NCBI RefSeq assembly: GCF_000143845.1
Contig: NC_014363.1
Span: 605,186 to 669,185, forward strand
Source of the DNA: Olsenella uli DSM 7084
GTDB lineage: Bacteria; Actinomycetota; Coriobacteriia; Coriobacteriales; Atopobiaceae
Direction of reading: 5' to 3'
DNA: 64,000 nucleotides
Made by a program: the position numbers and the translations under genes. The notes beneath the pieces were generated by a model, which was not told the origin of the DNA, made no database searches, and saw only the letters and a program-made list of their open reading frames with translations. Shown in pieces: positions 1 to 64,000 of the stretch. Positions within the stretch are counted from its first letter, which is position 1. Each line of letters opens with the position of its first letter.

Positions 1-1
1 C

Positions 2-115
2 GACGTGACCGTCAAGCTCACCAAGAGCAACGGCAGCTGGACCATCGATGACGACAGCCTCAACGACCTCGTCAGCGCGGCATATGGTGGCGCGGACTTC
101 TCCAGCATGCTGTAG
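2..115 (+). CDS. C-terminal fragment of an unidentified protein
   Basis: The window opens inside a reading frame that gives 37 residues and then a TAG stop. The visible end contains VKLTKSNGSWTIDDDSL, a pattern common at the C-terminus of small extracytoplasmic NTF2-like or lipoprotein-type domains, where a beta strand carries a conserved tryptophan. The fragment is too short to assign a family. Codon use matches the neighbouring genes, so it is probably a real gene end and not a shadow frame. The next gene is separated by the pheS leader, so it is unlikely to be cotranscribed with pheST. Confidence 0.5.
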   Translation, partial: DVTVKLTKSNGSWTIDDDSLNDLVSAAYGGADFSSML

Positions 116-210
116 TTCTCCGATACGTCGCAGTCATACGCATTGGCCATCAATTGGTCCTCAGATGCTGTGAGTTGGCACAGGCTGGCGCTTCCACGCA
201 CCAGCCTGTG

Positions 211-530
211 CTACCCTGTGGCACGAGGCAGTGACGGAGAGGTCCGCATCGTCGCGTCGCCCACGGACAGAGAGGGAGCCCATCGGCTGAGAGGCTCCCA
301 CGGGGGCTGATGGGCGGAGTTCACTCTACCAGCCGCGACCTGAACGTTCCTTTCGCCTTGTTCCCGGGCCTTTGCCCAGGCACCCTGGCGAGAGTGCCAG
401 TAGGGGAGCCGTACGTCCCACGGCACGGGACTCAACGAGTGGGTGCTCGCGAGAGACAACGTGCGCATCAATCAAGGTGGTACCGCGGAGACATCCGTCC
501 TTGGGCACTGAGCCTGGGACGGTTTTTTGT
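211..530 (+). ncRNA. T-box riboswitch leader of pheST
   Basis: The leader has the hallmark T-box sequence at 470-488 (AATCAAGGTGGTACCGCGG), followed by a terminator hairpin and T-run before the pheS ribosome site. Upstream is a Stem I-like helix (GGGAGCC at 274-280 pairing with GGCTCCC at 293-299). A TTC triplet at 320-322 lies where the specifier is expected, matching phenylalanine. By family knowledge, uncharged tRNA-Phe would stabilise the antiterminator and allow pheST transcription. The T-box motif is seen directly; the specifier position and the outer boundary are inferred and were not folded. Bases 116-210 show nothing I recognise. Confidence 0.85.
495..528 (+). terminator. T-box regulated intrinsic terminator
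   Basis: CCGTCC at 495-500 pairs with GGACGG at 517-522, followed directly by six T residues (523-528). The 5' arm lies just downstream of the T-box sequence, as expected for a terminator that is mutually exclusive with the antiterminator. Confidence 0.8.
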
Positions 531-548
531 TTTGGAAGGGGTTTCGCG

Positions 549-1616
549 ATGGCAATGTCCGATGACCTGAGGGCCATTCAAGCACAGGTCGAGCAGGGAG
601 TCCTCGGGGCGGACACCCTCGATGCGCTCGACAGGATCCGCGTGGCGTCGCTGGGGAAGAAGGGTTCGCTCACGGCCATCATGCGCTCGATGGGCAAGGT
701 CCCACCCGAGGAGCGCCCGGCCATGGGCCAGCTCGCCAACACGGTGCGCGCCAACGTGCAGGCCGCCATCGAGCAGCGCAAGCTGCAGCTCGCCAAGGCT
801 GCCCTCGACGCCAAGATCTCCGCCGAGGCGGCCGACGTCACGCTGCCCGGCCGTCGGCTGGCGCCAGGCACGCAGCATCTCATCAGCCAGATCCGCGAGG
901 AGATCGAGGACATCTTCTGCGGCCTTGGCTACACCATCGAAGACGGCCCCTTCGTCGAGACCACCTACTACAACTTCACGGCCCTGAATGCCCCCGAGGA
1001 CCATCCCAGCCGCTCGGCCAAGGACACCTTCTATGTGGTGGACAACGCCCCCGAGGGCAAGGAGACCCACGCCCTAGGCGAGTCGGACGTGCTCCTGCGC
1101 ACCCAGACCTCTGGCGTCCAGGTGCACGTCATGGAGACGCGCAAGCCCCCCATCTACATGGTCTGCCCGGGCACGGTCTTTAGGCCCGATACTGCCGACG
1201 CCAACCACCTGCCGCAGTTCACGCAGGTGGAAGGCCTGGTAGTGGACGAGGGCATCACCTTCGGTGACCTCAAGGGCACGCTTGACTACTTCTGCCGGGA
1301 GATTTTTGGTAGGGACCGCGCCACGCGCTACCGCCCGCACTTCTTCCCGTTCACCGAGCCCTCCTGCGAGGTGGACGTCTCCTGCGGCGTCTGCCACGGC
1401 GAGGGCTGTCGCTTCTGCAAGAACACCGGCTGGCTCGAGATCCTGGGTTGCGGCATGGTCGACCCCAACGTCTTGGGCTACGTGGGTATCGATTCCGAGA
1501 GGTACTCGGGCTTTGCCTTCGGCATCGGCGTGGAGCGCGTGGCGGCACTCCGCTACGACTTGCCCGACCTGCGCATGCTCATGACCGGTGACATGCGCTT
1601 CCTCAGGCAGTTCTAG
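549..1616 (+). CDS. pheS: Phenylalanine--tRNA ligase alpha subunit
   Basis: PheS is the catalytic subunit of the cytosolic alpha2beta2 enzyme that charges tRNA-Phe. The product is about 355 residues, normal for the family. An N-terminal coiled-coil region (roughly 1-90) leads into the class II synthetase core. Motif 2 is visible as FRPDTADANHLPQFTQVEGL and motif 3 as GFAFGIGVERVAALRY near the C-terminus. A cysteine-rich insert (CGVCHGEGCRFC) precedes motif 3. I chose ATG 549 because GGAAGGG (534-540) sits eight bases upstream; longer in-frame extensions run through the T-box. pheT follows 70 bp downstream and is presumably cotranscribed. Confidence 0.96.
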   Translation: MAMSDDLRAIQAQVEQGVLGADTLDALDRIRVASLGKKGSLTAIMRSMGKVPPEERPAMGQLANTVRANVQAAIEQRKLQLAKAALDAKISAEAADVTLPGRRLAPGTQHLISQIREEIEDIFCGLGYTIEDGPFVETTYYNFTALNAPEDHPSRSAKDTFYVVDNAPEGKETHALGESDVLLRTQTSGVQVHVMETRKPPIYMVCPGTVFRPDTADANHLPQFTQVEGLVVDEGITFGDLKGTLDYFCREIFGRDRATRYRPHFFPFTEPSCEVDVSCGVCHGEGCRFCKNTGWLEILGCGMVDPNVLGYVGIDSERYSGFAFGIGVERVAALRYDLPDLRMLMTGDMRFLRQF

Positions 1617-1686
1617 GACTCCTCGCCCCATCCCACCGACATCCCTGCGGGTCACGCCCGCCCCTCCTTGAGAAAGGCAAGTAGAC

Positions 1687-4158
1687 ATGCGCGTCTCTTA
1701 CGAATGGCTCAAGACAATGGTCGACGTTCCGGACGACCCGCACGAACTCGTGGATGAGTTCGTGCGGACCGGCACCGAAGTCGAGGCGGTGGAGCGCCTT
1801 GGCGCCGACATACGGGGCGTCGTTACCTCACAGGTGCTGGAGAAGGTCCCCCATCCCGACTCCGACCATCTGTTCGTCTGCAAGATGGACGTGGGGGCAT
1901 GCAACGTCGATGCCGACGGCAAGCCGGTTCCGCTACAGGTGGTCTGCGGGGCGCAGAACTTCGAGCAGGGGGACAAGACCGTGACGGCCCTCGTGGGCGC
2001 CAGGCTCCCGGGTGGGATCGAGATCAAGAGAGGCAAGCTCAGGGGCATCGAGTCCCTTGGCATGAACTGCTCGTCACGCGAACTGGGCCTTGACGGCGAC
2101 CATTCGGGCATCATGATCCTGCCCCCAGACGCTCCGGTGGGCGTCGACTTCACCGAGTACCGAGGCATGTGCGACACGGTGATCGACTGCGAGATCACGC
2201 CCAACCGTCCCGACTGCCTCTCCATGTGTGGCATGGCGGTGGAGGCCGCCGCAGTGCTCGACAGGGACACCCACATCGAGCTGCCTGCCATCAAGGGGGA
2301 GTCTGCGGACTTCGGCCGCACGGCGGATCTGGTGGACGTGCACATCGAGGATCCCGAGCTCTGCGGTCGCTACACCGCGCGCGTGGTGAGGGGCGTGAAG
2401 ATCGCTCCCAGCCCCGAGTGGCTCGCAAGGCGCGTCATCGCCTGTGGCGCACGCCCCATCAACAACGTCGTGGACGTCACGAACTACGTCATGTTCCTGA
2501 CCGGCCAGCCGCTACATGCCTTTGACCTGGGAAAGCTGGGTAAGCGCGCAGGCAAGCGACACATCGTCGTGCGCGCCGCACGAAAGGGCGAGCTCCTCAC
2601 CACCTTGGACGGGCAGGAGCGCGCGCTCACGCCGGACATGACCGTCATCACCGACGACGGGAAGACCCCCATCGCCCTCGCGGGCGTCATGGGCGGCCTG
2701 GACTCCGACATCGACGAGGGTACCGTCGACGTGCTGCTGGAGAGCGCCGTCTTCGATGCGGGGCACATCTCTCGCACCAGCCGCAACCTCGACCTCATGA
2801 GCGAGGCCTCCATCCGCTACGAGCGCCAGGTGGATGGGGCACGCTGCGCCATCGTCTCGGACGTCGCGGCCGCCCTCTTCGAGCAGTGCTGTGCGGCCCA
2901 GGTCTGCGAGGGCATGGTCGACGCCTATCCTGCGCCCGTCGCCGCCCCCGAGATGGATTTGCGTCCCGACCGTGTCCGCGCCCTCTGCGGTGCCCCCATC
3001 ACGGACGAGTTCATGGTCAGCCGTCTCGAGCGCCTGGGATGCTCCGTCGGCCACGCCGAGGCGTGCGGCGGCGCCCTGCACGTCGTGGCGCCCACCAACC
3101 GCCCGGACCTCGTCCGCGAGATCGACCTCGTGGAGGAGGTCCTGCGCCTCTGGGGCGAGGGCGACGTGGAGCCCACGCTGCCTGCCGCCCGCAACCATGC
3201 CGGCGGGCTCACCGTGGAGCAACGTCGCCTGCGTGACATCGGGAGCGCCCTGCGCGCGAGCGGCCTTGCCGAGACGTCCACCTACAACTTCGCCGACCCG
3301 CGCGACCTTGAGCTTCTGGGCATGGACGAGGTGGGGAGGGGCGTTCCCGTCAAGATCATGAGGCCGCTTGTGGCCGACCAGTCCGAGATGCGTCGAGACA
3401 TGATGCCGGGGCTGCTCCGCTCCGTCGCCTACAACATCGACCACGGCGTGGACAACGTCCACCTCTACGAGATCGGTCGCGTCTTCTTCGGCCATCCGCA
3501 CAGGAGCCAGCCCGACGAGCCCCTGTTCGTCTCGGCTGCGATGTGCGGCTCCTGGTCTGATGACAGCTGGTGCGCCAAGCGCCTCCCCCTGGACTTCTTC
3601 GACGCCAAGGGTATCGTCGAGGGTCTCCTGGATGCCCTGCGCATCGTCAGGGTCCGCTTCAAGGCGGCCGATCCAGCTCGCTACGGCTGGCTGCAGCCGG
3701 GTCGTTCCGCCGAGGTCATCGCCCAGGGCGAGCTTCTGGGCTGGGTGGGCAACATCCATCCCACGTCACTCAAGAACTTCGACATCGACGTTCCCGTCGT
3801 CGCCTTCGAGCTCTCGGTCGCCGCGCTCCTGCGCCTGGCACAGCGCGAGCTTCCCTACGAGGACGTCCCCACGCTTCCCGGCGTCTCCATCGACCTCGCG
3901 CTCGTCGTGGACGAGGCCATGACCTTCGAGCAGGTCGTCCAGCGCATCAGGAGCGCCGGCGGCAAGCTCCTCTCGGACGTGCGACTCTTCGACGTGTACC
4001 GTGATGCGGTACGCGTGGGCGTCGGCAAGAAGTCCATGGCCTTCTCGCTCACCTATCGCGCGGCAGACCATACCCTCACCTCGGAGGAGGTCGACCGGGC
4101 GCATGGCAGGCTCGTGACCAAGGTCATGAGGAGCACGGGCGGTGAGGTCCGTGGCTAG
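1687..4158 (+). CDS. pheT: Phenylalanine--tRNA ligase beta subunit
   Basis: PheT is the tRNA-recognition and editing subunit that partners PheS. At 823 residues it has the full bacterial architecture: an N-terminal EMAP-like tRNA-binding domain (about 40-155, with HPDSDHLFVCKMDVG), B3/B4 editing region (about 215-400), B5 domain (about 415-490), the inactive synthetase-like core (NFADP, then RPLVADQSEMRRDMMPGLL), and a C-terminal FDX-ACB anticodon-binding domain (about 728-820, opening LPGVSIDLALVVDEAMTF). The ATG follows GAGAAAGGC by about ten bases. No terminator-like hairpin was seen directly after it. Confidence 0.96.
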   Translation: MRVSYEWLKTMVDVPDDPHELVDEFVRTGTEVEAVERLGADIRGVVTSQVLEKVPHPDSDHLFVCKMDVGACNVDADGKPVPLQVVCGAQNFEQGDKTVTALVGARLPGGIEIKRGKLRGIESLGMNCSSRELGLDGDHSGIMILPPDAPVGVDFTEYRGMCDTVIDCEITPNRPDCLSMCGMAVEAAAVLDRDTHIELPAIKGESADFGRTADLVDVHIEDPELCGRYTARVVRGVKIAPSPEWLARRVIACGARPINNVVDVTNYVMFLTGQPLHAFDLGKLGKRAGKRHIVVRAARKGELLTTLDGQERALTPDMTVITDDGKTPIALAGVMGGLDSDIDEGTVDVLLESAVFDAGHISRTSRNLDLMSEASIRYERQVDGARCAIVSDVAAALFEQCCAAQVCEGMVDAYPAPVAAPEMDLRPDRVRALCGAPITDEFMVSRLERLGCSVGHAEACGGALHVVAPTNRPDLVREIDLVEEVLRLWGEGDVEPTLPAARNHAGGLTVEQRRLRDIGSALRASGLAETSTYNFADPRDLELLGMDEVGRGVPVKIMRPLVADQSEMRRDMMPGLLRSVAYNIDHGVDNVHLYEIGRVFFGHPHRSQPDEPLFVSAAMCGSWSDDSWCAKRLPLDFFDAKGIVEGLLDALRIVRVRFKAADPARYGWLQPGRSAEVIAQGELLGWVGNIHPTSLKNFDIDVPVVAFELSVAALLRLAQRELPYEDVPTLPGVSIDLALVVDEAMTFEQVVQRIRSAGGKLLSDVRLFDVYRDAVRVGVGKKSMAFSLTYRAADHTLTSEEVDRAHGRLVTKVMRSTGGEVRG

Positions 4159-4171
4159 GCTTGCTGACGGC

Positions 4172-4210
4172 CTCGTGGCCGGGCCTACGGATGGTCTCGT
4201 GGCCGGGCCT
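4172..4210. repeat. Short 15-bp direct repeat after pheT
   Basis: CTCGTGGCCGGGCCT occurs at 4172-4186 and again exactly at 4196-4210, a 24-bp period, in the gap between pheT and the next gene. No function is evident; local slippage or duplication is the simplest explanation. Confidence 0.7.
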
Positions 4211-4308
4211 GCGTCGGTGGCTGCGGCGAGGTCTGCGACCGGGCCGTTGCGGTCGACTTGCGGAGCTCTTGGGGCCAGCGGAGCCCCCGAGCTGTTAGGA
4301 TAGGTCCC

Positions 4309-5085
4309 ATGCCAAGCTGGAACATACATACCGCCCACGTGGAGTCCCTGCTCCGTACGCATGACGTTGCGGAGCTGGGCATCCGTGACGCCAACGCCTT
4401 CCTGTTCGGCAACGTCCTGCCAGACGTGTATGTGGGCTACATGGTCACGGACGTCAGCCGGAGGCTCGAGTACGCCGAGACGCACCTTGCAGACCCCACA
4501 TTCGTCCCCGAGCCTCGCTACCAGGAGTTCTGGGAGCGCTATGGCTGGCCTAGCAACTCCCGGGGCGTCGTGTCCGACGTGGTGCTGGGCGCGTGGTGCC
4601 ATCTGATGGCGGACAACGTCTACAACGCGCGCAACAACGCGTTCATCCGTGAGCGCGGCATCAGGCCCGGGGAGCGGACGCGCATCCGTAAGCAGAGGGA
4701 CTTCGACACCTTTGGCCGTACGCTCGACATCAGCTCGACCTTCGTGGTCGATGCCGGCCTGCTGGCGCAGTGCGCAGCCTTTCCCCAGTATGCGGTGGCC
4801 GAGAGGGACGTGCGTGCCGCGGTGGAGGTGGCCAACCAGGTGGTGGCGGCCAATCGCCGCGACCACATCGACGGCGCAGCTGCGTACTCCATGCTCACGG
4901 CCGGCTTCTTCCGCGAGGCGTTCGACGCGGTCGAGAGCCTCATGGCCGAGAGTCTCGCGGCCTATGCGGCAGGCACGTTCGCGCGAGGGGGTGGCTCCGG
5001 TGTGCAGCCAAGCGGCCAGGGCGTTCGTGTGGGCAGCCGGTGCGCACAGGGGGACGGCCGGGCGATGCAGGGAGGCGAAGAGTAG
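4309..5085 (+). CDS. Zinc-dependent phospholipase C-like protein
   Basis: The 258-residue product begins MPSWNIHTAHVE. It carries a pattern typical of the zinc-dependent phospholipase C-like superfamily (PF00882-type): early histidines, then LFGNVLPDVY near residue 36 and GAWCHLMADN near residue 93. These H/D residues could bind metal. No signal peptide is evident, so a cytoplasmic metal-dependent hydrolase is as plausible as a true phospholipase; the substrate is unknown. ATG 4309 was chosen over upstream in-frame codons because family similarity starts exactly there. The last 40 residues are Gly/Ser/Arg-rich. The stop abuts the GntR gene start, implying one transcript. Confidence 0.6.
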   Translation: MPSWNIHTAHVESLLRTHDVAELGIRDANAFLFGNVLPDVYVGYMVTDVSRRLEYAETHLADPTFVPEPRYQEFWERYGWPSNSRGVVSDVVLGAWCHLMADNVYNARNNAFIRERGIRPGERTRIRKQRDFDTFGRTLDISSTFVVDAGLLAQCAAFPQYAVAERDVRAAVEVANQVVAANRRDHIDGAAAYSMLTAGFFREAFDAVESLMAESLAAYAAGTFARGGGSGVQPSGQGVRVGSRCAQGDGRAMQGGEE

Positions 5086-5823
5086 ATGCCGACGTTTGAC
5101 AAGTCAGAGGGTGCGCTCCTCTACGTGCAGGTCTCCGACTTCGTTCGCGAGAAGATCTACTCCAAGGACTGGGGTGTGGACGAGCCCATCCCGTCCGAGC
5201 ACGAGCTGATGGGCATGCTGCACCTCTCGCGTGGCACCGTCCAAAAGGGCATCCGCCAGCTCGTGGACGAGGGGCTCCTCGTCCAGCAGCGCGGGCGGGG
5301 CACCTTTGTGGTGCAGCCGGTCATGGCGCGTCCCAGCAGCAACCGGCTGCTCTCCTTCGGCGAGTCCATGAGCGCCCAGGGCGTGGAGTTCGAGACCAGG
5401 GTCGTGGAGCGCCGTGTTGAGCGTGCTGGTGCGATCTGTGCGGAGAACCTGCAGATAGAGCCCGGAGATGACTACCTCTACCTCTGCCGTGTGCGCTACG
5501 TGCGCCACCGCGCGGTCATGCTCATCGAGAGCCACCTGAACCTCTCCGCCTGCCCGGGGCTCGAGGAGGTGGACTTCTCGAGCGAGTCGCTCTTCGCGGC
5601 GGTCGAGCGCATGAGCGGACGCGAGATCGGACGCTCCGAGATGGTCTACACGGCACGCGTCGCCGGCAAGAAGCGCGGGGGCTACCTGGAGTGCGACGAG
5701 CACGCACCCGTGCTCGAGCTTGACCAGCTGGTCCGTCTGGCCGACAGCACGCCGTTCGAGTGGGGTAGCGTATGGCTTCCGGCGAACCGCTGCGTCATAT
5801 CGAACGAGACGCGTCGCGCGTAG
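5086..5823 (+). CDS. GntR/HutC-family transcriptional regulator
   Basis: A 245-residue DNA-binding repressor-type protein. The N-terminal winged helix-turn-helix (about 10-80) contains the GntR signature IPSEHELMGMLHLSRGTVQK and the wing RGRGTFV. The remainder (about 95-240) is a UTRA ligand-binding domain of the HutC subfamily, ending with LDQLVRLADSTPFEWG. Its position 62 bp upstream of a GH13 glycosidase, on the same strand, suggests it responds to a sugar or sugar phosphate and controls that gene, as TreR-type regulators do. The effector cannot be read from the sequence. It starts immediately after the stop of the preceding gene. Confidence 0.88.
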   Translation: MPTFDKSEGALLYVQVSDFVREKIYSKDWGVDEPIPSEHELMGMLHLSRGTVQKGIRQLVDEGLLVQQRGRGTFVVQPVMARPSSNRLLSFGESMSAQGVEFETRVVERRVERAGAICAENLQIEPGDDYLYLCRVRYVRHRAVMLIESHLNLSACPGLEEVDFSSESLFAAVERMSGREIGRSEMVYTARVAGKKRGGYLECDEHAPVLELDQLVRLADSTPFEWGSVWLPANRCVISNETRRA

Positions 5824-5885
5824 GTCGCACGTGAGTGGCACGTGGGTCGTATGGGAGGGCCGAGAGCCCATAGGGAGGAGTTCGC

Positions 5886-7256
5886 ATGAGCTGGTACGAG
5901 GAGTCCGTCATCTATCAGGTGTATCCGCTGGGGCTCACGGGCGCCCCGTACGAGAACGACGGCACGTCCGAGCCCACGCCACGTCTGCTGAAGCTGGTCG
6001 ACGACGGTTGGCTCGATCACATGCGTCGCCTGGGCGTCAGCTGCCTCATGCTGAACCCGGTGTTCGAGAGCGGCTCACATGGCTATGACACCTGCGACTA
6101 CACAGTCGTCGACCGGCGCCTGGGCACCAACCCAGACCTTCGTGCGGTGGTGGACGCCGCCCACGAGCGAGGGATGCGCGTTCTCCTCGACGCCGTGCTC
6201 AATCATGTGGGACGCGGTTTCTGGGCCTTCGAGGACGTGCTCAGGCGGCGTGAGTCCAGCCCGTATGCCGGTTGGTTCAACGTGGACTTTGGTGGTGACG
6301 ACGCCTATGGGGACGGCCTCTCATACGAATGCTGGGAGGGCGTCGACTCCCTGGTGAAGCTCAACCACGCCAATCCCGAGCTCAATGCCTACCTGGCCGA
6401 CGTCATCCGGGGCTGGGAGCGCGAGTTTGGCATAGACGGCCTGCGCCTAGATGTGGCCTACTGCTTGGACCAGGGCTTCTTGCGCTACCTTCGTGAGGTC
6501 GCCGACGAACTTGGCGCTGCCCGCACAGAGCGTCTGGGCGAGAGGGATGCGAAGTTCGTGCTTGTGGGCGAGACCCTGTTTGGCGACTACAACCAGTGGA
6601 TGGGCGATGACCTCTGCGACGCCGTGACCAACTACGAGGCCTACAAGGGCCTGTGGTCGAGCATGAACTCCCACAACATGCATGAGGTCGCCTATGCGCT
6701 GGACCGCCAGAGCGGAAGCCAGCCCTGGAACCTCTACACGGGTCGCCATCTGCTGAACTTTGTCGACAACCACGACGTGGTGCGCATCGCGACCAAGCTC
6801 GATGACGCCCGCCAGCTGCGTCCGCTCTACGGGCTCCTCTTCGGCATGTGTGGCGTCCCATGCGTCTACTACGGCAGCGAGTGGGGCATCGAGGGCGAGA
6901 AGTGTCCCGGTGACCATGAGCTGCGCCCCGCGCTGGATGTGCCCCAGTGGAACGAGCTCACTGACTGGCTGCAGGCGCTTGCGGCCTGTCGCGTGCCGGG
7001 CCACGCTGGGTCGGAGGCCCTTTCGTGGGGAGACTACCACCAGGTGGAGGTCCAGCCCAACCAACTGCTGTTCCAGCGCAAAAGCAAGCGCGAACGGCTC
7101 TTCGTGGCCGTCAATGCGGCTGACGTGCCGTATACCTTCCACTTCGACGCCGGCTGCGGGCGGGCTATCGACGTGATCACGGGCGAGGACCACGACTTTG
7201 GCGGCGGTAGTGAGGTCGCGCCCTTCTCGGCACACTTCTGGCTCTGCGAGCGCTAG
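5886..7256 (+). CDS. GH13 alpha-amylase family glycosidase
   Basis: A 456-residue intracellular alpha-glucan-acting enzyme with no signal peptide. All GH13 regions are present: LDAVLNHVGR (about 101-110), GIDGLRLDV with the nucleophile Asp near 189, LVGET with the acid/base Glu near 229, and NFVDNHD with the third Asp near 297. A short C-terminal beta domain closes the protein. The compact size suggests a maltodextrin or oligosaccharide glucosidase and not a secreted amylase; exact specificity is unknown. GGGAGGAG lies seven bases before the ATG. The upstream GntR gene is the likely regulator. Confidence 0.9.
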   Translation: MSWYEESVIYQVYPLGLTGAPYENDGTSEPTPRLLKLVDDGWLDHMRRLGVSCLMLNPVFESGSHGYDTCDYTVVDRRLGTNPDLRAVVDAAHERGMRVLLDAVLNHVGRGFWAFEDVLRRRESSPYAGWFNVDFGGDDAYGDGLSYECWEGVDSLVKLNHANPELNAYLADVIRGWEREFGIDGLRLDVAYCLDQGFLRYLREVADELGAARTERLGERDAKFVLVGETLFGDYNQWMGDDLCDAVTNYEAYKGLWSSMNSHNMHEVAYALDRQSGSQPWNLYTGRHLLNFVDNHDVVRIATKLDDARQLRPLYGLLFGMCGVPCVYYGSEWGIEGEKCPGDHELRPALDVPQWNELTDWLQALAACRVPGHAGSEALSWGDYHQVEVQPNQLLFQRKSKRERLFVAVNAADVPYTFHFDAGCGRAIDVITGEDHDFGGGSEVAPFSAHFWLCER

Positions 7257-7409
7257 CTGACCCCGTGTGCCGTCTGGTGTTGCCGCCGGGCGGGGCCTGG
7301 TGTCAGGCTGGCGCTGGCATGTGGGCGGCGGGTGATAACAGGTGAGGCCCCGCTAGTCCGCCGGTCGTGGGCCGGTCGTAGGTTTTGTGGGCGGTATTTT
7401 GTGGTCCAT
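7257..7409. other. Gene-free stretch after the glycosidase gene
   Basis: No coding frame with family-like content was found here on either strand. It is GC-rich and leads directly into the inverted-repeat array starting at 7410. Confidence 0.5.
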
Positions 7410-7680
7410 GGATGGCAGGGGAGCTTTTGTGAGTCGTTTGGGACGTTGGCTCACAAAAGCTCCCCTACCATCCGTTTTCCAGGCCCTGTGGGATGGGAGA
7501 GGAACTATTGTGACTCTGGTCTCCTGGGCGACTCACAATATCTCTCCTGGCATCCCAAACGGAGCTGATTTGCGGACGTATAGTGAACTATTGTGAAAAT
7601 GATTAAAAAATTTTTCACAAAGATTCCCCTGCCATCCACAGACTGACGAAAACCGGACGGCAGGTGAAGTTCTGTGAAAA
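7410..7680. repeat. Tandem inverted-repeat array (REPIN-like, 3.5 units)
   Basis: A motif of about 25 bases, roughly GGATGGCAGGGGAnCTTTTGTGA, occurs seven times in alternating orientation. Unit 1 is 7410-7433 paired with 7450-7473 (23 of 24 bases complementary, 16-base loop). Unit 2 is 7489-7516 with 7530-7557. Unit 3 is 7574-7599 (degenerate arm) with 7611-7637. A lone plus-strand copy lies at 7655-7680. Units repeat every 79-85 bp with 15-17 base spacers. Arms match their own partner better than arms of other units. The layout resembles paired REP elements of other bacteria, but no transposase gene is nearby. Confidence 0.8.
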
Positions 7681-7721
7681 GTGCCCGTACATCCATGGAG
7701 CGTCCGTCTGACATTCCATCC

Positions 7722-7762
7722 GACAAAAGAGCCCCACCTGGCGTTTGCCGAGGTGGGGCTCC
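7722..7762 (-). terminator. Intrinsic terminator of pyk
   Basis: AGCCCCACC (7730-7738) and GGTGGGGCT (7752-7760) form a nine-pair stem with a 13-base loop. On the minus strand it is followed by TCTTTTG. It lies 75 bp beyond the pyk stop and is oriented for that gene. Confidence 0.75.
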
Positions 7763-7837
7763 ATGCAAGGACCTTGCGGCATCACACGCGCCGCACGCCG
7801 GACGTTGCATGTGCGCGGCGTGCGGGGAAGGTGGCGG

Positions 7838-9280
7838 CTACTGGATCTGGGACACCATCGTCATGTTGGTGGACGTGATGTAGTCACCCTGCGACGGGGA
7901 GGTCTGCGGGTCACCCGCCGTGATGACGACAAGGTCACCGGTGTTGACGACACCCTGCTCCTTGGCGATGGTCAGTGCGTTGTAGCAGGTGGACGAGAGG
8001 GATCCCTGCTCGGTCGTCTTGTAGCCGTCGACGCCCCAGAGGAAGCAGGTCTTGCGGATGGCGTGGTTGGACGGCGACATCGCGACGATGTTGAGGTGGG
8101 GACGGAAGTTGGAGATGAGGCGCGCGGTGCGGCCTGAGTGCGTCGGGCAGATGATGCACTTGGCGTCGACGCGGTCGGCGATCTCGACGGCGGCCAGGCC
8201 GATGGCGGCATTGACGTTGCGCAGGCCGCCGCGGTCGTGGTACTGGTGGCGCTCGGCCAGGTACTTCTCGGTCTCCTTGCAGACGGACGCCATCATCTTG
8301 ACGGCTTCGACCGGGTACTTGCCGGCTGCGGTCTCGCCGGAGAGCATGACGCAGTCGGTGCCGTCGTAGATGGCATTGGCGACGTCCGTGACCTCGGCGC
8401 GGGTCGGACGGGGGTTGCGGATCATGGAGTCGAGCATCTGGGTTGCCGTGATGACTGGCTTGTAGGCCGCGGCGCACTTGCTGATGACCGTCTTCTGGAC
8501 GTGGGGGACCTCTGCGGGTGGAATCTCGACGCCCAGGTCGCCACGGGCGACCATGATACCGTCGGAGTGCTCCAGGATCTCGTCGAAGTTCTTGACGCCC
8601 ATGGCACTCTCGATCTTGGGGAAGATGTAGACGTTGCGCATGCCGCTCTCGGCACAGATCTCGCGGATCTCGTCGACGGCCTCGCCGTTGCGGATGAAGG
8701 AGGCGGCGATGGCGTCGATGCCCAGCTCGCAGCCGAACATGATGTCTGCCTTGTCCTGCTCGGTGACGGAGGGCAGGCCCACCTCGACGTTCGGGACGTT
8801 GACGCCCTTCTTCTCGCCCAGCTCGCCGCCGTTGTCGACCACGCAGTGCATGTCGTTGCCCTCGACGTGGTCGACGGTGAGCTCGATGAGGCCGTCGTCG
8901 ATGAGGATGGTCGAGCCCTTCTCGACCTCCTTCGGAAGCTCCTTGTAGTCGAGGGAGAAGCGCTCTGCGGTGCCCACCACGCCGTCATCGGTGGTGATGA
9001 TGGCGCGATTGCCGGTCTCGAGGGTGACCTTCTCGTGGTTCTCGAGCTCGCCGGTACGGATCTCGGGACCCTTGGTGTCGAGCATGATGGCCACGGGGAT
9101 GCTCAGCTCGTCCGAGATGCGGCGGACGCGTTCGATGTTGTTGCGGTGATAGTCGTGCGAGCCATGGCTGAAATTGAAGCGCGCCACGTTCATGCCGCTC
9201 TTGATGAGCTCGCGCAGGACGTCGTCGCTCTCGGTGGCGGGTCCCATGGTACAGACGATCTTGGTCCTCTTGGTAGACAT
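7838..9280 (-). CDS. pyk: Pyruvate kinase
   Basis: Catalyses phosphoenolpyruvate plus ADP to pyruvate plus ATP, the last step of glycolysis, in the cytoplasm. The 480-residue length is standard, with no extra C-terminal PEP-utiliser domain. The N-terminus KIVCTMGPATESDD and NVARFNFSHGSHDYH, the catalytic segment IFPKIES, and TATQMLDSMIRNPRPTRAE followed by DGTDCVMLSGETAAGKYP are all classic. The C-terminal allosteric domain spans about 355-480. It has a strong promoter of its own (see 9392-9420) and a terminator. The neighbouring lactate dehydrogenase-like gene points to fermentative metabolism of the product. Confidence 0.96.
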   Translation of the reverse strand: MSTKRTKIVCTMGPATESDDVLRELIKSGMNVARFNFSHGSHDYHRNNIERVRRISDELSIPVAIMLDTKGPEIRTGELENHEKVTLETGNRAIITTDDGVVGTAERFSLDYKELPKEVEKGSTILIDDGLIELTVDHVEGNDMHCVVDNGGELGEKKGVNVPNVEVGLPSVTEQDKADIMFGCELGIDAIAASFIRNGEAVDEIREICAESGMRNVYIFPKIESAMGVKNFDEILEHSDGIMVARGDLGVEIPPAEVPHVQKTVISKCAAAYKPVITATQMLDSMIRNPRPTRAEVTDVANAIYDGTDCVMLSGETAAGKYPVEAVKMMASVCKETEKYLAERHQYHDRGGLRNVNAAIGLAAVEIADRVDAKCIICPTHSGRTARLISNFRPHLNIVAMSPSNHAIRKTCFLWGVDGYKTTEQGSLSSTCYNALTIAKEQGVVNTGDLVVITAGDPQTSPSQGDYITSTNMTMVSQIQ

Positions 9281-9391
9281 CTGGTTCCTCTCGTCTCATA
9301 GAAACTGACCGACAGGATGCGTCGGCCAGCGGATACACTCACACTTGCGTCTCCCGAGCGAACATGGCCGTTCGTGGAAACTTACTTGCGA

Positions 9392-9420
9392 ATTATAGTC
9401 GTTGTGCACGTGCGGGTCAG
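9392..9420 (-). promoter_or_regulatory. Sigma-70-type promoter of pyk
   Basis: Reading the minus strand, CTGACC (9415-9420) and a perfect TATAAT (9392-9397) are separated by exactly 17 bases. The -35 box overlaps the stop codon of the upstream dehydrogenase gene, so pyk can be expressed independently of it. The pyk start lies about 110 bases downstream, leaving a sizeable 5' UTR. Confidence 0.7.
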
Positions 9421-10418
9421 CAGACGACGCTACGGTTGACGAAATCCTTCCCATTGGCATATGCCTCGGCGTTGTCTAGCGTGACACGAGCGATCTGACC
9501 CAGCGCCTCCCTTGTGAAGAATGCCTGGTGGGAGGTCATCACCACGTTGGGGAAGGAGCAGAGGCGTGCCGTGACGGAGTCGAAGACCTCGCCGGCACGG
9601 TCCTCGTAGACGTTGGGATTCTCCTCCTCGTAGACGTCGAGGCCGGCCGCCCCGATCTTGCCCGAGAGGATGCCGCGGATGAGGGCCTCGGTGTCCACCA
9701 GGCCGCCGCGTCCGGTGTTGACGAAGATCACGCCGTCCTTCATCTTGGCGATGCTCTCGTCGTTGATCATATGGTGGCTCTCGTCGTTCAGGAAGGCGTG
9801 GAGCGAGATGAAGTCTGCGTTGGCGTAGAGCTCGTCGTAGTCCACGTAGCGATCGACGACGCCCGTCGCCACGAGCTCCTGGTTGGGGTAGAGGTCCGAG
9901 CCCAGGACCGTCATGCCGAAGCCCTTGCAGATGCGGCAGAGCGCCGCCCCGATGCGTCCGGTGCCCACGATGCCGGCCGTCTTGCCGTGCAGCGTCTCGC
10001 CGACGAGGCCGGTCAGCGAGAAGTTGTTCTCGCGCACGCGGTTGTAGCCCTTGCAGATGCGTCGGTTGGCAGCGAGCGCGAGCGCCATGGCGTGCTCGGC
10101 GATGGCCTCGGGGGAGTAGGCGGGCACGCGGGTGACCCGCATGCCGACTTGCTTGGCGAAGTCGACGTTGACCGCGTCGAAGCCCGCGCAGCGCATGAGG
10201 ACCAGCCCGACCCCAAGGCCGCGCAGGACCTCGAGCGTCATGGCGGAGACGTCGGCGTTCACGAAGGCGCAGACGGCCTCGTAGCCCTGGGCCAGCGTCG
10301 CGGTCAGCGGGGTGAGGTTCGTCTCGGTGAAGTCGACCTTGAGGTCAGGATAGTCGGCAAGTTCCTTCTCGAAGGATTCCCTGTCGTAGCTCTTGGTGCC
10401 AAAAACGAGGATCTTCAT
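9417..10418 (-). CDS. D-lactate dehydrogenase-like 2-hydroxyacid dehydrogenase
   Basis: A 333-residue NAD-dependent enzyme of the D-isomer-specific 2-hydroxyacid dehydrogenase family, most like fermentative D-lactate dehydrogenases (pyruvate to D-lactate). The start MKILVFGTKSYDRESFEKE is typical for that clade. The Rossmann motif GIVGTGRIGAALC lies near 147-159, NTGRGGLVDTEALI near 230, and the catalytic His-containing SHQAFFTREAL near 295. The ATG at 10418 is preceded by GAAAGGAACGAAGGC; a longer in-frame start 13 codons upstream lacks family support. The pyk gene lies just downstream. Confidence 0.9.
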   Translation of the reverse strand: MKILVFGTKSYDRESFEKELADYPDLKVDFTETNLTPLTATLAQGYEAVCAFVNADVSAMTLEVLRGLGVGLVLMRCAGFDAVNVDFAKQVGMRVTRVPAYSPEAIAEHAMALALAANRRICKGYNRVRENNFSLTGLVGETLHGKTAGIVGTGRIGAALCRICKGFGMTVLGSDLYPNQELVATGVVDRYVDYDELYANADFISLHAFLNDESHHMINDESIAKMKDGVIFVNTGRGGLVDTEALIRGILSGKIGAAGLDVYEEENPNVYEDRAGEVFDSVTARLCSFPNVVMTSHQAFFTREALGQIARVTLDNAEAYANGKDFVNRSVVC

Positions 10419-10795
10419 GCCTTCGTTCCTTTCGCCCGCGGCTTGCGCCTTATCCAACCTGCCGGATCACAACATTGATTTTACCGCAGCGGGCAGGTGG
10501 TGGGCGCGTCGGCGGCGCACCTTTGCTCAAACGGGCTCCATGAGATACGGTATCGGCGTATCGTGGGCGTGACGTGCGACCCGGCGGCAATGCTGTCGCG
10601 ACGTTGCGGCAGGCGCACGACATGCTGCGGCAGGTGCGTGGCACACCGCGGCTGGCGTGCGGCAGAAAGGGACGCAGCCGGGCGAGAGAAACGGACGCAG
10701 CGCGAATGGCACGACGCACGCACAGATCTGGCACCCCCGGTGCCACCGCTTGCAGGACCTCTGCTCGCAGGGTGCCCGCGCACGGGGGTGGCGGG
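10419..10795. other. Intergenic region between divergent dehydrogenase and rsgA genes
   Basis: This stretch holds the dehydrogenase 5' region and the uncertain upstream boundary of rsgA. An imperfect repeat of TGCGGCAGG-type sequence occurs around 10600-10640. Frames run open on both strands but encode Arg-rich, low-complexity peptides, so I see no extra gene. Confidence 0.5.
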
Positions 10796-11965
10796 GTGCG
10801 TGAGGGTGGTACGGCTCGCAAGAACCTTGCACCCGAGACCCTGCCAACCCTGTCATCCCTTACGGAGCTTCCCGCGTTTGACGAGCTGATCGCCACAGAT
10901 CGTCAGCTCTCAGCCTTCTCGCGCGAGCGCGAGCGACTGGAGTGCGCGGAGGGCGTGCCAGTCGGGGAGGTCGAGCTGGGCTGCGTGGTCCGTCTTGACC
11001 GCGGCTTCCCCGCCGTGGTTACCGCAGGCGGCCTCTACCGCGCCGAGTTCGCGGCCGCCCTCAGCAAGGGAGGCGCAAACTCGCGCGCGGCGGTGGGCGA
11101 CTGGGTCTGCGCGCGACGTCCGGCGGGGCATGACATGGGCATCATCTGCGCGATCCTCCCTCGCGAGAGCGACATCTCGCGCTGGCGGGGCAAAAGTCGC
11201 GGCGAGCGCCAGACGCTTGCGGCAAACGTCGACATCGTGCTGGTGACGCAAGCGCTCGGCGCACGCGAGGTCTCCTGTGAGAGGGCAGTGCGCTCCGCCG
11301 TCGTGGCACGTGACTGCGGGGCAGACATTGCCGTGGTCCTGACGAAGGCGGACCGCACCGGAGACGACCTGCTCGCACATGATATTTCCCTGATCAGAGA
11401 CGTTATCGGTCCTGGCGTTCGCATCGTCGTTACCTGTGCCGGCACACGAGGGGGGCACGACCCCTCCGGTCTCGAGGCCACTGCGCGGAACTGTGCCGTC
11501 GGTTGGGGCTCCGACGACCTCCTTGCCCTCGTCCCCACGGGTGTCGTGGGCATTGTCCTGGGCGAATCTGGAGCCGGAAAGTCCACGCTTCTGAACGCCC
11601 TCTTGGGACGCGAGTCCCTCGAGACGGGATCCGTCCGCGCCTCTGATGATGCGGGGCGCCACACGACGGTCGCGCGCAGGATGGTGTCGCTTCCCGGCGC
11701 AGGCGTGATCGTGGACGAGCCTGGCCTCAGGAGCCTTCCTCTGGTGGGGCACGAGCGGGGGCTGGCTCTCGTGTTTCCCGAGCTTGCGAGCGCTGCGGGT
11801 GACTGTCGCTTCAGGGACTGCACCCATACGCACGAGCCGGGTTGTGCCGTCCGGCGCCTGATCGGTGACGGACTCGTCCCCTCCGCACGCGCCGATGCAT
11901 ACCTTTCCCTTGCGGCCGAGATGCGCCTCTCGGCGCGGTCGCTCGATCCCGACGTCACGCTCTGA
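10796..11965 (+). CDS. rsgA: Ribosome small subunit-dependent GTPase A
   Basis: RsgA is a circularly permuted GTPase that assists late 30S maturation. Motifs appear in the permuted order: G4 (VVLTKAD), then G1 (GESGAGKSTLLNALLG), then G3-like DEPGL, followed by a C-terminal zinc-binding knuckle (CRFRDCTHTHEPGC). An OB-like domain precedes the GTPase. The frame stays open upstream to 10574, but the added residues are Arg/Gly-rich. I favour GTG 10796, which has a G-rich ribosome site just upstream; ATG 10706 is an alternative. Even so the N-terminus is longer than usual for RsgA. Confidence 0.88.
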   Translation: MREGGTARKNLAPETLPTLSSLTELPAFDELIATDRQLSAFSRERERLECAEGVPVGEVELGCVVRLDRGFPAVVTAGGLYRAEFAAALSKGGANSRAAVGDWVCARRPAGHDMGIICAILPRESDISRWRGKSRGERQTLAANVDIVLVTQALGAREVSCERAVRSAVVARDCGADIAVVLTKADRTGDDLLAHDISLIRDVIGPGVRIVVTCAGTRGGHDPSGLEATARNCAVGWGSDDLLALVPTGVVGIVLGESGAGKSTLLNALLGRESLETGSVRASDDAGRHTTVARRMVSLPGAGVIVDEPGLRSLPLVGHERGLALVFPELASAAGDCRFRDCTHTHEPGCAVRRLIGDGLVPSARADAYLSLAAEMRLSARSLDPDVTL

Positions 11966-12243
11966 CGAAATCACTCGAGCCCTCGGTGCCTGTCCTGCCA
12001 GTCATTCTTGTGGGGCATTCGCTCGGGTTGCTCGCGATGGCCGTGCGCGAGAGGTGCCATGCAAGGCGGCCTACGCGACAAACTCCCGTTTAGGGCCTGC
12101 TCCTTCCGGGCGTGTGACAGACGTGCGAGATATGCACGACACTGCGGCAGAGCAGAGTTCGAAAGACGCCGCCATGGACCCGTCTTGACGGGACAATTTT
12201 CCCACGGGCGATTGCTTTGGGAAGCCACCGTGGGGGTCCTCGC

Positions 12244-12933
12244 ATGTCTTTCAAGTTCAGGATTGCATTCTCGCTGGCATGTGCGGCGCTCGCCGCGCTG
12301 CTCTGCGTGAACTACGCGGAGTCGGTGCGCGCGGAAGCCGAGCGAACGAGGGACGAGGCCATAGCGCGCTATGGCGGCGAGGTCGTGCGGCTGGTTGTGT
12401 CCAGGGGACCGCTCGAACCGGGGGACGTGGTCGACCAGGCGGACGTGTCGGAGCGCGACTGGGTCACGGATCTGGCCCCCTCCGATGCCCTCACGTCATT
12501 GGACGACGTGGTCGGCCGCGAGGTGACGGTCCCCGTTGCGGCCAATGCGCCGGTGACTGCGCTGGCCTTTCGCGACGTCGCCGCGATGGCGGACATTCCG
12601 GCCGGGCATGTGGCGCTGAGCATTCCTATCACAGACAAGCTGGGAGTCTCCAGAAGCATTGGCGTCGGGACGAGTGTCATCGGCTACGTGGTGGACGACA
12701 AGGGGTCAACCCCCATAGCCACAGACGCGACCGTGCTCGCAAGCCCCGGCGAGACATCCGGACTCGGTACGGGGGGCCAGCTGACGCTGGCGATACGCTC
12801 CGAGGACGTCGATGCCGTGCTTTCCGCGAGCGCTGCGGGGACGTTGCGCATCGTGGTGCCGGCGGACGATGTCGAGGGTCTGGACAGGTTACGGACGAGT
12901 GCTCCCCAGGAGATTGCGGAGGCCGAGCGATGA
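12244..12933 (+). CDS. cpaB: CpaB/RcpC-like SAF-domain Flp pilus protein
   Basis: A 229-residue membrane-anchored protein. It has an N-terminal transmembrane helix (about 8-26), then an SAF-type domain containing SRGPLEPGDVVDQADVSERDW and a C-terminal RcpC-like region with GTSVIGYVVDD and LTLAIRSEDVDAVLSA. CpaB proteins belong to the Tad pilus assembly machinery, thought to sit outside the membrane. It is the first gene of the operon. ATG 12244 directly precedes the basic/hydrophobic signal-anchor, with a GTGGGGG stretch upstream. Its stop overlaps the next start (ATGA). Bases 11966-12243 upstream show no gene. Confidence 0.85.
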   Translation: MSFKFRIAFSLACAALAALLCVNYAESVRAEAERTRDEAIARYGGEVVRLVVSRGPLEPGDVVDQADVSERDWVTDLAPSDALTSLDDVVGREVTVPVAANAPVTALAFRDVAAMADIPAGHVALSIPITDKLGVSRSIGVGTSVIGYVVDDKGSTPIATDATVLASPGETSGLGTGGQLTLAIRSEDVDAVLSASAAGTLRIVVPADDVEGLDRLRTSAPQEIAEAER

Positions 12934-14315
12934 CGGACATGTGGATGGGGTATGCGGCCCTGGCGCATAGGAGAGACCTTGCACGTGCCCTGAGGGAGAT
13001 TGAACCCTTTGCGGCACTGGGCTTCGCGTCGGATGGAGGAGACCTCAGGCTGAGTCTGCTCGATGAGGAGCCAGGGACTGTCGGCGCGATCGTGGGCTTG
13101 ACTGACAAGGGCGTGTCGGACGTCAACCTCGCAGCGGCCTTGGTTCGCGATGGACGTGCGGAGCGGGTCGTCCTCGTGGCGCGCGATGTCTCTGGATCCT
13201 TGCGCTCTCGTGCACGCCAGGCGGGGGTCGACCAGGTGATAGACCTTGCAGAACTGTCTCCCGCCTCCGGTGTGGCGCGGTCCCAGAAAGGTGCGGGGGG
13301 TCGCTTGGGCGAGGCGTCCACCGAGGCGGGAGGAGGAGGGCGGGACATGGTGCCGTCCGTGCGAACTGTCCCTGACGTGCCGCCCGTCCCGTCTGCGCCG
13401 GTCGACGACGCGGCCAAGCGGAACGTCCTGGCGGGGCAGGTCGCCCCAGACGCACAGGGTCCTTCCATGGATCTCGGTGGGGTGGGCGAGAGTTCGCCCG
13501 TGCTGTGCTTTGTCTCGGGCAGAGGCGGGGTAGGAAAGACCACGCTTGCCGCGACCTGTGCCTCCGTCGCCGGCCTTTGGGGCATGAGCTGCGCCCTGGT
13601 CGACCTCGATCTCTCGTGTGGCAACCTCTCGAGCTGCTTCAGCATGGTGAGGCCCATTGACCTGTCTCGGATCGGGGGACCGACTCCGCCCTCGTGCGAG
13701 GCGATGGGCCGTGCCTGCGTACGCTGCACGGACGGAGTCTTTCTCTGGGGGCCATGCGAGCGCCCCGAGATGGCCGAGACCGTGATGCCGCACGTGGGCA
13801 GGCTGCTGGGCTATCTGGCAAGCCGATATGACCTGGTCGTCGTGGACACCTCGACCACGTTCACGGATGCCGTCGCCCAGGCGGCGCAGCAGAGCGATCG
13901 TCTGTTCGTCGTGCACGACGGCGCCCGTGGGTCGGCCTCGTCCTTGGGTAGGACGAGTGCCCTGGCAGTCCGTCTGGGTGTGGCACGCACGCGCATAGCG
14001 CGCGTGGAGAACCTCTCTGAGCCGCGCTCCAAGTTCGATGCCGACCTCGCGCGAGCGGAGGCTGGGCTTGAGGGCGCCCGCGCCTTTCGGGTGTTCGATG
14101 GCGGGGAAGAGGTGTCGGAGCTCCTCTCGTGCGGCCATACCGCCGACCTCGTTGCCGGTGGAGGTCGCTACGTCGAGTCCGTGTCGTCGCTCCTCTCGAC
14201 CGTGCTGGGCGAGCTTGGCTGCGTGCCGGACAAGGCCGCGCGTGCGCCTGCGGGCGAGGGGAAGGGCAAGAAGGGCAGGTTCTCTCTGTTCGGTCACCAT
14301 AGGGAGGCAGTCTGA
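12930..14315 (+). CDS. tadZ: TadZ/CpaE-like pilus assembly ATPase
   Basis: A 461-residue cytoplasmic protein of the MinD/ParA-like TadZ family, which localises the Tad machine. Residues 1-100 resemble a degenerate response-regulator receiver domain. A Pro/Gly/Ala-rich linker (about 105-185) joins it to the ATPase domain, whose deviant Walker A is SGRGGVGKTTLAAT near 195. A later LVVVDTSTTF matches the Walker B-like strand. It starts with an ATGA overlap on the preceding stop and ends with a TGATG overlap on tadA, so translation is probably coupled. The C-terminus is a basic Gly/Lys-rich tail. Confidence 0.88.
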   Translation: MTDMWMGYAALAHRRDLARALREIEPFAALGFASDGGDLRLSLLDEEPGTVGAIVGLTDKGVSDVNLAAALVRDGRAERVVLVARDVSGSLRSRARQAGVDQVIDLAELSPASGVARSQKGAGGRLGEASTEAGGGGRDMVPSVRTVPDVPPVPSAPVDDAAKRNVLAGQVAPDAQGPSMDLGGVGESSPVLCFVSGRGGVGKTTLAATCASVAGLWGMSCALVDLDLSCGNLSSCFSMVRPIDLSRIGGPTPPSCEAMGRACVRCTDGVFLWGPCERPEMAETVMPHVGRLLGYLASRYDLVVVDTSTTFTDAVAQAAQQSDRLFVVHDGARGSASSLGRTSALAVRLGVARTRIARVENLSEPRSKFDADLARAEAGLEGARAFRVFDGGEEVSELLSCGHTADLVAGGGRYVESVSSLLSTVLGELGCVPDKAARAPAGEGKGKKGRFSLFGHHREAV

Positions 14316-15649
14316 TGTCGGTGCTGGAGCGGGTCCGTGCGGCCGAGGGCGAAGACGCGGTCGGTCATGTGGCACGACAGGATCGTCAACTCGTCGATCG
14401 ACTCAAGAGAAGCCTCATAGAGCGTCTTGGCTTGGGCGCCATTGCGGGGATGGTCCAGTCGGAGGCGCCCGAGCGGACGCGCGAGGAGCTGGCGGTTACC
14501 TGCCGCGCCCTTCTGAACGGGTCCGACTTCGCCGGCGTCCTGAACGAGGACCGGGAACGCGTCATCTCGGAGACGCTGGACGACATCTGTGGCTATGGCC
14601 CCATACAACGCCTGCTGGATGATGACACGGTCTCGGAGATCATGGTCAACGGCACCGGGGGACTCTTCTATGAGCAGGACGGCAGGGTCCGTCCCGCCGA
14701 GACCGTCTTCGAGTCGTCCGATCAGATCATGACGGTGATCGACCGCATCCTGGCCCCCTTGGGCAGGAGGCTCGATCGCAGCAGTCCCATCGTGAACGCC
14801 CGCCTCGCCAACGGGGACCGTGTGAACGCCGTCTCGGACTCCGTGGCGATAAACGGTCCGATAGTGGACATCCGTAAGTTCTCCGATCGGATCACGTCGC
14901 TCGATCGGCTGGTCGAGGTAGGCTCGCTTCCCAGGTGGTATGCGCGGCTCCTCTCGTGGGCGGTGAGATCGCGACAGGACATTGCCGTGGCCGGTGGCAC
15001 GGGCTCGGGCAAGACCACGCTCCTGAATGCCCTCTCCTGCGAGATCGACCTGTCCGAGCGCATCATCACCATCGAGGATTCTGCGGAGCTGCGCTTCTCG
15101 TCTCATCCCGACGTCGTGCGCCTGGAGGCACGTGACGCATCCATCGAGGGGTCAGGTGAGGTGACGATACGTGACCTGGTCAAGAACTCGCTGCGCATGC
15201 GGCCCGACCGGATCGTCGTGGGGGAGTGCCGTGGCGAGGAGACCATCGACATGCTCCAGGCCATGAACACGGGCCATGACGGGTCCCTGACGACGCTCCA
15301 CGCGGGCACTGCGGGCGAGGCCATCCTCAGGCTCGTCCTGATGGCACGCTTTGGCATGGACCTGCCCGCCGACATCATAGAGGAACAGATCGCCTCGGCG
15401 CTCGACCTGCTGGTCATGTCCGAGCGCCTTCCGGACGGGTCGCGCTATGTGACCTCGCTCTCCGAAGTCAGACGGGCGGATTCCGGTGGCGTCGACCTCG
15501 TCGAATGCGTGAGCTTTGACAGGCCCTCCCGGACCTGGTCCCTGTTGAGGGAGCCCGACTTCCTCGATGTCGCGATGAGGCTCCGGACGATAGGCGGAAG
15601 GGAGGTGGAGCAATGGAGGGGCTCGTTACCTGCGCCGCCTGCGGCCTGA
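14315..15649 (+). CDS. tadA: TadA/CpaF secretion ATPase
   Basis: A 444-residue hexameric type II/IV secretion ATPase that powers Flp pilus assembly at the inner face of the membrane. An N-terminal helical domain is followed by [20 protein letters not shown], typical of CpaF. Walker A is [14 protein letters not shown] (about 228-241), the Asp box is ITIEDSAEL, Walker B is [11 protein letters not shown], and a His box follows ([13 protein letters not shown]). All catalytic elements are intact. The start overlaps the tadZ stop, and the 3' end overlaps the tadB start by 37 bases. Confidence 0.95.
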
Positions 15650-16551
15650 CGGCCTTTCTCTCGGGCTTTGCCCTGCTCGGAAGGGTGGGTCCTACGCTGC
15701 GGGGTGGTGCTCGCGCCTTGGTTATGACGAGGCGGGCCACCAGGGTGCTGGATGCCTTGGGTGACACGGGGCTCGTACGATGGCTCGGCAGCCTTCCCTC
15801 GTGGCATGGGGTCGCCGGTGGGGTCAGCACGCTGCTGGCTGCCCATGCAGTCTCGCTGGACCTCCGCCAGGCGGTCTCGTTGCTCTGGGTCTCGACGGCA
15901 GCGCTTGCGCTGATCGCCATGGCGACCTCTCGCGTCTTGGTCCTGGGGCCGATCGCCATCGCGCTCTCCTTCGTGGCGATGCCCATCGCCTCCGCTGCTC
16001 TGGAGTCGAGGCGCCGGCGGGCAATAGAGCGGGAGATGCCGGCCGTGTTCAGGACGCTCGCTATGGCCATGGGGTCGGGCGAGACGCTCTCCCAGGCGGT
16101 CGATTACCTTGCGGCGCACGGCGGGGGCGAGGTGGCAAAGGCGTTCACGCGCACGTCCCTCAGGATGCATTGTGGCTACCCGGCGCGAGAGTCGCTCGAC
16201 CTTCTCGCGCGCGAGCTCGATGCGCCGGGAGTCGGTCTGCTGGTCACCGCCCTGCTCATCTCCCAGAGGACGGGGAGTCCCCTGAGGTCGCTGTTCCGAC
16301 GCTCGGCCCGTCTCGTGGAGCGTCAGGGGGAGTTCGAGCGCATGCTTGGCGTGAAGACGGCCCAGGTCCGCCTCTCGGTCCGTGTCGTCTCCGGCCTCCC
16401 CGTCATCATGATCGCCCTGCTCAGCCTCATCTCGAGCGACTTTCAGCGAGGCCTCTCCACCCCCGTAGGCGCGGCCTGCATCCTTGCCGCCGCGTTGATG
16501 GACGGTGCGGCAATCCTCATCATCCGTCGCCTCATGAGGGGGGTCGTCTGA
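15613..16551 (+). CDS. tadB: TadB-like pilus assembly membrane platform protein
   Basis: A 312-residue polytopic protein of the T2SSF/GspF superfamily. Hydrophobic segments near 1-22, 75-125 and 255-310 flank a cytoplasmic domain with EREMPAVFRTLAMAMGSGETLSQAVDYLAA, characteristic of TadB (quoted in part: MAMGSGETLSQA). It forms the inner-membrane platform with TadC and receives force from TadA. ATG 15613 lies inside the end of tadA and is preceded by GGGAGGTGGAG. The stop overlaps the tadC start (TGATG). Confidence 0.9.
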   Translation: MEGLVTCAACGLTAFLSGFALLGRVGPTLRGGARALVMTRRATRVLDALGDTGLVRWLGSLPSWHGVAGGVSTLLAAHAVSLDLRQAVSLLWVSTAALALIAMATSRVLVLGPIAIALSFVAMPIASAALESRRRRAIEREMPAVFRTLAMAMGSGETLSQAVDYLAAHGGGEVAKAFTRTSLRMHCGYPARESLDLLARELDAPGVGLLVTALLISQRTGSPLRSLFRRSARLVERQGEFERMLGVKTAQVRLSVRVVSGLPVIMIALLSLISSDFQRGLSTPVGAACILAAALMDGAAILIIRRLMRGVV

Positions 16552-17192
16552 TGGACGCCGCGCTTGTCGCTTCCGTCGCAGGCATGGCCTCGGCCTCGTT
16601 TCTGGGGTCATTCGTCGTGGTGGGGACTGGTGGCTCGCGGTCGCACGAGAGGCTTTCGATGATGGCCGATGAGCTTGCCGGTCGCATCAGGGAGATTCCG
16701 GCCGTCCGCTCTCTGGAGTTGGCCGCACGATCGCGCGAGCTCCGCTCGTCGTGTCTGTCGGAGCTCCCTACGATGCTCGATGTCGTGAACCTCGGGCTGT
16801 CTGCCGGCCTCTCCTTCGATGCCTCCCTCGAACTGTACTGTGACAACTACGAGACGGAGCTGTCGAGCGAGTTTGGCGGTGCCCTGCTCTCCTGGCGTGT
16901 AGGGGCCGTCGGCCGAGGCGATGCCCTGCTCGGCCTTGCGGAGCGACTGGATCTGGCGGCGCTGAGGACCTTCTCCACGTCGGTTGTCCAGGCGCTGGAG
17001 TTTGGTTCTCCACTTGCGGAGGTGCTCGAGCGCCAGTCGGAGGTGATCCGCGAGGAGCAACGCTCGCAGGTCGAGGAGGAGATAGAGAAGGTTCCGGTCA
17101 GGATGCTCATCCCCCTGGGGACGCTCATCGTTCCCGCCATGTTGGTTGCCATACTCGGGCCTTTGGTCAGTGGGTCTGCGGCAATCGGATAG
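16551..17192 (+). CDS. tadC: TadC-like pilus assembly membrane platform protein
   Basis: A 213-residue second T2SSF-type platform protein. After an N-terminal hydrophobic segment (about 5-26), the cytoplasmic domain contains LPTMLDVVNLGLSAGLSFDA and VVQALEFGSPLAEVLERQSE, matching TadC. A C-terminal transmembrane segment (about 188-208) contains MLIPLGTLIVPAMLVAILGP. It is shorter than many TadC proteins, which have more N-terminal membrane segments. The start overlaps the tadB stop. The same frame is open further upstream but there it merely shadows tadB. Confidence 0.88.
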   Translation: MDAALVASVAGMASASFLGSFVVVGTGGSRSHERLSMMADELAGRIREIPAVRSLELAARSRELRSSCLSELPTMLDVVNLGLSAGLSFDASLELYCDNYETELSSEFGGALLSWRVGAVGRGDALLGLAERLDLAALRTFSTSVVQALEFGSPLAEVLERQSEVIREEQRSQVEEEIEKVPVRMLIPLGTLIVPAMLVAILGPLVSGSAAIG

Positions 17193-17223
17193 CCGGGATG
17201 TCCCGGTGGAGAAGGAGGAAGGT

Positions 17224-17424
17224 ATGGGGTGCATGCAAAGGACTCTCTGGGCACTTATGTGGTGTCGAGGGGGCGGGGCCCGCGCGCGTCGCGGACAGGG
17301 CACCACCGAGTACGCAATCCTCGTGGGCGTACTGGTCGTGATAGCCATCCTGTCAATCATCACATTCCGCGGCAAGGTCCAAGAACTCTGGAATGCCATC
17401 GCCAGCGGAATCGGTTCCTTGTAA
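17224..17424 (+). CDS. flp: Flp-type major pilin precursor
   Basis: A 66-residue precursor of a Flp/type IVb pilin. A leader ending RRG precedes QGTTEYAILVGVLVVIAI, so cleavage after that glycine would place Glu at position +5 followed by Tyr, the Flp hallmark. The mature pilin would be about 43 residues. A strong ribosome site (GGAGAAGGAGGAAGG) stands just upstream of ATG 17224, stronger than those of neighbouring genes, consistent with high expression of the structural subunit. No prepilin peptidase (TadV/CpaA) gene is present in this window. Confidence 0.92.
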   Translation: MGCMQRTLWALMWCRGGGARARRGQGTTEYAILVGVLVVIAILSIITFRGKVQELWNAIASGIGSL

Positions 17425-17427
17425 GGG

Positions 17428-17901
17428 ATGGCTGTACGTCGACATCGCTTCCAGAACAGGATGCTCCCACTCGCCAGCATCCTCGTCCTGGCTGTCCTTG
17501 CGGCTGTGGTCCTGCTTCGGGGCCAGGGTCACGCGTATCGCGGGGACCTGTCCGAAACGACGGTCTCGGCCACCGAGGGGGAGGATCCGACTGGCGGGGA
17601 GTCGGATAGCGCCGGAGCATCCTCTAGTGCGGAGACGTCGCAGTATCTGCCGGGCGTCGACTTGGAAGGAGGTGCCCGGTCGGTGCTCCAGGGCTACATG
17701 GACAGCAAGGACTGTGCACTGGCGCGCCATGGCTATCTGGATCTTGGTGGCAGGGTGTGGAGTTGCGTGGTACAGGGGGATGGCTGGTCGGAGGTGTGCC
17801 TCGTCGTGGAGCGTGAGGGCGGCTGCAGTGTCAGGAGGGTTCGCTTTGACGGCAGGGCCTGGTGCGCCGAGCTGGGCGCGATGGGGGTGGAAAGGAAGTG
17901 A
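17428..17901 (+). CDS. Membrane-anchored extracytoplasmic protein of the pilus operon
   Basis: A 157-residue protein with a basic N-terminus, one transmembrane segment (about 13-30: LASILVLAVLAAVVLL), an acidic Ser/Glu/Gly-rich stalk (about 38-75) and a compact C-terminal domain with four cysteines (CALARHGYLDLGG, VWSCVV, VCLVVE, GCSVRRV). I do not recognise the family. Its place between pilin genes suggests a role at the pilus base or as a minor component. It starts three bases after the flp stop, and its end overlaps the next gene. Confidence 0.7.
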   Translation: MAVRRHRFQNRMLPLASILVLAVLAAVVLLRGQGHAYRGDLSETTVSATEGEDPTGGESDSAGASSSAETSQYLPGVDLEGGARSVLQGYMDSKDCALARHGYLDLGGRVWSCVVQGDGWSEVCLVVEREGGCSVRRVRFDGRAWCAELGAMGVERK

Positions 17902-18143
17902 GGCATGGCAAGCGCGACAGGTGGCCCAGGGTCCGGCCCCTCGCGGTGGGGCGGTGCGGGCGAGGCCAGTCGACGGTGGAATACGCATTGGTGCTCGTGG
18001 CGTTTCTCGCTTCGTTGCTTGCGCTTGCGGCCGTGTGGCGCGCCTGGGCTGACGTGACGCTCCTTTCCACTGCCGTCGACTCCTCGTCACACCTGCTGTC
18101 TCCGGGGCTCGAGGGCGCACTTCAAGACATCCTTCTGTATTAG
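17898..18143 (+). CDS. Second Flp-pilin-like minor pilin precursor
   Basis: About 81 residues. After an Arg-rich leader comes CGRGQSTVEYALVLVAFLASLLALAAVW, which has the same G|QxxxEY processing motif as the Flp pilin but a larger mature part with no extended Flp-style tail (stretch cited only by its core GQSTVEYALVLVAF). A minor or alternative pilin is likely. GTG 17898 overlaps the stop of the preceding gene (GTGA) and is the most plausible start; the frame is also open upstream to 17862. Confidence 0.7.
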   Translation: MRHGKRDRWPRVRPLAVGRCGRGQSTVEYALVLVAFLASLLALAAVWRAWADVTLLSTAVDSSSHLLSPGLEGALQDILLY

Positions 18144-18621
18144 GGCGCGGGGGGACGCCGGGGGATGGGAGGAGGGCCAGGCAAGCGTGGAGGCCGCCGT
18201 GCTCCTCCCCACCCTCATGCTGCTCCTTGCCCTGCTCCTCGAACCCGCCTGCATGGGGTACACGCGATGCGTCATGTGCTCGGCGGCCTCCGAGGCGGTC
18301 CGGGTGGCGGGAACGGACTACGACGGTGACTTCGATGACTGCAGGAGCTTTGTCCTGAGGAGGCTCAGGGCCGTGCCGGAAGTCCCCCTCTTTCACGTGG
18401 GGGGACAGCGGGACTGGACGGTCGACATCTCCGGGGGAGACGGAAAGGCCCAGGTCAGGATTTCCGGGCACGTGCGGCCGCTTCCCCTTGTGGGATGTCT
18501 GGCAGCAGCCTTCGGGGAAAGCGACGCACAGGGCGTGGTGCTGCGTGCAGAGGCAAGTGGGGAGACGAGGCCCTCATGGGTGGGAGGCACATATGAGACG
18601 TGGCAGGAAGTGTGGGCGTGA
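18139..18621 (+). CDS. TadE-like pseudopilin with uncertain start codon
   Basis: The frame encodes EGQASVEAAVLLPTLMLLL, the TadE/pseudopilin processing motif and hydrophobic helix, followed by about 120 extracytoplasmic residues with paired cysteines. After an in-frame stop at 18055-18057, the only ATG/GTG/TTG codon is GTG 18187, which would start inside the motif (at V of ASVEA) and remove the cleavage glycine. ATT 18139, overlapping the stop of the preceding gene, would keep the motif. Yet a strong GGGAGGAGGG lies about 11 bases before GTG 18187. I give the longer extent; 18187 is the conventional alternative. Confidence 0.65.
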   Translation: MRARGDAGGWEEGQASVEAAVLLPTLMLLLALLLEPACMGYTRCVMCSAASEAVRVAGTDYDGDFDDCRSFVLRRLRAVPEVPLFHVGGQRDWTVDISGGDGKAQVRISGHVRPLPLVGCLAAAFGESDAQGVVLRAEASGETRPSWVGGTYETWQEVWA

Positions 18622-20653
18622 GGATGGGCCCATCGATATCGTGCGGCTTGGCATCGGCATGTTCGTGCGTCGCGACGGCTATACGACGGTCGCCGTCGCC
18701 GTCGCCCTGCTCGTGAGCCTCTCCCTCGTACTTGCAACCGCGTCGGTGCAGTGGGGCGCCTCCCGTGCAGCCGACATTCAGGAGGTTGCGGATGCTGCCG
18801 CCCTGTCGGGGTCAAACTGCGTGGCGGCCTTCTCGACCATCGCACAGGTGCTCGACGCCTGCGTGCTGAGCATGGGGCTCCTCGGCGTGATCGTCTATGG
18901 TGCGGGCATGGTGGCAGCGGCCATACCCATCCTGCAGGAGAGCGCTCCGGCGATACTCGAGGCGGGGGAGAAGATACTCGATGCCCGCCGAGGCTTCGCC
19001 CGCTCGGCAGCTGAGGGCATACGCAGGCTTGAGGGTGCCCTGCCCGCCCTCATCGCCGCCAACTCGGCCTCGTGCGTGCAGGCCAACTCGCAGGGGCCTG
19101 TCGCATACGCCGGTCTCGCCGTGCCGTATCCCACGGAGTCTCAAAGCGACTTCTCGAGCCTGGAGGCGGATGTCGACGACAGCGAGATGAAGGAGGCGGC
19201 CGAGGAGCTGCGCAGCGCGTCAGCCGAGAAGGAGGAGGCGGACCGCCGTGCCAACGAGGCGAGGGAGAGGGCCTGGCGAGCAGACTGTGTGGATGACCCC
19301 ATGTGCATGAGAAGTCGGGCCGAGAGCCTTGCGGGATTGTCTGGCCCGAGCAATCCCGACTACCCTGACGTCCGCACCTGGAAGTTCGACTACGCCCGCA
19401 TACGGGCGGTCAACTACTACCGAACGCGCACCCAAAGCGAGCATCCGTCCTCGGGTTCCGCGGAAGATGTCCAGCGTTCTGCCGCTCGCAGGGAGTTCTA
19501 TCGCTATGCGGCGAAGACCCTCTCCCAGGCAACGTGTGTGGAAGAGGGGGACAGCGTCGTCCTCGACCTGCCAGAGCTGCCGCATACGACCGACATGGTC
19601 AAGGCGACGACGCTCTATACGGACCCCATCTGGCCCTGCACGGCCGAGGATGGGGTGCGGACCCTGCATTGTTCGCTCGACTGCCCCGGCGCGACGGGGA
19701 CTGGAGACGGGAATGCCTCGTTGGCAGACATCGATGCGGGGGTCGTGGCACGCTGCGGGACCTGTCGCATGGACGTTGCGGCCATGGGCAATGTCGCCGA
19801 CGCGTCGACGAACATCAACAACGGCTTCGAGCATTACTGGCGGATCGTGTCGGAGGCGTCCAAAGACTACCAGAAGGCGGTCGAGGACGGGAAGGAGGCC
19901 GAGCAAAGGATGCAGGAGGCAGCCGAGAAGAGCGAGAGTGCCTTCCAGAGGGCGATGGATGCGCTCGCGGTCGACCGTCCCAAGCTCTGCCCTCCCGGGG
20001 CGTACGGATGCATAGCGTTTGTCATGAGGGGGTCAGAGGAGGAGCTTCCTGGTCGGTTGACGGGGGCCTTCCTGTCGGGGGCATCTCTGCCCGCCGGCGC
20101 CGCCATATCTGCGGCGACCCTGGCACCAGATGACGGCACGGACGGGCACAACGCCCTCTCCAGCGTGTTCGACGGCCTCAAGTCGGATGATCGGTCGATC
20201 ATGTCGGGACTTGTCGATGGCGTGGCTGATCTCTGGGGGAGTCTTCTGGTGGGCTATGGGAGCGCATACGAGGGGGTGGCATCGGCGGCCAGCGACTTTC
20301 TGGATGGCGTCGGCAGCGTGTTGGGCCAGAGGGTGGCCTCGTGGCTCAAGGGGAAGATCGCGAAAGCAGTGGAAAGCGCCGGTCTGGAACCCGCTGACAT
20401 GCGCATGAGAAAGCCCGTCCTCGTTAACTCCCAGAAGGTACTCGACAAGGCGGGGGCGTCGCAGGTGGCGCAAGTGCGAACGTTCGTCGAATCCCTCCAC
20501 GAGGGCGGCGCGTCGATAGAGCGGTCGTGTATCGACGAGGTCCTGCGGCAGCTGGGTGGGGTCAGGTTCACCATCGCCGAGATTCCCATCCCCGGTGGCT
20601 GGGGATCCGTCCCCCTCACCATCGACCTCTCGACATTGGGGGTGGGGGCATGA
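18593..20653 (+). CDS. TadG-like pilus-associated protein
   Basis: A 686-residue protein. It has an N-terminal membrane helix (about 29-50, VAVAVALLVSLSLVLATAS) directly followed by RAADIQEVADAAALSGSN, the hallmark of the Tad domain of TadG-like proteins. The rest is predicted outside the membrane: a second hydrophobic stretch (about 95-120), a coiled-coil Glu/Ala-rich region (about 195-235 and again 430-465), and a long C-terminal domain with conserved cysteine pairs. TadG has a role in pilus anchoring or processing in other systems. ATG 18593 is chosen because the upstream extension shadows the preceding gene. The stop overlaps the next start (ATGA). Confidence 0.75.
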   Translation: MRRGRKCGREDGPIDIVRLGIGMFVRRDGYTTVAVAVALLVSLSLVLATASVQWGASRAADIQEVADAAALSGSNCVAAFSTIAQVLDACVLSMGLLGVIVYGAGMVAAAIPILQESAPAILEAGEKILDARRGFARSAAEGIRRLEGALPALIAANSASCVQANSQGPVAYAGLAVPYPTESQSDFSSLEADVDDSEMKEAAEELRSASAEKEEADRRANEARERAWRADCVDDPMCMRSRAESLAGLSGPSNPDYPDVRTWKFDYARIRAVNYYRTRTQSEHPSSGSAEDVQRSAARREFYRYAAKTLSQATCVEEGDSVVLDLPELPHTTDMVKATTLYTDPIWPCTAEDGVRTLHCSLDCPGATGTGDGNASLADIDAGVVARCGTCRMDVAAMGNVADASTNINNGFEHYWRIVSEASKDYQKAVEDGKEAEQRMQEAAEKSESAFQRAMDALAVDRPKLCPPGAYGCIAFVMRGSEEELPGRLTGAFLSGASLPAGAAISAATLAPDDGTDGHNALSSVFDGLKSDDRSIMSGLVDGVADLWGSLLVGYGSAYEGVASAASDFLDGVGSVLGQRVASWLKGKIAKAVESAGLEPADMRMRKPVLVNSQKVLDKAGASQVAQVRTFVESLHEGGASIERSCIDEVLRQLGGVRFTIAEIPIPGGWGSVPLTIDLSTLGVGA

Positions 20654-21138
20654 CGTGCCGGCCGTCCTCCCACATCGCCTTGCGCTCCCAATCGGGGCAG
20701 ATGACCGTGGAGCTTGCGACCCTCATCCCCGTGATCGTCGTCGTGGCGCTGATCGGCTATAACGTCGTGCGCTTTGCCCAGGCCTGCGCCCTGTTCGACC
20801 GGGCGGCGCGGGAGGCGGTGGTGTCCTTTGGGGTCTCCCCTCCAGGCGAGCAGAGCAGTGCCAATGCGGCGCAGGAGGTACGTGGTGCCATCAGGACAAA
20901 CCTGGCTTCGGACAGCTGCGAGGTGGAGGTCAGCTCCCAGCTGGTGAGGGGCGAGACGGGCGGTGACGGCCGGACGTTTGCCGTCTCTCCGCTCCTGACC
21001 ACGTACACCTGCGTGCTACGGTACCGGCCTTGGCCCTTGTCCCTCTCCATCGGGGGCGTGGAGGGCGGGGTCCCTGCGTATCTCACGCACGAACGCACCC
21101 TGACGGTGGACCGGTTCAGGCCTGGGGTGGTGGTGTGA
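20650..21138 (+). CDS. TadE-like pseudopilin
   Basis: A 162-residue protein with a short leader ending in QSG and then QMTVELATLIPVIVVVALIGY, matching the TadE class (G|QxxVE, then Pro within the hydrophobic helix). The mature domain is extracytoplasmic, with two cysteines. It is likely processed by the same prepilin peptidase as the pilins. Translation is coupled to the TadG-like gene through an ATGA overlap, and its stop sits two bases before the DUF192 gene start. Confidence 0.8.
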   Translation: MTCRPSSHIALRSQSGQMTVELATLIPVIVVVALIGYNVVRFAQACALFDRAAREAVVSFGVSPPGEQSSANAAQEVRGAIRTNLASDSCEVEVSSQLVRGETGGDGRTFAVSPLLTTYTCVLRYRPWPLSLSIGGVEGGVPAYLTHERTLTVDRFRPGVVV

Positions 21139-21139
21139 C

Positions 21140-21517
21140 GTGCCGACCCTCACATTTGTCGATGCCGAGACCAGCTGGTGCTATGGCAGGTTCCGTGTGG
21201 CGCGGACTTGGATCGAACGCCTTGTGGGACTCTTGGGGACCTGCGCGGACGCGCGGCCCCTTCTGCTCCGGCACTGCTCGTCCGTACATTGCCTTGGCAT
21301 GCGCTACGCGATCGACGTGGCATTTCTGGATGCAAGCGGGAGGGTGGTCTGCGTGGCTTCGGGCGTCTGTCCTGGGAGTCTCCTGAACGGGTCGGGTGCC
21401 GAGGTCGTCCTGGAGAGGCCCGCATCGAGGGAACCCTGGCCCCCCATGGGCAGACGGCTCGTGACCTTGGAGGATTCGACTACGTTGGGGAGACATGATG
21501 GAAGCGACGATATCTGA
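21140..21517 (+). CDS. DUF192 family protein
   Basis: A 125-residue protein resembling DUF192 (PF02643): RTWIERLVGLLG, then PLLLRHCSSVHCLGMRYAID and VAFLDASGRVV match the conserved R..GLL, C..VHT.gM..pID..F.D pattern. Most DUF192 proteins are exported or lipoproteins of unknown function; this copy lacks a signal peptide and is probably cytoplasmic. The GTG 21140 start is two bases past the preceding stop. A DUF192 gene within a Tad operon is notable and appears in other actinobacterial Tad loci only to my limited recollection. Confidence 0.72.
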   Translation: MPTLTFVDAETSWCYGRFRVARTWIERLVGLLGTCADARPLLLRHCSSVHCLGMRYAIDVAFLDASGRVVCVASGVCPGSLLNGSGAEVVLERPASREPWPPMGRRLVTLEDSTTLGRHDGSDDI

Positions 21518-22061
21518 CGAGGGCGGACCAACCAAGACGAAGGTCTGTCCGCGCTGTGGCGAGGAGCTGTTCGCGGACATGAACGTCTGCTACGGCTGCC
21601 TCTACGACTTCACGCATGCGCATGCCGAGGACATGGGCGAGCTGTTCGGGTTAGACGAGCCCGATGACCTCGACCTGCCCTGGGATGCCGGCATGCCACC
21701 CATGGACCTGGAGCTTTCGGCGGACGAGACGATGCCCCTCTGTTCCGAGCTGTCCCTGGCTTGCAGGGCGACGGTCCCGAGCCTGTGGATCAGGGGCGGG
21801 GACATGGACGTGACGATTCCCTTGGGTGAGGGGGTGTCGGTTGGTCGCATGCCAACCAACGACGTGGTGCTGCATTCTGGGTCGGTGTCGCGCCGTCACG
21901 TGGTGTTCGAGCCAGACGGGGAAGGGGCGACCGTTGCGGACCAAGGCGCGACGAACCCCGCGATGCTGCACGGACGTCCCGTCGCGGGGCCGACATCCCT
22001 TTCGCAGGGGGAGACGGTCTGCGTGTGTGGGACGATGTTCACGTTGGTGGGCTGCAAATAG
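21495..22061 (+). CDS. Zinc-ribbon and FHA domain protein
   Basis: A 188-residue cytoplasmic protein. It has a CxxC...CxxC zinc ribbon at about 18-35 (VCPRCGEELF, VCYGC), an acidic linker (about 40-95), and an FHA domain (about 100-187) containing VSVGRMPTNDVVLHSGSVSRRH, cited here by its core VGRMPTNDVVL and SVSRRH. FHA domains bind phosphothreonine peptides. Placement at the end of the pilus operon suggests it links Ser/Thr kinase signalling to pilus assembly. The start overlaps the DUF192 gene by 23 bases. A long hairpin follows the stop. Confidence 0.85.
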   Translation: MMEATISDEGGPTKTKVCPRCGEELFADMNVCYGCLYDFTHAHAEDMGELFGLDEPDDLDLPWDAGMPPMDLELSADETMPLCSELSLACRATVPSLWIRGGDMDVTIPLGEGVSVGRMPTNDVVLHSGSVSRRHVVFEPDGEGATVADQGATNPAMLHGRPVAGPTSLSQGETVCVCGTMFTLVGCK

Positions 22062-22062
22062 A

Positions 22063-22095
22063 GGGGCACCGCACCCTTACCTGGTGCGGTGCCCC
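22063..22095 (+). terminator. Hairpin at the end of the pilus operon
   Basis: GGGGCACCGCACC (22063-22075) and GGTGCGGTGCCCC (22083-22095) form a perfect 13-bp stem with a seven-base loop, starting two bases after the stop codon. There is no T-run, so termination strength is uncertain. Confidence 0.55.
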
Positions 22096-22098
22096 GAT

Positions 22099-22126
22099 GC
22101 CCCCGGTGGCCATGGCCACCGGGGGC
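22099..22126. repeat. Perfect 28-bp palindrome between convergent genes
   Basis: GCCCCCGGTGGCCA at 22099-22112 is followed directly by its exact reverse complement to 22126. It lies 16 bases beyond the ferritin stop on that gene's strand and may serve as a shared terminator or protein-binding site. Confidence 0.7.
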
Positions 22127-22142
22127 AGCCAGCCAGAAGACC

Positions 22143-22658
22143 CTACATCGCCATGGTCGGTGCGGCGAAGGTGCGGGCCTGGTACTCGCGGTCGAGGTCG
22201 TAGAGGCCCTTGGGGTCGCTGCCAAAGAGCTCCATGTTGGTGATCATGTCCCTGGAGTTTGTCTCCTCCTCGCCCTGCTCCTGGACGAACCAGTCGAGCA
22301 GCTTCATGGTGCGCAGGTCAAGGGCCTCGTGCGCCACGTGGTAGCACTCGTCGATGCTCTTGGTGATGTATTGCTCGTGCTCAAGCGCGGCAGTCAGGGG
22401 CTCCATGTCGTTGGCGAAGGTCAGCGTGGGCTGCTCTATGGCTTCCATCCGGGGAAGGACGCCGTTGTCCAGCAGGTAGCGACGCAGGATCTTGGCGTGC
22501 GCAACCTCCTCCTGGACCTGGATCATGTACCAGTTCGCAAAACCCTTGAGCCCACGGTCGTCGTAGTAGTCAGCAAAGGTGAGGTAGAGGTAGGCGGAAT
22601 AGAGCTCCTTGTTGATCTGGTCGTTCAACTTCTCAGAGACGCGTTCGTCGAGTGCCAT
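22143..22658 (-). CDS. ftnA: Ferritin
   Basis: A 171-residue iron-storage ferritin that forms a 24-subunit cage and oxidises Fe(II). The ferroxidase ligands of the bacterial FtnA type are recognisable: Glu18, Glu51, His54, Glu95, Gln128 and Glu131 (INKELYSAYLYL, QEEVAHA, EHEQY, VQEQGEEE). No heme-binding Met typical of bacterioferritin is apparent. The length and four-helix layout are normal. It is convergent with the FHA gene and divergent from the DUF2207 gene. Confidence 0.95.
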   Translation of the reverse strand: MALDERVSEKLNDQINKELYSAYLYLTFADYYDDRGLKGFANWYMIQVQEEVAHAKILRRYLLDNGVLPRMEAIEQPTLTFANDMEPLTAALEHEQYITKSIDECYHVAHEALDLRTMKLLDWFVQEQGEEETNSRDMITNMELFGSDPKGLYDLDREYQARTFAAPTMAM

Positions 22659-22736
22659 GTTCGATCCCTTCTCGGTCGGGTGCTCCTCCCATGGGGGCGG
22701 AAGGCTTTACGATGCCTGCTATACCCAACCCTTTGG

Positions 22737-22742
22737 TATATT
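22737..22742 (+). promoter_or_regulatory. Possible extended -10 promoter for the DUF2207 gene
   Basis: TTGGTATATT contains a TG dinucleotide one base before TATATT, an extended -10 arrangement. There is no convincing -35 box at 17 bases. It lies 45 bases before the chosen start. Confidence 0.35.
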
Positions 22743-22786
22743 TGCGCCAGGCAAAGGCACTCTACACATTCGGAACGGGAGCTGCT

Positions 22787-24769
22787 ATGACTCCAATGAC
22801 TTCTGCGAGAGGGGCGCATGGCGCGAGGTCCGCCCTCGCTTTCCTCTGCGCGCTCGTCCTTGCGCTCATCCTCGTGCCGGGGGTTGCCCTGGCGGATGGC
22901 GAGTACTCGATCGACCGTGTGGACATCGACGCGACGGTGTCGACAGACGGTTCCGTGACGGTCAACGAGATGCGCGAGTTCGACTTCGACGGGGTGTTTC
23001 ACGGTGTCTACTGGAAGATTCCAACTGGGACGCACGAGGGGCGCAGCATAACGACCTCCATCGGTGCCGTGGGAATCCTCCAGAATGGCAAGTTCGTGCC
23101 GTTCACGGAGTCCTACAGCGGCGAGGACGGGACCTACCAGATCAGCGAATACACGGGTTACACCCAGGTGAAGCTCTACTCCGCCCACACCGACGAGAAG
23201 GCGCAGTTCGTGATCAACTACACTGACACGAACCTTGCCGCCCGCTACCGGGACACCTCCGAGCTGTATTGGAAGTTCGTCTCCGATGGGTGGGACGTGG
23301 AGTCCCAGAACGTCACCTGCACGGTACACCTCCCCGTCCCCGAGGGGGCCTCGGTGGTAGGTGGGGACAACGTGCGCGCCTGGGGGCATGGGCCGCTCGA
23401 CGCCTCCCTGGGCTTTAGCGGCAACGACGTCGTCTACGCCGTGCCGGGTGTGGGCACATCCGAGTACGCCGAGGCGCGGATCACCTTCCCCTCCGAATGG
23501 CTCCCCGGTGCCACACAGATCGACAAGAGTCGCCTCGACTCCATCATGAGCCAGGAACAGCAGTGGGCTGACCAGGCGAATGCCAAGCGCGAGCAGGCGC
23601 GCGTCCTCAACGGGGGCATTGCGGTCGCAGGCATTGCCCTTGCGGTCGCATCCGTCGTGGTTGCCGTGGCACGCAAGCGCAGGTATCGGCGGGAGCACAA
23701 ACCCCAGTTCGACGACAAGTACTTCCGCGACGTCCCCTCGGACGACCATCCCGCCGTGCTCGGGGCCCTTCTCAACGAAGGCAAGCCCACGAGCGAGTGC
23801 ATGACCGCGGCGCTCATGCAGCTCACGGATAACGGCTACGCAAAGCTGGAAGTCGTCAAGCGGACCGAGCGCGGCTTCCTGGGCTCCGAGAAGGAGGCCC
23901 AGGACTTCCTTCTCACGCGCAAGCAGGGCAACAGCCGCGCGGACAAGCAGGGCGAGTCTTCCCGAAAGGTGGACAAGTGGACCGCTGACTTCCTGTTCCG
24001 TGAGATGTCCCGCCTGAGCAAGCGCGTGTGCGAGGAAGGCGGCAGCGAGGACGAGCTGTACTTCGGCGAGATCGAGGACATAGCGAGGGAGCATCCCAAG
24101 CGTTATGAGAGGGCGCTTGAAAGCTGGAACACCTCCGTGCAGTCGCTGACCACGAGTCGCGGCTTCTTCAGGGACGAGCACGGTAGCGGGTCGGGCCTGC
24201 TCCATGTCCTGGGAACGCTCGACTTCCTGGCAGCAACCCTGCTCGTCATGGGCATAGTGGTCGGAATGCTCGTCTGGTGGATTGCGCTGGCCACCGCCGC
24301 CGTCCTCATCCTTGTCGCCCTGGTGCTCTTTGGTGTGGCGAATGGGCTGGACGAGCTCTCGCCCGAGGCGATCGAGCTCAGAGCGAAGCTGGAGGCGCTC
24401 CGGCGCTGGCTCAAGGATTTCACACGCCTGGGGGAGGCGGTTCCGACTGACGTCGTCCTCTGGAACAGGTTGCTGGTCATGGCCGTCGTGCTGGGCGTTG
24501 CCGACGAGGTCATCGAACAGCTCAAGGTCGCGGCGCCGCAGGTCCTCGAGGACCCCTACGTCAGGCCCGTCTATGGCTGGTACTACTACGGTGGGCCCCG
24601 CTCGTCCGCCCCGTTGCATAGCTTCACGGACAACGTCAGCACCGCACATAGGGTGAGCACGGCGGCCCTGGCCGCATCCTCGTCCAGCTCCGGTAGCGGC
24701 GGCGGAGGAGGTTTCTCCGGTGGCGGTGGCGGCGGCTTCGGCGGTGGCGGTGGCGGAGGCGCGTTCTGA
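22787..24769 (+). CDS. DUF2207 membrane protein with Gly-rich C-terminus
   Basis: A 660-residue protein. It has a signal peptide (about 1-38, ending PGVALA|DG), an extracytoplasmic DUF2207 beta domain (about 40-270, with SVTVNEMREFDFDGVFHGVY), a transmembrane helix (about 280-300), a cytoplasmic domain with helical and TM segments (about 480-515), and a tail of glycines with scattered Ser/Phe ending GGGGAF. Gly-rich tails are common in this family, whose function is unknown. I chose ATG 22787 because the signal peptide begins there and GGGAG lies just upstream; the frame is open to 22652. Confidence 0.85.
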   Translation: MTPMTSARGAHGARSALAFLCALVLALILVPGVALADGEYSIDRVDIDATVSTDGSVTVNEMREFDFDGVFHGVYWKIPTGTHEGRSITTSIGAVGILQNGKFVPFTESYSGEDGTYQISEYTGYTQVKLYSAHTDEKAQFVINYTDTNLAARYRDTSELYWKFVSDGWDVESQNVTCTVHLPVPEGASVVGGDNVRAWGHGPLDASLGFSGNDVVYAVPGVGTSEYAEARITFPSEWLPGATQIDKSRLDSIMSQEQQWADQANAKREQARVLNGGIAVAGIALAVASVVVAVARKRRYRREHKPQFDDKYFRDVPSDDHPAVLGALLNEGKPTSECMTAALMQLTDNGYAKLEVVKRTERGFLGSEKEAQDFLLTRKQGNSRADKQGESSRKVDKWTADFLFREMSRLSKRVCEEGGSEDELYFGEIEDIAREHPKRYERALESWNTSVQSLTTSRGFFRDEHGSGSGLLHVLGTLDFLAATLLVMGIVVGMLVWWIALATAAVLILVALVLFGVANGLDELSPEAIELRAKLEALRRWLKDFTRLGEAVPTDVVLWNRLLVMAVVLGVADEVIEQLKVAAPQVLEDPYVRPVYGWYYYGGPRSSAPLHSFTDNVSTAHRVSTAALAASSSSSGSGGGGGFSGGGGGGFGGGGGGGAF

Positions 24770-24921
24770 TGCGTGCTGCCATTCCCACCTTGGATGCCAT
24801 TGGCCTCAGGGAGGAGCCCTCTTTCGCCAGACTTGCGGTCAGACTTCCTGCGTGACGCCCGTGGGGGTGCGAGAGGCCCTTCTTACGATTGCGAAAATCT
24901 TCCTGCGATTGCGGAAGTTCG

Positions 24922-24949
24922 TTGACGCCGGGAGATTCTCTGGTATCCT
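24922..24949 (+). promoter_or_regulatory. Promoter of the tRNA-Phe gene
   Basis: TTGACG (24922-24927) and TATCCT (24944-24949) are 16 bases apart. Transcription would start about 20 bases before the tRNA 5' end. The rest of 24770-24921 holds nothing I recognise. Confidence 0.6.
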
Positions 24950-24976
24950 AGACAAGCTCGAAGTGGCGAGCGCATC

Positions 24977-25052
24977 GGCTGGGTAGCTCAGTTGGTAGAG
25001 CAGGGGACTGAAAATCCCCGTGTCAGGGGTTCGATTCCCTTCCCCGCCACCA
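24977..25052 (+). tRNA. tRNA-Phe (GAA), CCA encoded
   Basis: A 76-base cloverleaf: D arm GCTCAGTTGGTAGAGC, anticodon stem GGGGA/TCCCC with loop CTGAAAA and anticodon GAA, and T loop TTCGATT. The acceptor stem GGCTGGG pairs with CCCCGCC except for a U4-C69 mismatch. CCA is genomically encoded. The anticodon matches the pheST T-box specifier. Confidence 0.95.
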
Positions 25053-25060
25053 TAAGAAAG

Positions 25061-25099
25061 GCCCGCCTACCTGTGAAAAGGGTAGGCGGGCTTCTTTCT
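25061..25099 (+). terminator. Intrinsic terminator after tRNA-Phe
   Basis: GCCCGCCTACC (25061-25071) pairs with GGTAGGCGGGC (25081-25091), a perfect 11-bp stem with a nine-base loop, followed by TTCTTTCTT. Confidence 0.85.
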
Positions 25100-25324
25100 T
25101 GCTTGTGCTGTGCCACCACACGCGCCACCACAACGGCAGAATCGCGTCCCGTTGAACGCTCCGGGGAGGGCATCTCGCGGGGCGCGGCGTCCCAGGGAAA
25201 GGCAGCGTGTCGACAATCGCGCATAATCCTCCGCTCTCGCCAACAATGCAAATCGCGCCTAAGCCCACGGTCTGAGGTGCCAGGCCTATGTAACCCCTTG
25301 TGTGGCTGCCGGACGGGTCCTCTA

Positions 25325-25420
25325 GCCGACTGAGCTGAGATACCTCCTCAGGGCGTCGCGGTATATGTCGGCGCGGCTGACCCTGCGCCCTTTGGCGATG
25401 CGCTTCACCTCCTGTACGTC
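25325..25420 (-). pseudogene. Antitoxin-like helical remnant
   Basis: In one minus-strand frame the text VQEVKRIAKGRRVSRADIYR continues to DALRRYLSSVG and a stop at 25322-25324. This resembles the C-terminal part of a ribbon-helix-helix or similar antitoxin. No start codon or N-terminal domain is attached in frame; the preceding codons belong to the toxin-like remnant in another frame. It looks like a deletion-fused fragment. Confidence 0.45.
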
Positions 25421-25421
25421 C

Positions 25422-25610
25422 GTCCTTGGCGGAATCATACACATAGGCAAGCTCAAGCAGCCTGCTCCTCTCGTCAGATCCCACTGAAAGCCATTCGCCG
25501 TCGTCCCTCTGGTGGTAGCAGACCATACCGCGCGTCGCGGCCACCACGTCGCCGTCCGATATCTCGGGATGCCTCGCATGGATGCGGGGGTGAACGTCTA
25601 TGGCGCTCAT
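25422..25610 (-). pseudogene. Truncated toxin-like protein
   Basis: The minus-strand frame from ATG 25610 encodes about 63 coherent residues, including HPRIHARHPEISDGDVVAA and DDGEWLSVGSDERSRLLELAY. This pattern resembles small toxin-like proteins that I recall beside antitoxin genes in Actinobacteria, which normally continue for another 25 or so residues ending in a conserved HAMTPP-type segment. Here the sense sequence stops after VYDSAKD and shifts into unrelated sequence, so it is probably broken. The start overlaps the upstream small frame by four bases (ATGA). The family assignment is tentative. Confidence 0.45.
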
Positions 25611-25732
25611 GGGCGTGCCAGCCCGAGAGCGCCCGTTATAGCCGGGCCGCACGCCTGCCCGACGAGCGCCAACGTGTTCCCTATGCCGATCAGGCCATCG
25701 GATGCGGTGATGAGGAACGAACCTCTGTTCAT
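25607..25732 (-). CDS. Small 41-residue open frame in the decayed island
   Basis: ATG 25732 opens a 41-residue frame (MNRGSFLITASDGLIGIG and onward to ALGLARP) whose stop overlaps the toxin-like start (ATGA). The peptide is moderately hydrophobic. I do not recognise it; it may be a leader-type peptide or a chance frame within debris. Confidence 0.25.
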   Translation of the reverse strand: MNRGSFLITASDGLIGIGNTLALVGQACGPAITGALGLARP

Positions 25733-25784
25733 GTCTGTGCCCTTCGCCGCAACTTGCTGGTTTCCCTGCCCTCGGAAATTACCG

Positions 25785-26072
25785 CTATCCCCGCGTCCCG
25801 CCGCGCCTGAGGGGCACCACGGGGGCGGACGCGTGCTCTCTGAGCGCCCTCTCAACGGCTCCCATGGCTGACTCCTTGCCCCTCTCCCTCGCCGTCGTGT
25901 AGATGTTGAGCGTCGTGCTCACCGTGGAGTGCCCGAGGGTACCCGACACCCCCGCTATGTCCTCGCCAGCCGCCCAGAGGACCACGAGAGAGGAAGCCGA
26001 CGGGTGCCCCCACATCCAGCCCATGGAGCATTGCCAGGGCCTAGCCGTTGAGTGCCAAGACGTTGTCTGCAC
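25785..26072 (-). pseudogene. C-terminal remnant of a tyrosine recombinase (integrase)
   Basis: The minus-strand frame contains AAGEDIAGVSGTLGHSTVST followed by TLNIYTTARERGKESAM. This matches the final box of phage-type integrases, with the LGH segment and the catalytic Tyr in NIY. The upstream HxxR box is degenerate (GHPSASS), and the N-terminal DNA-binding and core regions are absent. It lies about 0.7 kb downstream of tRNA-Phe, a classic integration target, and presumably marks an element that has largely been lost. Confidence 0.75.
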
Positions 26073-26110
26073 CGTCGATGTGCGACACCGGCGGTAGGCC
26101 GGCGCACCCC

Positions 26111-26413
26111 CTAATAGAAGCGGACGGAGAAGGAGCGCTCCCGGGGGTTGACGGCAAGCTCCTGGCGCGCGTCTATCGTGTAGCTGATGGGGTAGCGGCG
26201 ATAGGCCGCCGAGAAGTCACCGAAGAAGGCCGCGATCTGCTCGTCGGTGCCCTGGATTTCCATCTGGACCGACCCGTCGGACTCGTTGCGTACCCATCCG
26301 GTCACACCGGTGCCCTCCGCCACGCGCCGCGAGGTCCAGCGAAAGCCAACTCCCTGGACCTCCCCCACGAAGCGAAGGCCGATCCGCCGGAGCCCCCCGT
26401 CTGTCTCGGACAT
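26111..26413 (-). CDS. Acylphosphatase
   Basis: A 100-residue cytoplasmic enzyme that hydrolyses acyl phosphates. It carries the family signature VGEVQGVGFRWTSRRVAEG, with the catalytic Arg within GVGFR, and GWVRNESDGSVQMEIQG with the catalytic Asn. I chose the ATG at 26413 because GGGAGG lies six bases upstream; an in-frame ATG seven codons earlier lacks a ribosome site. It ends next to the integrase remnant, so the island boundary lies between 26072 and 26111. Confidence 0.92.
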   Translation of the reverse strand: MSETDGGLRRIGLRFVGEVQGVGFRWTSRRVAEGTGVTGWVRNESDGSVQMEIQGTDEQIAAFFGDFSAAYRRYPISYTIDARQELAVNPRERSFSVRFY

Positions 26414-26602
26414 CGGTGCCTCCCTACCTTCCATCCTCGTCTCCCGCCGTAGTTTGCCGTCCCTCGGGTGGCCTGCGCCTGCCAGGGTCCGTGTCAGCCC
26501 GTGCTCGCACCCGTCGGACTTGCTCCCGTCCAGGGGCTTAAGCCTTACAATGGGGAGGGCGGTCGTTGCCTGGCCCGTATCGTTCGATCCCTTGGAGCGT
26601 CC

Positions 26603-27553
26603 ATGTCAGCCAAGTTTGTTCTCATGTCTGATTCTACCTGCGATTTCTCGCGAGAGGATGCAGAACGGATGGATGTCAGGTGCCTGCCCTTCACCTACAC
26701 CGAGGCCGGCAGGCCCGATGGTGGCCTGCATGGCGAGGACGACCTGTTCCAGGCGCGCAGTGCCCACGAGTTCTACGGGGCCATCCGCCAAGGCGCCGCC
26801 CCCATGACCTCGCAACCCTCCCAGATGGTGTTCGAGCAGACGTTTCGCGAGCTTGCCGATGGTGGCAGGCCGGCCGTGCTCTTCTGCATCAGCAGCGGCA
26901 TCAGCGGTGGCTACAACGGCGCCGTGACCGCGCTCGAGCGTGTGGAGGAGGAGCTGGGACGCAAGCTCCCGATCCTCGTCGTGGACTCGCTGTTGGCAAG
27001 CACGGCCTTCTATCTGCTGCTCGAGCAGGCCGTCCGCCTGCGGGACGAGGGCCGCGAGGCACAGGAGGTGTACGACTGGGCCCAGGACGCGCGCTATCAC
27101 GTGCGTACGATCTTCATGGTCGACAACCTTGACACGCTGCATCGGGGCGGTCGCATTCCCAAGACCGTCGCTTTGGTGGCAGGGGCCCTGGACGCCAAGC
27201 CGCTCCTGAACTTCAACCTGGATGGGTCCCTGGGCATCATCGGCATCACGCGCGGTCGCCGAAAGGGCATGCGCAAGCTGGCCGAGCATTACGCCCAGTA
27301 CCACCGCGACAATCAGTACGCCCCGACGGTCTGCATCGGAGATGCGGACTGCGAGGCGGACCGTGCGCGGTTGGCGGCCCTTCTGGAGGAGGTGCAGCCA
27401 GGCGTGCGCGTGCAACCGTCCACCATCGGTCCCACCATCGGCTGCCATGTGGGTCCTGGCATGCTGAGCTGTTGCTTCTGGGGAGATGACCGCCGCGAGG
27501 GCAAGGGCTACGGCAGGGTGCGGGGCCTCAGGCAGGGAGAGGCCGCGCGCTAG
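26603..27553 (+). CDS. DegV family fatty-acid-binding protein
   Basis: A 316-residue cytoplasmic protein of the DegV/FakB family, which binds a fatty acid and can present it to a kinase. The N-terminus FVLMSDSTCDFSRED, then TSQPSQMVFEQTF and CISSGISGGYNGA match the lipid-binding fold. A second domain has TLHRGGRIPKTVALVAG and ends GPTIGCHVGPGMLSC, whose His is the conserved FakB residue. No FakA is nearby. TACAAT at 26546-26551 could be a -10 box but lacks a good -35. The start follows TTGGAG at six to eight bases. Confidence 0.9.
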   Translation: MSAKFVLMSDSTCDFSREDAERMDVRCLPFTYTEAGRPDGGLHGEDDLFQARSAHEFYGAIRQGAAPMTSQPSQMVFEQTFRELADGGRPAVLFCISSGISGGYNGAVTALERVEEELGRKLPILVVDSLLASTAFYLLLEQAVRLRDEGREAQEVYDWAQDARYHVRTIFMVDNLDTLHRGGRIPKTVALVAGALDAKPLLNFNLDGSLGIIGITRGRRKGMRKLAEHYAQYHRDNQYAPTVCIGDADCEADRARLAALLEEVQPGVRVQPSTIGPTIGCHVGPGMLSCCFWGDDRREGKGYGRVRGLRQGEAAR

Positions 27554-27635
27554 CGCCTTCGGCTCCGTGCCAACGTAAAAATAAACCTATTAAAATACAC
27601 AACAACGACCATATGCACAAGAGACAATCGACAGA

Positions 27636-27667
27636 TTGACATATTTCTTCTCCCTTCGTGATAGAAT
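27636..27667 (+). promoter_or_regulatory. Probable promoter of the CarD-like gene
   Basis: A perfect TTGACA (27636-27641) and TAGAAT (27662-27667) stand in an unusually AT-rich 100-bp gap. The spacer is 20 bases, longer than optimal, a feature of promoters that depend on open-complex-stabilising factors. The rest of 27554-27697 is non-coding. Confidence 0.5.
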
Positions 27668-27697
27668 GGCAGCTATCGCGTGTGAAGGGGGAGTTGC

Positions 27698-28195
27698 ATG
27701 TATGAAGTCGGGCAGTACATCGTCCATCCGGGCCAAGGCGTCTGCAAGGTCGAGGAGATCGTCTCCGACCCCGTCCAGGTCTACATGCTGATGCCCGTCG
27801 GGGGGCGGCATCCGATGAGGATCAGCTTTCCGGTGGCGTCCGAGGGGCGCCTGCGTCCCGTCCTGAGCAGGAGCGAGGCGCGTCAGCTCATCGGCGAGTA
27901 CGACGAGATGGCCCTCGAGGACTTCTCCTGCAACAGCTCCGCGCTCGAGGAGGAGCACTACAAGAACGAGATGCGCCGCGGGACCTGTCGCGACTCCGTC
28001 CGCATCGCCAAGACCTTCCGCAAGCGCATCGATGACGTGAGGGCCTGCAACAAGAAGCCTCCCGTGGTCTACGAGCGCATCCTGAAGCAGGCACGCGAGC
28101 GCTCGCTGGCCGAGCTCGCGGTCGCGCTGGACGTCACGCCCGATGACGTGAGCGTGATGTTCCGTCGGGAGATGGGCGAGGCGGAGGAGAACTAG
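27698..28195 (+). CDS. CarD/CdnL-type transcriptional regulator
   Basis: A 165-residue regulator. The N-terminal RNA-polymerase-interacting domain (about 1-60) starts with YEVGQYIVHPGQGVCKVEEI, the CarD/TRCF signature. The C-terminal helical domain (about 75-160) is basic with RKRIDDVRACNKKPPVV and may contact DNA near the -10 element. By family knowledge, CarD proteins stabilise promoter open complexes. The start has GAAGGGGGAG just upstream. It is more divergent than actinobacterial CarD, so a specialised paralogue is possible. Confidence 0.85.
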   Translation: MYEVGQYIVHPGQGVCKVEEIVSDPVQVYMLMPVGGRHPMRISFPVASEGRLRPVLSRSEARQLIGEYDEMALEDFSCNSSALEEEHYKNEMRRGTCRDSVRIAKTFRKRIDDVRACNKKPPVVYERILKQARERSLAELAVALDVTPDDVSVMFRREMGEAEEN

Positions 28196-28390
28196 CCTCC
28201 CGGCCCTCGACTCCGGAACATCGCCCCTCCAGTCCCCATGCCCTTTTCGCTCGCCTGGGACTGCGGGCGCCCTGGGGCCAGGCGTCCCGTGGGCTACAAT
28301 GGGCACCATGTGTCACGGGGTGCCGCCTGGCGTCCCAGGCCCGCGTCGCGGCAGGTGCGTGGGCCTCACCACAACCGTGATGGGAGAACC

Positions 28391-28687
28391 ATGGCCACGA
28401 CCAACGACGAATCCAAGACCCGGGCGATCATCACCGTTCTGGGAAGCGACCGATCGGGCATCGTCGCGGCCGTGACCGGCGCCCTTGCCGATCATGACGC
28501 CAACATCCTCGACATCTCGCAGACCATCCTGCAAGGCATCTTCACGATGACCATGCTGGTCGACCTCGCGTCGACCAACGTGGGCTTCTCCGAGCTCCAG
28601 GACCAGCTCTCGGAGCTCTCCGGTCGGCTGGGGGTCCAGATCACCCTGCAGCGCGAAGAGGTCTTCAACTTCATGTACCGCCTCTAG
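28391..28687 (+). CDS. ACT domain protein (UPF0237 type)
   Basis: A 98-residue stand-alone ACT protein with IITVLGSDRSGIVAAVTGAL, then ANILDISQTILQGIFTMTM and EEVFNFMYRL at the end, closely following the UPF0237 pattern. ACT domains bind amino acids or other small molecules. In many Gram-positives this gene precedes a UPF0210 gene; here that partner is absent and citrate synthase follows. ATG 28391 was chosen because upstream codons do not match the family; GGGAGAACC precedes it. Confidence 0.9.
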   Translation: MATTNDESKTRAIITVLGSDRSGIVAAVTGALADHDANILDISQTILQGIFTMTMLVDLASTNVGFSELQDQLSELSGRLGVQITLQREEVFNFMYRL

Positions 28688-28786
28688 CCTCGGGACGCCT
28701 CCGGCACTGCGCCAGGAGGCCCGAGGTCGGCCGGAGGTCCAGCGTCTCGTCAGACGCCCCTGCCGCCACGACTCAGGGAGGTTCCC

Positions 28787-30244
28787 ATGCCCGAGCCACC
28801 GCATCCCCTCCATCCCACACGGAGGTTTCTCACGTCCATGGAGACGTCCGCCCTCTCGCATGTCGCGGACGCCTACCCCATGCCGTCCGTCGGCCTGGGT
28901 AGGCCCGAGGTCTCTGACCAGCTGTATGAGGGCATGCAGCGGGTCGACCGCGTGCCGGACGAGCTCTACGACCGCTACGACGTCAAACGCGGCCTGCGCA
29001 ACGCCGATGGCTCGGGCGTCCTGGTGGGCCTCACCACGATTTCTGACGTACACGGCTACAACAAGGTCGACGGCAGGATCGAGCCCGACCGGGGGGACCT
29101 CAAGTACCGCGGCTACTCCATCGTGGACCTCGTCGCCGGTACGCACGGCGAGGATCGCTTTGGCTATGAGGAGGTCTCCTACCTGCTTCTCTCGGGAAAG
29201 CTTCCCACCGTCGCCCAGCTCGCGGACTTCGAGGCCCGCATCGGCTCGCGCCGCCAGCTGCCCGAGGGCTACCTGGACATCTTCCCCCGCACCACGTACG
29301 CGCACTCCATCATGAACGTGCTCCAGCGCGCGACGCTTCTGCTCTACGCCTTCGACCGCGACCCGGACGACGCCTCGCCCGAGCACGAGATCGACGTGGC
29401 CCTGTCCCTGCTGGGCCGCTGGCCGCGCGTGGCGAGCGTCGCCCACCAGGCCTACGTCGCCGCGACGGACGGCGTGCGCCTGCGTGTCCCACCCGCGCGT
29501 GAGGGCTACACCATGGCCGAGACGGTCCTGGACGTCCTGCGCGGCGACGAGGGCTTCAGCCGCGAGGAGGCCATGATGCTCGACGTCATGCTCATGCTCC
29601 ACGCCGAGCATGGCGGTGGCAACAACTCGAGCTTCACCTGCCGCGTGCTGTCCTCCTCGGGCACGGATGCCTACAGCGCCTACGCGGCTGCCATAGGCTC
29701 ACTCAAGGGACCCAGGCACGGTGGGGCCAACTACAAGGCAGGAGAGATGATCGACGACGTGGCGGAACACGTGCGCGACTGGTCCAGCGACACGGAGGTC
29801 GCCGACTACCTCACCCAGATCCTGAACAGGCAGGCCTTCGACCGCACGGGGCTCATCTATGGTCTGGGCCATGCGGTCTACACCGTGACGGACCCGCGCG
29901 CCGAGGTGGTCAGGCACTACGCCCGCGCCCTGGCCGAACGCAAGGGACAGTTGGACAAGCTCGAGCTCATAGGCCGCGTGGAGCGCCTGGGCCCGCAGCT
30001 CATGCGCGACGTGCGTGGCATCACCAAGCCAATCAGCACCAACATCGACCTCTACACCGGCTTCGTGTATGCGATGCTCGGCATCCCGCGCGACCTCTAC
30101 ACGCCCATCTTCGCGCTCGCGCGCATGTCGGGCTGGGCGGCGCACCGCATGGAGGAGCTCTATGGCCCCGCACGCATTATCCGTCCGGCCTACAACTCCT
30201 ACATGACGGACCAGTCCTACGTCCCCCTTGCGGAGCGCGCGTGA
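28787..30244 (+). CDS. gltA: Citrate synthase
   Basis: A 485-residue enzyme that condenses oxaloacetate and acetyl-CoA to citrate. Catalytic regions are evident: LMLHAEHGGGNNSSFTCRV and GPRHGGAN, GLGHAVYTVTDPRAE with the active His, and NIDLYTGFVYAMLGIP with the active Asp. The N-terminus is extended relative to the core (first 60 residues), as in Firmicutes/Coriobacteria anaerobe enzymes. The start follows CAGGGAGG. No other TCA gene is in the window, so it probably serves glutamate synthesis. The HAD gene start overlaps its stop. Confidence 0.93.
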   Translation: MPEPPHPLHPTRRFLTSMETSALSHVADAYPMPSVGLGRPEVSDQLYEGMQRVDRVPDELYDRYDVKRGLRNADGSGVLVGLTTISDVHGYNKVDGRIEPDRGDLKYRGYSIVDLVAGTHGEDRFGYEEVSYLLLSGKLPTVAQLADFEARIGSRRQLPEGYLDIFPRTTYAHSIMNVLQRATLLLYAFDRDPDDASPEHEIDVALSLLGRWPRVASVAHQAYVAATDGVRLRVPPAREGYTMAETVLDVLRGDEGFSREEAMMLDVMLMLHAEHGGGNNSSFTCRVLSSSGTDAYSAYAAAIGSLKGPRHGGANYKAGEMIDDVAEHVRDWSSDTEVADYLTQILNRQAFDRTGLIYGLGHAVYTVTDPRAEVVRHYARALAERKGQLDKLELIGRVERLGPQLMRDVRGITKPISTNIDLYTGFVYAMLGIPRDLYTPIFALARMSGWAAHRMEELYGPARIIRPAYNSYMTDQSYVPLAERA

Positions 30245-31122
30245 TGGAGGCCGCAGGTCCCGTGCCCGCGACCGTGGGATCGCTGCCCGTGATGCCGAGG
30301 GCAGCGTTCTTCTCGGACATGGACGACACCTTCCTGGCGACCGACAAGTCCCTGGTGGCGCTCAACATGGAGGCGCTCGATGCCCTGGGCTGTCGTGGCC
30401 TGCCGTTCGTTCCCTGCACGGGCCGGGCGTGGGCGGCGGTGCCGCGCGAGCTTCTGGTGCATCCTGCCGTGCGCTACGTGGTGGGGGCTAACGGGGCGGT
30501 CGTCCGTGACGTGCGTCGGGGCGAGACCGTGCGCGAGGCCTCGCTCGACCCCGCCTGCGTCCGTGCGCTCCTGGGACGTCTCGGGGGCGTGGACTGCAGC
30601 TTCGACCTCTTCACGCCCGAGGGCGTGCTGTCCGAGCGGGCGCGCTACGAGAGGCTGGGCGCCTACATCGACGATGCGCCGAGCCTCGGTACCGTGCGCG
30701 CGTCGCGCCATCCCCAGGACCTCACGACGGAGCAGCTGATCGCCGGGCATCCCCACATCCAGAAGCTGACGCTCTACTGGAAGGACGAGAGCGACCGCAG
30801 GGCCATCCGCGAGGCGGTCGAGATGGACGGCGCCCTGGGACTCACCACGAGCCACCCCAAGAACTGGGAGGTCATGGCAGCGGGCGTCAGCAAGGGGTCG
30901 GGACTTGCGTTCGTCTGCGGACTGCTGGGCGTAGGGGAGTCGGCGGCGGTGGCCTTTGGCGACAGCCCCAACGACATCCCGATGCTCACGCGGGCAGGTG
31001 ACGGCGTGGCGGTCGCCAACGCGACGGCCGAGACACGCGGAGCCGCCCGTCACGTGACGTCCTCGAATGATGAGGGGGGCGTGGGTCGCTACATCCTTGA
31101 CCTGCTCGGACGGTGGACATAG
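30244..31122 (+). CDS. HAD-superfamily (Cof-type) hydrolase
   Basis: A 292-residue cytoplasmic phosphatase. HAD motif I is FFSDMDDTFLATD, motif II is in PFVPCTGRAW, and motifs III/IV lie in GDSPNDIPML near the C-terminus. A type IIB cap lies between about 95 and 205, as in sugar-phosphatases of the Cof family. The substrate cannot be inferred. GTG 30241 and ATG 30244 are both possible; I favour the ATG, which overlaps the citrate synthase stop (TGATG) and implies translational coupling. Confidence 0.87.
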   Translation: MEAAGPVPATVGSLPVMPRAAFFSDMDDTFLATDKSLVALNMEALDALGCRGLPFVPCTGRAWAAVPRELLVHPAVRYVVGANGAVVRDVRRGETVREASLDPACVRALLGRLGGVDCSFDLFTPEGVLSERARYERLGAYIDDAPSLGTVRASRHPQDLTTEQLIAGHPHIQKLTLYWKDESDRRAIREAVEMDGALGLTTSHPKNWEVMAAGVSKGSGLAFVCGLLGVGESAAVAFGDSPNDIPMLTRAGDGVAVANATAETRGAARHVTSSNDEGGVGRYILDLLGRWT

Positions 31123-31252
31123 GGAATCGTGACGGATGTTGTCTGTCGCGTGGCAGCGGCCGCATGATGGCAACCGCCTGCATGCCACGTTGCTGTCGAC
31201 GTGTCGTGCGGGCGGATACGGGCGGATTGCGTCGCGGGGCGCCCCGGCGTCG

Positions 31253-33604
31253 CTATTCCTCGCCGTCCTGCGACAGGTCACTGCCAGCCTGGAGGGCCTG
31301 GGAGGAGTCCTCCTCGGCGGCGCTGTCCTCGACGTCCTCCTCGTCCTCGAGCACGAGGGGACGGAAGCTCGCGGTGTCACCGCCGATGACGGAGTGCTCG
31401 ATCGTCTCGACCGACTCTGCCAGCTCGCTCTTCATCGTCGCCGAGAAGATGTCCTCATCCGGGTCCTCGAGTGCGCTCTCGTGCCTGCTGGTCGCACCGG
31501 TCGCCGTGGCCTTGCCGCATACGGCACCCCCCGCCGACTTGGTCCAGCCGATCTCGGGGCTCGCCTCGATGCGTGAGAGCCTGTGCTGGCGCTTGCGGCG
31601 GGAGAACAGGGGCACGTACTCGAAGACGATGGCCGAGTTCTCAAGGCCGTACCAGCGTGCCGGCGAACCGCAGATGCGACGGATGACGTACTTGGCCTCC
31701 ATCACGTTGCGGTTGAACCCGCCGATCTCCGAGTCGGGGGAGAGGACCTTGCGGATCAGGCAGAAGCGAAAGTCTCCCACGATGCCGTTGTCGCGGTAGA
31801 TCGAGTACTTGTGGTGCTGGGGGGCTATCTGCCTGCGTTCCACCAGGTTCTCGACCACCTGGTAGAGATAGGTGTTGACGCGCTGGTTCACGCGGAAGCC
31901 CAGGCGCAGCTGCACCTTGAAGAGGAAGTCGGTGCCAAAGTCGTTCACCAGGAACTCGTGGGTGTAGGGCTCGTCGGTGACCTGGACGTTCAGGAAGTAG
32001 TACGCACGGGCGCGCTTGGGCCGCTTGTCCAGGATCGAGTAGAGGATGTCGCGGTCCAGCTTGTCGGGCGACGAGTCGTTGGTCAGGAAGACCAGGTTGT
32101 CCGCTATGTAGGGGAACTCGTCGTCGTTCTTGAGCTCGAGGAGCTGGTCGATGTAGCGCGCGACAGGCAGGTAGACCGACTGCGTGCGCTCTATAGCGGT
32201 GCCGCGGCGCCACACGTACATCACGGCGAAGATGGCGGTAGCCATGAGAACGGTGAAGTAGCCGCCGTGGAAGAACTTGGTCAGGCTGGAGAAGAAGAAC
32301 ATGAGCTCGATGGCACCGAAGAACAGAGCGAACGGAATGGCCGCGCCCTGCTTGTGGCAGACCTTGGCCAGGTAGGTGTAGAGCAGGACCGTGGTCATCA
32401 GCATGGTGACGGTGATGGCCAGGCCGTAGGCCGCCTCCATGTGGCTGGAGGTCTGGAACAGCAGCACCACCAGGACGCAGCCGACCCACATGATGTTGTT
32501 GACCATGGGAATGTAGATCTGCCCCTTGGTCTCGCTGGGGTAGCTGATGCGCATGTGGGGCATCAGGTTCAGGCGGATGGCCTCGGACACGATGGAGTAC
32601 GAGCCCGTGATGAGCGCCTGCGACGCGATGATGGCAGCCAGGGTGGAGAGCACGACGGCGAAGGCGCGCATCTCGGCGGGAACGATCTGGAAGAACGGAT
32701 TGAGGTCCTCGACGGCGGCGAGCGCGCCATCAGAGTTGTGCAAGAGGATCCAGGCACCCTGGCCCAGGTAGTTGAAGATCAGGCAAGCCTTCACGAACGG
32801 CCAGCTCACGTAGATGTTGGGCTTGCCCACGTGTCCCATGTCCGAGTAGAGCGCCTCGGCGCCCGTGGTGCAGAGGAATACGTTGCCCAGGACCATGAGC
32901 CCCGCCGCATTGATCTGACCGTCGAAGAGGAAGGTGATGCCACGCACGGGGTTGAGCGCGCGCAGGACCGAGAGGTCGGCCCCCATGTTGACGAGGCCGG
33001 CGATGCCCAGGAACAGGAACCACAACGTCATGACGGGGCCGAAGAACCTGCCAATCGACGAGGTGCCCGCCTTCTGGGCGAAGAACAGCACGCTGATGAT
33101 CAGGACCGTGATCGCGACCACGATGGCCTGGTTGTCCCCGATGAGCGTGTAGACGAAGTCGATGGTGCGCAGGCCCTCTATGGCGGTGGTGACCGTGACG
33201 GCCGGCGTCAGGATGCCGTCGGCCAGAAGCGCTGCCCCGCCGATCATGGCGGGGATGATGAGCCACTTGCCACAACGCCTGACCAGCGAGTACAGCGCGA
33301 AGATGCCGCCCTCGTTGTGGTTGTCGGCCCTCATGGCGACAAGGACGTACTTCACGGTGGTGATGAGCGTCAGAGTCCAGATGATGAGCGAGAGTGCCCC
33401 CAGGACCGCGTCCTGCCCCATGGTCATGAGGCCGCCGTTGCCGGCCATGATGGCCTTGAGCGTGTACATGGGGCTGGTGCCGATGTCCCCGTAGACGATG
33501 CCCAAGGTGACCAGGATCATGCCGGCGGAGAGGGGGATGCCCGCCTTGCGGGACCTGCGCATCGGACGGAGGGACTTGCCTGTCGACGGGGACGACTGCA
33601 TCAT
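31253..33604 (-). CDS. kup: Kup/KUP-type potassium uptake protein
   Basis: A 783-residue K+:H+ symporter of the KUP family. About 12 transmembrane helices span residues 20-450, opening GMILVTLGIVYGDIGTSPMY, the family signature. A cytoplasmic C-terminal domain of some 330 residues is followed by an acidic tail (DEEDVEDSAAEEDSSQ). In other Gram-positives the Kup C-terminus can be controlled by c-di-AMP. ATG 33604 is preceded by GGTAGGTATC; the frame extends upstream but without membrane-protein character. TAGATT near 33687 could be the minus-strand -10. Confidence 0.93.
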   Translation of the reverse strand: MMQSSPSTGKSLRPMRRSRKAGIPLSAGMILVTLGIVYGDIGTSPMYTLKAIMAGNGGLMTMGQDAVLGALSLIIWTLTLITTVKYVLVAMRADNHNEGGIFALYSLVRRCGKWLIIPAMIGGAALLADGILTPAVTVTTAIEGLRTIDFVYTLIGDNQAIVVAITVLIISVLFFAQKAGTSSIGRFFGPVMTLWFLFLGIAGLVNMGADLSVLRALNPVRGITFLFDGQINAAGLMVLGNVFLCTTGAEALYSDMGHVGKPNIYVSWPFVKACLIFNYLGQGAWILLHNSDGALAAVEDLNPFFQIVPAEMRAFAVVLSTLAAIIASQALITGSYSIVSEAIRLNLMPHMRISYPSETKGQIYIPMVNNIMWVGCVLVVLLFQTSSHMEAAYGLAITVTMLMTTVLLYTYLAKVCHKQGAAIPFALFFGAIELMFFFSSLTKFFHGGYFTVLMATAIFAVMYVWRRGTAIERTQSVYLPVARYIDQLLELKNDDEFPYIADNLVFLTNDSSPDKLDRDILYSILDKRPKRARAYYFLNVQVTDEPYTHEFLVNDFGTDFLFKVQLRLGFRVNQRVNTYLYQVVENLVERRQIAPQHHKYSIYRDNGIVGDFRFCLIRKVLSPDSEIGGFNRNVMEAKYVIRRICGSPARWYGLENSAIVFEYVPLFSRRKRQHRLSRIEASPEIGWTKSAGGAVCGKATATGATSRHESALEDPDEDIFSATMKSELAESVETIEHSVIGGDTASFRPLVLEDEEDVEDSAAEEDSSQALQAGSDLSQDGEE

Positions 33605-33883
33605 GTGATACCTACCACTCACTCGTAAAGCTGTCCAAGGGCAACCTGGGGCCAGGTGTGCCGAATATGAAACCAAGCGCGTTAATCTAGCACAAGTCCA
33701 TGCGTGTCATGTGCCATCCGCCAAAACACATGGCGGTAGGATGATTGTAGCCCCTGCGCCGCATCGTGCGCCACATGCCGTACACACGTGCCATGTGTCG
33801 CACGGGGTAGAATCAGGTCCGTTGACAGCGCGTCGGGCACGGTCCGCTGGCCGTTCGAGCCCGACCTCGTGGAAGGGAAGGCA

Positions 33884-35473
33884 ATGGCAGAGGAAGAGAA
33901 GGGCACGTCCGTCTCGTCCGTGAGCGCGTCCACGCCGACGTCTGTGTCGTCCGCCATGCTGACACCCGTCTCGATGGCGTCTGTCCCGGCCGCGTCGGGC
34001 GGTGCGTTCATGAGCGTGCCCGCTGAGGCGCGCCTCGAGACCCCCAAGCCGGCTTCGGCACGTCTGGCCTGGGATGGATCGGGTGAGACAGCAGGCGAGC
34101 ACCTGGATTTTGTCGTGACTGCCGCACACCTGGACGTGCGCGAGGACACCGGCAGGCTGGTGGGCAAGATGTTCTCGCTCACCTACGTGCAGGTCGACGC
34201 CAAGGGTGACGCCGACCAGACGCGCCCGGTGACCTTCGCCTACAACGGCGGTCCGGGCTGTGCGTCAGTGCCCGTGAACTTTGGCGGCATCGGGCCTCGT
34301 CGCGTGAAGACCGACGGCGTGAGGCACCTGGCCCACCCCATCCAGGTCGAGGACAATCCGGCGACGTTGCTGCGCGAGACCGACCTCGTCTTCCTGGACG
34401 CCCTGGGGACCGGCTGGTCCAGCGTCGCCGACGGTGCCGACACCTCCAAGATCTTTGGCGTGGACGGGGATGCCGACGCGTTCTGTCGCGCCATCACCAC
34501 CTGGCTCGAGGAGAACGGCCGTTGGATGAGCCCCGTCTACCTCTTTGGAGAGTCGTACGGCACGGTCCGCAACGCCGTGCTCATGCGCCTTCTGGGCGAG
34601 CGCGACGTCAAGCTTGCCGGCGTCACGATGCTCTCGGCCATCTTTGACTTGGCACAGGTCGAGGAGGGCTCTGACCTCTACCACCTGGGCATGATGCCGA
34701 CGATGGCCGCAACGGCGCAGTTCTTTGGCAAGTCCGGCAAGGGTGTGGACGCAGACGAGTGGTTCGACCGTGCGATGGGCTGGAGCGAGGATGTCCTGGC
34801 GCCGGCGCTCTTGCGCGGAGATCGTCTGGGCGAGGAGCGCGAGGCCGTGGTCGCACGGCAGATGAGCGAGTTCATCGGTCTTCCCGAGCATCATATCCGG
34901 CGCCGCCGCCTGCGCATCACGTTGGACGACTTCCGTCGGAATCTGCTGGCGGACGAAGGTCGCGTCACGGGTCGCCTGGACACGCGCTTCTCGTCTGACG
35001 CCCCTGTGGCGGTGCAGTCCAGCAGCGAGTTCTTTGCCATGGAGGATGCCGCAGACGATGCGATGGAATCCAGCTGGACCAGCGCCTTCCGCGCGTTTTG
35101 CCGAGACGAGCTGGGGTATCGCGGTCCCGCGCGCTATCTTTCCAGCAACTATGAGCGCGTGGGTGTCAACTGGAAGTGGTCGCACCGCGAACCTGGCAAG
35201 GACGGCGAGAGCAGCTCTCCCAACGTTGCTTACGACATCGCCGTCGCCCTGCGTCGCAACCCACATATGAAGCTTGCCATCCTGGGTGGGCGCTATGACG
35301 CGGCGACCACATACTGGAACGTCGTGCACGACATGTCTTGCCAGTTCCTCTCGGACGAGCTCAAGGAGCGTGTCGAGTGGCATCGCTATGGCTGTGGCCA
35401 CATGGCCTACGTCGACGAGCCCACCTTGCTTCAGCTCTCCCATGACATGGAGGCCTTCTACCGCAAGGCATAG
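33884..35473 (+). CDS. Peptidase S10 (serine carboxypeptidase-like) protein
   Basis: A 529-residue alpha/beta-hydrolase peptidase. NGGPGCAS (about 121-128) is the oxyanion segment, FGESYG holds the nucleophile Ser near 224, GGRYDAATTYW gives the acid Asp, and YGCGHMAY gives the His. S10 enzymes are usually secreted or vacuolar carboxypeptidases, but this protein has no signal peptide: residues 1-45 are Ser/Val/Ala/Thr-rich and lack a basic start. It may be cytoplasmic or exported otherwise. ATG 33884 follows GGAAGGGAAGG. A TAGAAT at 33808-33813 could be its -10 box. Confidence 0.87.
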   Translation: MAEEEKGTSVSSVSASTPTSVSSAMLTPVSMASVPAASGGAFMSVPAEARLETPKPASARLAWDGSGETAGEHLDFVVTAAHLDVREDTGRLVGKMFSLTYVQVDAKGDADQTRPVTFAYNGGPGCASVPVNFGGIGPRRVKTDGVRHLAHPIQVEDNPATLLRETDLVFLDALGTGWSSVADGADTSKIFGVDGDADAFCRAITTWLEENGRWMSPVYLFGESYGTVRNAVLMRLLGERDVKLAGVTMLSAIFDLAQVEEGSDLYHLGMMPTMAATAQFFGKSGKGVDADEWFDRAMGWSEDVLAPALLRGDRLGEEREAVVARQMSEFIGLPEHHIRRRRLRITLDDFRRNLLADEGRVTGRLDTRFSSDAPVAVQSSSEFFAMEDAADDAMESSWTSAFRAFCRDELGYRGPARYLSSNYERVGVNWKWSHREPGKDGESSSPNVAYDIAVALRRNPHMKLAILGGRYDAATTYWNVVHDMSCQFLSDELKERVEWHRYGCGHMAYVDEPTLLQLSHDMEAFYRKA

Positions 35474-36243
35474 GCGTACGGGTGCAGGACGCACGGCCTG
35501 CGGGTGCGGTGCCCTGCAGTCGCGCGCGGCCTGCGGGTGCGGTCGGGGATGCGGGGCGCATGACTTGCGCAGCGTGCGTGACTTGCGGGTACGCGCGACT
35601 GCCATTGGCGTAGGTTCTGACGCTCGTTTCGTGATGCTGGCCCTGCGATAGGGGCTCCGAAGACTGCGAACGCTGGACAGAGGGGTTCTCGTGTTGCGCC
35701 GCGAGGGCCCCTCTGCCTGTGGAAGCCCCCTTGGCCCTCGAGGGTCGGTCGTCCTGCTCAGAGGATCGCTGGGAGCGGGGGACCTCACTGGCTTCGGTCC
35801 CACTTCTCGAATTCTCGGCACCGGTCATCGTCAACCGGTCATCGTGGGTCAGTTGGTGAGTCGTCAAAACCAGATGACACAAAAATAGGACTTATGTGTA
35901 GTTTTATGGTTAGAAAAATGATGAAACTGGAAGGGATTGAGCACTCAGTCAGGACAGTCATTCAATCTACCTGCGGATATCCCTTCACTCACGTTGTAGG
36001 GTGATGGGCGGGTTTGTCTCAGTTCGGAAGAATAGGGTCTATATCCACACATAACTGTCGATTTTGTTACATTCGGCTTGTGCTGTACCTATTTTGCGCG
36101 GCACTCAGTTCGCGCGACGCCCGGCTTGGTCCATCCATCTGGCCTAAGCCGGCCCGGCTCGCCCAACTTGGCCGGTTGACCTGATGCGCCGCCGTGCGGA
36201 CCTTCCCGGGCGAACCTCCAGATCGTGTACTCGGGCAGTGCAG
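35474..36243. other. 770-bp region without a recognised gene
   Basis: Apart from the direct repeat, the first half is GC-rich with no family-like frame. From about 35870 to 36070 the sequence becomes distinctly AT-rich (for example around 35885-35930), unlike flanking genes. No tRNA, terminator or complete ORF was recognised. It may be a decayed insertion site or hold a regulatory RNA. Confidence 0.5.
35494..35543. repeat. 17-bp direct repeat downstream of the S10 gene
   Basis: CGGCCTGCGGGTGCGGT occurs at 35494-35510 and 35527-35543, a 33-bp period. Shorter variants (ACTTGCG) continue to about 35600. No function is apparent. Confidence 0.7.
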
Positions 36244-37272
36244 TCAGCTCACATAGATCGGCAGCACGTCAAAGATGCCCGCCATCTCCCTCGAGTCGAG
36301 GTCGAGCAGCCTGCTCAGAAGGGATTGGCGCTCCCACGCGGAGCTTTGGCTGATGGGACGCCTGCGGCGGTGGGACAGGCGGATGATCATGTCGAATACG
36401 GCATCGATCTTGGTTATGCTTCCGATGCACTCCTTGGTTATGCCAAGGGGTCGATACCCCATGGCGACCAGCGCATTATAGCGCTCCCGGTCTCGCCGCA
36501 GGCTGTCGGCTCCCGCGTGAAACTGCTTGCTGTCATATTCGCAGACAACCTTGTCCGGAAACAGGAAGTCCACGTAGAGCACCTGCTTTCCGCAGAGTCG
36601 AGCTGCCGAGTCCCTGAGCGTGATCTCTGCGTTGAGCTTTGCATTGCCTATGCCGTAGCCTCCGAGCCTTCTTGGGATGGCTGACATCATGGCGATTGCC
36701 ACCTCCATAGGGGAGGTTGCACCTTCGCATGCATAGCGCAGGGACGTTTGGAATGGGTTGCACCCATATGCACCTTGCATCTGCCTGGCGAAGCTCTCGA
36801 GCCTCGCAACGCTTGTCACGGGCTCCGCACCACGAAATCCGATCGTGGGGGACATGCCCATGCCTTCGTCGAGATCGTCGAGGACGGGCACGAAGCGCGA
36901 GCACATGATCGATGCCACCCAGGCGAGCTGGACCGCGTCAAGGTGCGGTGCCATCTGCAGCAGTGTGAACTCCGGAGAGGAGATCAGACAGTCGTTGTGC
37001 AGGCGCAGAAACGCTCCCCTTGGAATTGCTCCGCTCCAGACGTGTCTCCTGACCTGCTTTGTCTGGTACCTGCGATCCGGCTGGGAGACCAACACATGCA
37101 CCACGTCACCACGCACTCCCGTCCCCACCAGGTCATGCGCCTCGAACTCCCTGGACGGGCAGGCTGCGGCATCCAGGTTCCGCACGCACGCCTCCGTGAC
37201 ATCGCAGAAGCACCGTCCGTCATCGAACAGCCACCGGGAGAGCGCCGAGGTATGACTCAGGTACATCGCCAT
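36244..37272 (-). CDS. Hypothetical protein with PD-(D/E)xK/DUF559-like nuclease motif
   Basis: A 342-residue protein. The C-terminal third contains VDFLFPDKVVCEYDSKQFH, where Asp and then E-Y-D-S-K resemble the D...(D/E)xK core of Vsr/DUF559-type nucleases, followed by RDRERYNALVAMGYRPLGIT. The N-terminal two thirds resembles the AbiEi-type layout seen in Coriobacterial hypothetical proteins, with many Cys/His residues (RCFCDVTEACV). No partner gene is adjacent. It is likely a stand-alone defence or mobile-element-derived protein. Codon use looks less GC-biased than neighbours. Confidence 0.6.
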   Translation of the reverse strand: MAMYLSHTSALSRWLFDDGRCFCDVTEACVRNLDAAACPSREFEAHDLVGTGVRGDVVHVLVSQPDRRYQTKQVRRHVWSGAIPRGAFLRLHNDCLISSPEFTLLQMAPHLDAVQLAWVASIMCSRFVPVLDDLDEGMGMSPTIGFRGAEPVTSVARLESFARQMQGAYGCNPFQTSLRYACEGATSPMEVAIAMMSAIPRRLGGYGIGNAKLNAEITLRDSAARLCGKQVLYVDFLFPDKVVCEYDSKQFHAGADSLRRDRERYNALVAMGYRPLGITKECIGSITKIDAVFDMIIRLSHRRRRPISQSSAWERQSLLSRLLDLDSREMAGIFDVLPIYVS

Positions 37273-37314
37273 ACCACAAGGCTACCTGCCTGTCGTTGTC
37301 AGGGATGCGACGGC

Positions 37315-39915
37315 CTAAGATAGCTCTGCCGCTGCGTTGCCCGTACGTCGCACGATGTAGGCATGGTGGACCTTGGCGTTGCGCCTGAAGTCCTCGGGAA
37401 TCGTCTGCTCCGTGATGTCCTCCAACGCCACGCCCGCGCGCTCCAGTTTGTCGACGTCGGGCCTGAAGTTGCGGAGGTTGCACGAGAAGATCGCGCGGCC
37501 GTTTCTGGTGAGCAGTCGCGACAGCCCGATGATAAGCTCGGCATGGTCGCGCTGGACGTCCCAACTGCCCCTCCCCATGCGCTTGGAGTTGGAGAACGTC
37601 GGCACGTCACAGAAGATCAGGTCCCAGCGGTTCTTGGTGCGCCTCTGCGCCGATACCCAGTGGATCACGTCGGCCTGCACGTATTCGTGTGCGTCGTCGC
37701 TGCCGTGCGCACCATTGCGGCCGTACGCGCTACCGCGGCCAGGGCCGTTGCGGCCGTTGCGTCTCTCGCGCGGGTTGCCAGGCCTCCCGTTGGAGAAGCC
37801 GTTGCGGTCCATGTTGCGCCTCGCCCAGTCCAGCGACGGGCGGCTCATGTCGACCGTGGTGGTGTGCTTGGCCCCGCCGTCCGCCGCGTAGCAGGTGGCG
37901 GTCCCCGTGTAGGCGAACAGGTTGAGGAAGCGCTTGGACCCCTGGGTCTGCTTCATCATCTCGCGAACCAGGCCGCGCGTCTCGCGGTGGTCCAGGAAGA
38001 GGCCACAGTCCAACCTCGTGGAGAAGTTGACCTCGAAGGTGAGGCCTCCCTCGTCCACCAGATGGGCACCGGGGGACAGCGTCGGTCGTCCCGCATGGCC
38101 GCGACGTCCCGCATGGATGCCGCGCCCGTCGTGCCCGTCGTGCTGGGCGCGAGCGCCATGCATCCCGCGCCCGTCGCGCTTATCGCCTGCGGCCTGCGAC
38201 GCGTACTGCGAGCCGCCCCTGCCGTGGGACCGCACGCGCACGAAGACGTCCTGCGGCTCCACGCCCAGCACCCTCGGGGCGATGGCCAGCACGTCCAGCA
38301 GGCGCCTGCGAGCCAGGGTGGCGTCCACGTCCTTGGGGGCCGCGTACTCGTACACCTGCAGCCAGCGACGGCGGGCGCCTTGGGGCGCCATGAGCTCCGA
38401 TCCCTGGAACAGGTCGATGGTCACGGCATAGTCGGGCAGGTCAGCGTCGTAGATGCGGTAGCAGCTCACGTCCTCGCGCTGCGCCCACTTGCGCCGCTGC
38501 CTGTACACCTTGCTCAGGCGCGCCGCAAACTGGTCGCTGGCTTCCACGAACACGGGCACGCCCACCTGGCGGCCGTTGCGGTCCGCCACGCTCACCTGCG
38601 GCCTTGTGGCCGCCATGTTGCCGGCCGTGTAACTGCGTATGGTTGCGTCGGACTGTCCCACCAGGATCCCCAACGTGGTATCAGGCTTGCAGCCAAGGGC
38701 GGAGTCCACGGTGGCGTCGCGTGCCACTGCGACGACGCCCGTCTGGGCAGGTAGTCCTGCGGTCGCAGGCACAAGGGCCGCAGCCACGTCGGCCAACGCC
38801 ATTGCCTCGAGTGCCACCTCGTCTTCGGGCACCCAGGATAGGTCGCAGACCGCAAGGGCGTTCTTCTCGGCCGAGAGGAGCGCTCCCACCTCGGCCGCGG
38901 ACCCAAAGGCGGGCGCGACGTCCATGCCTGCCGCGCGCAGCGCCCGCACTGCGGCCTCCTGCGCCCCGCGACGCCCGTCGCATGCCAGCAGCCTCACGCC
39001 GCGGCCTGGGATTGCGTCCGCACGCCCGCAGGCGTCGTCGAGCAGGTCCTGCCATGCGCCTGCGTCGTGCCCCATCCAGCCGTCGAAGCCCCAATGTGCC
39101 CTCAGGAGCCCCGGGGCGCGGCCCAGCGCCTGCGAGGCCGCCTCCACCAGGACGGTTCCCGCACCGGAGTGAACGACGGCGACAGCGGCCCCCTCGTGGC
39201 GGCAGTTGCGGAACCATCCACCGTAGGCCAGCAGGGCGGCGGCGTAGTCCGACCGCAGGGGCGCGATGGGTGCCCTGCCCTTACGGGCGGACTCGTAGCC
39301 TCGGCGGAACAGGGGCTCGCCTGTCAGGTCGATGCCGACCACGGCGCGCTCGCGCTGCACGCGGACGGCGATGGTGACGTCGGGCCGGCTCGTGTCCACC
39401 ACAGGACGGCCGCCTCGCCGCGACATAAGCCGGTCGACGACGGCGTCCTTGGAGCGCAGTGCCACGAACTGCGAGTTGCGCAGCGCCGCGTTGGTGCCGT
39501 GGGCATCGATCGCCATGGTTGCGGACGGAGGGAGGTGGTCCTCCCATGCAATGCGCGAGAGCCCCTCGTACAGTGCGTCTGACGACGTGGCATCCACGTG
39601 GCCCAGCACCAGGATGACACGTGAGGCCAGGCGACTCCAGAGGCAGGCCTTGTACGCGTCCCCAAGTCCCTCGCCGAAGCTCACCTGGCCGCGAAGCGCC
39701 CGGACCCGTGGCAGGCCCAGCGAGCTCAGCTCGTCTGCCAGCAGTGACTCGAAGCCCATGGGACAGGTTGCAAAGAGCCGCGTGGCAGGTCCCGCATGCG
39801 CCGTGCTGCGCTCCGTTCCGGGCGTGCCGCATTCCGTTCCCGCCATGCCATCCTCGGCCCTCGGTATGCCGGGACCTGGCCTCGTTTCGTCAGCCATTGG
39901 TACGCCTTCAGTCAT
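37315..39915 (-). CDS. RlmKL-like 23S rRNA methyltransferase with degenerate RlmL half
   Basis: An 866-residue protein with RlmKL order. A THUMP-containing N-terminus (about 35-190) precedes an RlmL-like region and a C-terminal RlmK-like methyltransferase. The RlmK half is intact: DCGLFLDHRETR, FLNLFAYTGTATCYAADGG, and CDVPTFSNSKRM. In the RlmL half the usual DPxCGSGT motif reads VVHSGAGT, and I found no NPPYG motif, so that half may be catalytically dead. Two Gly/Arg/Asn/His-rich inserts (about 555-610 and 695-735) are unusual. The first ATG has GAGAGGTG upstream. Confidence 0.8.
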   Translation of the reverse strand: MTEGVPMADETRPGPGIPRAEDGMAGTECGTPGTERSTAHAGPATRLFATCPMGFESLLADELSSLGLPRVRALRGQVSFGEGLGDAYKACLWSRLASRVILVLGHVDATSSDALYEGLSRIAWEDHLPPSATMAIDAHGTNAALRNSQFVALRSKDAVVDRLMSRRGGRPVVDTSRPDVTIAVRVQRERAVVGIDLTGEPLFRRGYESARKGRAPIAPLRSDYAAALLAYGGWFRNCRHEGAAVAVVHSGAGTVLVEAASQALGRAPGLLRAHWGFDGWMGHDAGAWQDLLDDACGRADAIPGRGVRLLACDGRRGAQEAAVRALRAAGMDVAPAFGSAAEVGALLSAEKNALAVCDLSWVPEDEVALEAMALADVAAALVPATAGLPAQTGVVAVARDATVDSALGCKPDTTLGILVGQSDATIRSYTAGNMAATRPQVSVADRNGRQVGVPVFVEASDQFAARLSKVYRQRRKWAQREDVSCYRIYDADLPDYAVTIDLFQGSELMAPQGARRRWLQVYEYAAPKDVDATLARRRLLDVLAIAPRVLGVEPQDVFVRVRSHGRGGSQYASQAAGDKRDGRGMHGARAQHDGHDGRGIHAGRRGHAGRPTLSPGAHLVDEGGLTFEVNFSTRLDCGLFLDHRETRGLVREMMKQTQGSKRFLNLFAYTGTATCYAADGGAKHTTTVDMSRPSLDWARRNMDRNGFSNGRPGNPRERRNGRNGPGRGSAYGRNGAHGSDDAHEYVQADVIHWVSAQRRTKNRWDLIFCDVPTFSNSKRMGRGSWDVQRDHAELIIGLSRLLTRNGRAIFSCNLRNFRPDVDKLERAGVALEDITEQTIPEDFRRNAKVHHAYIVRRTGNAAAELS

Positions 39916-40211
39916 CGGGACACCTCTCGCCCGTGGTCAGTGCGTCAATCATACTATCGGCCCTCCATCGTCGTCGGTGACATCTCCTGCTGTCGGCGTC
40001 GCCTGTCATCGGGTGCCGCCTGCGCAAAGGGACCATCCCCACGTGCCTGCGCGGGGGACCGCCCCCCACGCAAAGCTGCTCCCTGCGGGAAACCGTCTGC
40101 ATTTGCCCCCCCGTGCATCGTGTTGAGGGATTATCATCAGACGTAGAGAAGGCAGGCCTGACGTGGCTGCGCGCCACGTGGGCGTCCGGCGAGACTGAGG
40201 GGAGAAGCACC

Positions 40212-41933
40212 ATGGATCAGGAAACCCAGGCCAAGGTCCAGCTCTGGAAGGACAACGTCGAGGAACCCGACCTCAAGTCCGAGCTCGACGAGCTGCTCTC
40301 CGGTGACGAGGAGAAGCTCAACGACGCCTTCTACCGCAACCTCGCGTTCGGCACGGCCGGGCTGCGTGGCGTGCTGGGCGTCGGCTCCAACCGCATGAAC
40401 GTCTACAACGTGGCCCAGGCCACCCAGGGCGTGGCGGACTACCTCAACGCCCACTACGACCACCCCACGCTCGCCCTCGCCCGCGACTCCCGCCTCAAGG
40501 GCGAGGACTTCCAGCGCGTCGCCGCAGGCGTCCTTGCCGCGAACGGCGTGCACGTCTTTGTCTATCCGCGCATCGAGCCCGTTCCCACGCTGTCCTTCGC
40601 CGTGCGCTACCTGCACGCCTCTGCGGGCATCGTGCTCACGGCCTCGCATAACCCGGCACAGTACAACGGCTACAAGGTCTACAACGACAACGGCGGACAG
40701 ATCGCCAACGAGGCGGCCGACGAGATCTCCGCCGCCATCGCCAGGACCCCCGTCTTCGGTGGTCCCAAGATGATGGACTTCGAGGAGGGCCTGGAGAGGG
40801 GCCTCATCGAGTGGACTCCCGAGGAGGTCCTTGACGCCTTCATCGACAGCGTCAAGAAGGTCTCCGTCCCCGGCTTCAAGGCCGACCCGTCCTACTCCGT
40901 GGTGTATACGCCGCTCAACGGTACGGGCATGGAGTGCGTCACCCGCATCCTCAAGGAGATCGGCGTCGAGAACGTGGACGTCGTGGCCGAGCAGTCCCAG
41001 CCGGATGGCAACTTCCCCACCTGCAAGTACCCCAACCCGGAGTTCCGCGAGGCCCTCGACCTCGCCCTCAGGCTCGCGGACGAGAAGAGGCCCAACCTCG
41101 TGGTCGCGACCGACCCGGACGCGGACCGCATGGGCACGGCCATTCCCCACGGCGGGGAGTACAAGCTCCTCTCGGGCAACGAGATGGGCGTCCTCATGAT
41201 GGACTGGCTGGCCCAGATGGCTGCCGAGAGGGGCGAGGACGTGCGCGAGAAGGTCGCGGTCACCACCATCGTATCGTCCGCCATGCCCGATGCCCTGGCC
41301 AAGGACAGGGGCTTCGAGCTCAGGCGCGTCCTGACCGGCTTCAAGTACATCGGGGACCAGATAGACCAGCTCAAGGACGAGGGCGAGGAGGAGCGCTACC
41401 TCATGGGCTTCGAGGAGTCCTACGGCTACCTCGTCGGCACGCACGCGCGTGACAAGGACGCCATCGTCGCCGTGGAGATGTGCGTCGAGATGGCGGCCCA
41501 CTATGCAGCGTTGGGCAAGGACCTCTACGAGGCCATGGAGGACCTGTACCGGAGGTACGGCTACTACCTCAACGGCACCGTCAACGCCGCCTTCCCGGGT
41601 GCCGCCGGCGCCGACAGGATGGCTGCCATCATGCAGGGCCTGCGCACCGAGGCACCCACCGAGATCGCGGGCTACAAGGTCCTAGGCATCACGGACTTCG
41701 CCACCGGACCCCAGATGCCGCGTGTCTCCGGCCTGCAGAAGGAACCTGCCCAGAGCCTGCCGCCCGCCAACGTCATCGAGTTCCGCCTCGAGGGCGACAA
41801 CAAGGTCATCTTCCGTCCCTCTGGCACGGAGCCCAAGGTCAAGGCCTATCTCTTCTCCAAGGGCGCCACACGGGAGGAGTCCGAGGCCATACGCGACAGG
41901 CTCGATGAGGCCTCCAAGGCCATTCTTTCGTAG
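40212..41933 (+). CDS. pgcA: Phosphoglucomutase/phosphomannomutase family enzyme
   Basis: A 573-residue phosphohexose mutase of the long PgcA-type alpha-D-phosphohexomutase family. The phosphoserine loop is TASHNPAQYNGYK (about 142-154), the metal loop is DPDADRMG, the sugar-binding loop is GFEESYGYLVG, and the phosphate-binding loop is RPSGTEPKVKAY. It likely interconverts glucose 6- and 1-phosphate, feeding UDP-glucose/dTDP-sugar synthesis used by the glycan locus (rfbA downstream). ATG 40212 follows GGGGAGAAGC. A GC-rich hairpin lies 80 bp downstream. Confidence 0.92.
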   Translation: MDQETQAKVQLWKDNVEEPDLKSELDELLSGDEEKLNDAFYRNLAFGTAGLRGVLGVGSNRMNVYNVAQATQGVADYLNAHYDHPTLALARDSRLKGEDFQRVAAGVLAANGVHVFVYPRIEPVPTLSFAVRYLHASAGIVLTASHNPAQYNGYKVYNDNGGQIANEAADEISAAIARTPVFGGPKMMDFEEGLERGLIEWTPEEVLDAFIDSVKKVSVPGFKADPSYSVVYTPLNGTGMECVTRILKEIGVENVDVVAEQSQPDGNFPTCKYPNPEFREALDLALRLADEKRPNLVVATDPDADRMGTAIPHGGEYKLLSGNEMGVLMMDWLAQMAAERGEDVREKVAVTTIVSSAMPDALAKDRGFELRRVLTGFKYIGDQIDQLKDEGEEERYLMGFEESYGYLVGTHARDKDAIVAVEMCVEMAAHYAALGKDLYEAMEDLYRRYGYYLNGTVNAAFPGAAGADRMAAIMQGLRTEAPTEIAGYKVLGITDFATGPQMPRVSGLQKEPAQSLPPANVIEFRLEGDNKVIFRPSGTEPKVKAYLFSKGATREESEAIRDRLDEASKAILS

Positions 41934-42014
41934 GGGTGACGTGGCGGTGCGGCAGGGAATGGCGCGCACCTTGCCATTTCCCATCCGCCTTGCCCACGAT
42001 TGCATCGTCTGAGG

Positions 42015-42042
42015 GGCCGGGCGCCTGGAGGGGCGCCCGGCC
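42015..42042 (+). terminator. GC-rich hairpin downstream of the phosphohexomutase gene
   Basis: GGCCGGGCGCC (42015-42025) and GGCGCCCGGCC (42032-42042) form a perfect 11-bp stem with a six-base loop. Only TTC follows, so it lacks a strong T-tract. It also lies 100 bp beyond the stop of the convergent C39-like gene. Confidence 0.55.
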
Positions 42043-42140
42043 TTCGTGCGACTTCGCGCGGGATGTCCTGGACGGTCCGGACGCGTGAGGGCGAAAGGGC
42101 ATACGGGGACGCTCGGCCTTCCGGTCCTCCGATGGGAGCC

Positions 42141-43331
42141 CTAGCTTGTGGTCGTGCCGCCTGGGCTGTCGCCCGTACCCACGGCACCTTCCCCCCTGGT
42201 GAGCTGGTACATGCCGTCACAGTTGGCCCCGATGGTCCCGGCGGCCCAGGGACGCATGGACGCCGAGGCGCTCGCGGGGTCGTAGAGCGAGACCGAGCCG
42301 TCGCTGTTCAGGCTCACGACCAGCGCCCAGTGCGCATAGGGGGTCGTGAAGTTCGCCTTCAGCTGGACCAGGGCGATGGAGGTGCTGCCCTCGGAGAGGA
42401 TGGTCTTGAGGTTGTCCCCCGAGGGGGTGTACTCCTTGACGGCCACGCCGTAGTCGGCCGCCTTCCCCGTGAAGAAGGACGCAGCCGTCCCCAGGGTCTC
42501 GTCCGTGTAACCACCGCTCGTGGCATCGGCTGCGAGGCTTGCGGGCGTGAGGTCGGTCTTGCCCGTCAGGCCGGCGCGCGCCATGAAGAGCGCCGCGAGG
42601 CCCGAGCCGTTCACGCCGACGTTGCTTCCCGCATACTCCACGTAGCCCCAGCGCGCGTCCCAGTTGTAGACCAAGGGGTACGTACCGACCTCGTTGGAGT
42701 CCGTGTAGTCGGCGGACTTCTTGTCGCTGTCTGGCACGGATGCCACGAAGTCGGTGGCCTCGGGCTCGAGGAGGGCCAGCTCGGGCAGACGCTCGTCGGC
42801 GTATCTGTCGGCGTTCTGGGCGATCCAGGCCAACTTCTCGGAGCGGTTCAGCTGCGGTGTGAACTCGTTCGTCAGGTGCTCAGACGCGCCTGACGAGACA
42901 CGGGAGTCGTAGGAGTTCACGGCCTTCTGGTCTCCCGTCTGCTCCGGCTGGGAGGGGCTGCAGCCACGGACACAGCTGCCAACCAGGAACAACACCAGCA
43001 GCAGTCCCAGGAGGCCCACGCAGAGAATGGCGATCGAGCGCCCGTTGAGGTCGTAGCGTGACAGGAAAGCGCCCCTGCGCTGGGCACCCCGCCCCCCGTA
43101 GCTGCGGCGGACGTTGAGACCGGCATCGCTCCCCAGCATGGTCCGCGCGTTGCGGCGGCTCTTGTAGGGCAGGTTGCGCTGTCGACGCGAGTCGCTGCCG
43201 TAGCCGGCCTGCATCGGACGGCTTGACGAGCTGCGACGCCCGTCTCCCGGGCGCTCCGAACGCACGTCGGGCCTTCCGCCACGTGAGGAGCTGTTACGAG
43301 AGGGGCGATAGCCATTGTCGGAGTAGGGCAT
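42141..43331 (-). CDS. Membrane-anchored C39-like domain protein lacking the catalytic cysteine
   Basis: A 396-residue protein. A basic Ser/Arg-rich cytoplasmic N-terminus (about 1-95) precedes one TM helix (about 99-118) and an extracellular domain. The latter (about 215-375) resembles Peptidase_C39_2: YNWDARWGYVEYAGS, then NGSGLAALFMARAG, then PYAHWALVV and SLYDPAS. In active members the second segment reads like SGCGPxALAM; here the position of the Cys holds Ser (near 243), while His 334 and Asp 351 are retained. It may be an inactive binding domain or a serine variant. Confidence 0.7.
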   Translation of the reverse strand: MPYSDNGYRPSRNSSSRGGRPDVRSERPGDGRRSSSSRPMQAGYGSDSRRQRNLPYKSRRNARTMLGSDAGLNVRRSYGGRGAQRRGAFLSRYDLNGRSIAILCVGLLGLLLVLFLVGSCVRGCSPSQPEQTGDQKAVNSYDSRVSSGASEHLTNEFTPQLNRSEKLAWIAQNADRYADERLPELALLEPEATDFVASVPDSDKKSADYTDSNEVGTYPLVYNWDARWGYVEYAGSNVGVNGSGLAALFMARAGLTGKTDLTPASLAADATSGGYTDETLGTAASFFTGKAADYGVAVKEYTPSGDNLKTILSEGSTSIALVQLKANFTTPYAHWALVVSLNSDGSVSLYDPASASASMRPWAAGTIGANCDGMYQLTRGEGAVGTGDSPGGTTTS

Positions 43332-43638
43332 GGAGTGTTCCCCCTAGGGTTATGCATCCTTCAGGACCACGCACGCTCCATACTATTGCAAGTCACGCAT
43401 CAGGTAAGCCCAAAGTAGGGGAGCGGCCGTCAGAAGAGGGTGATCACCCCTGCGAAGGCCTTCGCTACTGCGGTGGTGATGGTGTGGGGCTTCGCCAGCA
43501 GGAAGAAGTGGCTGGATGCAGGAGAATCCTCGGAGGCCTGAACTTTTCCTAGTCTTGACGCACACCGGCTCCTTTCGCCGTTTTAATCAATACTCCTTGA
43601 CGCCTATTTATCGCTGCCGTAGCTTGATACGTGGTCGC

Positions 43639-43677
43639 GCAAATAGGGCGTGACGCATGCAGGTATTCCTATTTTGC
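43639..43677. promoter_or_regulatory. Inverted repeat upstream of argR
   Basis: GCAAATAGGG (43639-43648) and CCTATTTTGC (43668-43677) are near-complementary with a 19-base spacer, and a third CCTATTT lies at 43603-43609. A TTGACG sits at 43597-43602. These could be operator sites, but they do not match the classical ARG box closely. The remainder of 43332-43638 shows no gene. Confidence 0.35.
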
Positions 43678-43694
43678 TCGATGCGGAGGCAGAG

Positions 43695-44132
43695 ATGGTC
43701 AAGAGGCGCAACAATCGGCAGGATGCGATCAGGGACATCGTCCGCGGGAAGTCCATCCGCACCCAACGCACGCTTGTCGACGAGCTCCGGTCCATCGGCT
43801 TCAACTGCACCCAGGCCACCGTCTCGCGCGACATCGCCGACATGGGCCTGCGCAAGCTCTCCGAGGGTATCTACGTCCTGGCCGAGGATCTCCACCTGCA
43901 GCGCATGGTCTCGGAGTTCGTGGACAGCGTCGAGCGTGCCGACAACCTCGTCGTCATCAAGTCCCAGCCGGGCACGGCCCCCGGCGTGGCCGCGGCCGTC
44001 GATGCGGCCTCGCTGCCCGAGGTGAAGGGGTCCGTGGCAGGCAACGACACGGTCCTGGTCGTGTCTGGCGGCGTAGAAGCCGCGCAGGACCTCGTCAACC
44101 TCGTCAACAAGCTGCGTGACACCCGCAAGTAG
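43695..44132 (+). CDS. argR: ArgR-family arginine repressor
   Basis: A 145-residue transcriptional regulator. The N-terminal winged HTH (about 1-70) holds VKRRNNRQDAIRDIV, then TQRTLVDELRSIGFNCTQAT and VSRDIADMGLRKL. The C-terminal domain (about 75-145) has PGTAPGVAAAVDAASLPEV and AGNDTVLVV, the hexamerisation and arginine-binding region with the GTxxGxAxxVA-like motif. ATG 43695 is preceded by GCGGAGGC; the longer frame to 43650 is less likely. No arginine genes are in this window, so its targets lie elsewhere. Confidence 0.93.
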   Translation: MVKRRNNRQDAIRDIVRGKSIRTQRTLVDELRSIGFNCTQATVSRDIADMGLRKLSEGIYVLAEDLHLQRMVSEFVDSVERADNLVVIKSQPGTAPGVAAAVDAASLPEVKGSVAGNDTVLVVSGGVEAAQDLVNLVNKLRDTRK

Positions 44133-44231
44133 CCATACTTTCCGCAAGTGGCCGGGCTTCTGCAAACGGTGCCAGACTTCGTGTCACCAGGCTTCTCGGG
44201 AGACGTTGCACTGTAGTCGCGCATAGACACA

Positions 44232-44268
44232 AAGGGACCGGAGCCCGTCCTTCGGGCTCCGGTCCCTT
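44232..44268. terminator. Perfect 16-bp hairpin between convergent argR and PBP genes
   Basis: AAGGGACCGGAGCCCG (44232-44247) pairs exactly with 44253-44268 across a five-base loop (TCCTT). It lies 27 bp beyond the PBP stop and 100 bp beyond argR. It is symmetrical and so could act for both genes, although a clear T-run is lacking. Confidence 0.65.
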
Positions 44269-44295
44269 GGCATCGAGCGGGGACGAGGGGCAGGC

Positions 44296-46473
44296 CTAGG
44301 GGTTCGCTCCACCGTTCTCGGCACCGCCGCCTCCGTTGTCCGCGGGCGGCTCGGGCTGCTCCCCGCCGTTGTCGTTGCCGCCGCCGTTGTTCCCGCCGTT
44401 GTCGTTGCTGTTGCCGCCGCCGCCGTTGTCCGTCGTCTCGGTGGGCGCGGTCGTCTCGGTCGTGGTGGTCGTCGTGACCTCCGTGGTGGTCTCGTTTGCG
44501 TCGTCGGAGGTGCTCCTGGTCTTCGTCTTGGAGTCGGAGGCGGTGCCGCCCTTGAACTTCCAGCTGCCGTTCGACCGGTACTGGGGCGACTCGTCCGTGG
44601 TCGGGAACTCGCCGCGCGGTGTGCCGGCAAGCGCCTGGTTGATGAAGTAGGCGAAGATGGGGACCGACGTGTTGTAGGGGTGACCGTTCGACCCGTAGAC
44701 GTGGACGGGGCTCTCCTCGCTGTAGCCGCACCAGACGGCGACGGAAAGCTGCGGAGTCACGCCGCAGAACCAGAGGTCACGGTAGTTCTCAGAGGTGCCG
44801 GTCTTGCCTGCGAGGGGCTGGTCGACGCTCACGAGCGACTGGAGCGAGTTCGCGGTGCCCGATCCCCTGCAGACGCCCTCCATCACGTCGAGGGCGGCGG
44901 AGGCCACGGCGGAGGAGACGGCCTGGGTGGGGGAGTCCGCGTGCTCGTAGACGGTGTTGCCGTTGCGATCCTCGATCTTGGTGATGGCGATGGCGTCGCG
45001 GTGCACGCCACCGGAGGCGATCGTCGCGTACGACTCGGCCATCTGGACCACGGGGACGCCCTCGGTGCCCAGCGTGATCGAGTCATAGGCGGGGATGTCC
45101 ACGTCCACGCCCAGCGTGTGGGCCATGCTGACGACCTTGTCGGCACCTATGGCCTGGATGACCTGGACGAAGCCCGTGTTCGAGGAGACGGCGAACGCGT
45201 TTGCCAGGCTGATGTTGCCGTAGCTCGAGTTGCCGAAGTTTTGGACCTTCCAGGTGGGCGAGAACTGCATGGGCGAGTTGCAGTTGATGGAGACGCCGGG
45301 GCTCATCCCCTCCTGGAGCGCCGCGACGAGGGTGAAGAGCTTGAAACTCGAGCCCGGCTGGCGGTAGGCCTGGGTCGCCAGGTTGAACTGGCTCTCGGCA
45401 TAGCTCTTGCCGCCGACCATCGCCTTGATGTAGCCCGTCGAGGGGTCCACGGCGACGAGCGCCGCCTGGAGCTCGTCGTTGCCGATCTCGTCGAGGCGCT
45501 GGGCCACCGCGCTCTCCGCCGCGGACTGGGTGCCGGGGTCGATGGTGGTGTAGACCTTCAGGCCGCCCTGCATGATGGTGTCCTGGTCGAAGTCCTCGAG
45601 GAGGAGCTGCTTCACGTAGTCGGAGAAGTAGGGGTAGCTGCCGATGCTGTCCGAGAAGGAACCCTCGTCGAGCGTCAGGTCCTCGGCCGTGGCGGCGTCG
45701 TGCTCCTCCTGGGTGATGTCGCCCTCGGAGAGCATCCAGTCCAGGACGAGGTTGCGGCGGGTGGTGGCAGCGCCGGGGTTGGAGAACGGGTCGTAGGCGG
45801 AGGGGGACTGCGGCAGGCCCGAGAGCGTCGCAGCCTCGGCCAGCGTGAGGTCGCTCGCATGCTTGTTGAAGTAGGTCATCGAGGCGGCCTCGATGCCATA
45901 GGCGCCGTGACCGTAGTAGATGGTGTTGAGGTACATGTTGAGGATCTGGTCCTTGGTGTACATCTTCTCCATCTGGATGGCGATGTAGGCCTCGCGCACC
46001 TTGCGCTTGAGGCTCTGCTCGAACTGCTCGTCGGAGAGGACGGTGTTCCTCACGAGCTGCTGGGTGATGGTTGAGGCGCCCTCGGAGCCACCGGCGAGCT
46101 GCACGAAGACGGCACGCACGATGCCCTGCGGGTCGACGCCGTTGTGCTGGTAGAAGCGCCTGTCCTCGATGTCCACGGTGGCCTGGCGCACGTAGGGCGA
46201 GATGGCGTCGAGCTCCACGCTCCTGCGGTTCTGCAGGTAGTACTCCGCTATGACCGAGCCGTCGGATGCGTAGACCGTCGTGGGCTCTGCCACCAGGTAG
46301 GCGTCTGCGGAGGAGTAGTCGGGCAGGTCCTGCAGCCACTGGGTGACGAGCGCGCCGAGCGATATCGAGAGGGCCGTGACAAGAAGCGCCAGAAAGCCGA
46401 AGAAGCCGGCGACGCCGAACCCGAAGACATGGGTGCGGGAATGTAGGTGAGCCCTGCGGGTGCGAATGCCCAT
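44296..46473 (-). CDS. Class A penicillin-binding protein (PBP1a-type)
   Basis: A 725-residue bifunctional peptidoglycan synthase. An N-terminal TM helix (about 20-45) is followed by the GT51 glycosyltransferase domain with EDRRFYQHNGVDPQGIVRA (catalytic Glu near 103) and ASTITQQLVRN. The transpeptidase domain has SSFK with nucleophile Ser near 375, SSN near 430-432 and KTGT near 557. The C-terminal tail after about 640 is Lys/Thr/Glu- then Asn/Gly/Pro-rich and probably crosses the wall. The start is preceded by AAGGAGGAA on the minus strand. Confidence 0.94.
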   Translation of the reverse strand: MGIRTRRAHLHSRTHVFGFGVAGFFGFLALLVTALSISLGALVTQWLQDLPDYSSADAYLVAEPTTVYASDGSVIAEYYLQNRRSVELDAISPYVRQATVDIEDRRFYQHNGVDPQGIVRAVFVQLAGGSEGASTITQQLVRNTVLSDEQFEQSLKRKVREAYIAIQMEKMYTKDQILNMYLNTIYYGHGAYGIEAASMTYFNKHASDLTLAEAATLSGLPQSPSAYDPFSNPGAATTRRNLVLDWMLSEGDITQEEHDAATAEDLTLDEGSFSDSIGSYPYFSDYVKQLLLEDFDQDTIMQGGLKVYTTIDPGTQSAAESAVAQRLDEIGNDELQAALVAVDPSTGYIKAMVGGKSYAESQFNLATQAYRQPGSSFKLFTLVAALQEGMSPGVSINCNSPMQFSPTWKVQNFGNSSYGNISLANAFAVSSNTGFVQVIQAIGADKVVSMAHTLGVDVDIPAYDSITLGTEGVPVVQMAESYATIASGGVHRDAIAITKIEDRNGNTVYEHADSPTQAVSSAVASAALDVMEGVCRGSGTANSLQSLVSVDQPLAGKTGTSENYRDLWFCGVTPQLSVAVWCGYSEESPVHVYGSNGHPYNTSVPIFAYFINQALAGTPRGEFPTTDESPQYRSNGSWKFKGGTASDSKTKTRSTSDDANETTTEVTTTTTTETTAPTETTDNGGGGNSNDNGGNNGGGNDNGGEQPEPPADNGGGGAENGGANP

Positions 46474-46626
46474 TGGTTCCTCCTTGGAGAGACAGTCGCA
46501 TCACATTATAGGGAAGTGTGGGGGAGTGGGTTTGGGTGAGGTGCGGCGCAGCTGCTCAGATACTTGCGCCGGTCTTCTCCCGACGTCACGCATCGTGGGT
46601 GCGGGCAATGCCATGGTACTTGACGG

Positions 46627-47652
46627 CTAGCGCCTCCGCTTGTCGACGAAGCTTCCTGCAAGCCCCATCAGCCATTTATCTACAAGGAGGTGATTCGCAA
46701 GCCCCATCGGCACGGCGATGGCGGATGCGAGGACGGTGTTAAGCAACCATCCCATCGGAATGGGCCAAAGGAAAACGAGGGTCTGCTGAACCGGGAAGCC
46801 CCATAGGTAAGTTCCATAGGACAGGTCTATGTCATGGGCGAAGTTTTGCGCCTTGTGCCTCGTTCCCCATCCTAGCCAGATGAGGGCATAGGGGAAGGTC
46901 AGGAGCATGGCCGGCAAGTCTAGGCCCAATGTGCAGAGGAGGCATGTTGCGGCTATTGCCGCAAGCCCCATGGGGGGCGAGACGACGATCTCGTCTCTCC
47001 ATACCCAGACGAGCATGCCGACGAAGAACTCCAGAATGGCCCGGACGACGCTGAGCGCCATAAGCTGAGACAGGCTGAGGAAGATGATTCCCGCAGCGAG
47101 TGCGGCACAAATGAGAGCGGTTGCGCTCCCTTTCCTGAAGGACGTCATACGGAAGGTGAGATAGCACAGCACATAACAGGCAAATTCAACCGGCAGGGTC
47201 CACAACGCACCGTTCACGACGGCGGGATAGGGGTTTGTCTCGAACACGTCCGGCAGGCTGTGGACGGGTACGAGCAGTGCGTTGAGGAGATAGCGATAGG
47301 TTTGGGCGTTCTGGAAATACGAGGCAACATCGCTTGATGACAGCAGGGGGCCGAAGACAAGCGCGCACAGCAGAACGACGAAAGCGAGCTGCGGAAAAAT
47401 TCTTTTGATGCGAGCAGCGAAGAATTTCGTGGCACTAGCATGGCGCTCACAGCTCTTGGAGATGAGAATGCCCCCATAGAGGAAAAACACGCCAACGGCC
47501 ATGCCACCGATGCTGAGCCTTCCTGAGGTCAGCCGGTCAAGGAAAGATGCGCTGCCATTGGCTCCGCCCGTCAGGGAGTATGAGTGAGACCAGATGACGC
47601 CTAGTGCCGCAATGAAGCGGATAAGGTTGAGGTTGTTGTTGCGCCCATGCAT
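46627..47652 (-). CDS. Acyltransferase-3 family membrane protein
   Basis: A 341-residue multi-spanning acyltransferase (OafA/acyltransferase 3 type). It opens RNNNLNLIRFIAALGVIWSH, the conserved start of the family with the His used in catalysis, and continues with SGRLSIGGMAVGVFFLYGG and about nine further hydrophobic helices. Such enzymes O-acylate surface polysaccharides. The C-terminus contains GTYLWGFPVQQTLVFLWP. ATG 47652 is a conservative start; TTG 47700 is an in-frame alternative. It lies downstream of a GT2 gene on the same strand, probably in one operon. Confidence 0.85.
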   Translation of the reverse strand: MHGRNNNLNLIRFIAALGVIWSHSYSLTGGANGSASFLDRLTSGRLSIGGMAVGVFFLYGGILISKSCERHASATKFFAARIKRIFPQLAFVVLLCALVFGPLLSSSDVASYFQNAQTYRYLLNALLVPVHSLPDVFETNPYPAVVNGALWTLPVEFACYVLCYLTFRMTSFRKGSATALICAALAAGIIFLSLSQLMALSVVRAILEFFVGMLVWVWRDEIVVSPPMGLAAIAATCLLCTLGLDLPAMLLTFPYALIWLGWGTRHKAQNFAHDIDLSYGTYLWGFPVQQTLVFLWPIPMGWLLNTVLASAIAVPMGLANHLLVDKWLMGLAGSFVDKRRR

Positions 47653-47729
47653 GATGTCATGCAGGGTCGCTCTCTGGGCATGCTCCGGGTGCGGCACCAA
47701 TGGATGCTCACTTTCATCTGACTCGGACG

Positions 47730-48524
47730 CTAGTGGTCGTTGCTGGACTGTCCAAGCTCATACAAGTGGTTGATAAGGGCCGCGACGCCAGAGGGCCAGA
47801 ACTTATTGAACATGGCAAGGTCCTCCCGGCTGCGGCTGTTGTCGTGGATGAGACGGCTGGTCTCGGACCCTTCATGGATGCGGTGAAGCATGAGAGGCCT
47901 TGGGTTGTACACGAAGCTGCCATCGGCTGCCGAGAGCTTCTCCCATGCCTGCCAATCAAGGTCAGAGTTGAAGTCCTTGGCGAACAGAGGCTGTTCGAAA
48001 GCCGAGGTTATGAGCGTTACCGAGGGGCAGCAGATGGGACATCCAAGGGAGAGGATGCGCCGTCGTACCGACCGTCGCGTGGCGTTACGAGGTTTTTCCA
48101 GCGCCTTGAGCATGAGTCGCTTGATGCGTAGGTTCCTGTTGTCGAAGACGCGCTTGCCCTCCCTCAGCTCTCCATAGCTGGTGAAGTATAGCAGGGGGTT
48201 CCGGGAGGAGCCCAGCATGTGGAGCATGCTCTCGGCGTAGTCGGGAAGGTATATGTCATCCTGGTGGGCAATGGTGACCAGGGGACTGCTCGCCATTCTG
48301 ACGGCGAAGTTCCAGTCTCCGGCGATGCCTCCGGGACCGTCGTTGACGAGCATCTCGCAACCTATCTGCTGGCAGGCACGCTCTATGGTGGGGTTGGGGG
48401 TCGAGGTGACGAGGATGACCCTTGTCGCAACGGTCTGCTGCCTAAGCGACTGCACGCATTCATCCAGGTAGGGGCTAGCCCCGTAGGCGCAGATTGCAAA
48501 GCAGTGATCTGGGGGAGTGTACAT
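47730..48524 (-). CDS. Glycosyltransferase family 2 protein
   Basis: A 264-residue GT-A fold glycosyltransferase. The N-terminus FAICAYGASPYLDECVQSLR gives the nucleotide-sugar binding start, and HQDDIYLPDY carries the DxD-like metal site near 90-92. A C-terminal half with WQAWEKLS resembles the acceptor region. It has no TM segments and presumably acts at the cytoplasmic face on the glycan lipid intermediate. Its start is divergent from the first LicD gene, sharing the AT-rich region 48525-48636. Confidence 0.85.
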   Translation of the reverse strand: MYTPPDHCFAICAYGASPYLDECVQSLRQQTVATRVILVTSTPNPTIERACQQIGCEMLVNDGPGGIAGDWNFAVRMASSPLVTIAHQDDIYLPDYAESMLHMLGSSRNPLLYFTSYGELREGKRVFDNRNLRIKRLMLKALEKPRNATRRSVRRRILSLGCPICCPSVTLITSAFEQPLFAKDFNSDLDWQAWEKLSAADGSFVYNPRPLMLHRIHEGSETSRLIHDNSRSREDLAMFNKFWPSGVAALINHLYELGQSSNDH

Positions 48525-48568
48525 TCTTCATCTTCCAAGAGAGTGCGGACCTATCTATCGTGCCACCC

Positions 48569-48574
48569 TATAAT
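48569..48574 (+). promoter_or_regulatory. Consensus -10 element in the divergent GT2/LicD region
   Basis: A TATAAT followed by ATATGG lies in an AT-rich stretch between divergent genes; the overlapping ATATTATA is near-palindromic and could serve either strand. No convincing -35 box accompanies it. Confidence 0.4.
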
Positions 48575-48636
48575 ATATGGGCTTGGGTGAAATGTAACTA
48601 GCGGAGCAGCCCTGATGTGTCTTTCGCTGCGGACAG

Positions 48637-49512
48637 GTGATTTCATTGGAGTACAGGCAGTACGAGGATCCGGCGGTCTTGCGCAAGCTTCAGCTTGTTT
48701 CGACGAGAATCCTGGGGGAGTTCGATAGGGTCTGTGCCAAGCTGGACATTCCCTACTTCGCGTATGGTGGTACGGCCATCGGAGCCGTGCGTCACGACGG
48801 CTTCATTCCCTGGGATGATGACGTCGACGTTGCGATGTTGCGCAGCGACTACGAGCGCTTCCTCAGGGAGGCCCCAGAGGCGCTCGCATCAGAGTACGAG
48901 ATCGTCGATTGGCATACGGATCCGTTTTTTCCTGCCTGCAACGCGAACTTGGCCCTTAAGGGGACGTATTGTGTTCCAGACGAGTTCATGTGCTGTCGCT
49001 TCCAGTATCCCATTGGGATAGGCATATACGCCCTCGACCAGGTTCCTGCGGACGAGGGGGACTACCGCAGGCAGGTTCGGCGCACCTGGTTATGGGGGCG
49101 CCTGTCCTTCCTGAGGGCGACCTCAAGCCCGCATGTCAACCTCGGAGGAGTTCGCCGCCTCCTTGTCCTGGTTGCCTGCAAGCTTGCTCATTGGGGCATG
49201 CGTGTCGTTCGCCTCTCGCCGGCGTTCATTCATCAAAGGTGGGAGCGTGCTGCGCGTATGGCCCAGGGCGAGCCAGCCAATGAAGGCACGCTGTATGCTG
49301 ACTATGCCGACAGGACGCCCTTGACCTGGGCGGTGACCAGATCTGACGTGTTCCCCTTGCAAGAGCATGCGTTCGAAGACCTGACCATTAAGCTCCCCCA
49401 CGAGAATGACAAGCTGCTGAGACGAGGCTATGGTGACTACATGTCTCTGCCTCCCGAGAACGATCGCAAGAACCACCATCCTGGTAGGCTCGACTTCGGG
49501 GACTTTGCATGA
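48637..49512 (+). CDS. licD: LicD family phosphotransferase (first copy)
   Basis: A 291-residue LicD-type protein of the kind that transfers phosphocholine or phosphono-substituents from a CDP-activated donor onto glycans. The signature FAYGGTAIGAVRHDGFIPWD then DDVDVAM (metal-binding Asp cluster) lies near 40-65, and the C-terminus RKNHHPGRLDFGDFA is typical. GTG 48637 is the longest start; TTG 48646 has a better-spaced AGGTGA. It overlaps the flippase start (ATGA). The second LicD gene lies 8 kb away in the phosphonate operon. Confidence 0.88.
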   Translation: MISLEYRQYEDPAVLRKLQLVSTRILGEFDRVCAKLDIPYFAYGGTAIGAVRHDGFIPWDDDVDVAMLRSDYERFLREAPEALASEYEIVDWHTDPFFPACNANLALKGTYCVPDEFMCCRFQYPIGIGIYALDQVPADEGDYRRQVRRTWLWGRLSFLRATSSPHVNLGGVRRLLVLVACKLAHWGMRVVRLSPAFIHQRWERAARMAQGEPANEGTLYADYADRTPLTWAVTRSDVFPLQEHAFEDLTIKLPHENDKLLRRGYGDYMSLPPENDRKNHHPGRLDFGDFA

Positions 49513-50822
49513 GCGAGGGCATGACCGAGGGTCTTGCGACGAAGGCGTCAGACTCCACTCGATGCTCGGAGCAAATGGCCAAGGACTATCTATGGAATAC
49601 CCTGGGGTCTTTGGTGAATGCGGGTGCAAGCGTTCTCATGTTGCTTGTCGTCACGCGTTTCCTGGGGGCGTACGCGGGTGGACTTTTCTCGATAGCCTTT
49701 GCGATAGCTCAGCAGTTTCAGGTGGTGGGGCATTTCGAGATGAGGGCCTACCAGGCAACTGATGCCAGAGAGAGGTTTTCGTTCGGCATTTACTTCGCGT
49801 CGCGAATCCTCACATGCTCTCTGATGGTTCTGCTCGTCGTTATCTATTCTATCTTTGTGGCGGAGCGACGCGAGGCCCCCGTGCTTCTCCTCATCGCCTC
49901 CCTCAGGTTGTTCGATGCCTTCGAGGATGTGTTCCATGGGATGTTTCAACAGCATGGCAGACTTGACGTGGCAGGCAAGGCGTTCTTCTGTAGGGGCTTG
50001 ATGACGATTGTTACATTTTCCCTAGGAGTCATCCTGACGCGTGACATCGTCTCCGCTTGTGTCATATCCTTTGTCGCCTCGTTGGTGACGGTCATCTTGA
50101 TGGACATCCTACCTGCCCGTTCGTTCGTTTCGCTCATCCCCACGTTCGAGCTGAAGCCCATCGTTCGCCTGCTTCTGGCCTGCATGCCGCTTTTTGTGGG
50201 CTCCTTTCTCCTGACTTACCTGAGCAACGCTCCAAAGTATGGGATAGAAGGCCTGATGACTAAGGACTACCAGACCTATTACTCGATCATCTTCATGCCC
50301 TCCCTGGTCATCAACCTGTTGAGCGGGTTCGTGTTCAAGCCGCTGCTGACCGATCTGGCGATGCATTGGACGAAAGGTGACGTGAAGGCTTTCTTCTCGA
50401 TCATCGTGAGGGGTTTCATGGTTATTTGCGCTGCCACGTTGCTTGCCATGCTGGTTGCCTATCCGATAGGGACGGAGATCCTCTCTGCAATCTACGGAAT
50501 TGACGTGACGCCTCTGCGCCCCGAGCTCATGATCCTTTTGATAGGGGGCCTTCTCAACGCGGTGAGCGTCATCCTATTCTATGCAGTGGTGACCATGCGC
50601 ATGCAACGCTTTGTTATCGTGGCGTATGGCGCGGCGGCCCTTTTTTCATTCTTTGCGACCACCCCGTTTATTGCGGCTGCCGGACTGATGGGGGCTTGTA
50701 TGCTCTATGATACGTCGATGCTCATTCTCTCGCTCATCTTCCTGGCGGCGTTGGTGTATCGGGCTAAGAGATGCGCCCCTTCGGCAGCCATGGCCCCTCC
50801 TGAGTCCCCTGGACTTGAGTGA
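49509..50822 (+). CDS. Wzx-like polysaccharide flippase
   Basis: A 437-residue polytopic membrane protein with 12 or more hydrophobic segments, of the MATE/MVF (polysaccharide biosynthesis) type. It begins with SKDYLWNTLGSLVNAGASVL-like sequence (here AKDYLWNTLGSLVNA), as in O-antigen and teichoic-acid flippases. Later segments contain YGIEGLMTKDYQTYYS, also common in this family. It would move lipid-linked glycan across the membrane. The start overlaps the upstream LicD gene and the next gene follows after 46 bp. Confidence 0.87.
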   Translation: MSEGMTEGLATKASDSTRCSEQMAKDYLWNTLGSLVNAGASVLMLLVVTRFLGAYAGGLFSIAFAIAQQFQVVGHFEMRAYQATDARERFSFGIYFASRILTCSLMVLLVVIYSIFVAERREAPVLLLIASLRLFDAFEDVFHGMFQQHGRLDVAGKAFFCRGLMTIVTFSLGVILTRDIVSACVISFVASLVTVILMDILPARSFVSLIPTFELKPIVRLLLACMPLFVGSFLLTYLSNAPKYGIEGLMTKDYQTYYSIIFMPSLVINLLSGFVFKPLLTDLAMHWTKGDVKAFFSIIVRGFMVICAATLLAMLVAYPIGTEILSAIYGIDVTPLRPELMILLIGGLLNAVSVILFYAVVTMRMQRFVIVAYGAAALFSFFATTPFIAAAGLMGACMLYDTSMLILSLIFLAALVYRAKRCAPSAAMAPPESPGLE

Positions 50823-50868
50823 TTGCTATCCGAGGTCCATTCTCATTCGTAAGGTGCGGTTCTGACAT

Positions 50869-53007
50869 GTGTCTCTGATCCAAGGTTGGTTGACTATGTG
50901 GCCTGTATTTTTTCTGAGTTTTGCGCTGGCTGGGGCTTTTCTATATGTTCCCGGGTTCTTCTTCTTTAGAGGGCTGGGATTCGGTACGGCTCCCTCCCTC
51001 TGCCTGTCACCCGCCGCATCTCTTCTCATATATTGTCTCCTGGGAGTTGCCTACGAACGCCTGGGAGTTTGGGCCAGTTGGCGCACCATGGTTCCGGTGA
51101 CCCTAGCCCTATGCCTCATGCTTGGTATCGTGGCTGTCTTCGTTAGGCATCGCCTGTTGGGCAATGGTGTTGGGGCGGGAGTCCGTGGCACTGAGGGGGC
51201 CGACGAGAGCCGGGGTGAAGGGGTCGCGTGCCTTACTATCCCGGCGCTCGTTCCCTTCTTTCTGATGGCGCTCGCCGTCGGCATGTATGTCTTTGTGCTT
51301 CCTTTGGATGGCCCCGACTCCTTTGCCCAGAATTGGGACAACGCCTTCCACCTCAATGCGATCGCCCAGTTCCTGCGTACGGGAAACTACTCCGCGTTTT
51401 CGATGGGGGCCTGGCAGCCGGGCGAGGTTGCTCCAGTTGCAGATGTTATTGGCTACTATCCGGCAAGTTGGTCGATTCTCGTTGCCCTAGTTGATTCGGT
51501 CACGAGCACCTCGCTTCCCTGTGCGGTGAATGCTGCTAACTTTGCCCTTTTGTCCTTAGTATTTCCCAGCTCGATGTGTTTTTTGACGTACGTCTTGTTT
51601 GGTGGGAGCCGAACTCTCTGTCGTGCTGCCGCCGTCGTAACTCCGCTCTTCGTCGCGTTTCCCTGGATGTTCGTGGAGTATGGATCTCTCAACCCCAACC
51701 TTGCTGGAATGTCTCTGTCCCCTCTGGTTGTCGGATCCTTCATCCTGCTTGGACGCCGGCTGCTTGGGGGGAGTCCTTGGCTTGCAAGCGCTCTTTGCTT
51801 TGTGGTCACGTTGGTCTCGGGTGCGGCGGCACATCCCAGCGCAGTCTTCAGCTCGGCAGTCGTTCTTGCACCTTTCTGCGTCTGGCTGTCGGTTCAGGTT
51901 GCAAAGAAGGCATGGTCTGGCTCTCCTAAGCTTTCCCTGCGTCTGCACCTGGTGGCAATCTCGGTCTCGTGCGTTCTCGTCGCGCTTTGGGTGGGTTTCG
52001 CCTGTTTGCCTCCCCTGCATAACGTAGTGACGAACGCCTGGAACTATTGCGTCGGACCCTCTCAGGCAGTAACGAACCTGATTACCCTAAGCTTCGTGAG
52101 GGATTATGGGCAACCTCTCCTGAGTCTTCTTGTGTTTGTGGGTATTGTTACCCTCATCAGGGAGAACCGTGCGACCTGGATCGTTGCCTCGTGTGCTCTG
52201 GCGTCGTTCATCTTTCTGGTGGACCTCGTCCTCTCCTCGGATTTCGGTAAGTACAACCTCAAGGCCATAGCTGCGGGCTTTTGGTACCAAGATCCCTATC
52301 GCACGGCCGCGACCGTGGTCTTGGCCGTGATTCCCCTGGCGTCCGCAGGACTGGCCCGCGTGATGGTTTTTGTCCAGCATCGTGCTGGTATCGCACAGGT
52401 TGATTGGCGGGGAAGCACGCGCGCCTTGTCATTCTCAAGGCGCTACGCCCCGACCCTTGTCACGGGCCTTGTCGTTCTGGCGATTCTATGGCCGTCGTTT
52501 CGACTTCCAGGCGTGACGGATGTCACTACGGGCTTTGGTGGGTTCAGAGGCGACATGGCTCGTAGCTTTGATGTGTCGAGCAACGTTCTTGATGACGAGG
52601 AGAAGTGCTTTCTAGAGCGCGTTAAGAACGTTGTTCCGGGGGATGCGCTCATCGTCAACATGCCAGACGATGGCTCCGTATTCGCGAATGGGCTCTTTGG
52701 GCTGAATACCTACTACCGTGTTTTTGGCGTCCAGTGGAAAACCGATGAAACGACTGAGAGCAAAGTCGTGCGCGAGCGTGCGTCACATCTTGCCGACGAC
52801 CCTGAGGTTCGTAGCGCATTCTCGTCTATCGGTGCAAAGTACCTGCTGATCCTTGATTCAACGGATGAGGAGAGCGACACAAGGCAATTCCTAGTCAGCT
52901 TCCAACCTGAGTTGTGGCAGGGCATCGCTGACGTGCACGAGGACACTCCCGGGTTGAGCCTTATGCTTTCCGAGGGGGACATGAGGCTATATCGCGTGTT
53001 GGATTAG
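50869..53007 (+). CDS. DUF6541-type large membrane protein
   Basis: A 712-residue protein with about 12-14 hydrophobic segments in the first 530 residues (for example SFALAGAFLYVPGFFFF and LVALVDSVTSTSLP), followed by an extracellular C-terminal domain of about 160 residues ending GDMRLYRVLD. This layout matches the DUF6541 family of actinobacterial glycan loci, thought to resemble GT-C glycosyltransferases. GTG 50869 is the longest start; ATG 50896 is the main alternative. An acidic pair (NWDNAFHLNAI) on the first large loop could be catalytic, as in GT-C enzymes. Confidence 0.78.
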   Translation: MSLIQGWLTMWPVFFLSFALAGAFLYVPGFFFFRGLGFGTAPSLCLSPAASLLIYCLLGVAYERLGVWASWRTMVPVTLALCLMLGIVAVFVRHRLLGNGVGAGVRGTEGADESRGEGVACLTIPALVPFFLMALAVGMYVFVLPLDGPDSFAQNWDNAFHLNAIAQFLRTGNYSAFSMGAWQPGEVAPVADVIGYYPASWSILVALVDSVTSTSLPCAVNAANFALLSLVFPSSMCFLTYVLFGGSRTLCRAAAVVTPLFVAFPWMFVEYGSLNPNLAGMSLSPLVVGSFILLGRRLLGGSPWLASALCFVVTLVSGAAAHPSAVFSSAVVLAPFCVWLSVQVAKKAWSGSPKLSLRLHLVAISVSCVLVALWVGFACLPPLHNVVTNAWNYCVGPSQAVTNLITLSFVRDYGQPLLSLLVFVGIVTLIRENRATWIVASCALASFIFLVDLVLSSDFGKYNLKAIAAGFWYQDPYRTAATVVLAVIPLASAGLARVMVFVQHRAGIAQVDWRGSTRALSFSRRYAPTLVTGLVVLAILWPSFRLPGVTDVTTGFGGFRGDMARSFDVSSNVLDDEEKCFLERVKNVVPGDALIVNMPDDGSVFANGLFGLNTYYRVFGVQWKTDETTESKVVRERASHLADDPEVRSAFSSIGAKYLLILDSTDEESDTRQFLVSFQPELWQGIADVHEDTPGLSLMLSEGDMRLYRVLD

Positions 53008-53011
53008 CCTG

Positions 53012-54097
53012 CTAGCGTCGTGCAAAGGCGAAATCGTACGCTGCCTTCGCTGCTTTCATGAGCGTCATGTCAAGGGTGATGGCCAGGCCGAGCGAGATCC
53101 CGAAAACAGCAAGCGTTAGGAACATAGATCCCGCTATCGCCCAAAGACCTGTAAGTCCTTGAAGCTCTGGAAGCTGCGACAAGGGAACGAGGACGATCAT
53201 GTGAACGAGATATACGGAAAAGGAGTGCCTGGCCACCAGGCTCACAAAGGCGTTGGTTCTCTTATTACGAAATATCCTGATGAGGTCGGCATAGAGTCCT
53301 AGGGTAGCAATAATAAAGAGGGGTGACGTATCCTGTGCATGTTGCCCGTACCCTTGATGGATAAGAAGTACCGAAAGTGCGAGACAGATCACCGTGAGGG
53401 GTGCGAGCCAGAGACGGGGGACATCCGTTGCCAGCCCTTCGTCGATAAATGACCCGAGACAGTATACGAAGAAGAACCCGCTGATGGGCAAAGAGAAGAC
53501 CACCTCGCGTCCGAGGTTGGCGAAGATGGTCGCGTAGGTCTGGTAGGCAAGCCCTAGGGCAAGAAATGTTCTGCGCTCCGTAGGGGAAAGCCCCGGAAAG
53601 ATCCGACGAACGAAGGGGGAGACGAGGAGGTATCCGAATAACGCATAGATAAACCAGTATTCGATGCTGGCGTATCCCTGGGCTGAGAGCAGGTTGTGTG
53701 CGAAGAGTCGAACAAAGGAAGTAGAGCCGTCGCCAGCGTGCCAGTCAAGAAGGGACCTGCCCAAAAAAACAAGCAGAGTGGGGAGTACGATGTTGCGCAG
53801 CTTGGAGCTATAGAACTTCCAGATCGAGTCCCCCTCCCGGGGAGGACGCAGGTTGAAGTGACCGGACATGAGGAAGAACAGCGCATTCCCAGTGAAAAAG
53901 AGGGTCTGCGCGCTCAGGCGGTACCATTGGGCCGCCCCTCCTGCCTGCGGTCCAATGACGACGAGGGAGTGCACGGCAACTACGAACAGCGTTGCAACGA
54001 ATCGTATGGCATCGAACTCGTATGCCCTCGCCCTGCCTCCTAGGGCTTCTTTGCTACGTAGGGACTGTGGGTCTCCCGTTTCCTTCTGTGATTTCAC
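53012..54097 (-). CDS. Acyltransferase-3 family protein
   Basis: A 361-residue polytopic acyltransferase. ARAYEFDAIRFVATLFVVAV then HSLVVIG carries the conserved catalytic His, and SIEYWFIYALFGYLLVSP follows. About ten TM helices are evident. The frame extends to 54241, but GTG 54097 has GGAGG five bases upstream and fits the family start. It is transcribed opposite to its neighbours, which suggests an independent modification gene inserted between the membrane protein and the glycosyltransferases. Confidence 0.85.
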   Translation of the reverse strand: MKSQKETGDPQSLRSKEALGGRARAYEFDAIRFVATLFVVAVHSLVVIGPQAGGAAQWYRLSAQTLFFTGNALFFLMSGHFNLRPPREGDSIWKFYSSKLRNIVLPTLLVFLGRSLLDWHAGDGSTSFVRLFAHNLLSAQGYASIEYWFIYALFGYLLVSPFVRRIFPGLSPTERRTFLALGLAYQTYATIFANLGREVVFSLPISGFFFVYCLGSFIDEGLATDVPRLWLAPLTVICLALSVLLIHQGYGQHAQDTSPLFIIATLGLYADLIRIFRNKRTNAFVSLVARHSFSVYLVHMIVLVPLSQLPELQGLTGLWAIAGSMFLTLAVFGISLGLAITLDMTLMKAAKAAYDFAFARR

Positions 54098-54258
54098 GAA
54101 GCCTCCAGGGTATGCAGTCTGTTTAGAAGGCCAGTATAGTGCGCCATTCTGGTGGTATCTGCTAAGATGTGGAAGCACCTTTGGGAAATGGGGCATTAGG
54201 CTTGCGTCTGTCCCATGATGGTGCGTCTGTGCTCGCTTCAATTTTTTCGGAGATTAAC

Positions 54259-55410
54259 GTGAACAGTATGGACAAAGCGCTTGTCAGCATCCTGGTTCCC
54301 ATCTTCAATGTCGAAAAATACCTCGATCGGTGCCTAAGTTCCCTGAGGGACCAGAGCTATCGCAACATAGAGGTGCTTTGTATAAATGATGGCTCTACAG
54401 ACGGCTCACGTACCATCATTGACTCTTATACGAGTTCCGATTCGCGCTTCAAGCTAATCGACAAGCCAAACAGTGGTTACGGCGATTCAATGAACAAGGG
54501 ACTTGAGGCCGCACAGGGCAAATACATTTCCATCCTTGAGTCAGATGACTTTCTCGACTCCGATGCTATCGAGCATATGGTGGGCGAGGCTGAGTCAGAC
54601 CAGCTTGAGGTGCTCAAATGCAACTTCTGGCTGTACTGGTCCGAAGAAAGGCCAGAGCGCTCATACCGAAACGATGTCTACTTTGCTTTGGCCACTCCGG
54701 AGATGGTGAACCTTGGCGTGCATGCACCAAGGAACTATCCGGACATCTTCTGGAAGAAGCCGTCAATTTGGTCCGCACTCTACCTCAAGAGCTTCTTGGA
54801 CGAGAACAACGTCCGCTTCCTCTCCACTCCCGGCGCCTCATACCAGGATTCGAGCTTCACTTTCAAGGCCTTCTCGTGTGCTGAAAGGGTACGATATTCC
54901 GGAAGAGCGTTCCTGCATTACCGTCAGGACAACGAGCAGTCATCCGTTAACTCTCAAGGCAAGGTGTACTGCGTTTGTGACGAGCATGCGGAGATACAGC
55001 GTTTCCTGGATGAAGAGAGGCCCGAGTTTCGCCAAGAGCTCGATCCAGTGCGTGCGTACGTGAAGTTCTTGAACTATGCATGGAACTATGAGCGTCTGGC
55101 GGTTGAGTTCAAGCAGGAGTTTCTGGATAGGTTCTCGCTTGAGATGCGTGGCGAGGTCGACAGGGGGAGTATCCCGGCAGGCGTCCTGGACGGGAGCTAT
55201 GCAAAAGATGGTGAGCTTTGGCGATGCCAATACTTCGACCCGGTTCAGGTGGCCAGTCTGAGGCAGGTCCTGTACAAGAAAGAACTCTACGCTGCCCTGT
55301 GCTCCTCCAGGGCAAGCTCCAGCAAGTTGCGGACTCTGAGGAACTTTTGGGCTGCCGGAGGTATTGCTACTGTTGTCGAACTTGCCAAGCTTAAGCTTCG
55401 AAAGGGTTAG
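54259..55410 (+). CDS. Glycosyltransferase family 2 protein
   Basis: A 383-residue GT2. The N-terminal catalytic domain begins LVSILVPIFNVEKYLDRCLS, continues with VLCINDGSTDGS and NSGYGDSMNKGL, and has ESDDFLD at the metal site near 95. The C-terminal 150 residues are helical and less conserved. GTG 54259 has CGGAG six bases upstream; ATG 54268 is the alternative. It overlaps the next GT2 gene by one base, so both are cotranscribed and likely add successive sugars to the same repeat unit. Confidence 0.88.
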   Translation: MNSMDKALVSILVPIFNVEKYLDRCLSSLRDQSYRNIEVLCINDGSTDGSRTIIDSYTSSDSRFKLIDKPNSGYGDSMNKGLEAAQGKYISILESDDFLDSDAIEHMVGEAESDQLEVLKCNFWLYWSEERPERSYRNDVYFALATPEMVNLGVHAPRNYPDIFWKKPSIWSALYLKSFLDENNVRFLSTPGASYQDSSFTFKAFSCAERVRYSGRAFLHYRQDNEQSSVNSQGKVYCVCDEHAEIQRFLDEERPEFRQELDPVRAYVKFLNYAWNYERLAVEFKQEFLDRFSLEMRGEVDRGSIPAGVLDGSYAKDGELWRCQYFDPVQVASLRQVLYKKELYAALCSSRASSSKLRTLRNFWAAGGIATVVELAKLKLRKG

Positions 55411-56477
55411 TGGCTTACGCCATGGGTAAGATTTCGGTCATAGTTCCCGTCTATAACGTGGAGAACTACCTCGATGGGTGCCTGGAATCTCTCGTGGCCC
55501 AGACCTACCAGGACATAGAGATCGTCTGCGTGAACGACGGATCGACGGATGGGTCAAGGGAGAAATTGCGACAGTGGGCTGAGCGTGACGGTCGCGTGAG
55601 GGTCATACATCAGGGTAACGCTGGCGTTTCCGCTGCGCGCAATGCTGGTATCGAAGCTGCCACAGGTGAGTTTGTCTGCTTCTTGGATCCTGACGATCGC
55701 TTCCTCCCCCATGCATGCGAGGAGATTCATGCGATCCTCTCTTCCACAGGCGCCGACGTGCTGACCTTTAGCGCCACCTACATTTCTGCCAGTCCAGGCC
55801 CCCTGTGGCTTGATGATGCGCTCAGTTCGAGGGATGTCGATTACCTTGGCTTCTCCATCGACATCCTCTTCAAGGAGGCGTCACGGCCCTTCGTGTGGCG
55901 CATGGCGTTTAAGGCGGGCTTCCTTGCCGAACATGAACTTCGTTTCGACGAGAGCCTCCACTTTGGCGAAGACCAGGCGTTTTGCTTTGCGGTGTATCCT
56001 CGTTCGTCACATACGGTGTTCAGCTCGAAGATACTCTATGAGTATAGGGTTCAGCGTCCTGGCTCTCTTATGGACCAGAGGTACAAGGACCTTCGCAGCA
56101 AGATGCTTGAGCATGCGTGTGTCGTGGAGTGCGTCTACGCCGACTGGGAGCGCTTGGGCATCCTCGAACAGTACTGCCCTCTGATGCTTTCCTGGGGCTT
56201 GGATTTTGTTCTGACTGACATGCTCAGGGCTCCTCAGGATGATTTTGCGGTCATTGCCCAGCGCCTTTCGGGGATACTGCGTCACTTCTTCAGTGAGGAC
56301 TCTCTGGGTCAGCTTGGTACCGAGGCGGACAGGTCTCTCGCGGCGAATTTGTTCCGATGTCCGCAGGCGCCATTGCTCTCGCGGAAGAGGGCGGCATGGC
56401 GCTTCTTTCGCTGTCGCTATGGCCGCAGGCTGACCCTGCGCTGGCTACTCACCCGCTTTTACTTAAGCTCTTCGTAG
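55410..56477 (+). CDS. Glycosyltransferase family 2 protein
   Basis: A 355-residue GT2. ISVIVPVYNVENYLDGCLES opens the nucleotide-sugar-binding domain, followed by VCVNDGSTDGS, NAGVSAARNAGIEAATGEFV and the metal site DPDDRFLP near 90. The C-terminal part ends with a basic amphipathic stretch (RFFRCRYGRRLTLRWLLTR) that may attach it to the membrane. GTG 55410 overlaps the previous stop; ATG 55422 is another candidate. A strong hairpin follows. Confidence 0.88.
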   Translation: MAYAMGKISVIVPVYNVENYLDGCLESLVAQTYQDIEIVCVNDGSTDGSREKLRQWAERDGRVRVIHQGNAGVSAARNAGIEAATGEFVCFLDPDDRFLPHACEEIHAILSSTGADVLTFSATYISASPGPLWLDDALSSRDVDYLGFSIDILFKEASRPFVWRMAFKAGFLAEHELRFDESLHFGEDQAFCFAVYPRSSHTVFSSKILYEYRVQRPGSLMDQRYKDLRSKMLEHACVVECVYADWERLGILEQYCPLMLSWGLDFVLTDMLRAPQDDFAVIAQRLSGILRHFFSEDSLGQLGTEADRSLAANLFRCPQAPLLSRKRAAWRFFRCRYGRRLTLRWLLTRFYLSSS

Positions 56478-56510
56478 GGCTTCCCAGCGTGACCTATCGC
56501 TAGAGAGAAT

Positions 56511-56546
56511 GCTGCTCCTTCCTTAGGAAGGAGCAGCGATGTTTTG
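56511..56546. terminator. Intrinsic terminator between convergent operons
   Basis: GCTGCTCCTTCC (56511-56522) and GGAAGGAGCAGC (56527-56538) form a perfect 12-bp stem with a four-base loop; GATGTTTTG follows on the plus strand. On the minus strand it lies 38 bp beyond the LicD stop and may serve both operons. Confidence 0.75.
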
Positions 56547-56575
56547 AGGCGGCTTTGCTGACGTGCAGTCGACCG

Positions 56576-57421
56576 CTAGTATGCTCCGAAGTCCAGGCGG
56601 GCAGGGAAATGGTTCTTGCGCTTTTCGACGGGAGGAAGCTGCATGTAGTCGCCAAACATCTCCCTGAGCATCGCGTCGATCTCCCGTGGGAAGTGCAGCT
56701 TCATATCCTCGAAGTCGAGATCGAGAAAGGGCTTGATGTCATCCCATGCATATGTCTGGGTGAAGCGGTTCGTGTCGCACAGGTATCCGATGCGGCTCGT
56801 CGCCTCGTTAGCGTAGCGCCTGCGCGCCTCGCGCTCCTTGCGATAGGCGAACTCAGGCGATATGCGTAGAATCCTTGCAAAGGCATGTGCGCCCGCACAG
56901 GCAAAGCGCAGGAGCAACCCCCTCCATCCTCTAACCTGTATAACAGGATGGGAGACGCTTATGAGAATGCGAATGTGTGCCCAGAACCAGGCATCCCAAG
57001 CTTGCTTTCGGTACGCGTTTTCGTCATCCGCGACATTGTCGAAGGCATACATGTCAAGAAAAATCCCAAGGTCTAGAGGCAGCTCTGAGAGGGTCTCCTC
57101 GCAGAACTGCGTTCCCTTGAGCATGATGCGTGTCGTGGCGAGCGGGTAGTTGCTGTCTATGTCGGCATTAATGACGTCATAGGTGCCGGCATGCTCCTCG
57201 CGAATGATCTTGACGAGTTGCTCGAGGTCACGTGCAGGCATGCCGATGTCGATATCATCATCCCAGGGGATAAAGCCCTTGTGCCGAATAGCTCCGATGC
57301 CCGTTCCTGCAAGACCGAAGTATGTGAGGCCTTGCCCGTCACAGATACGAGCTACGTCCTTGAGGATTTTCAACTCGCACTGCTGCACATGGCGAAGGGT
57401 TTCCGCATCATATTCTCTCAT
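56576..57421 (-). CDS. licD: LicD family phosphotransferase (phosphonate operon)
   Basis: A 281-residue LicD protein. The signature GLAGTGIGAIRHKGFIPWD then DDIDIGM holds the metal-binding Asp residues (about 38-62), and the end reads KRKNHFPARLDFGAY. Cotranscription with PEP mutase, phosphonopyruvate decarboxylase, AEP transaminase and a PntC-like cytidylyltransferase implies that its donor is CMP-AEP (or a derivative) and not CDP-choline. The acceptor is presumably the lipid-linked glycan made by neighbouring glycosyltransferases. It is the last gene of the minus-strand operon, 39 bases after the decarboxylase. Confidence 0.9.
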   Translation of the reverse strand: MREYDAETLRHVQQCELKILKDVARICDGQGLTYFGLAGTGIGAIRHKGFIPWDDDIDIGMPARDLEQLVKIIREEHAGTYDVINADIDSNYPLATTRIMLKGTQFCEETLSELPLDLGIFLDMYAFDNVADDENAYRKQAWDAWFWAHIRILISVSHPVIQVRGWRGLLLRFACAGAHAFARILRISPEFAYRKEREARRRYANEATSRIGYLCDTNRFTQTYAWDDIKPFLDLDFEDMKLHFPREIDAMLREMFGDYMQLPPVEKRKNHFPARLDFGAY

Positions 57422-57460
57422 AGGACTCCCGAAGCTTGGTATCGTCTGCGACGGATGACG

Positions 57461-58582
57461 CTAGAGCGTCTCGAGGTAACGCATGAAGTTGCGCTTGTTC
57501 TCGAGGGCAGTGGTGGTAGGCCGGCCCAGGTTGTCACGGGCACCTATGGAGCTGCGCACCTCAATGAGGGAGGGACCCGTCTGGGACTTTGCTTGCCTTA
57601 GGGCGGCGTCAAGTTCGTCAAGGTCTGAGACGCAGATAGAACTACTGTACCCGCATGATTGGGCGATGCCCACCAAGTCAATCGCACCCGCTGCCGTCGG
57701 CATGCCGCCGACCGTCTCGTGCGCTGCGTTGTTGATGATTACATGGACGAGGTTCTGGGGGGCCTGCGACCCAATGATGGCTATGGCGCCCATGTGCATG
57801 AGAGCCGCGCCATCTCCGTCTATGCACCAGATGCGCTGGTTAGGCTTGTGAAGGGCGATTCCTAGCGCGATGGACGAGGCATGTCCCATTGACCCGACAG
57901 TGAGGAAGTCTCGCTTGTGTCCTTGACCTGCGCTTTCACGGATCTCGAAGAGCTCGCGGCTCGCCTTTCCGGTGGTGGAGACGATGGGGTCATCGTCCGA
58001 GGCCAGCGTGATGTGCCGGATGATCTCCTCACGCACAAGAGAGTTGTCGTTTGCATACCTCACATCGCCAGAAAAAGAAAGAGCTCCCTTTCGGATAACA
58101 AAGGCGATGTCGTGTCCCTCGCCTAACAACCGCTTAAACTCGGTCATGGAGGCCTTGAGCTCATCCTCGGTGGTCTGCTTGTCGATGACGAAGTGACGCA
58201 CGCCCATGTCGTCTAGGAGTCTAAGGGTTACCTCTCCCTGGTAGACATGCTGAGGCTCGTCGTGTATGCCCGGTTCGCCGCGCCAACCTATTACGAAGAT
58301 GGTGGGGATGGCGTACACTTTCTCATTGAGCAGTGATGCAAGAGGATTGATGATGTTGCCCTCGCCGCTGTTTTGCATGTACACGACGGGAACCTTGCCA
58401 GTGGCAAGGTGGTAGCCGGCGGCAAGGGCGCAGCAGTTGCCCTCGTTTGCGGCGATGATGTGATGCTGCGGATCAATGCCATACTCGTGCATAAGGTAAT
58501 TGCACAGGGGCTTCAGCTGCGAATCGGGGACGCCAGTGTAGAAATCGGCACCCAGGGCGTCTACGAAAGCTTTAACCTTCAT
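57461..58582 (-). CDS. aepY: Phosphonopyruvate decarboxylase
   Basis: A 373-residue thiamine diphosphate enzyme that converts phosphonopyruvate to phosphonoacetaldehyde, making phosphonate synthesis irreversible. The N-terminus DFYTGVPDSQLKPLCNYL and AANEGNCCALAAGYHLATGK are typical of Ppd, followed by MQNSGEGNIINPLASL and the TPP-binding GDGAALMHMGAIAIIG ending in VIINN. It lacks the central domain of larger TPP enzymes, as expected for Ppd. The start overlaps the pntC-like stop by 11 bases, so the two are coupled. Confidence 0.93.
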   Translation of the reverse strand: MKVKAFVDALGADFYTGVPDSQLKPLCNYLMHEYGIDPQHHIIAANEGNCCALAAGYHLATGKVPVVYMQNSGEGNIINPLASLLNEKVYAIPTIFVIGWRGEPGIHDEPQHVYQGEVTLRLLDDMGVRHFVIDKQTTEDELKASMTEFKRLLGEGHDIAFVIRKGALSFSGDVRYANDNSLVREEIIRHITLASDDDPIVSTTGKASRELFEIRESAGQGHKRDFLTVGSMGHASSIALGIALHKPNQRIWCIDGDGAALMHMGAIAIIGSQAPQNLVHVIINNAAHETVGGMPTAAGAIDLVGIAQSCGYSSSICVSDLDELDAALRQAKSQTGPSLIEVRSSIGARDNLGRPTTTALENKRNFMRYLETL

Positions 58583-59303
58583 CGATGTTGCTCCTCAACT
58601 GATCAGAGTAGCTTGGGTCAAATGCGGCAAGCTCCTCAATGGTATCGAGTTCGACGACCTGGCCCTCGAGGACAGGGCGGATTCTGAGATCGAACTCGTC
58701 GATGTGCTGGTTCACTATGTCATCCCAGAAGAGCCGCTCGTGGCCCTCCTGCGTATACGCGGAGCGTATACAGCGGGCGAGGTGGGCTGCGTCCCCGCCC
58801 TTAAAGAACGAGATGCCGACCATGGCGTAACTGTTGACCGCGCCCTTGCCAACCCTCGTTATGCGTCCGGTCGTGTCAAGGTCGAAGGCCCAGTCGTCCG
58901 TATAGCCCTCTGTCATGCGACCGAAATAGCACGATTTCGAGGGGAGATCGGAAAATATCCCCGACTCGGAGACGACCAGGTCGGCCTCGCATATGAAGGC
59001 GTCTCCTTGCTCCAGCACCTCGATGGCAGCGTATATCGAAGAGATGTTATTCTTCGAAAGGTACTCAGGGTTTTCGATGAGCTTGACCGGCCCATAGCGT
59101 TCCTCAAGGTAGCGGAACTGATCCTTGAGATATCCCACTACGACGTAGATGCACGCGACGCCCGCTGCCTCGAGCGCATTGATCACCGACTCTATCATGG
59201 GGGTGCCATTGACGCGTATCAATGGCTTTGGGGTCATCTGTGTAAGCGGGGCCATACGCGTCCCAAGCCCCGCCGCCATCACTATCGCCTGCGCCTGTGA
59301 CAC
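58572..59303 (-). CDS. pntC: PntC-like phosphonate (AEP) cytidylyltransferase
   Basis: A 243-residue nucleotidyltransferase of the LicC/PntC kind. The signature is MAAGLGTRMAPLTQMTPKPL near the start, followed by CEADLVVSESG (metal-binding Asp) and YAMVGISFF. In phosphonate clusters these enzymes couple CTP with 2-aminoethylphosphonate to give CMP-AEP, the LicD donor. The operon context makes AEP the likely substrate, though choline phosphate cannot be excluded. GTG 59303 is the start, ten bases after the PEP mutase stop. Confidence 0.85.
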   Translation of the reverse strand: MSQAQAIVMAAGLGTRMAPLTQMTPKPLIRVNGTPMIESVINALEAAGVACIYVVVGYLKDQFRYLEERYGPVKLIENPEYLSKNNISSIYAAIEVLEQGDAFICEADLVVSESGIFSDLPSKSCYFGRMTEGYTDDWAFDLDTTGRITRVGKGAVNSYAMVGISFFKGGDAAHLARCIRSAYTQEGHERLFWDDIVNQHIDEFDLRIRPVLEGQVVELDTIEELAAFDPSYSDQLRSNIDEG

Positions 59304-59313
59304 GAGCCGTACC

Positions 59314-60609
59314 CTATAGCTCGTCGATGAGGGTGATGATTTCCTTGAAGGGCATAAGCTGCTCGTCGACCTCGAGCGCGCGGTGGGCCTTCAGAATGCC
59401 GCGCGCAGTTTCCTGCATGGCGGGGAATGCGGCTCGAATCAGCTGGTTGGCGTAGATCACGATGTTGATGCCATGGGCCGAGAGCTCCTCCTCGGTCTCG
59501 CCGTTAAAAGAGGTCGGCACGACGACGATGGGCGTCTTGCTGTCCTGTGCGCGGAAGCGGTCGCAGAACTCGTAGATCTCGGAGGGATCCTTCTTGCGAC
59601 TGTGGATCATGATGCCATCCGCCCCGGCATCCCTGAACGCGAAGGCACGGGTGAGCGCATCTTCCATGCCACGCTCAAGAATCAGGCTTTCGATACGCGC
59701 GATGATCATGAAGTCATCGGTGAGCTGGACCTTCTTGCCAGCTGCGATTTTGGCACAGAATTCGTCGATGGGAGCCTGGGTCTGCTTGACCTCGGTGCCG
59801 AAGAGGGAGTTCTTCTTCAGACCCGTCTTGTCCTCGATGATGACGGCGGAGACGCCCATACGCTCAAGGGTGCGGACGTTGTACACGAAGTGCTCGGTCA
59901 GCCCACCCGTGTCACCATCGAGGATGATTGGCTTGGTGGTGACCTCCATGATGTCGTCTATCGTGCGTAGGCGTGCGGACATGTCGACGAGTTCGATGTC
60001 AGGCTTGCCGCGCTCGGTGCTGTCGCAGAGCGAGCTTACCCACATGCCGTCGAACTGATCGAGCCTGTTGTCATGGTCGACGACCGTCTTCTCGGCGATG
60101 AGACCCGTGAGTCCGTCATGGGCCTCGATGACCTTGACAGTGGGGGAGATCTCGAGCAGCTGCCTCAGGCGGCGGCGGCGGTACTCGGGCATGGCCAGCT
60201 TCTCGCGGAGTTGTTGGTCAATCTTGCGTGCTTCCTCGCTTCTAGTGTAGGGGACCTCGATCAGTTCGCCTCCAAAGCGGGAGAGGAGATCAAGGACGTT
60301 GGCGCGAATGACGCTTTCAGGGCCGCTCTGCCAGTTGTCACCGTGGATGACGTAATCGGGCCTGAGCTGTTCGATGACGGCGTCGTAGAGATAGTCGTCC
60401 TGGACGATGACCCGGGAGACGCCCTCAAGGGACTCGTAGAGCCGTATCCTCTCGTCCTGGGAGATGGTTGGGAACTTGTTGTAGCGAATGAGCGCCTTGT
60501 CGCTGAGGGCTCCCAGGACGACCTCGCCATACCGCTGGGCATTCCTGATGATGTTCAGGTGTCCCTCGTGGATGATGTCGGTGCAGAATGCGGTATAGAC
60601 AACTGCCAT
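59314..60609 (-). CDS. aepX: Phosphoenolpyruvate mutase with N-terminal nucleotidylyltransferase domain
   Basis: A 431-residue fusion. Residues 1-135 form a cytidylyltransferase-like domain with TDIIHEGHLNII (HxGH near 14-17) and GDNWQSGPES. Residues about 145-431 are PEP mutase, which makes phosphonopyruvate from PEP, with the hallmark EDKTGLKKNS at 259-268 and a metal site DGDTGG near 231. Such N-terminal fusions are known from Bacteroides AepX and some other glycan-linked phosphonate clusters. ATG 60609 follows AAGGAGAACAGC; the longer frame to 60705 lacks family similarity. Confidence 0.94.
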   Translation of the reverse strand: MAVVYTAFCTDIIHEGHLNIIRNAQRYGEVVLGALSDKALIRYNKFPTISQDERIRLYESLEGVSRVIVQDDYLYDAVIEQLRPDYVIHGDNWQSGPESVIRANVLDLLSRFGGELIEVPYTRSEEARKIDQQLREKLAMPEYRRRRLRQLLEISPTVKVIEAHDGLTGLIAEKTVVDHDNRLDQFDGMWVSSLCDSTERGKPDIELVDMSARLRTIDDIMEVTTKPIILDGDTGGLTEHFVYNVRTLERMGVSAVIIEDKTGLKKNSLFGTEVKQTQAPIDEFCAKIAAGKKVQLTDDFMIIARIESLILERGMEDALTRAFAFRDAGADGIMIHSRKKDPSEIYEFCDRFRAQDSKTPIVVVPTSFNGETEEELSAHGINIVIYANQLIRAAFPAMQETARGILKAHRALEVDEQLMPFKEIITLIDEL

Positions 60610-60655
60610 GCTGTTCTCCTTGAAATAGGTACTATGCGTCTGAACGCTGCGGATT

Positions 60656-61786
60656 CTAGTAAATAACGGGTGTCTCGACGCCGGCACGCTCAAGAGCACA
60701 CTCAAAAACCTTCCAGAAGTTTACGATGTCTCCCTCGTCTATGGCACCGAGCGCACAGAGCCTGAAGGTGCCCTGCCCCTGCATCTTGCCTGGGTAGATG
60801 GTGAACCCGTGCTCGTAGCAGTAATCGTGGATCTTTTCGAAGTCCCAGGACGGATCGTTTGGATAGCGCACGGCGGCGACGAGGCCTGACTGCACGCGAC
60901 GATCAAGGGCCTCCTTGAATCCTAGACGGTCGATTCCCGAGCGGATGGCTGCCATGACACGCTGGTGACGCTCCCACTTTGCCTGCTCGCCTTCGGCGAA
61001 GTACTCGTCCAGAGCCTGCCTCGCGGCGTAGATGGTCTGAACGGGAGGAGTGAAATGCATCTCGCCTGTCTGCTCGAAGTACTTGTACTGCATGTAGAGA
61101 TTGCAGTAATAGGAGCGCACGGGGTACGAGCGTGACGCCTCGATGATGTCGCGGCGCCCGATGACATACGAGAGTCCCGTCATGCCCTGGATGCCCTTCT
61201 GGGCTGACGCCATGCAAAAGTCTATGTTGTCCTCGTATACGTTGATGGGAATCATCGCGTAGGCTGAGGTCGTGTCCGTGATGAAGAGGGTGTTGTAGCT
61301 GTGTGCGAGCGCGCCTACCTCGCGTGCAGGGTTCAGGAGGCCGGACCCTGTCTCGTGGAAGGTCATGTACACGTAGCCCACGTCGGGATTATTCCGCAGA
61401 GCCTCCTCGATGACGTCCAGGTCGGGGAGGGCGTCGACGGGTTGCCTCAGCTCGATATAAGGCATGCCGTATGCATCGAGCACATCACATGCACGCTGGC
61501 TGTACGATCCGTTGTTTATGACCAGGGCGCGCTTGTCGTTGTCGAGCAGGGAGTTCAGCACCACGTCCATGCAGATGGTTCCGGACCCGCAGAACAGGAC
61601 GGTGGTGTACTCATCCGTGTCACCATGGACAACACGCACCAGGTCGCTGCGCAGGGGGGTCATGATCGAAGCGAATTCTTTTTCACGCGGGCAGATGTCA
61701 GGTACGACTTGGGCGTACTTGACGGAATCGGTAGTGGTGGCGGGTCCAGGATTGAGGAGAATATTTCTCCTCATGGTATCTGACAT
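60656..61786 (-). CDS. aepZ: 2-aminoethylphosphonate aminotransferase
   Basis: A 376-residue PLP enzyme that, in the biosynthetic direction, aminates phosphonoacetaldehyde to 2-aminoethylphosphonate. It opens NILLNPGPATTTDSVKYAQV, a PhnW-type start, with ICPREKEF. The PLP lysine is K197 in ASAQKGIQG, preceded by ITDTTSAYAMIP. The C-terminus YPGKMQGQGTFRLCALGAI matches the small domain. It is the first gene of the five-gene phosphonate operon, 46 bases ahead of the PEP mutase. The 219-bp region 61787-62005 upstream separates it from a divergent GT2 gene. Confidence 0.92.
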   Translation of the reverse strand: MSDTMRRNILLNPGPATTTDSVKYAQVVPDICPREKEFASIMTPLRSDLVRVVHGDTDEYTTVLFCGSGTICMDVVLNSLLDNDKRALVINNGSYSQRACDVLDAYGMPYIELRQPVDALPDLDVIEEALRNNPDVGYVYMTFHETGSGLLNPAREVGALAHSYNTLFITDTTSAYAMIPINVYEDNIDFCMASAQKGIQGMTGLSYVIGRRDIIEASRSYPVRSYYCNLYMQYKYFEQTGEMHFTPPVQTIYAARQALDEYFAEGEQAKWERHQRVMAAIRSGIDRLGFKEALDRRVQSGLVAAVRYPNDPSWDFEKIHDYCYEHGFTIYPGKMQGQGTFRLCALGAIDEGDIVNFWKVFECALERAGVETPVIY

Positions 61787-61826
61787 GGGATTTCCCCTAA
61801 GCTTTCAGTCGGCATCATGGGCTTGC

Positions 61827-61832
61827 ATTGTA
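61827..61832 (-). promoter_or_regulatory. Possible -10 element of the phosphonate operon
   Basis: On the minus strand this reads TACAAT, 40 bases before the aminotransferase start. A good -35 box was not identified, so the call is tentative. Confidence 0.3.
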
Positions 61833-62005
61833 GCACGTGGTCCTGTGACTGACGGTAGTACCTGATGGTCGCATGTTGGCCAACACCAAGTTTGCATCGC
61901 TTTGTTATGAGATGTTGGAATGCAACGGTAGATGGGCTATGGTGGGCACTGCGTCACAATGTCTCTTCCGCGCTCCGTGCGGAGCTGCTGCATCGAGAGG
62001 GTTTC

Positions 62006-62725
62006 ATGGGCATATACGATGACAAGCCCCGTGTCCTGCTTGTGGTTCCAGCCCACAACGAAGAGGGCAGCATTTTGTCGGTGGCTCACCAGATTATGGA
62101 GTCGGGCTATGACTACATCGTCATAAATGATGGATCGACAGATGGTACCCTGCGAATCTGTCAGACTTATGGCCTGAACTACATCGATCTCCCCATCAAC
62201 CTGGGCATCGGCGGAGCGGTGCAGACAGGTCACCGCTACGCCCTCGAACATGGATACGACGTCGACATCCAGGTCGACGGAGACGGCCAGCATGACATCT
62301 CCTACGTTCCCAGGCTGCTTGAGGAGATCGACAGGGGCGCAGACTTGGTCATCGGCTCGCGCTTTATGGGTGAGGCCGAGGGCTTTCAGTCTACCTTCTT
62401 GCGCAGGACCGGCATCAAATGGCTTGAAGGATGCATCAAGTTCGTTACGGGGCTGACCATCACGGACTGCACCTCGGGATTCAGGGCCTCCGGCAGACGG
62501 GCCATGTCACTGTTTGCCTTGAACTATCCCTGTGATTACCCGGAGCCGGAGTCGATCGTGACAGCGCACACGCACGACTTGGTTGTTCGCGAGGTGCCTG
62601 TCGTTATGCGCGATCGGCAGAGCGGGACGTCGTCCATCAATGCCTTGAGGAGCATCTACTACATGGTCAAGGTCACCCTCGCTGTGCTGATTGAGGGAAT
62701 GGGTCAAAGAGGGGGGAAGAAATAG
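62006..62725 (+). CDS. Dolichol-phosphate-mannose-synthase-like GT2
   Basis: A 239-residue GT2. VLLVVPAHNEEGSILSVAHQ, then INDGSTDGTLRICQTY and DGDGQHDISYVPRLLEEI match the DPM1-like family, which transfers sugars to polyprenyl phosphate. ATG 62006 follows GAGAGG by five bases; upstream in-frame sequence lacks domain similarity. It is paired with a DUF2304 gene, a common actinobacterial arrangement in which the small membrane protein is thought to work with the glycosyltransferase. Confidence 0.9.
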   Translation: MGIYDDKPRVLLVVPAHNEEGSILSVAHQIMESGYDYIVINDGSTDGTLRICQTYGLNYIDLPINLGIGGAVQTGHRYALEHGYDVDIQVDGDGQHDISYVPRLLEEIDRGADLVIGSRFMGEAEGFQSTFLRRTGIKWLEGCIKFVTGLTITDCTSGFRASGRRAMSLFALNYPCDYPEPESIVTAHTHDLVVREVPVVMRDRQSGTSSINALRSIYYMVKVTLAVLIEGMGQRGGKK

Positions 62726-62726
62726 G

Positions 62727-63098
62727 ATGGGAGTCACCCTACGTCTGATGCTGATCTGCTTCTGCTCGCTCTTTTTCTTTGCGGTCGTTCGCTTGGTCTC
62801 TAGGGGCAGGCTTCAGCTGAAGTACTCGCTTCTCTGGATGGCGATGTCCCTCGCGCTGATTCTGTGTGCATTGGTTCCCGACCTCGTCGGGATGGTTGCC
62901 AGGCTGCTGGGAATTGGCCTGGCATCAAACCTCGTGTTCTTGGTCGGATTCGTCATTCTCCTGGGCATCTGCCTGTCTCTGACAGTTATCGTGAGCTGGC
63001 AATCCCGCGACATTCGCCAAATGATTCAACACCTCGCTCTCATCGAGAAGCGCCTCTCGGATGGGGATGACTCCTCTGACCACGTCGCCGTCGATTAG
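62727..63098 (+). CDS. DUF2304 small membrane protein
   Basis: A 123-residue protein with three hydrophobic segments (about 5-22, 33-52, 63-88) and a hydrophilic C-terminus predicted to form a helix (RDIRQMIQHLALIEKRL). This matches DUF2304, usually next to a DPM1-like GT2. Its role is unknown; membrane tethering of the glycosyltransferase or substrate handling is an inference from pairing. ATG 62727 follows a GGGGGGAAG ribosome site and starts one base after the GT2 stop. Confidence 0.85.
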   Translation: MGVTLRLMLICFCSLFFFAVVRLVSRGRLQLKYSLLWMAMSLALILCALVPDLVGMVARLLGIGLASNLVFLVGFVILLGICLSLTVIVSWQSRDIRQMIQHLALIEKRLSDGDDSSDHVAVD

Positions 63099-63162
63099 GG
63101 TTGCTGCCAGGGAAGCCGTTGGGTCCTGCTGTTGCAGCTCATAATACGAAGGGATTGTTTTT

Positions 63163-64000
63163 ATGAAGGGCATCATCCTTGCCGGGGGTTCAGGGACGCG
63201 CCTCTACCCACTTACCACCGTAACCAGCAAGCAGCTGCTTCCCGTGTACGACAAACCTATGGTCTACTACCCGCTCTCGACCCTGATGCTCGCGGGGATT
63301 CGCGACATCCTTATCATCTCTACCCCGCGCGACCTTCCCAACTTCGAGAACCTGTTGGGGGATGGGACTGATTTTGGAATCAGCCTTTCGTATGCCCCTC
63401 AGCCAGAGCCCAATGGGCTCGCACAGGCTTTCGTGATAGGCGCTGATTTCGTGGCGGATGACTCGTGCGCCCTGGTGCTTGGTGACAACATTTTCTACGG
63501 GAACGGACTCTCGCGACATCTGCGAGACGCTTCGGCCTCGGCTGCTCAGGGACGGGCCACTGTCTTCGGCTATCACGTTGACGATCCGGAGCGCTTTGGT
63601 GTCGTCGAGTTCGACGCAGACTACAATGTCGTCTCTATCGAGGAGAAGCCAAGGCACCCGAAGTCGAACTATGCCGTTACGGGCCTCTATTTCTACGATG
63701 AGCGCGTGACGGATCTTGCGATGCGTGTCATTCCCTCCGCTCGTGGCGAGTATGAGATCACCGACCTGAACCGCCTGTACCTCGAGGCGGGCAATCTTGA
63801 TGTCGTGACGCTGGGACGTGGCTACGCATGGCTTGACACGGGGACGATGGAGTCCCTCTTCGAGGCGTCTCAGTTCGTTCGGACCGTGCAGACAGCGCAA
63901 GGGCTGCCAGTGAGTGTCCCTGAGGAGATTGCCTTCGAAAACGGATGGATTTCACGAGAACGGCTGCTCGAGTGCGCGTCACGTTACGGCAAGAGTGATT
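63163..64000 (+). CDS. rfbA: Glucose-1-phosphate thymidylyltransferase (partial, cut by window end)
   Basis: The visible 279 residues begin [20 protein letters not shown], continue with [20 protein letters not shown] and include [11 protein letters not shown] (Asp metal site) and [20 protein letters not shown]. This is the RmlA/RfbA enzyme making dTDP-glucose from glucose 1-phosphate and dTTP, the first step to dTDP-rhamnose. The frame continues past 64000, so the C-terminus is not seen. GAAGGG lies nine bases before the ATG. It presumably feeds dTDP-sugars to the glycosyltransferases upstream; the phosphohexomutase at 40 kb would supply glucose 1-phosphate. Confidence 0.96.

Follow-up and report, generated by a model that had tools for sequence, protein, structure and literature searches.

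Dispersed arrays of alternating half-sites in the Olsenella uli chromosome as candidate platforms for a sequence-specific DNA-binding protein

Olsenella uli is a bacterium of the mouth and belongs to a class in which chromosome organization has been little studied. The window analyzed here is a stretch of 64,000 nucleotides, positions 605186-669185 of the single 2,051,896-base contig. In this window, a convergent gap separates a gene for a GH13-type glycosidase (5886..7256, plus strand) from the pyruvate kinase gene, pyk (7838..9280, minus strand), both families being named from sequence. The gap contains an array of seven half-sites that starts 153 bp from the 3' end of the glycosidase gene and stops 160 bp from that of pyk. 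A strong hairpin resembling an intrinsic terminator of pyk is located on the minus strand between this gene and the array, at approximate coordinates 7730-7764.

The half-site spans about 24 bp, is not palindromic and has the consensus GGAYGNSWGRNGARNTWNTGTGAR; its seven copies follow each other in the order + - + - + - + at intervals of 40-42 bp. The whole array (7410..7677) consists of an outer left site and a full core of six. The optional outer site, rank 0, occupies 7410..7432 on the plus strand (35.2 bits). The core comprises inverted pair A, with rank 1 (7451..7473, minus strand, 31.9 bits) and rank 2 (7491..7513, plus strand, 35.7 bits); central pair B, with rank 3 (7533..7555, minus strand, 31.0 bits) and rank 4 (7574..7596, plus strand, 24.6 bits, the weakest site in this array); and inverted pair C, with rank 5 (7615..7637, minus strand, 31.5 bits) and rank 6 (7655..7677, plus strand, 31.2 bits). 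The latter site is the one that the initial annotation took for a lone half. The linker between ranks 1 and 2 (7474..7490), with a T-tract TTTT at 7475-7478, is mirrored by the linker between ranks 5 and 6 (7638..7654), with an A-tract AAAA at 7649-7652. The initial annotation had recognized here a motif of roughly 25 bases that recurs seven times with alternating orientation, with 23 of the 24 arm bases complementary in its first unit, and both descriptions hold. The motif used in that annotation recovers 6 of the 7 half-sites with up to three mismatches, compared with none expected from 100 shuffles of the window, and a search of the window supports the statement that it does not recur elsewhere in this stretch.

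In the rest of the genome, the motif is found at 28 further places, so the uniqueness that, according to the initial annotation, would have argued against a repeat family does not hold. The mismatch search of the genome gave 64 matches, and a looser pattern gave 163, with no matches to either control (the reversed motif in the case of the former). Among the matches to the looser pattern that were listed, namely all 85 on the forward strand and some of the 78 on the reverse strand, every one belongs to a full or partial array, and neither solitary motifs nor simple doublets occur among them outside partial arrays. PWM scans delineated 168 half-sites that group into 29 clusters. Intact arrays, with at least six sites, make up 22 of these clusters, and about 7 are degenerate or fragmentary. 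The information content, summed over the per-position values, is about 29 bits per half-site. Because only single sites were used to train the PWM, the orientation and spacing of the sites count as independent evidence. The G+C content reported for O. uli VPI D76D-27C is 64.7% (PMC3035265), and it is mostly 0.62-0.68 across the genome stretches read, which include the surroundings of the matches and a few control stretches.

The layout of the arrays is highly regular. Orientation strictly alternates in every array, and all 22 intact arrays share the core - + - + - +, i.e., three inverted pairs, to which an extra outer plus-strand site is added on the left in 11 arrays and an extra outer minus-strand site on the right in 8, with both present in 2. 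Of the 137 intervals between successive sites, 129 measure 40, 41 or 42 bp. The eight deviant intervals are 51 bp (three cases), 52 bp (three cases), 31 bp and 35 bp (one case each), the last of these adjoining a weak site; seven of the eight correspond to three or five helical turns instead of the usual four (p about 1e-4). The linkers between ranks 1 and 2 and between ranks 5 and 6 are invariably 17 bp long (22 of 22 arrays), with an A-tract beside the outer core site. A-runs of at least 3 are present at rank 1 in 17 and at rank 6 in 18 of the 22 arrays (35 of 44 together), compared with 4 of 22 at rank 3, 3 of 22 at rank 4 and 0 of 63 at ranks 0, 2, 5 and 7. Given the fixed core, the 17-bp linkers and the A-tracts at mirrored ranks, the plan of the array is two-fold symmetric about the central pair. 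Across all arrays, the length of the linkers between ranks 2 and 3 and between ranks 4 and 5 (18 or 19 bp) varies with their edges, AAA/TTT-type edges accompanying 18 bp and GT..AC-type edges 19 bp.

Another interpretation is that the transcript of an array folds into stems with a role in termination, in the 3' UTR or in a small RNA; the position of the arrays near gene 3' ends agrees with it. Such a structured RNA or termination element appears very improbable. The RNA of the window array does fold far better than shuffled sequences (z -7.6), but it fares no better than chimeras, that is, arrays rebuilt from random same-rank sites of all arrays. For the 22 arrays, the mean z of natural sequences against these rank-preserving chimeras is -0.01 (SE 0.21); because the chimeras fold equally well, the RNA fold is a by-product of alternating sites. 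The annotation had also proposed, from inner bases that match within each unit, that the hairpin is selected or that the arms are copied together. The matching is real for its first unit, the rank 0-1 pair (arm identity 0.743 versus 0.680, p 0.0065, the sole significant case among many tests), but it does not extend to the arrays in general: across all +/- pairs, arm identity in the register of the annotation is 0.719, the same as for arms from different arrays (0.719), and in the other hairpin register it is 0.706 versus 0.716 between arrays. Joint copying of arms is not supported either, with a half-site identity of 0.716 within and 0.714 between arrays. With no excess in either the arm-matching permutations or the chimera folding, selection on a hairpin or RNA was rejected. 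Furthermore, changes of spacing by whole helical turns would be meaningless for RNA, pyk has its own terminator ahead of the window array, and the Rfam gathering search of the window found one tRNA only, with no match to the array. Terminators near the arrays are neither depleted nor enriched (1 of 29 versus 8 of 81, p 0.44).

Dispersed extragenic repeats of bacteria are usually interpreted as REP or REPIN hairpins that are moved by RAYTs, and the initial annotation called the array REPIN-like. REPINs are doublets that are nearly identical to one another, show compensatory changes in the hairpin and are associated with a RAYT (PMC3116915). The O. uli arrays resemble them in that a motif dispersed between genes occurs in inverted pairs, and the alternating extragenic arrangement near gene 3' ends, with more than 100 copies of the motif, is what a REPIN or BIME family mobilized by a RAYT (Y1) transposase would produce. 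The dispersed, extragenic, alternating and BIME-like layout stands, whereas membership in the REP/RAYT family appears hardly tenable. The annotation saw no Y1 transposase gene nearby, and indeed Y1_Tnp (PF01797) has no match in the whole genome at E<=10, whereas the same search was positive in 10 of the 14 controls. The arms show no compensatory changes; the mean pairwise identity of the sites is about 0.71-0.72, far from near-identity; the solitary motifs and simple doublets of such families are missing among the listed matches; and the non-palindromic consensus begins with GGAYG, without a GTAG/GTGG-type tag (see the REP list in PMC2817692).

Comparison of the arrays with each other provides some indications of their history. 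Array 55059 aligns with the inverted array 1706194 over 315 bp at 72% identity. In this pair, the closest, linker identity reaches 57%, compared with a mean of 36%, and homology stops at the outermost half-sites. The window array is 73% identical to the inverted array 706276. Such full-length homology of some pairs indicates that the array unit was once duplicated to new places. Most pairs, however, have little in common beyond the sites: the best linker identity between arrays is 57-59%, so that no pair is recent, and the central linkers are near random (identity 0.26-0.29), whereas the identity of the sites is at the PWM equilibrium (0.714 observed, 0.699 expected). Considering that the linkers are nearly random while the sites keep the identity set by the PWM, it seems likely that the copies have not moved for a long time and that purifying selection acts on the sites and their spacing. 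Examined for target-site duplications, the flanks of the arrays, which are old copies, show no common sequence.

These relationships are also an argument for the main rival explanation, namely that the arrays are old copies of a non-autonomous, MITE-like mobile element whose half-sites bind a lost or unrecognized transposase. Like MITEs, the array copies share their full length, including the linkers, and have defined ends at the terminal half-sites (55059 versus inverted 1706194), and degenerate copies exist. This scenario, which we consider unlikely although by no means negligible, accounts for the copying but not for the maintenance of the sites: there are no recent copies, and neutral decay cannot yield sites and spacing that are intact in 22 copies despite nearly saturated linkers. 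Moreover, all the listed half-sites of this genome lie in arrays and no pair of them flanks a gene, so that they reveal no related autonomous element, and the other transposase family searched, IS256, is represented by a single broken relic. An IS256-type transposase had been considered as the binder of the half-sites on account of the terminal repeats of this family, and was rejected. The relic (PF00872, contig positions 491133-491631) is frameshifted, is the only member of its family in the genome and has no half-sites nearby.

The position of the arrays relative to genes, which rests on our own gene calls based on codon usage, shows a modest bias. All 22 intact arrays are intergenic, with 10 in convergent, 10 in tandem and 2 in divergent gaps. 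Divergent gaps are under-represented (2 of the 22 arrays compared with 9 of the 26 long gaps in this window; p 0.045), whereas the excess in convergent gaps is not significant (p 0.13). When partial arrays with both neighbors called are included, the array is closer to the 3' end of the upstream gene in 10 of the 11 tandem gaps. The neighbors are unrelated housekeeping and transport genes, for example those for EF-G, LeuRS, MetRS, HisRS, MnmA, glycerate kinase and DcuC, and because they are functionally unrelated, regulation of a common gene set is unlikely. This bears on the possibility that the arrays are operators of a transcription regulator of nearby genes, which multiple phased sites, reminiscent of cooperative operators, and the two arrays called in divergent gaps might suggest. 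With 10 of the 22 arrays in convergent gaps, those in tandem gaps located away from the promoter side, and no common function among the neighbors, this possibility appears improbable.

Beyond this genome, the family was not detected. A dyad model produced no credible match in 139 relatives from the same family (best E 0.017, the noise level) or in 397 other genomes across the class, some of which overlap the family set. An exact inverted-pair pattern, with 42 matches within the stretches of this genome that were read, had none in the contigs of 85,000 species or in viral contigs, and phages and plasmids contained no homologs of the arrays. A detector that does not depend on the motif, on which full O. 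uli arrays score 116-168, found no non-coding arrays of any motif in 795 kb sampled from G036 and G047, two near relatives whose sequence is contiguous enough, where its top matches are low-complexity or coding-type repeats. One such false positive in G047 (L144:7480-8220) is a long coding repeat of the Lys/Ala type, reminiscent of histone H1. The literature on Olsenella, searched for arrays of this kind, yielded nothing relevant. Since the genomes searched include no second species of the genus, and some collections may omit records very close to the window, the family may reach other Olsenella.

Taken as a whole, the evidence inclines us, with some reserve, to the view that the intact arrays, about 22 in number and including that of the window, are chromosomal platforms for a candidate sequence-specific DNA-binding protein. 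Conserved geometry with drifting linkers is the mark of protein assembly on double-stranded DNA. The changes of spacing by whole helical turns, together with the symmetric A-tracts, point to a platform for protein binding on the double helix, and the persistence of sites and spacing next to linkers that are mostly near random suggests selection for such binding. Successive sites alternate in orientation and are four, or occasionally three or five, helical turns apart; the putative protein would bind each 24-bp half-site, so that all sites face the same side of the helix. By helping the DNA to bend, the A-tracts would allow six to eight bound units to form a single compact particle of about 230-310 bp in which the DNA is wrapped or looped. 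Under this scenario, duplication dispersed the platforms in the distant past, and they have remained stationary and under selection ever since. The least supported step is the further suggestion, made by analogy with BIME-2 (PMC2817692), that these complexes influence the structure or topology of the chromosome where transcription units end; the unrelated neighborhoods, the avoidance of promoter-side gaps and the retention of sites while linkers drift are the reasons to consider it.

One would not expect a core device for structuring the chromosome to be absent from all the relatives searched, as this family is, and this counts against the platform interpretation. This absence makes a domesticated or selfish origin possible; perhaps the platform is lineage-specific and derives from a domesticated mobile element. 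The two explanations may be combined if a mobile element was domesticated to serve as a docking site. More broadly, although this is offered tentatively and with some doubt, the arrays might represent a new bacterial chromosomal element, a two-fold-symmetric, helically phased, A-tract-bent platform of six to eight sites with fixed geometry. Each of its roughly 22 copies would assemble a discrete nucleoprotein particle at the end of a gene, and the element would organize or insulate the chromosome in a single lineage. If confirmed, this would be a different way of building chromosomal docking sites.

Among the known systems, the closest in layout are the BIMEs of enterobacteria, BIME-2 in particular, which have been described as bound by gyrase, IHF and Pol I and are suggested organizers of the chromosome (PMC2817692). 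The likeness lies in the regularly spaced, alternating, extragenic motifs. In contrast to BIMEs, which are composed of REP palindromes, the O. uli arrays consist of non-palindromic 24-bp half-sites without the REP tag and are distinguished by a fixed site number and symmetry, helical phasing, A-tracts, identity of only about 71% and the lack of a RAYT. The arrays may be regarded as a variation on dispersed extragenic repeats, possibly with a mechanism of their own. The F plasmid centromere sopC is likewise an array of similarly spaced sites, about 43 bp apart and bound by a partition protein, but it is a single direct-repeat array, unlike the 22 dispersed alternating arrays of O. uli. SlmA, Noc and MatP each act on the chromosome through tens of dispersed sites; these are short palindromes found singly or in small groups, whereas each O. 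uli locus is a fixed platform of six to eight sites.

The start of the contig resembles an origin region, and the sign of the GC skew flips, roughly, near 0.9-1.0 Mb. The longest stretch without an intact array (897.9-1373.5 kb, 476 kb) spans the approximate terminus and harbors two degenerate arrays, 1155589 and 1307531; compared with random placement, a gap of this length is not significant evidence of clustering of the arrays along the chromosome (p 0.085). Two pairs of intact arrays, 1589705/1593884 and 1648933/1652888, are each separated by about 4 kb.
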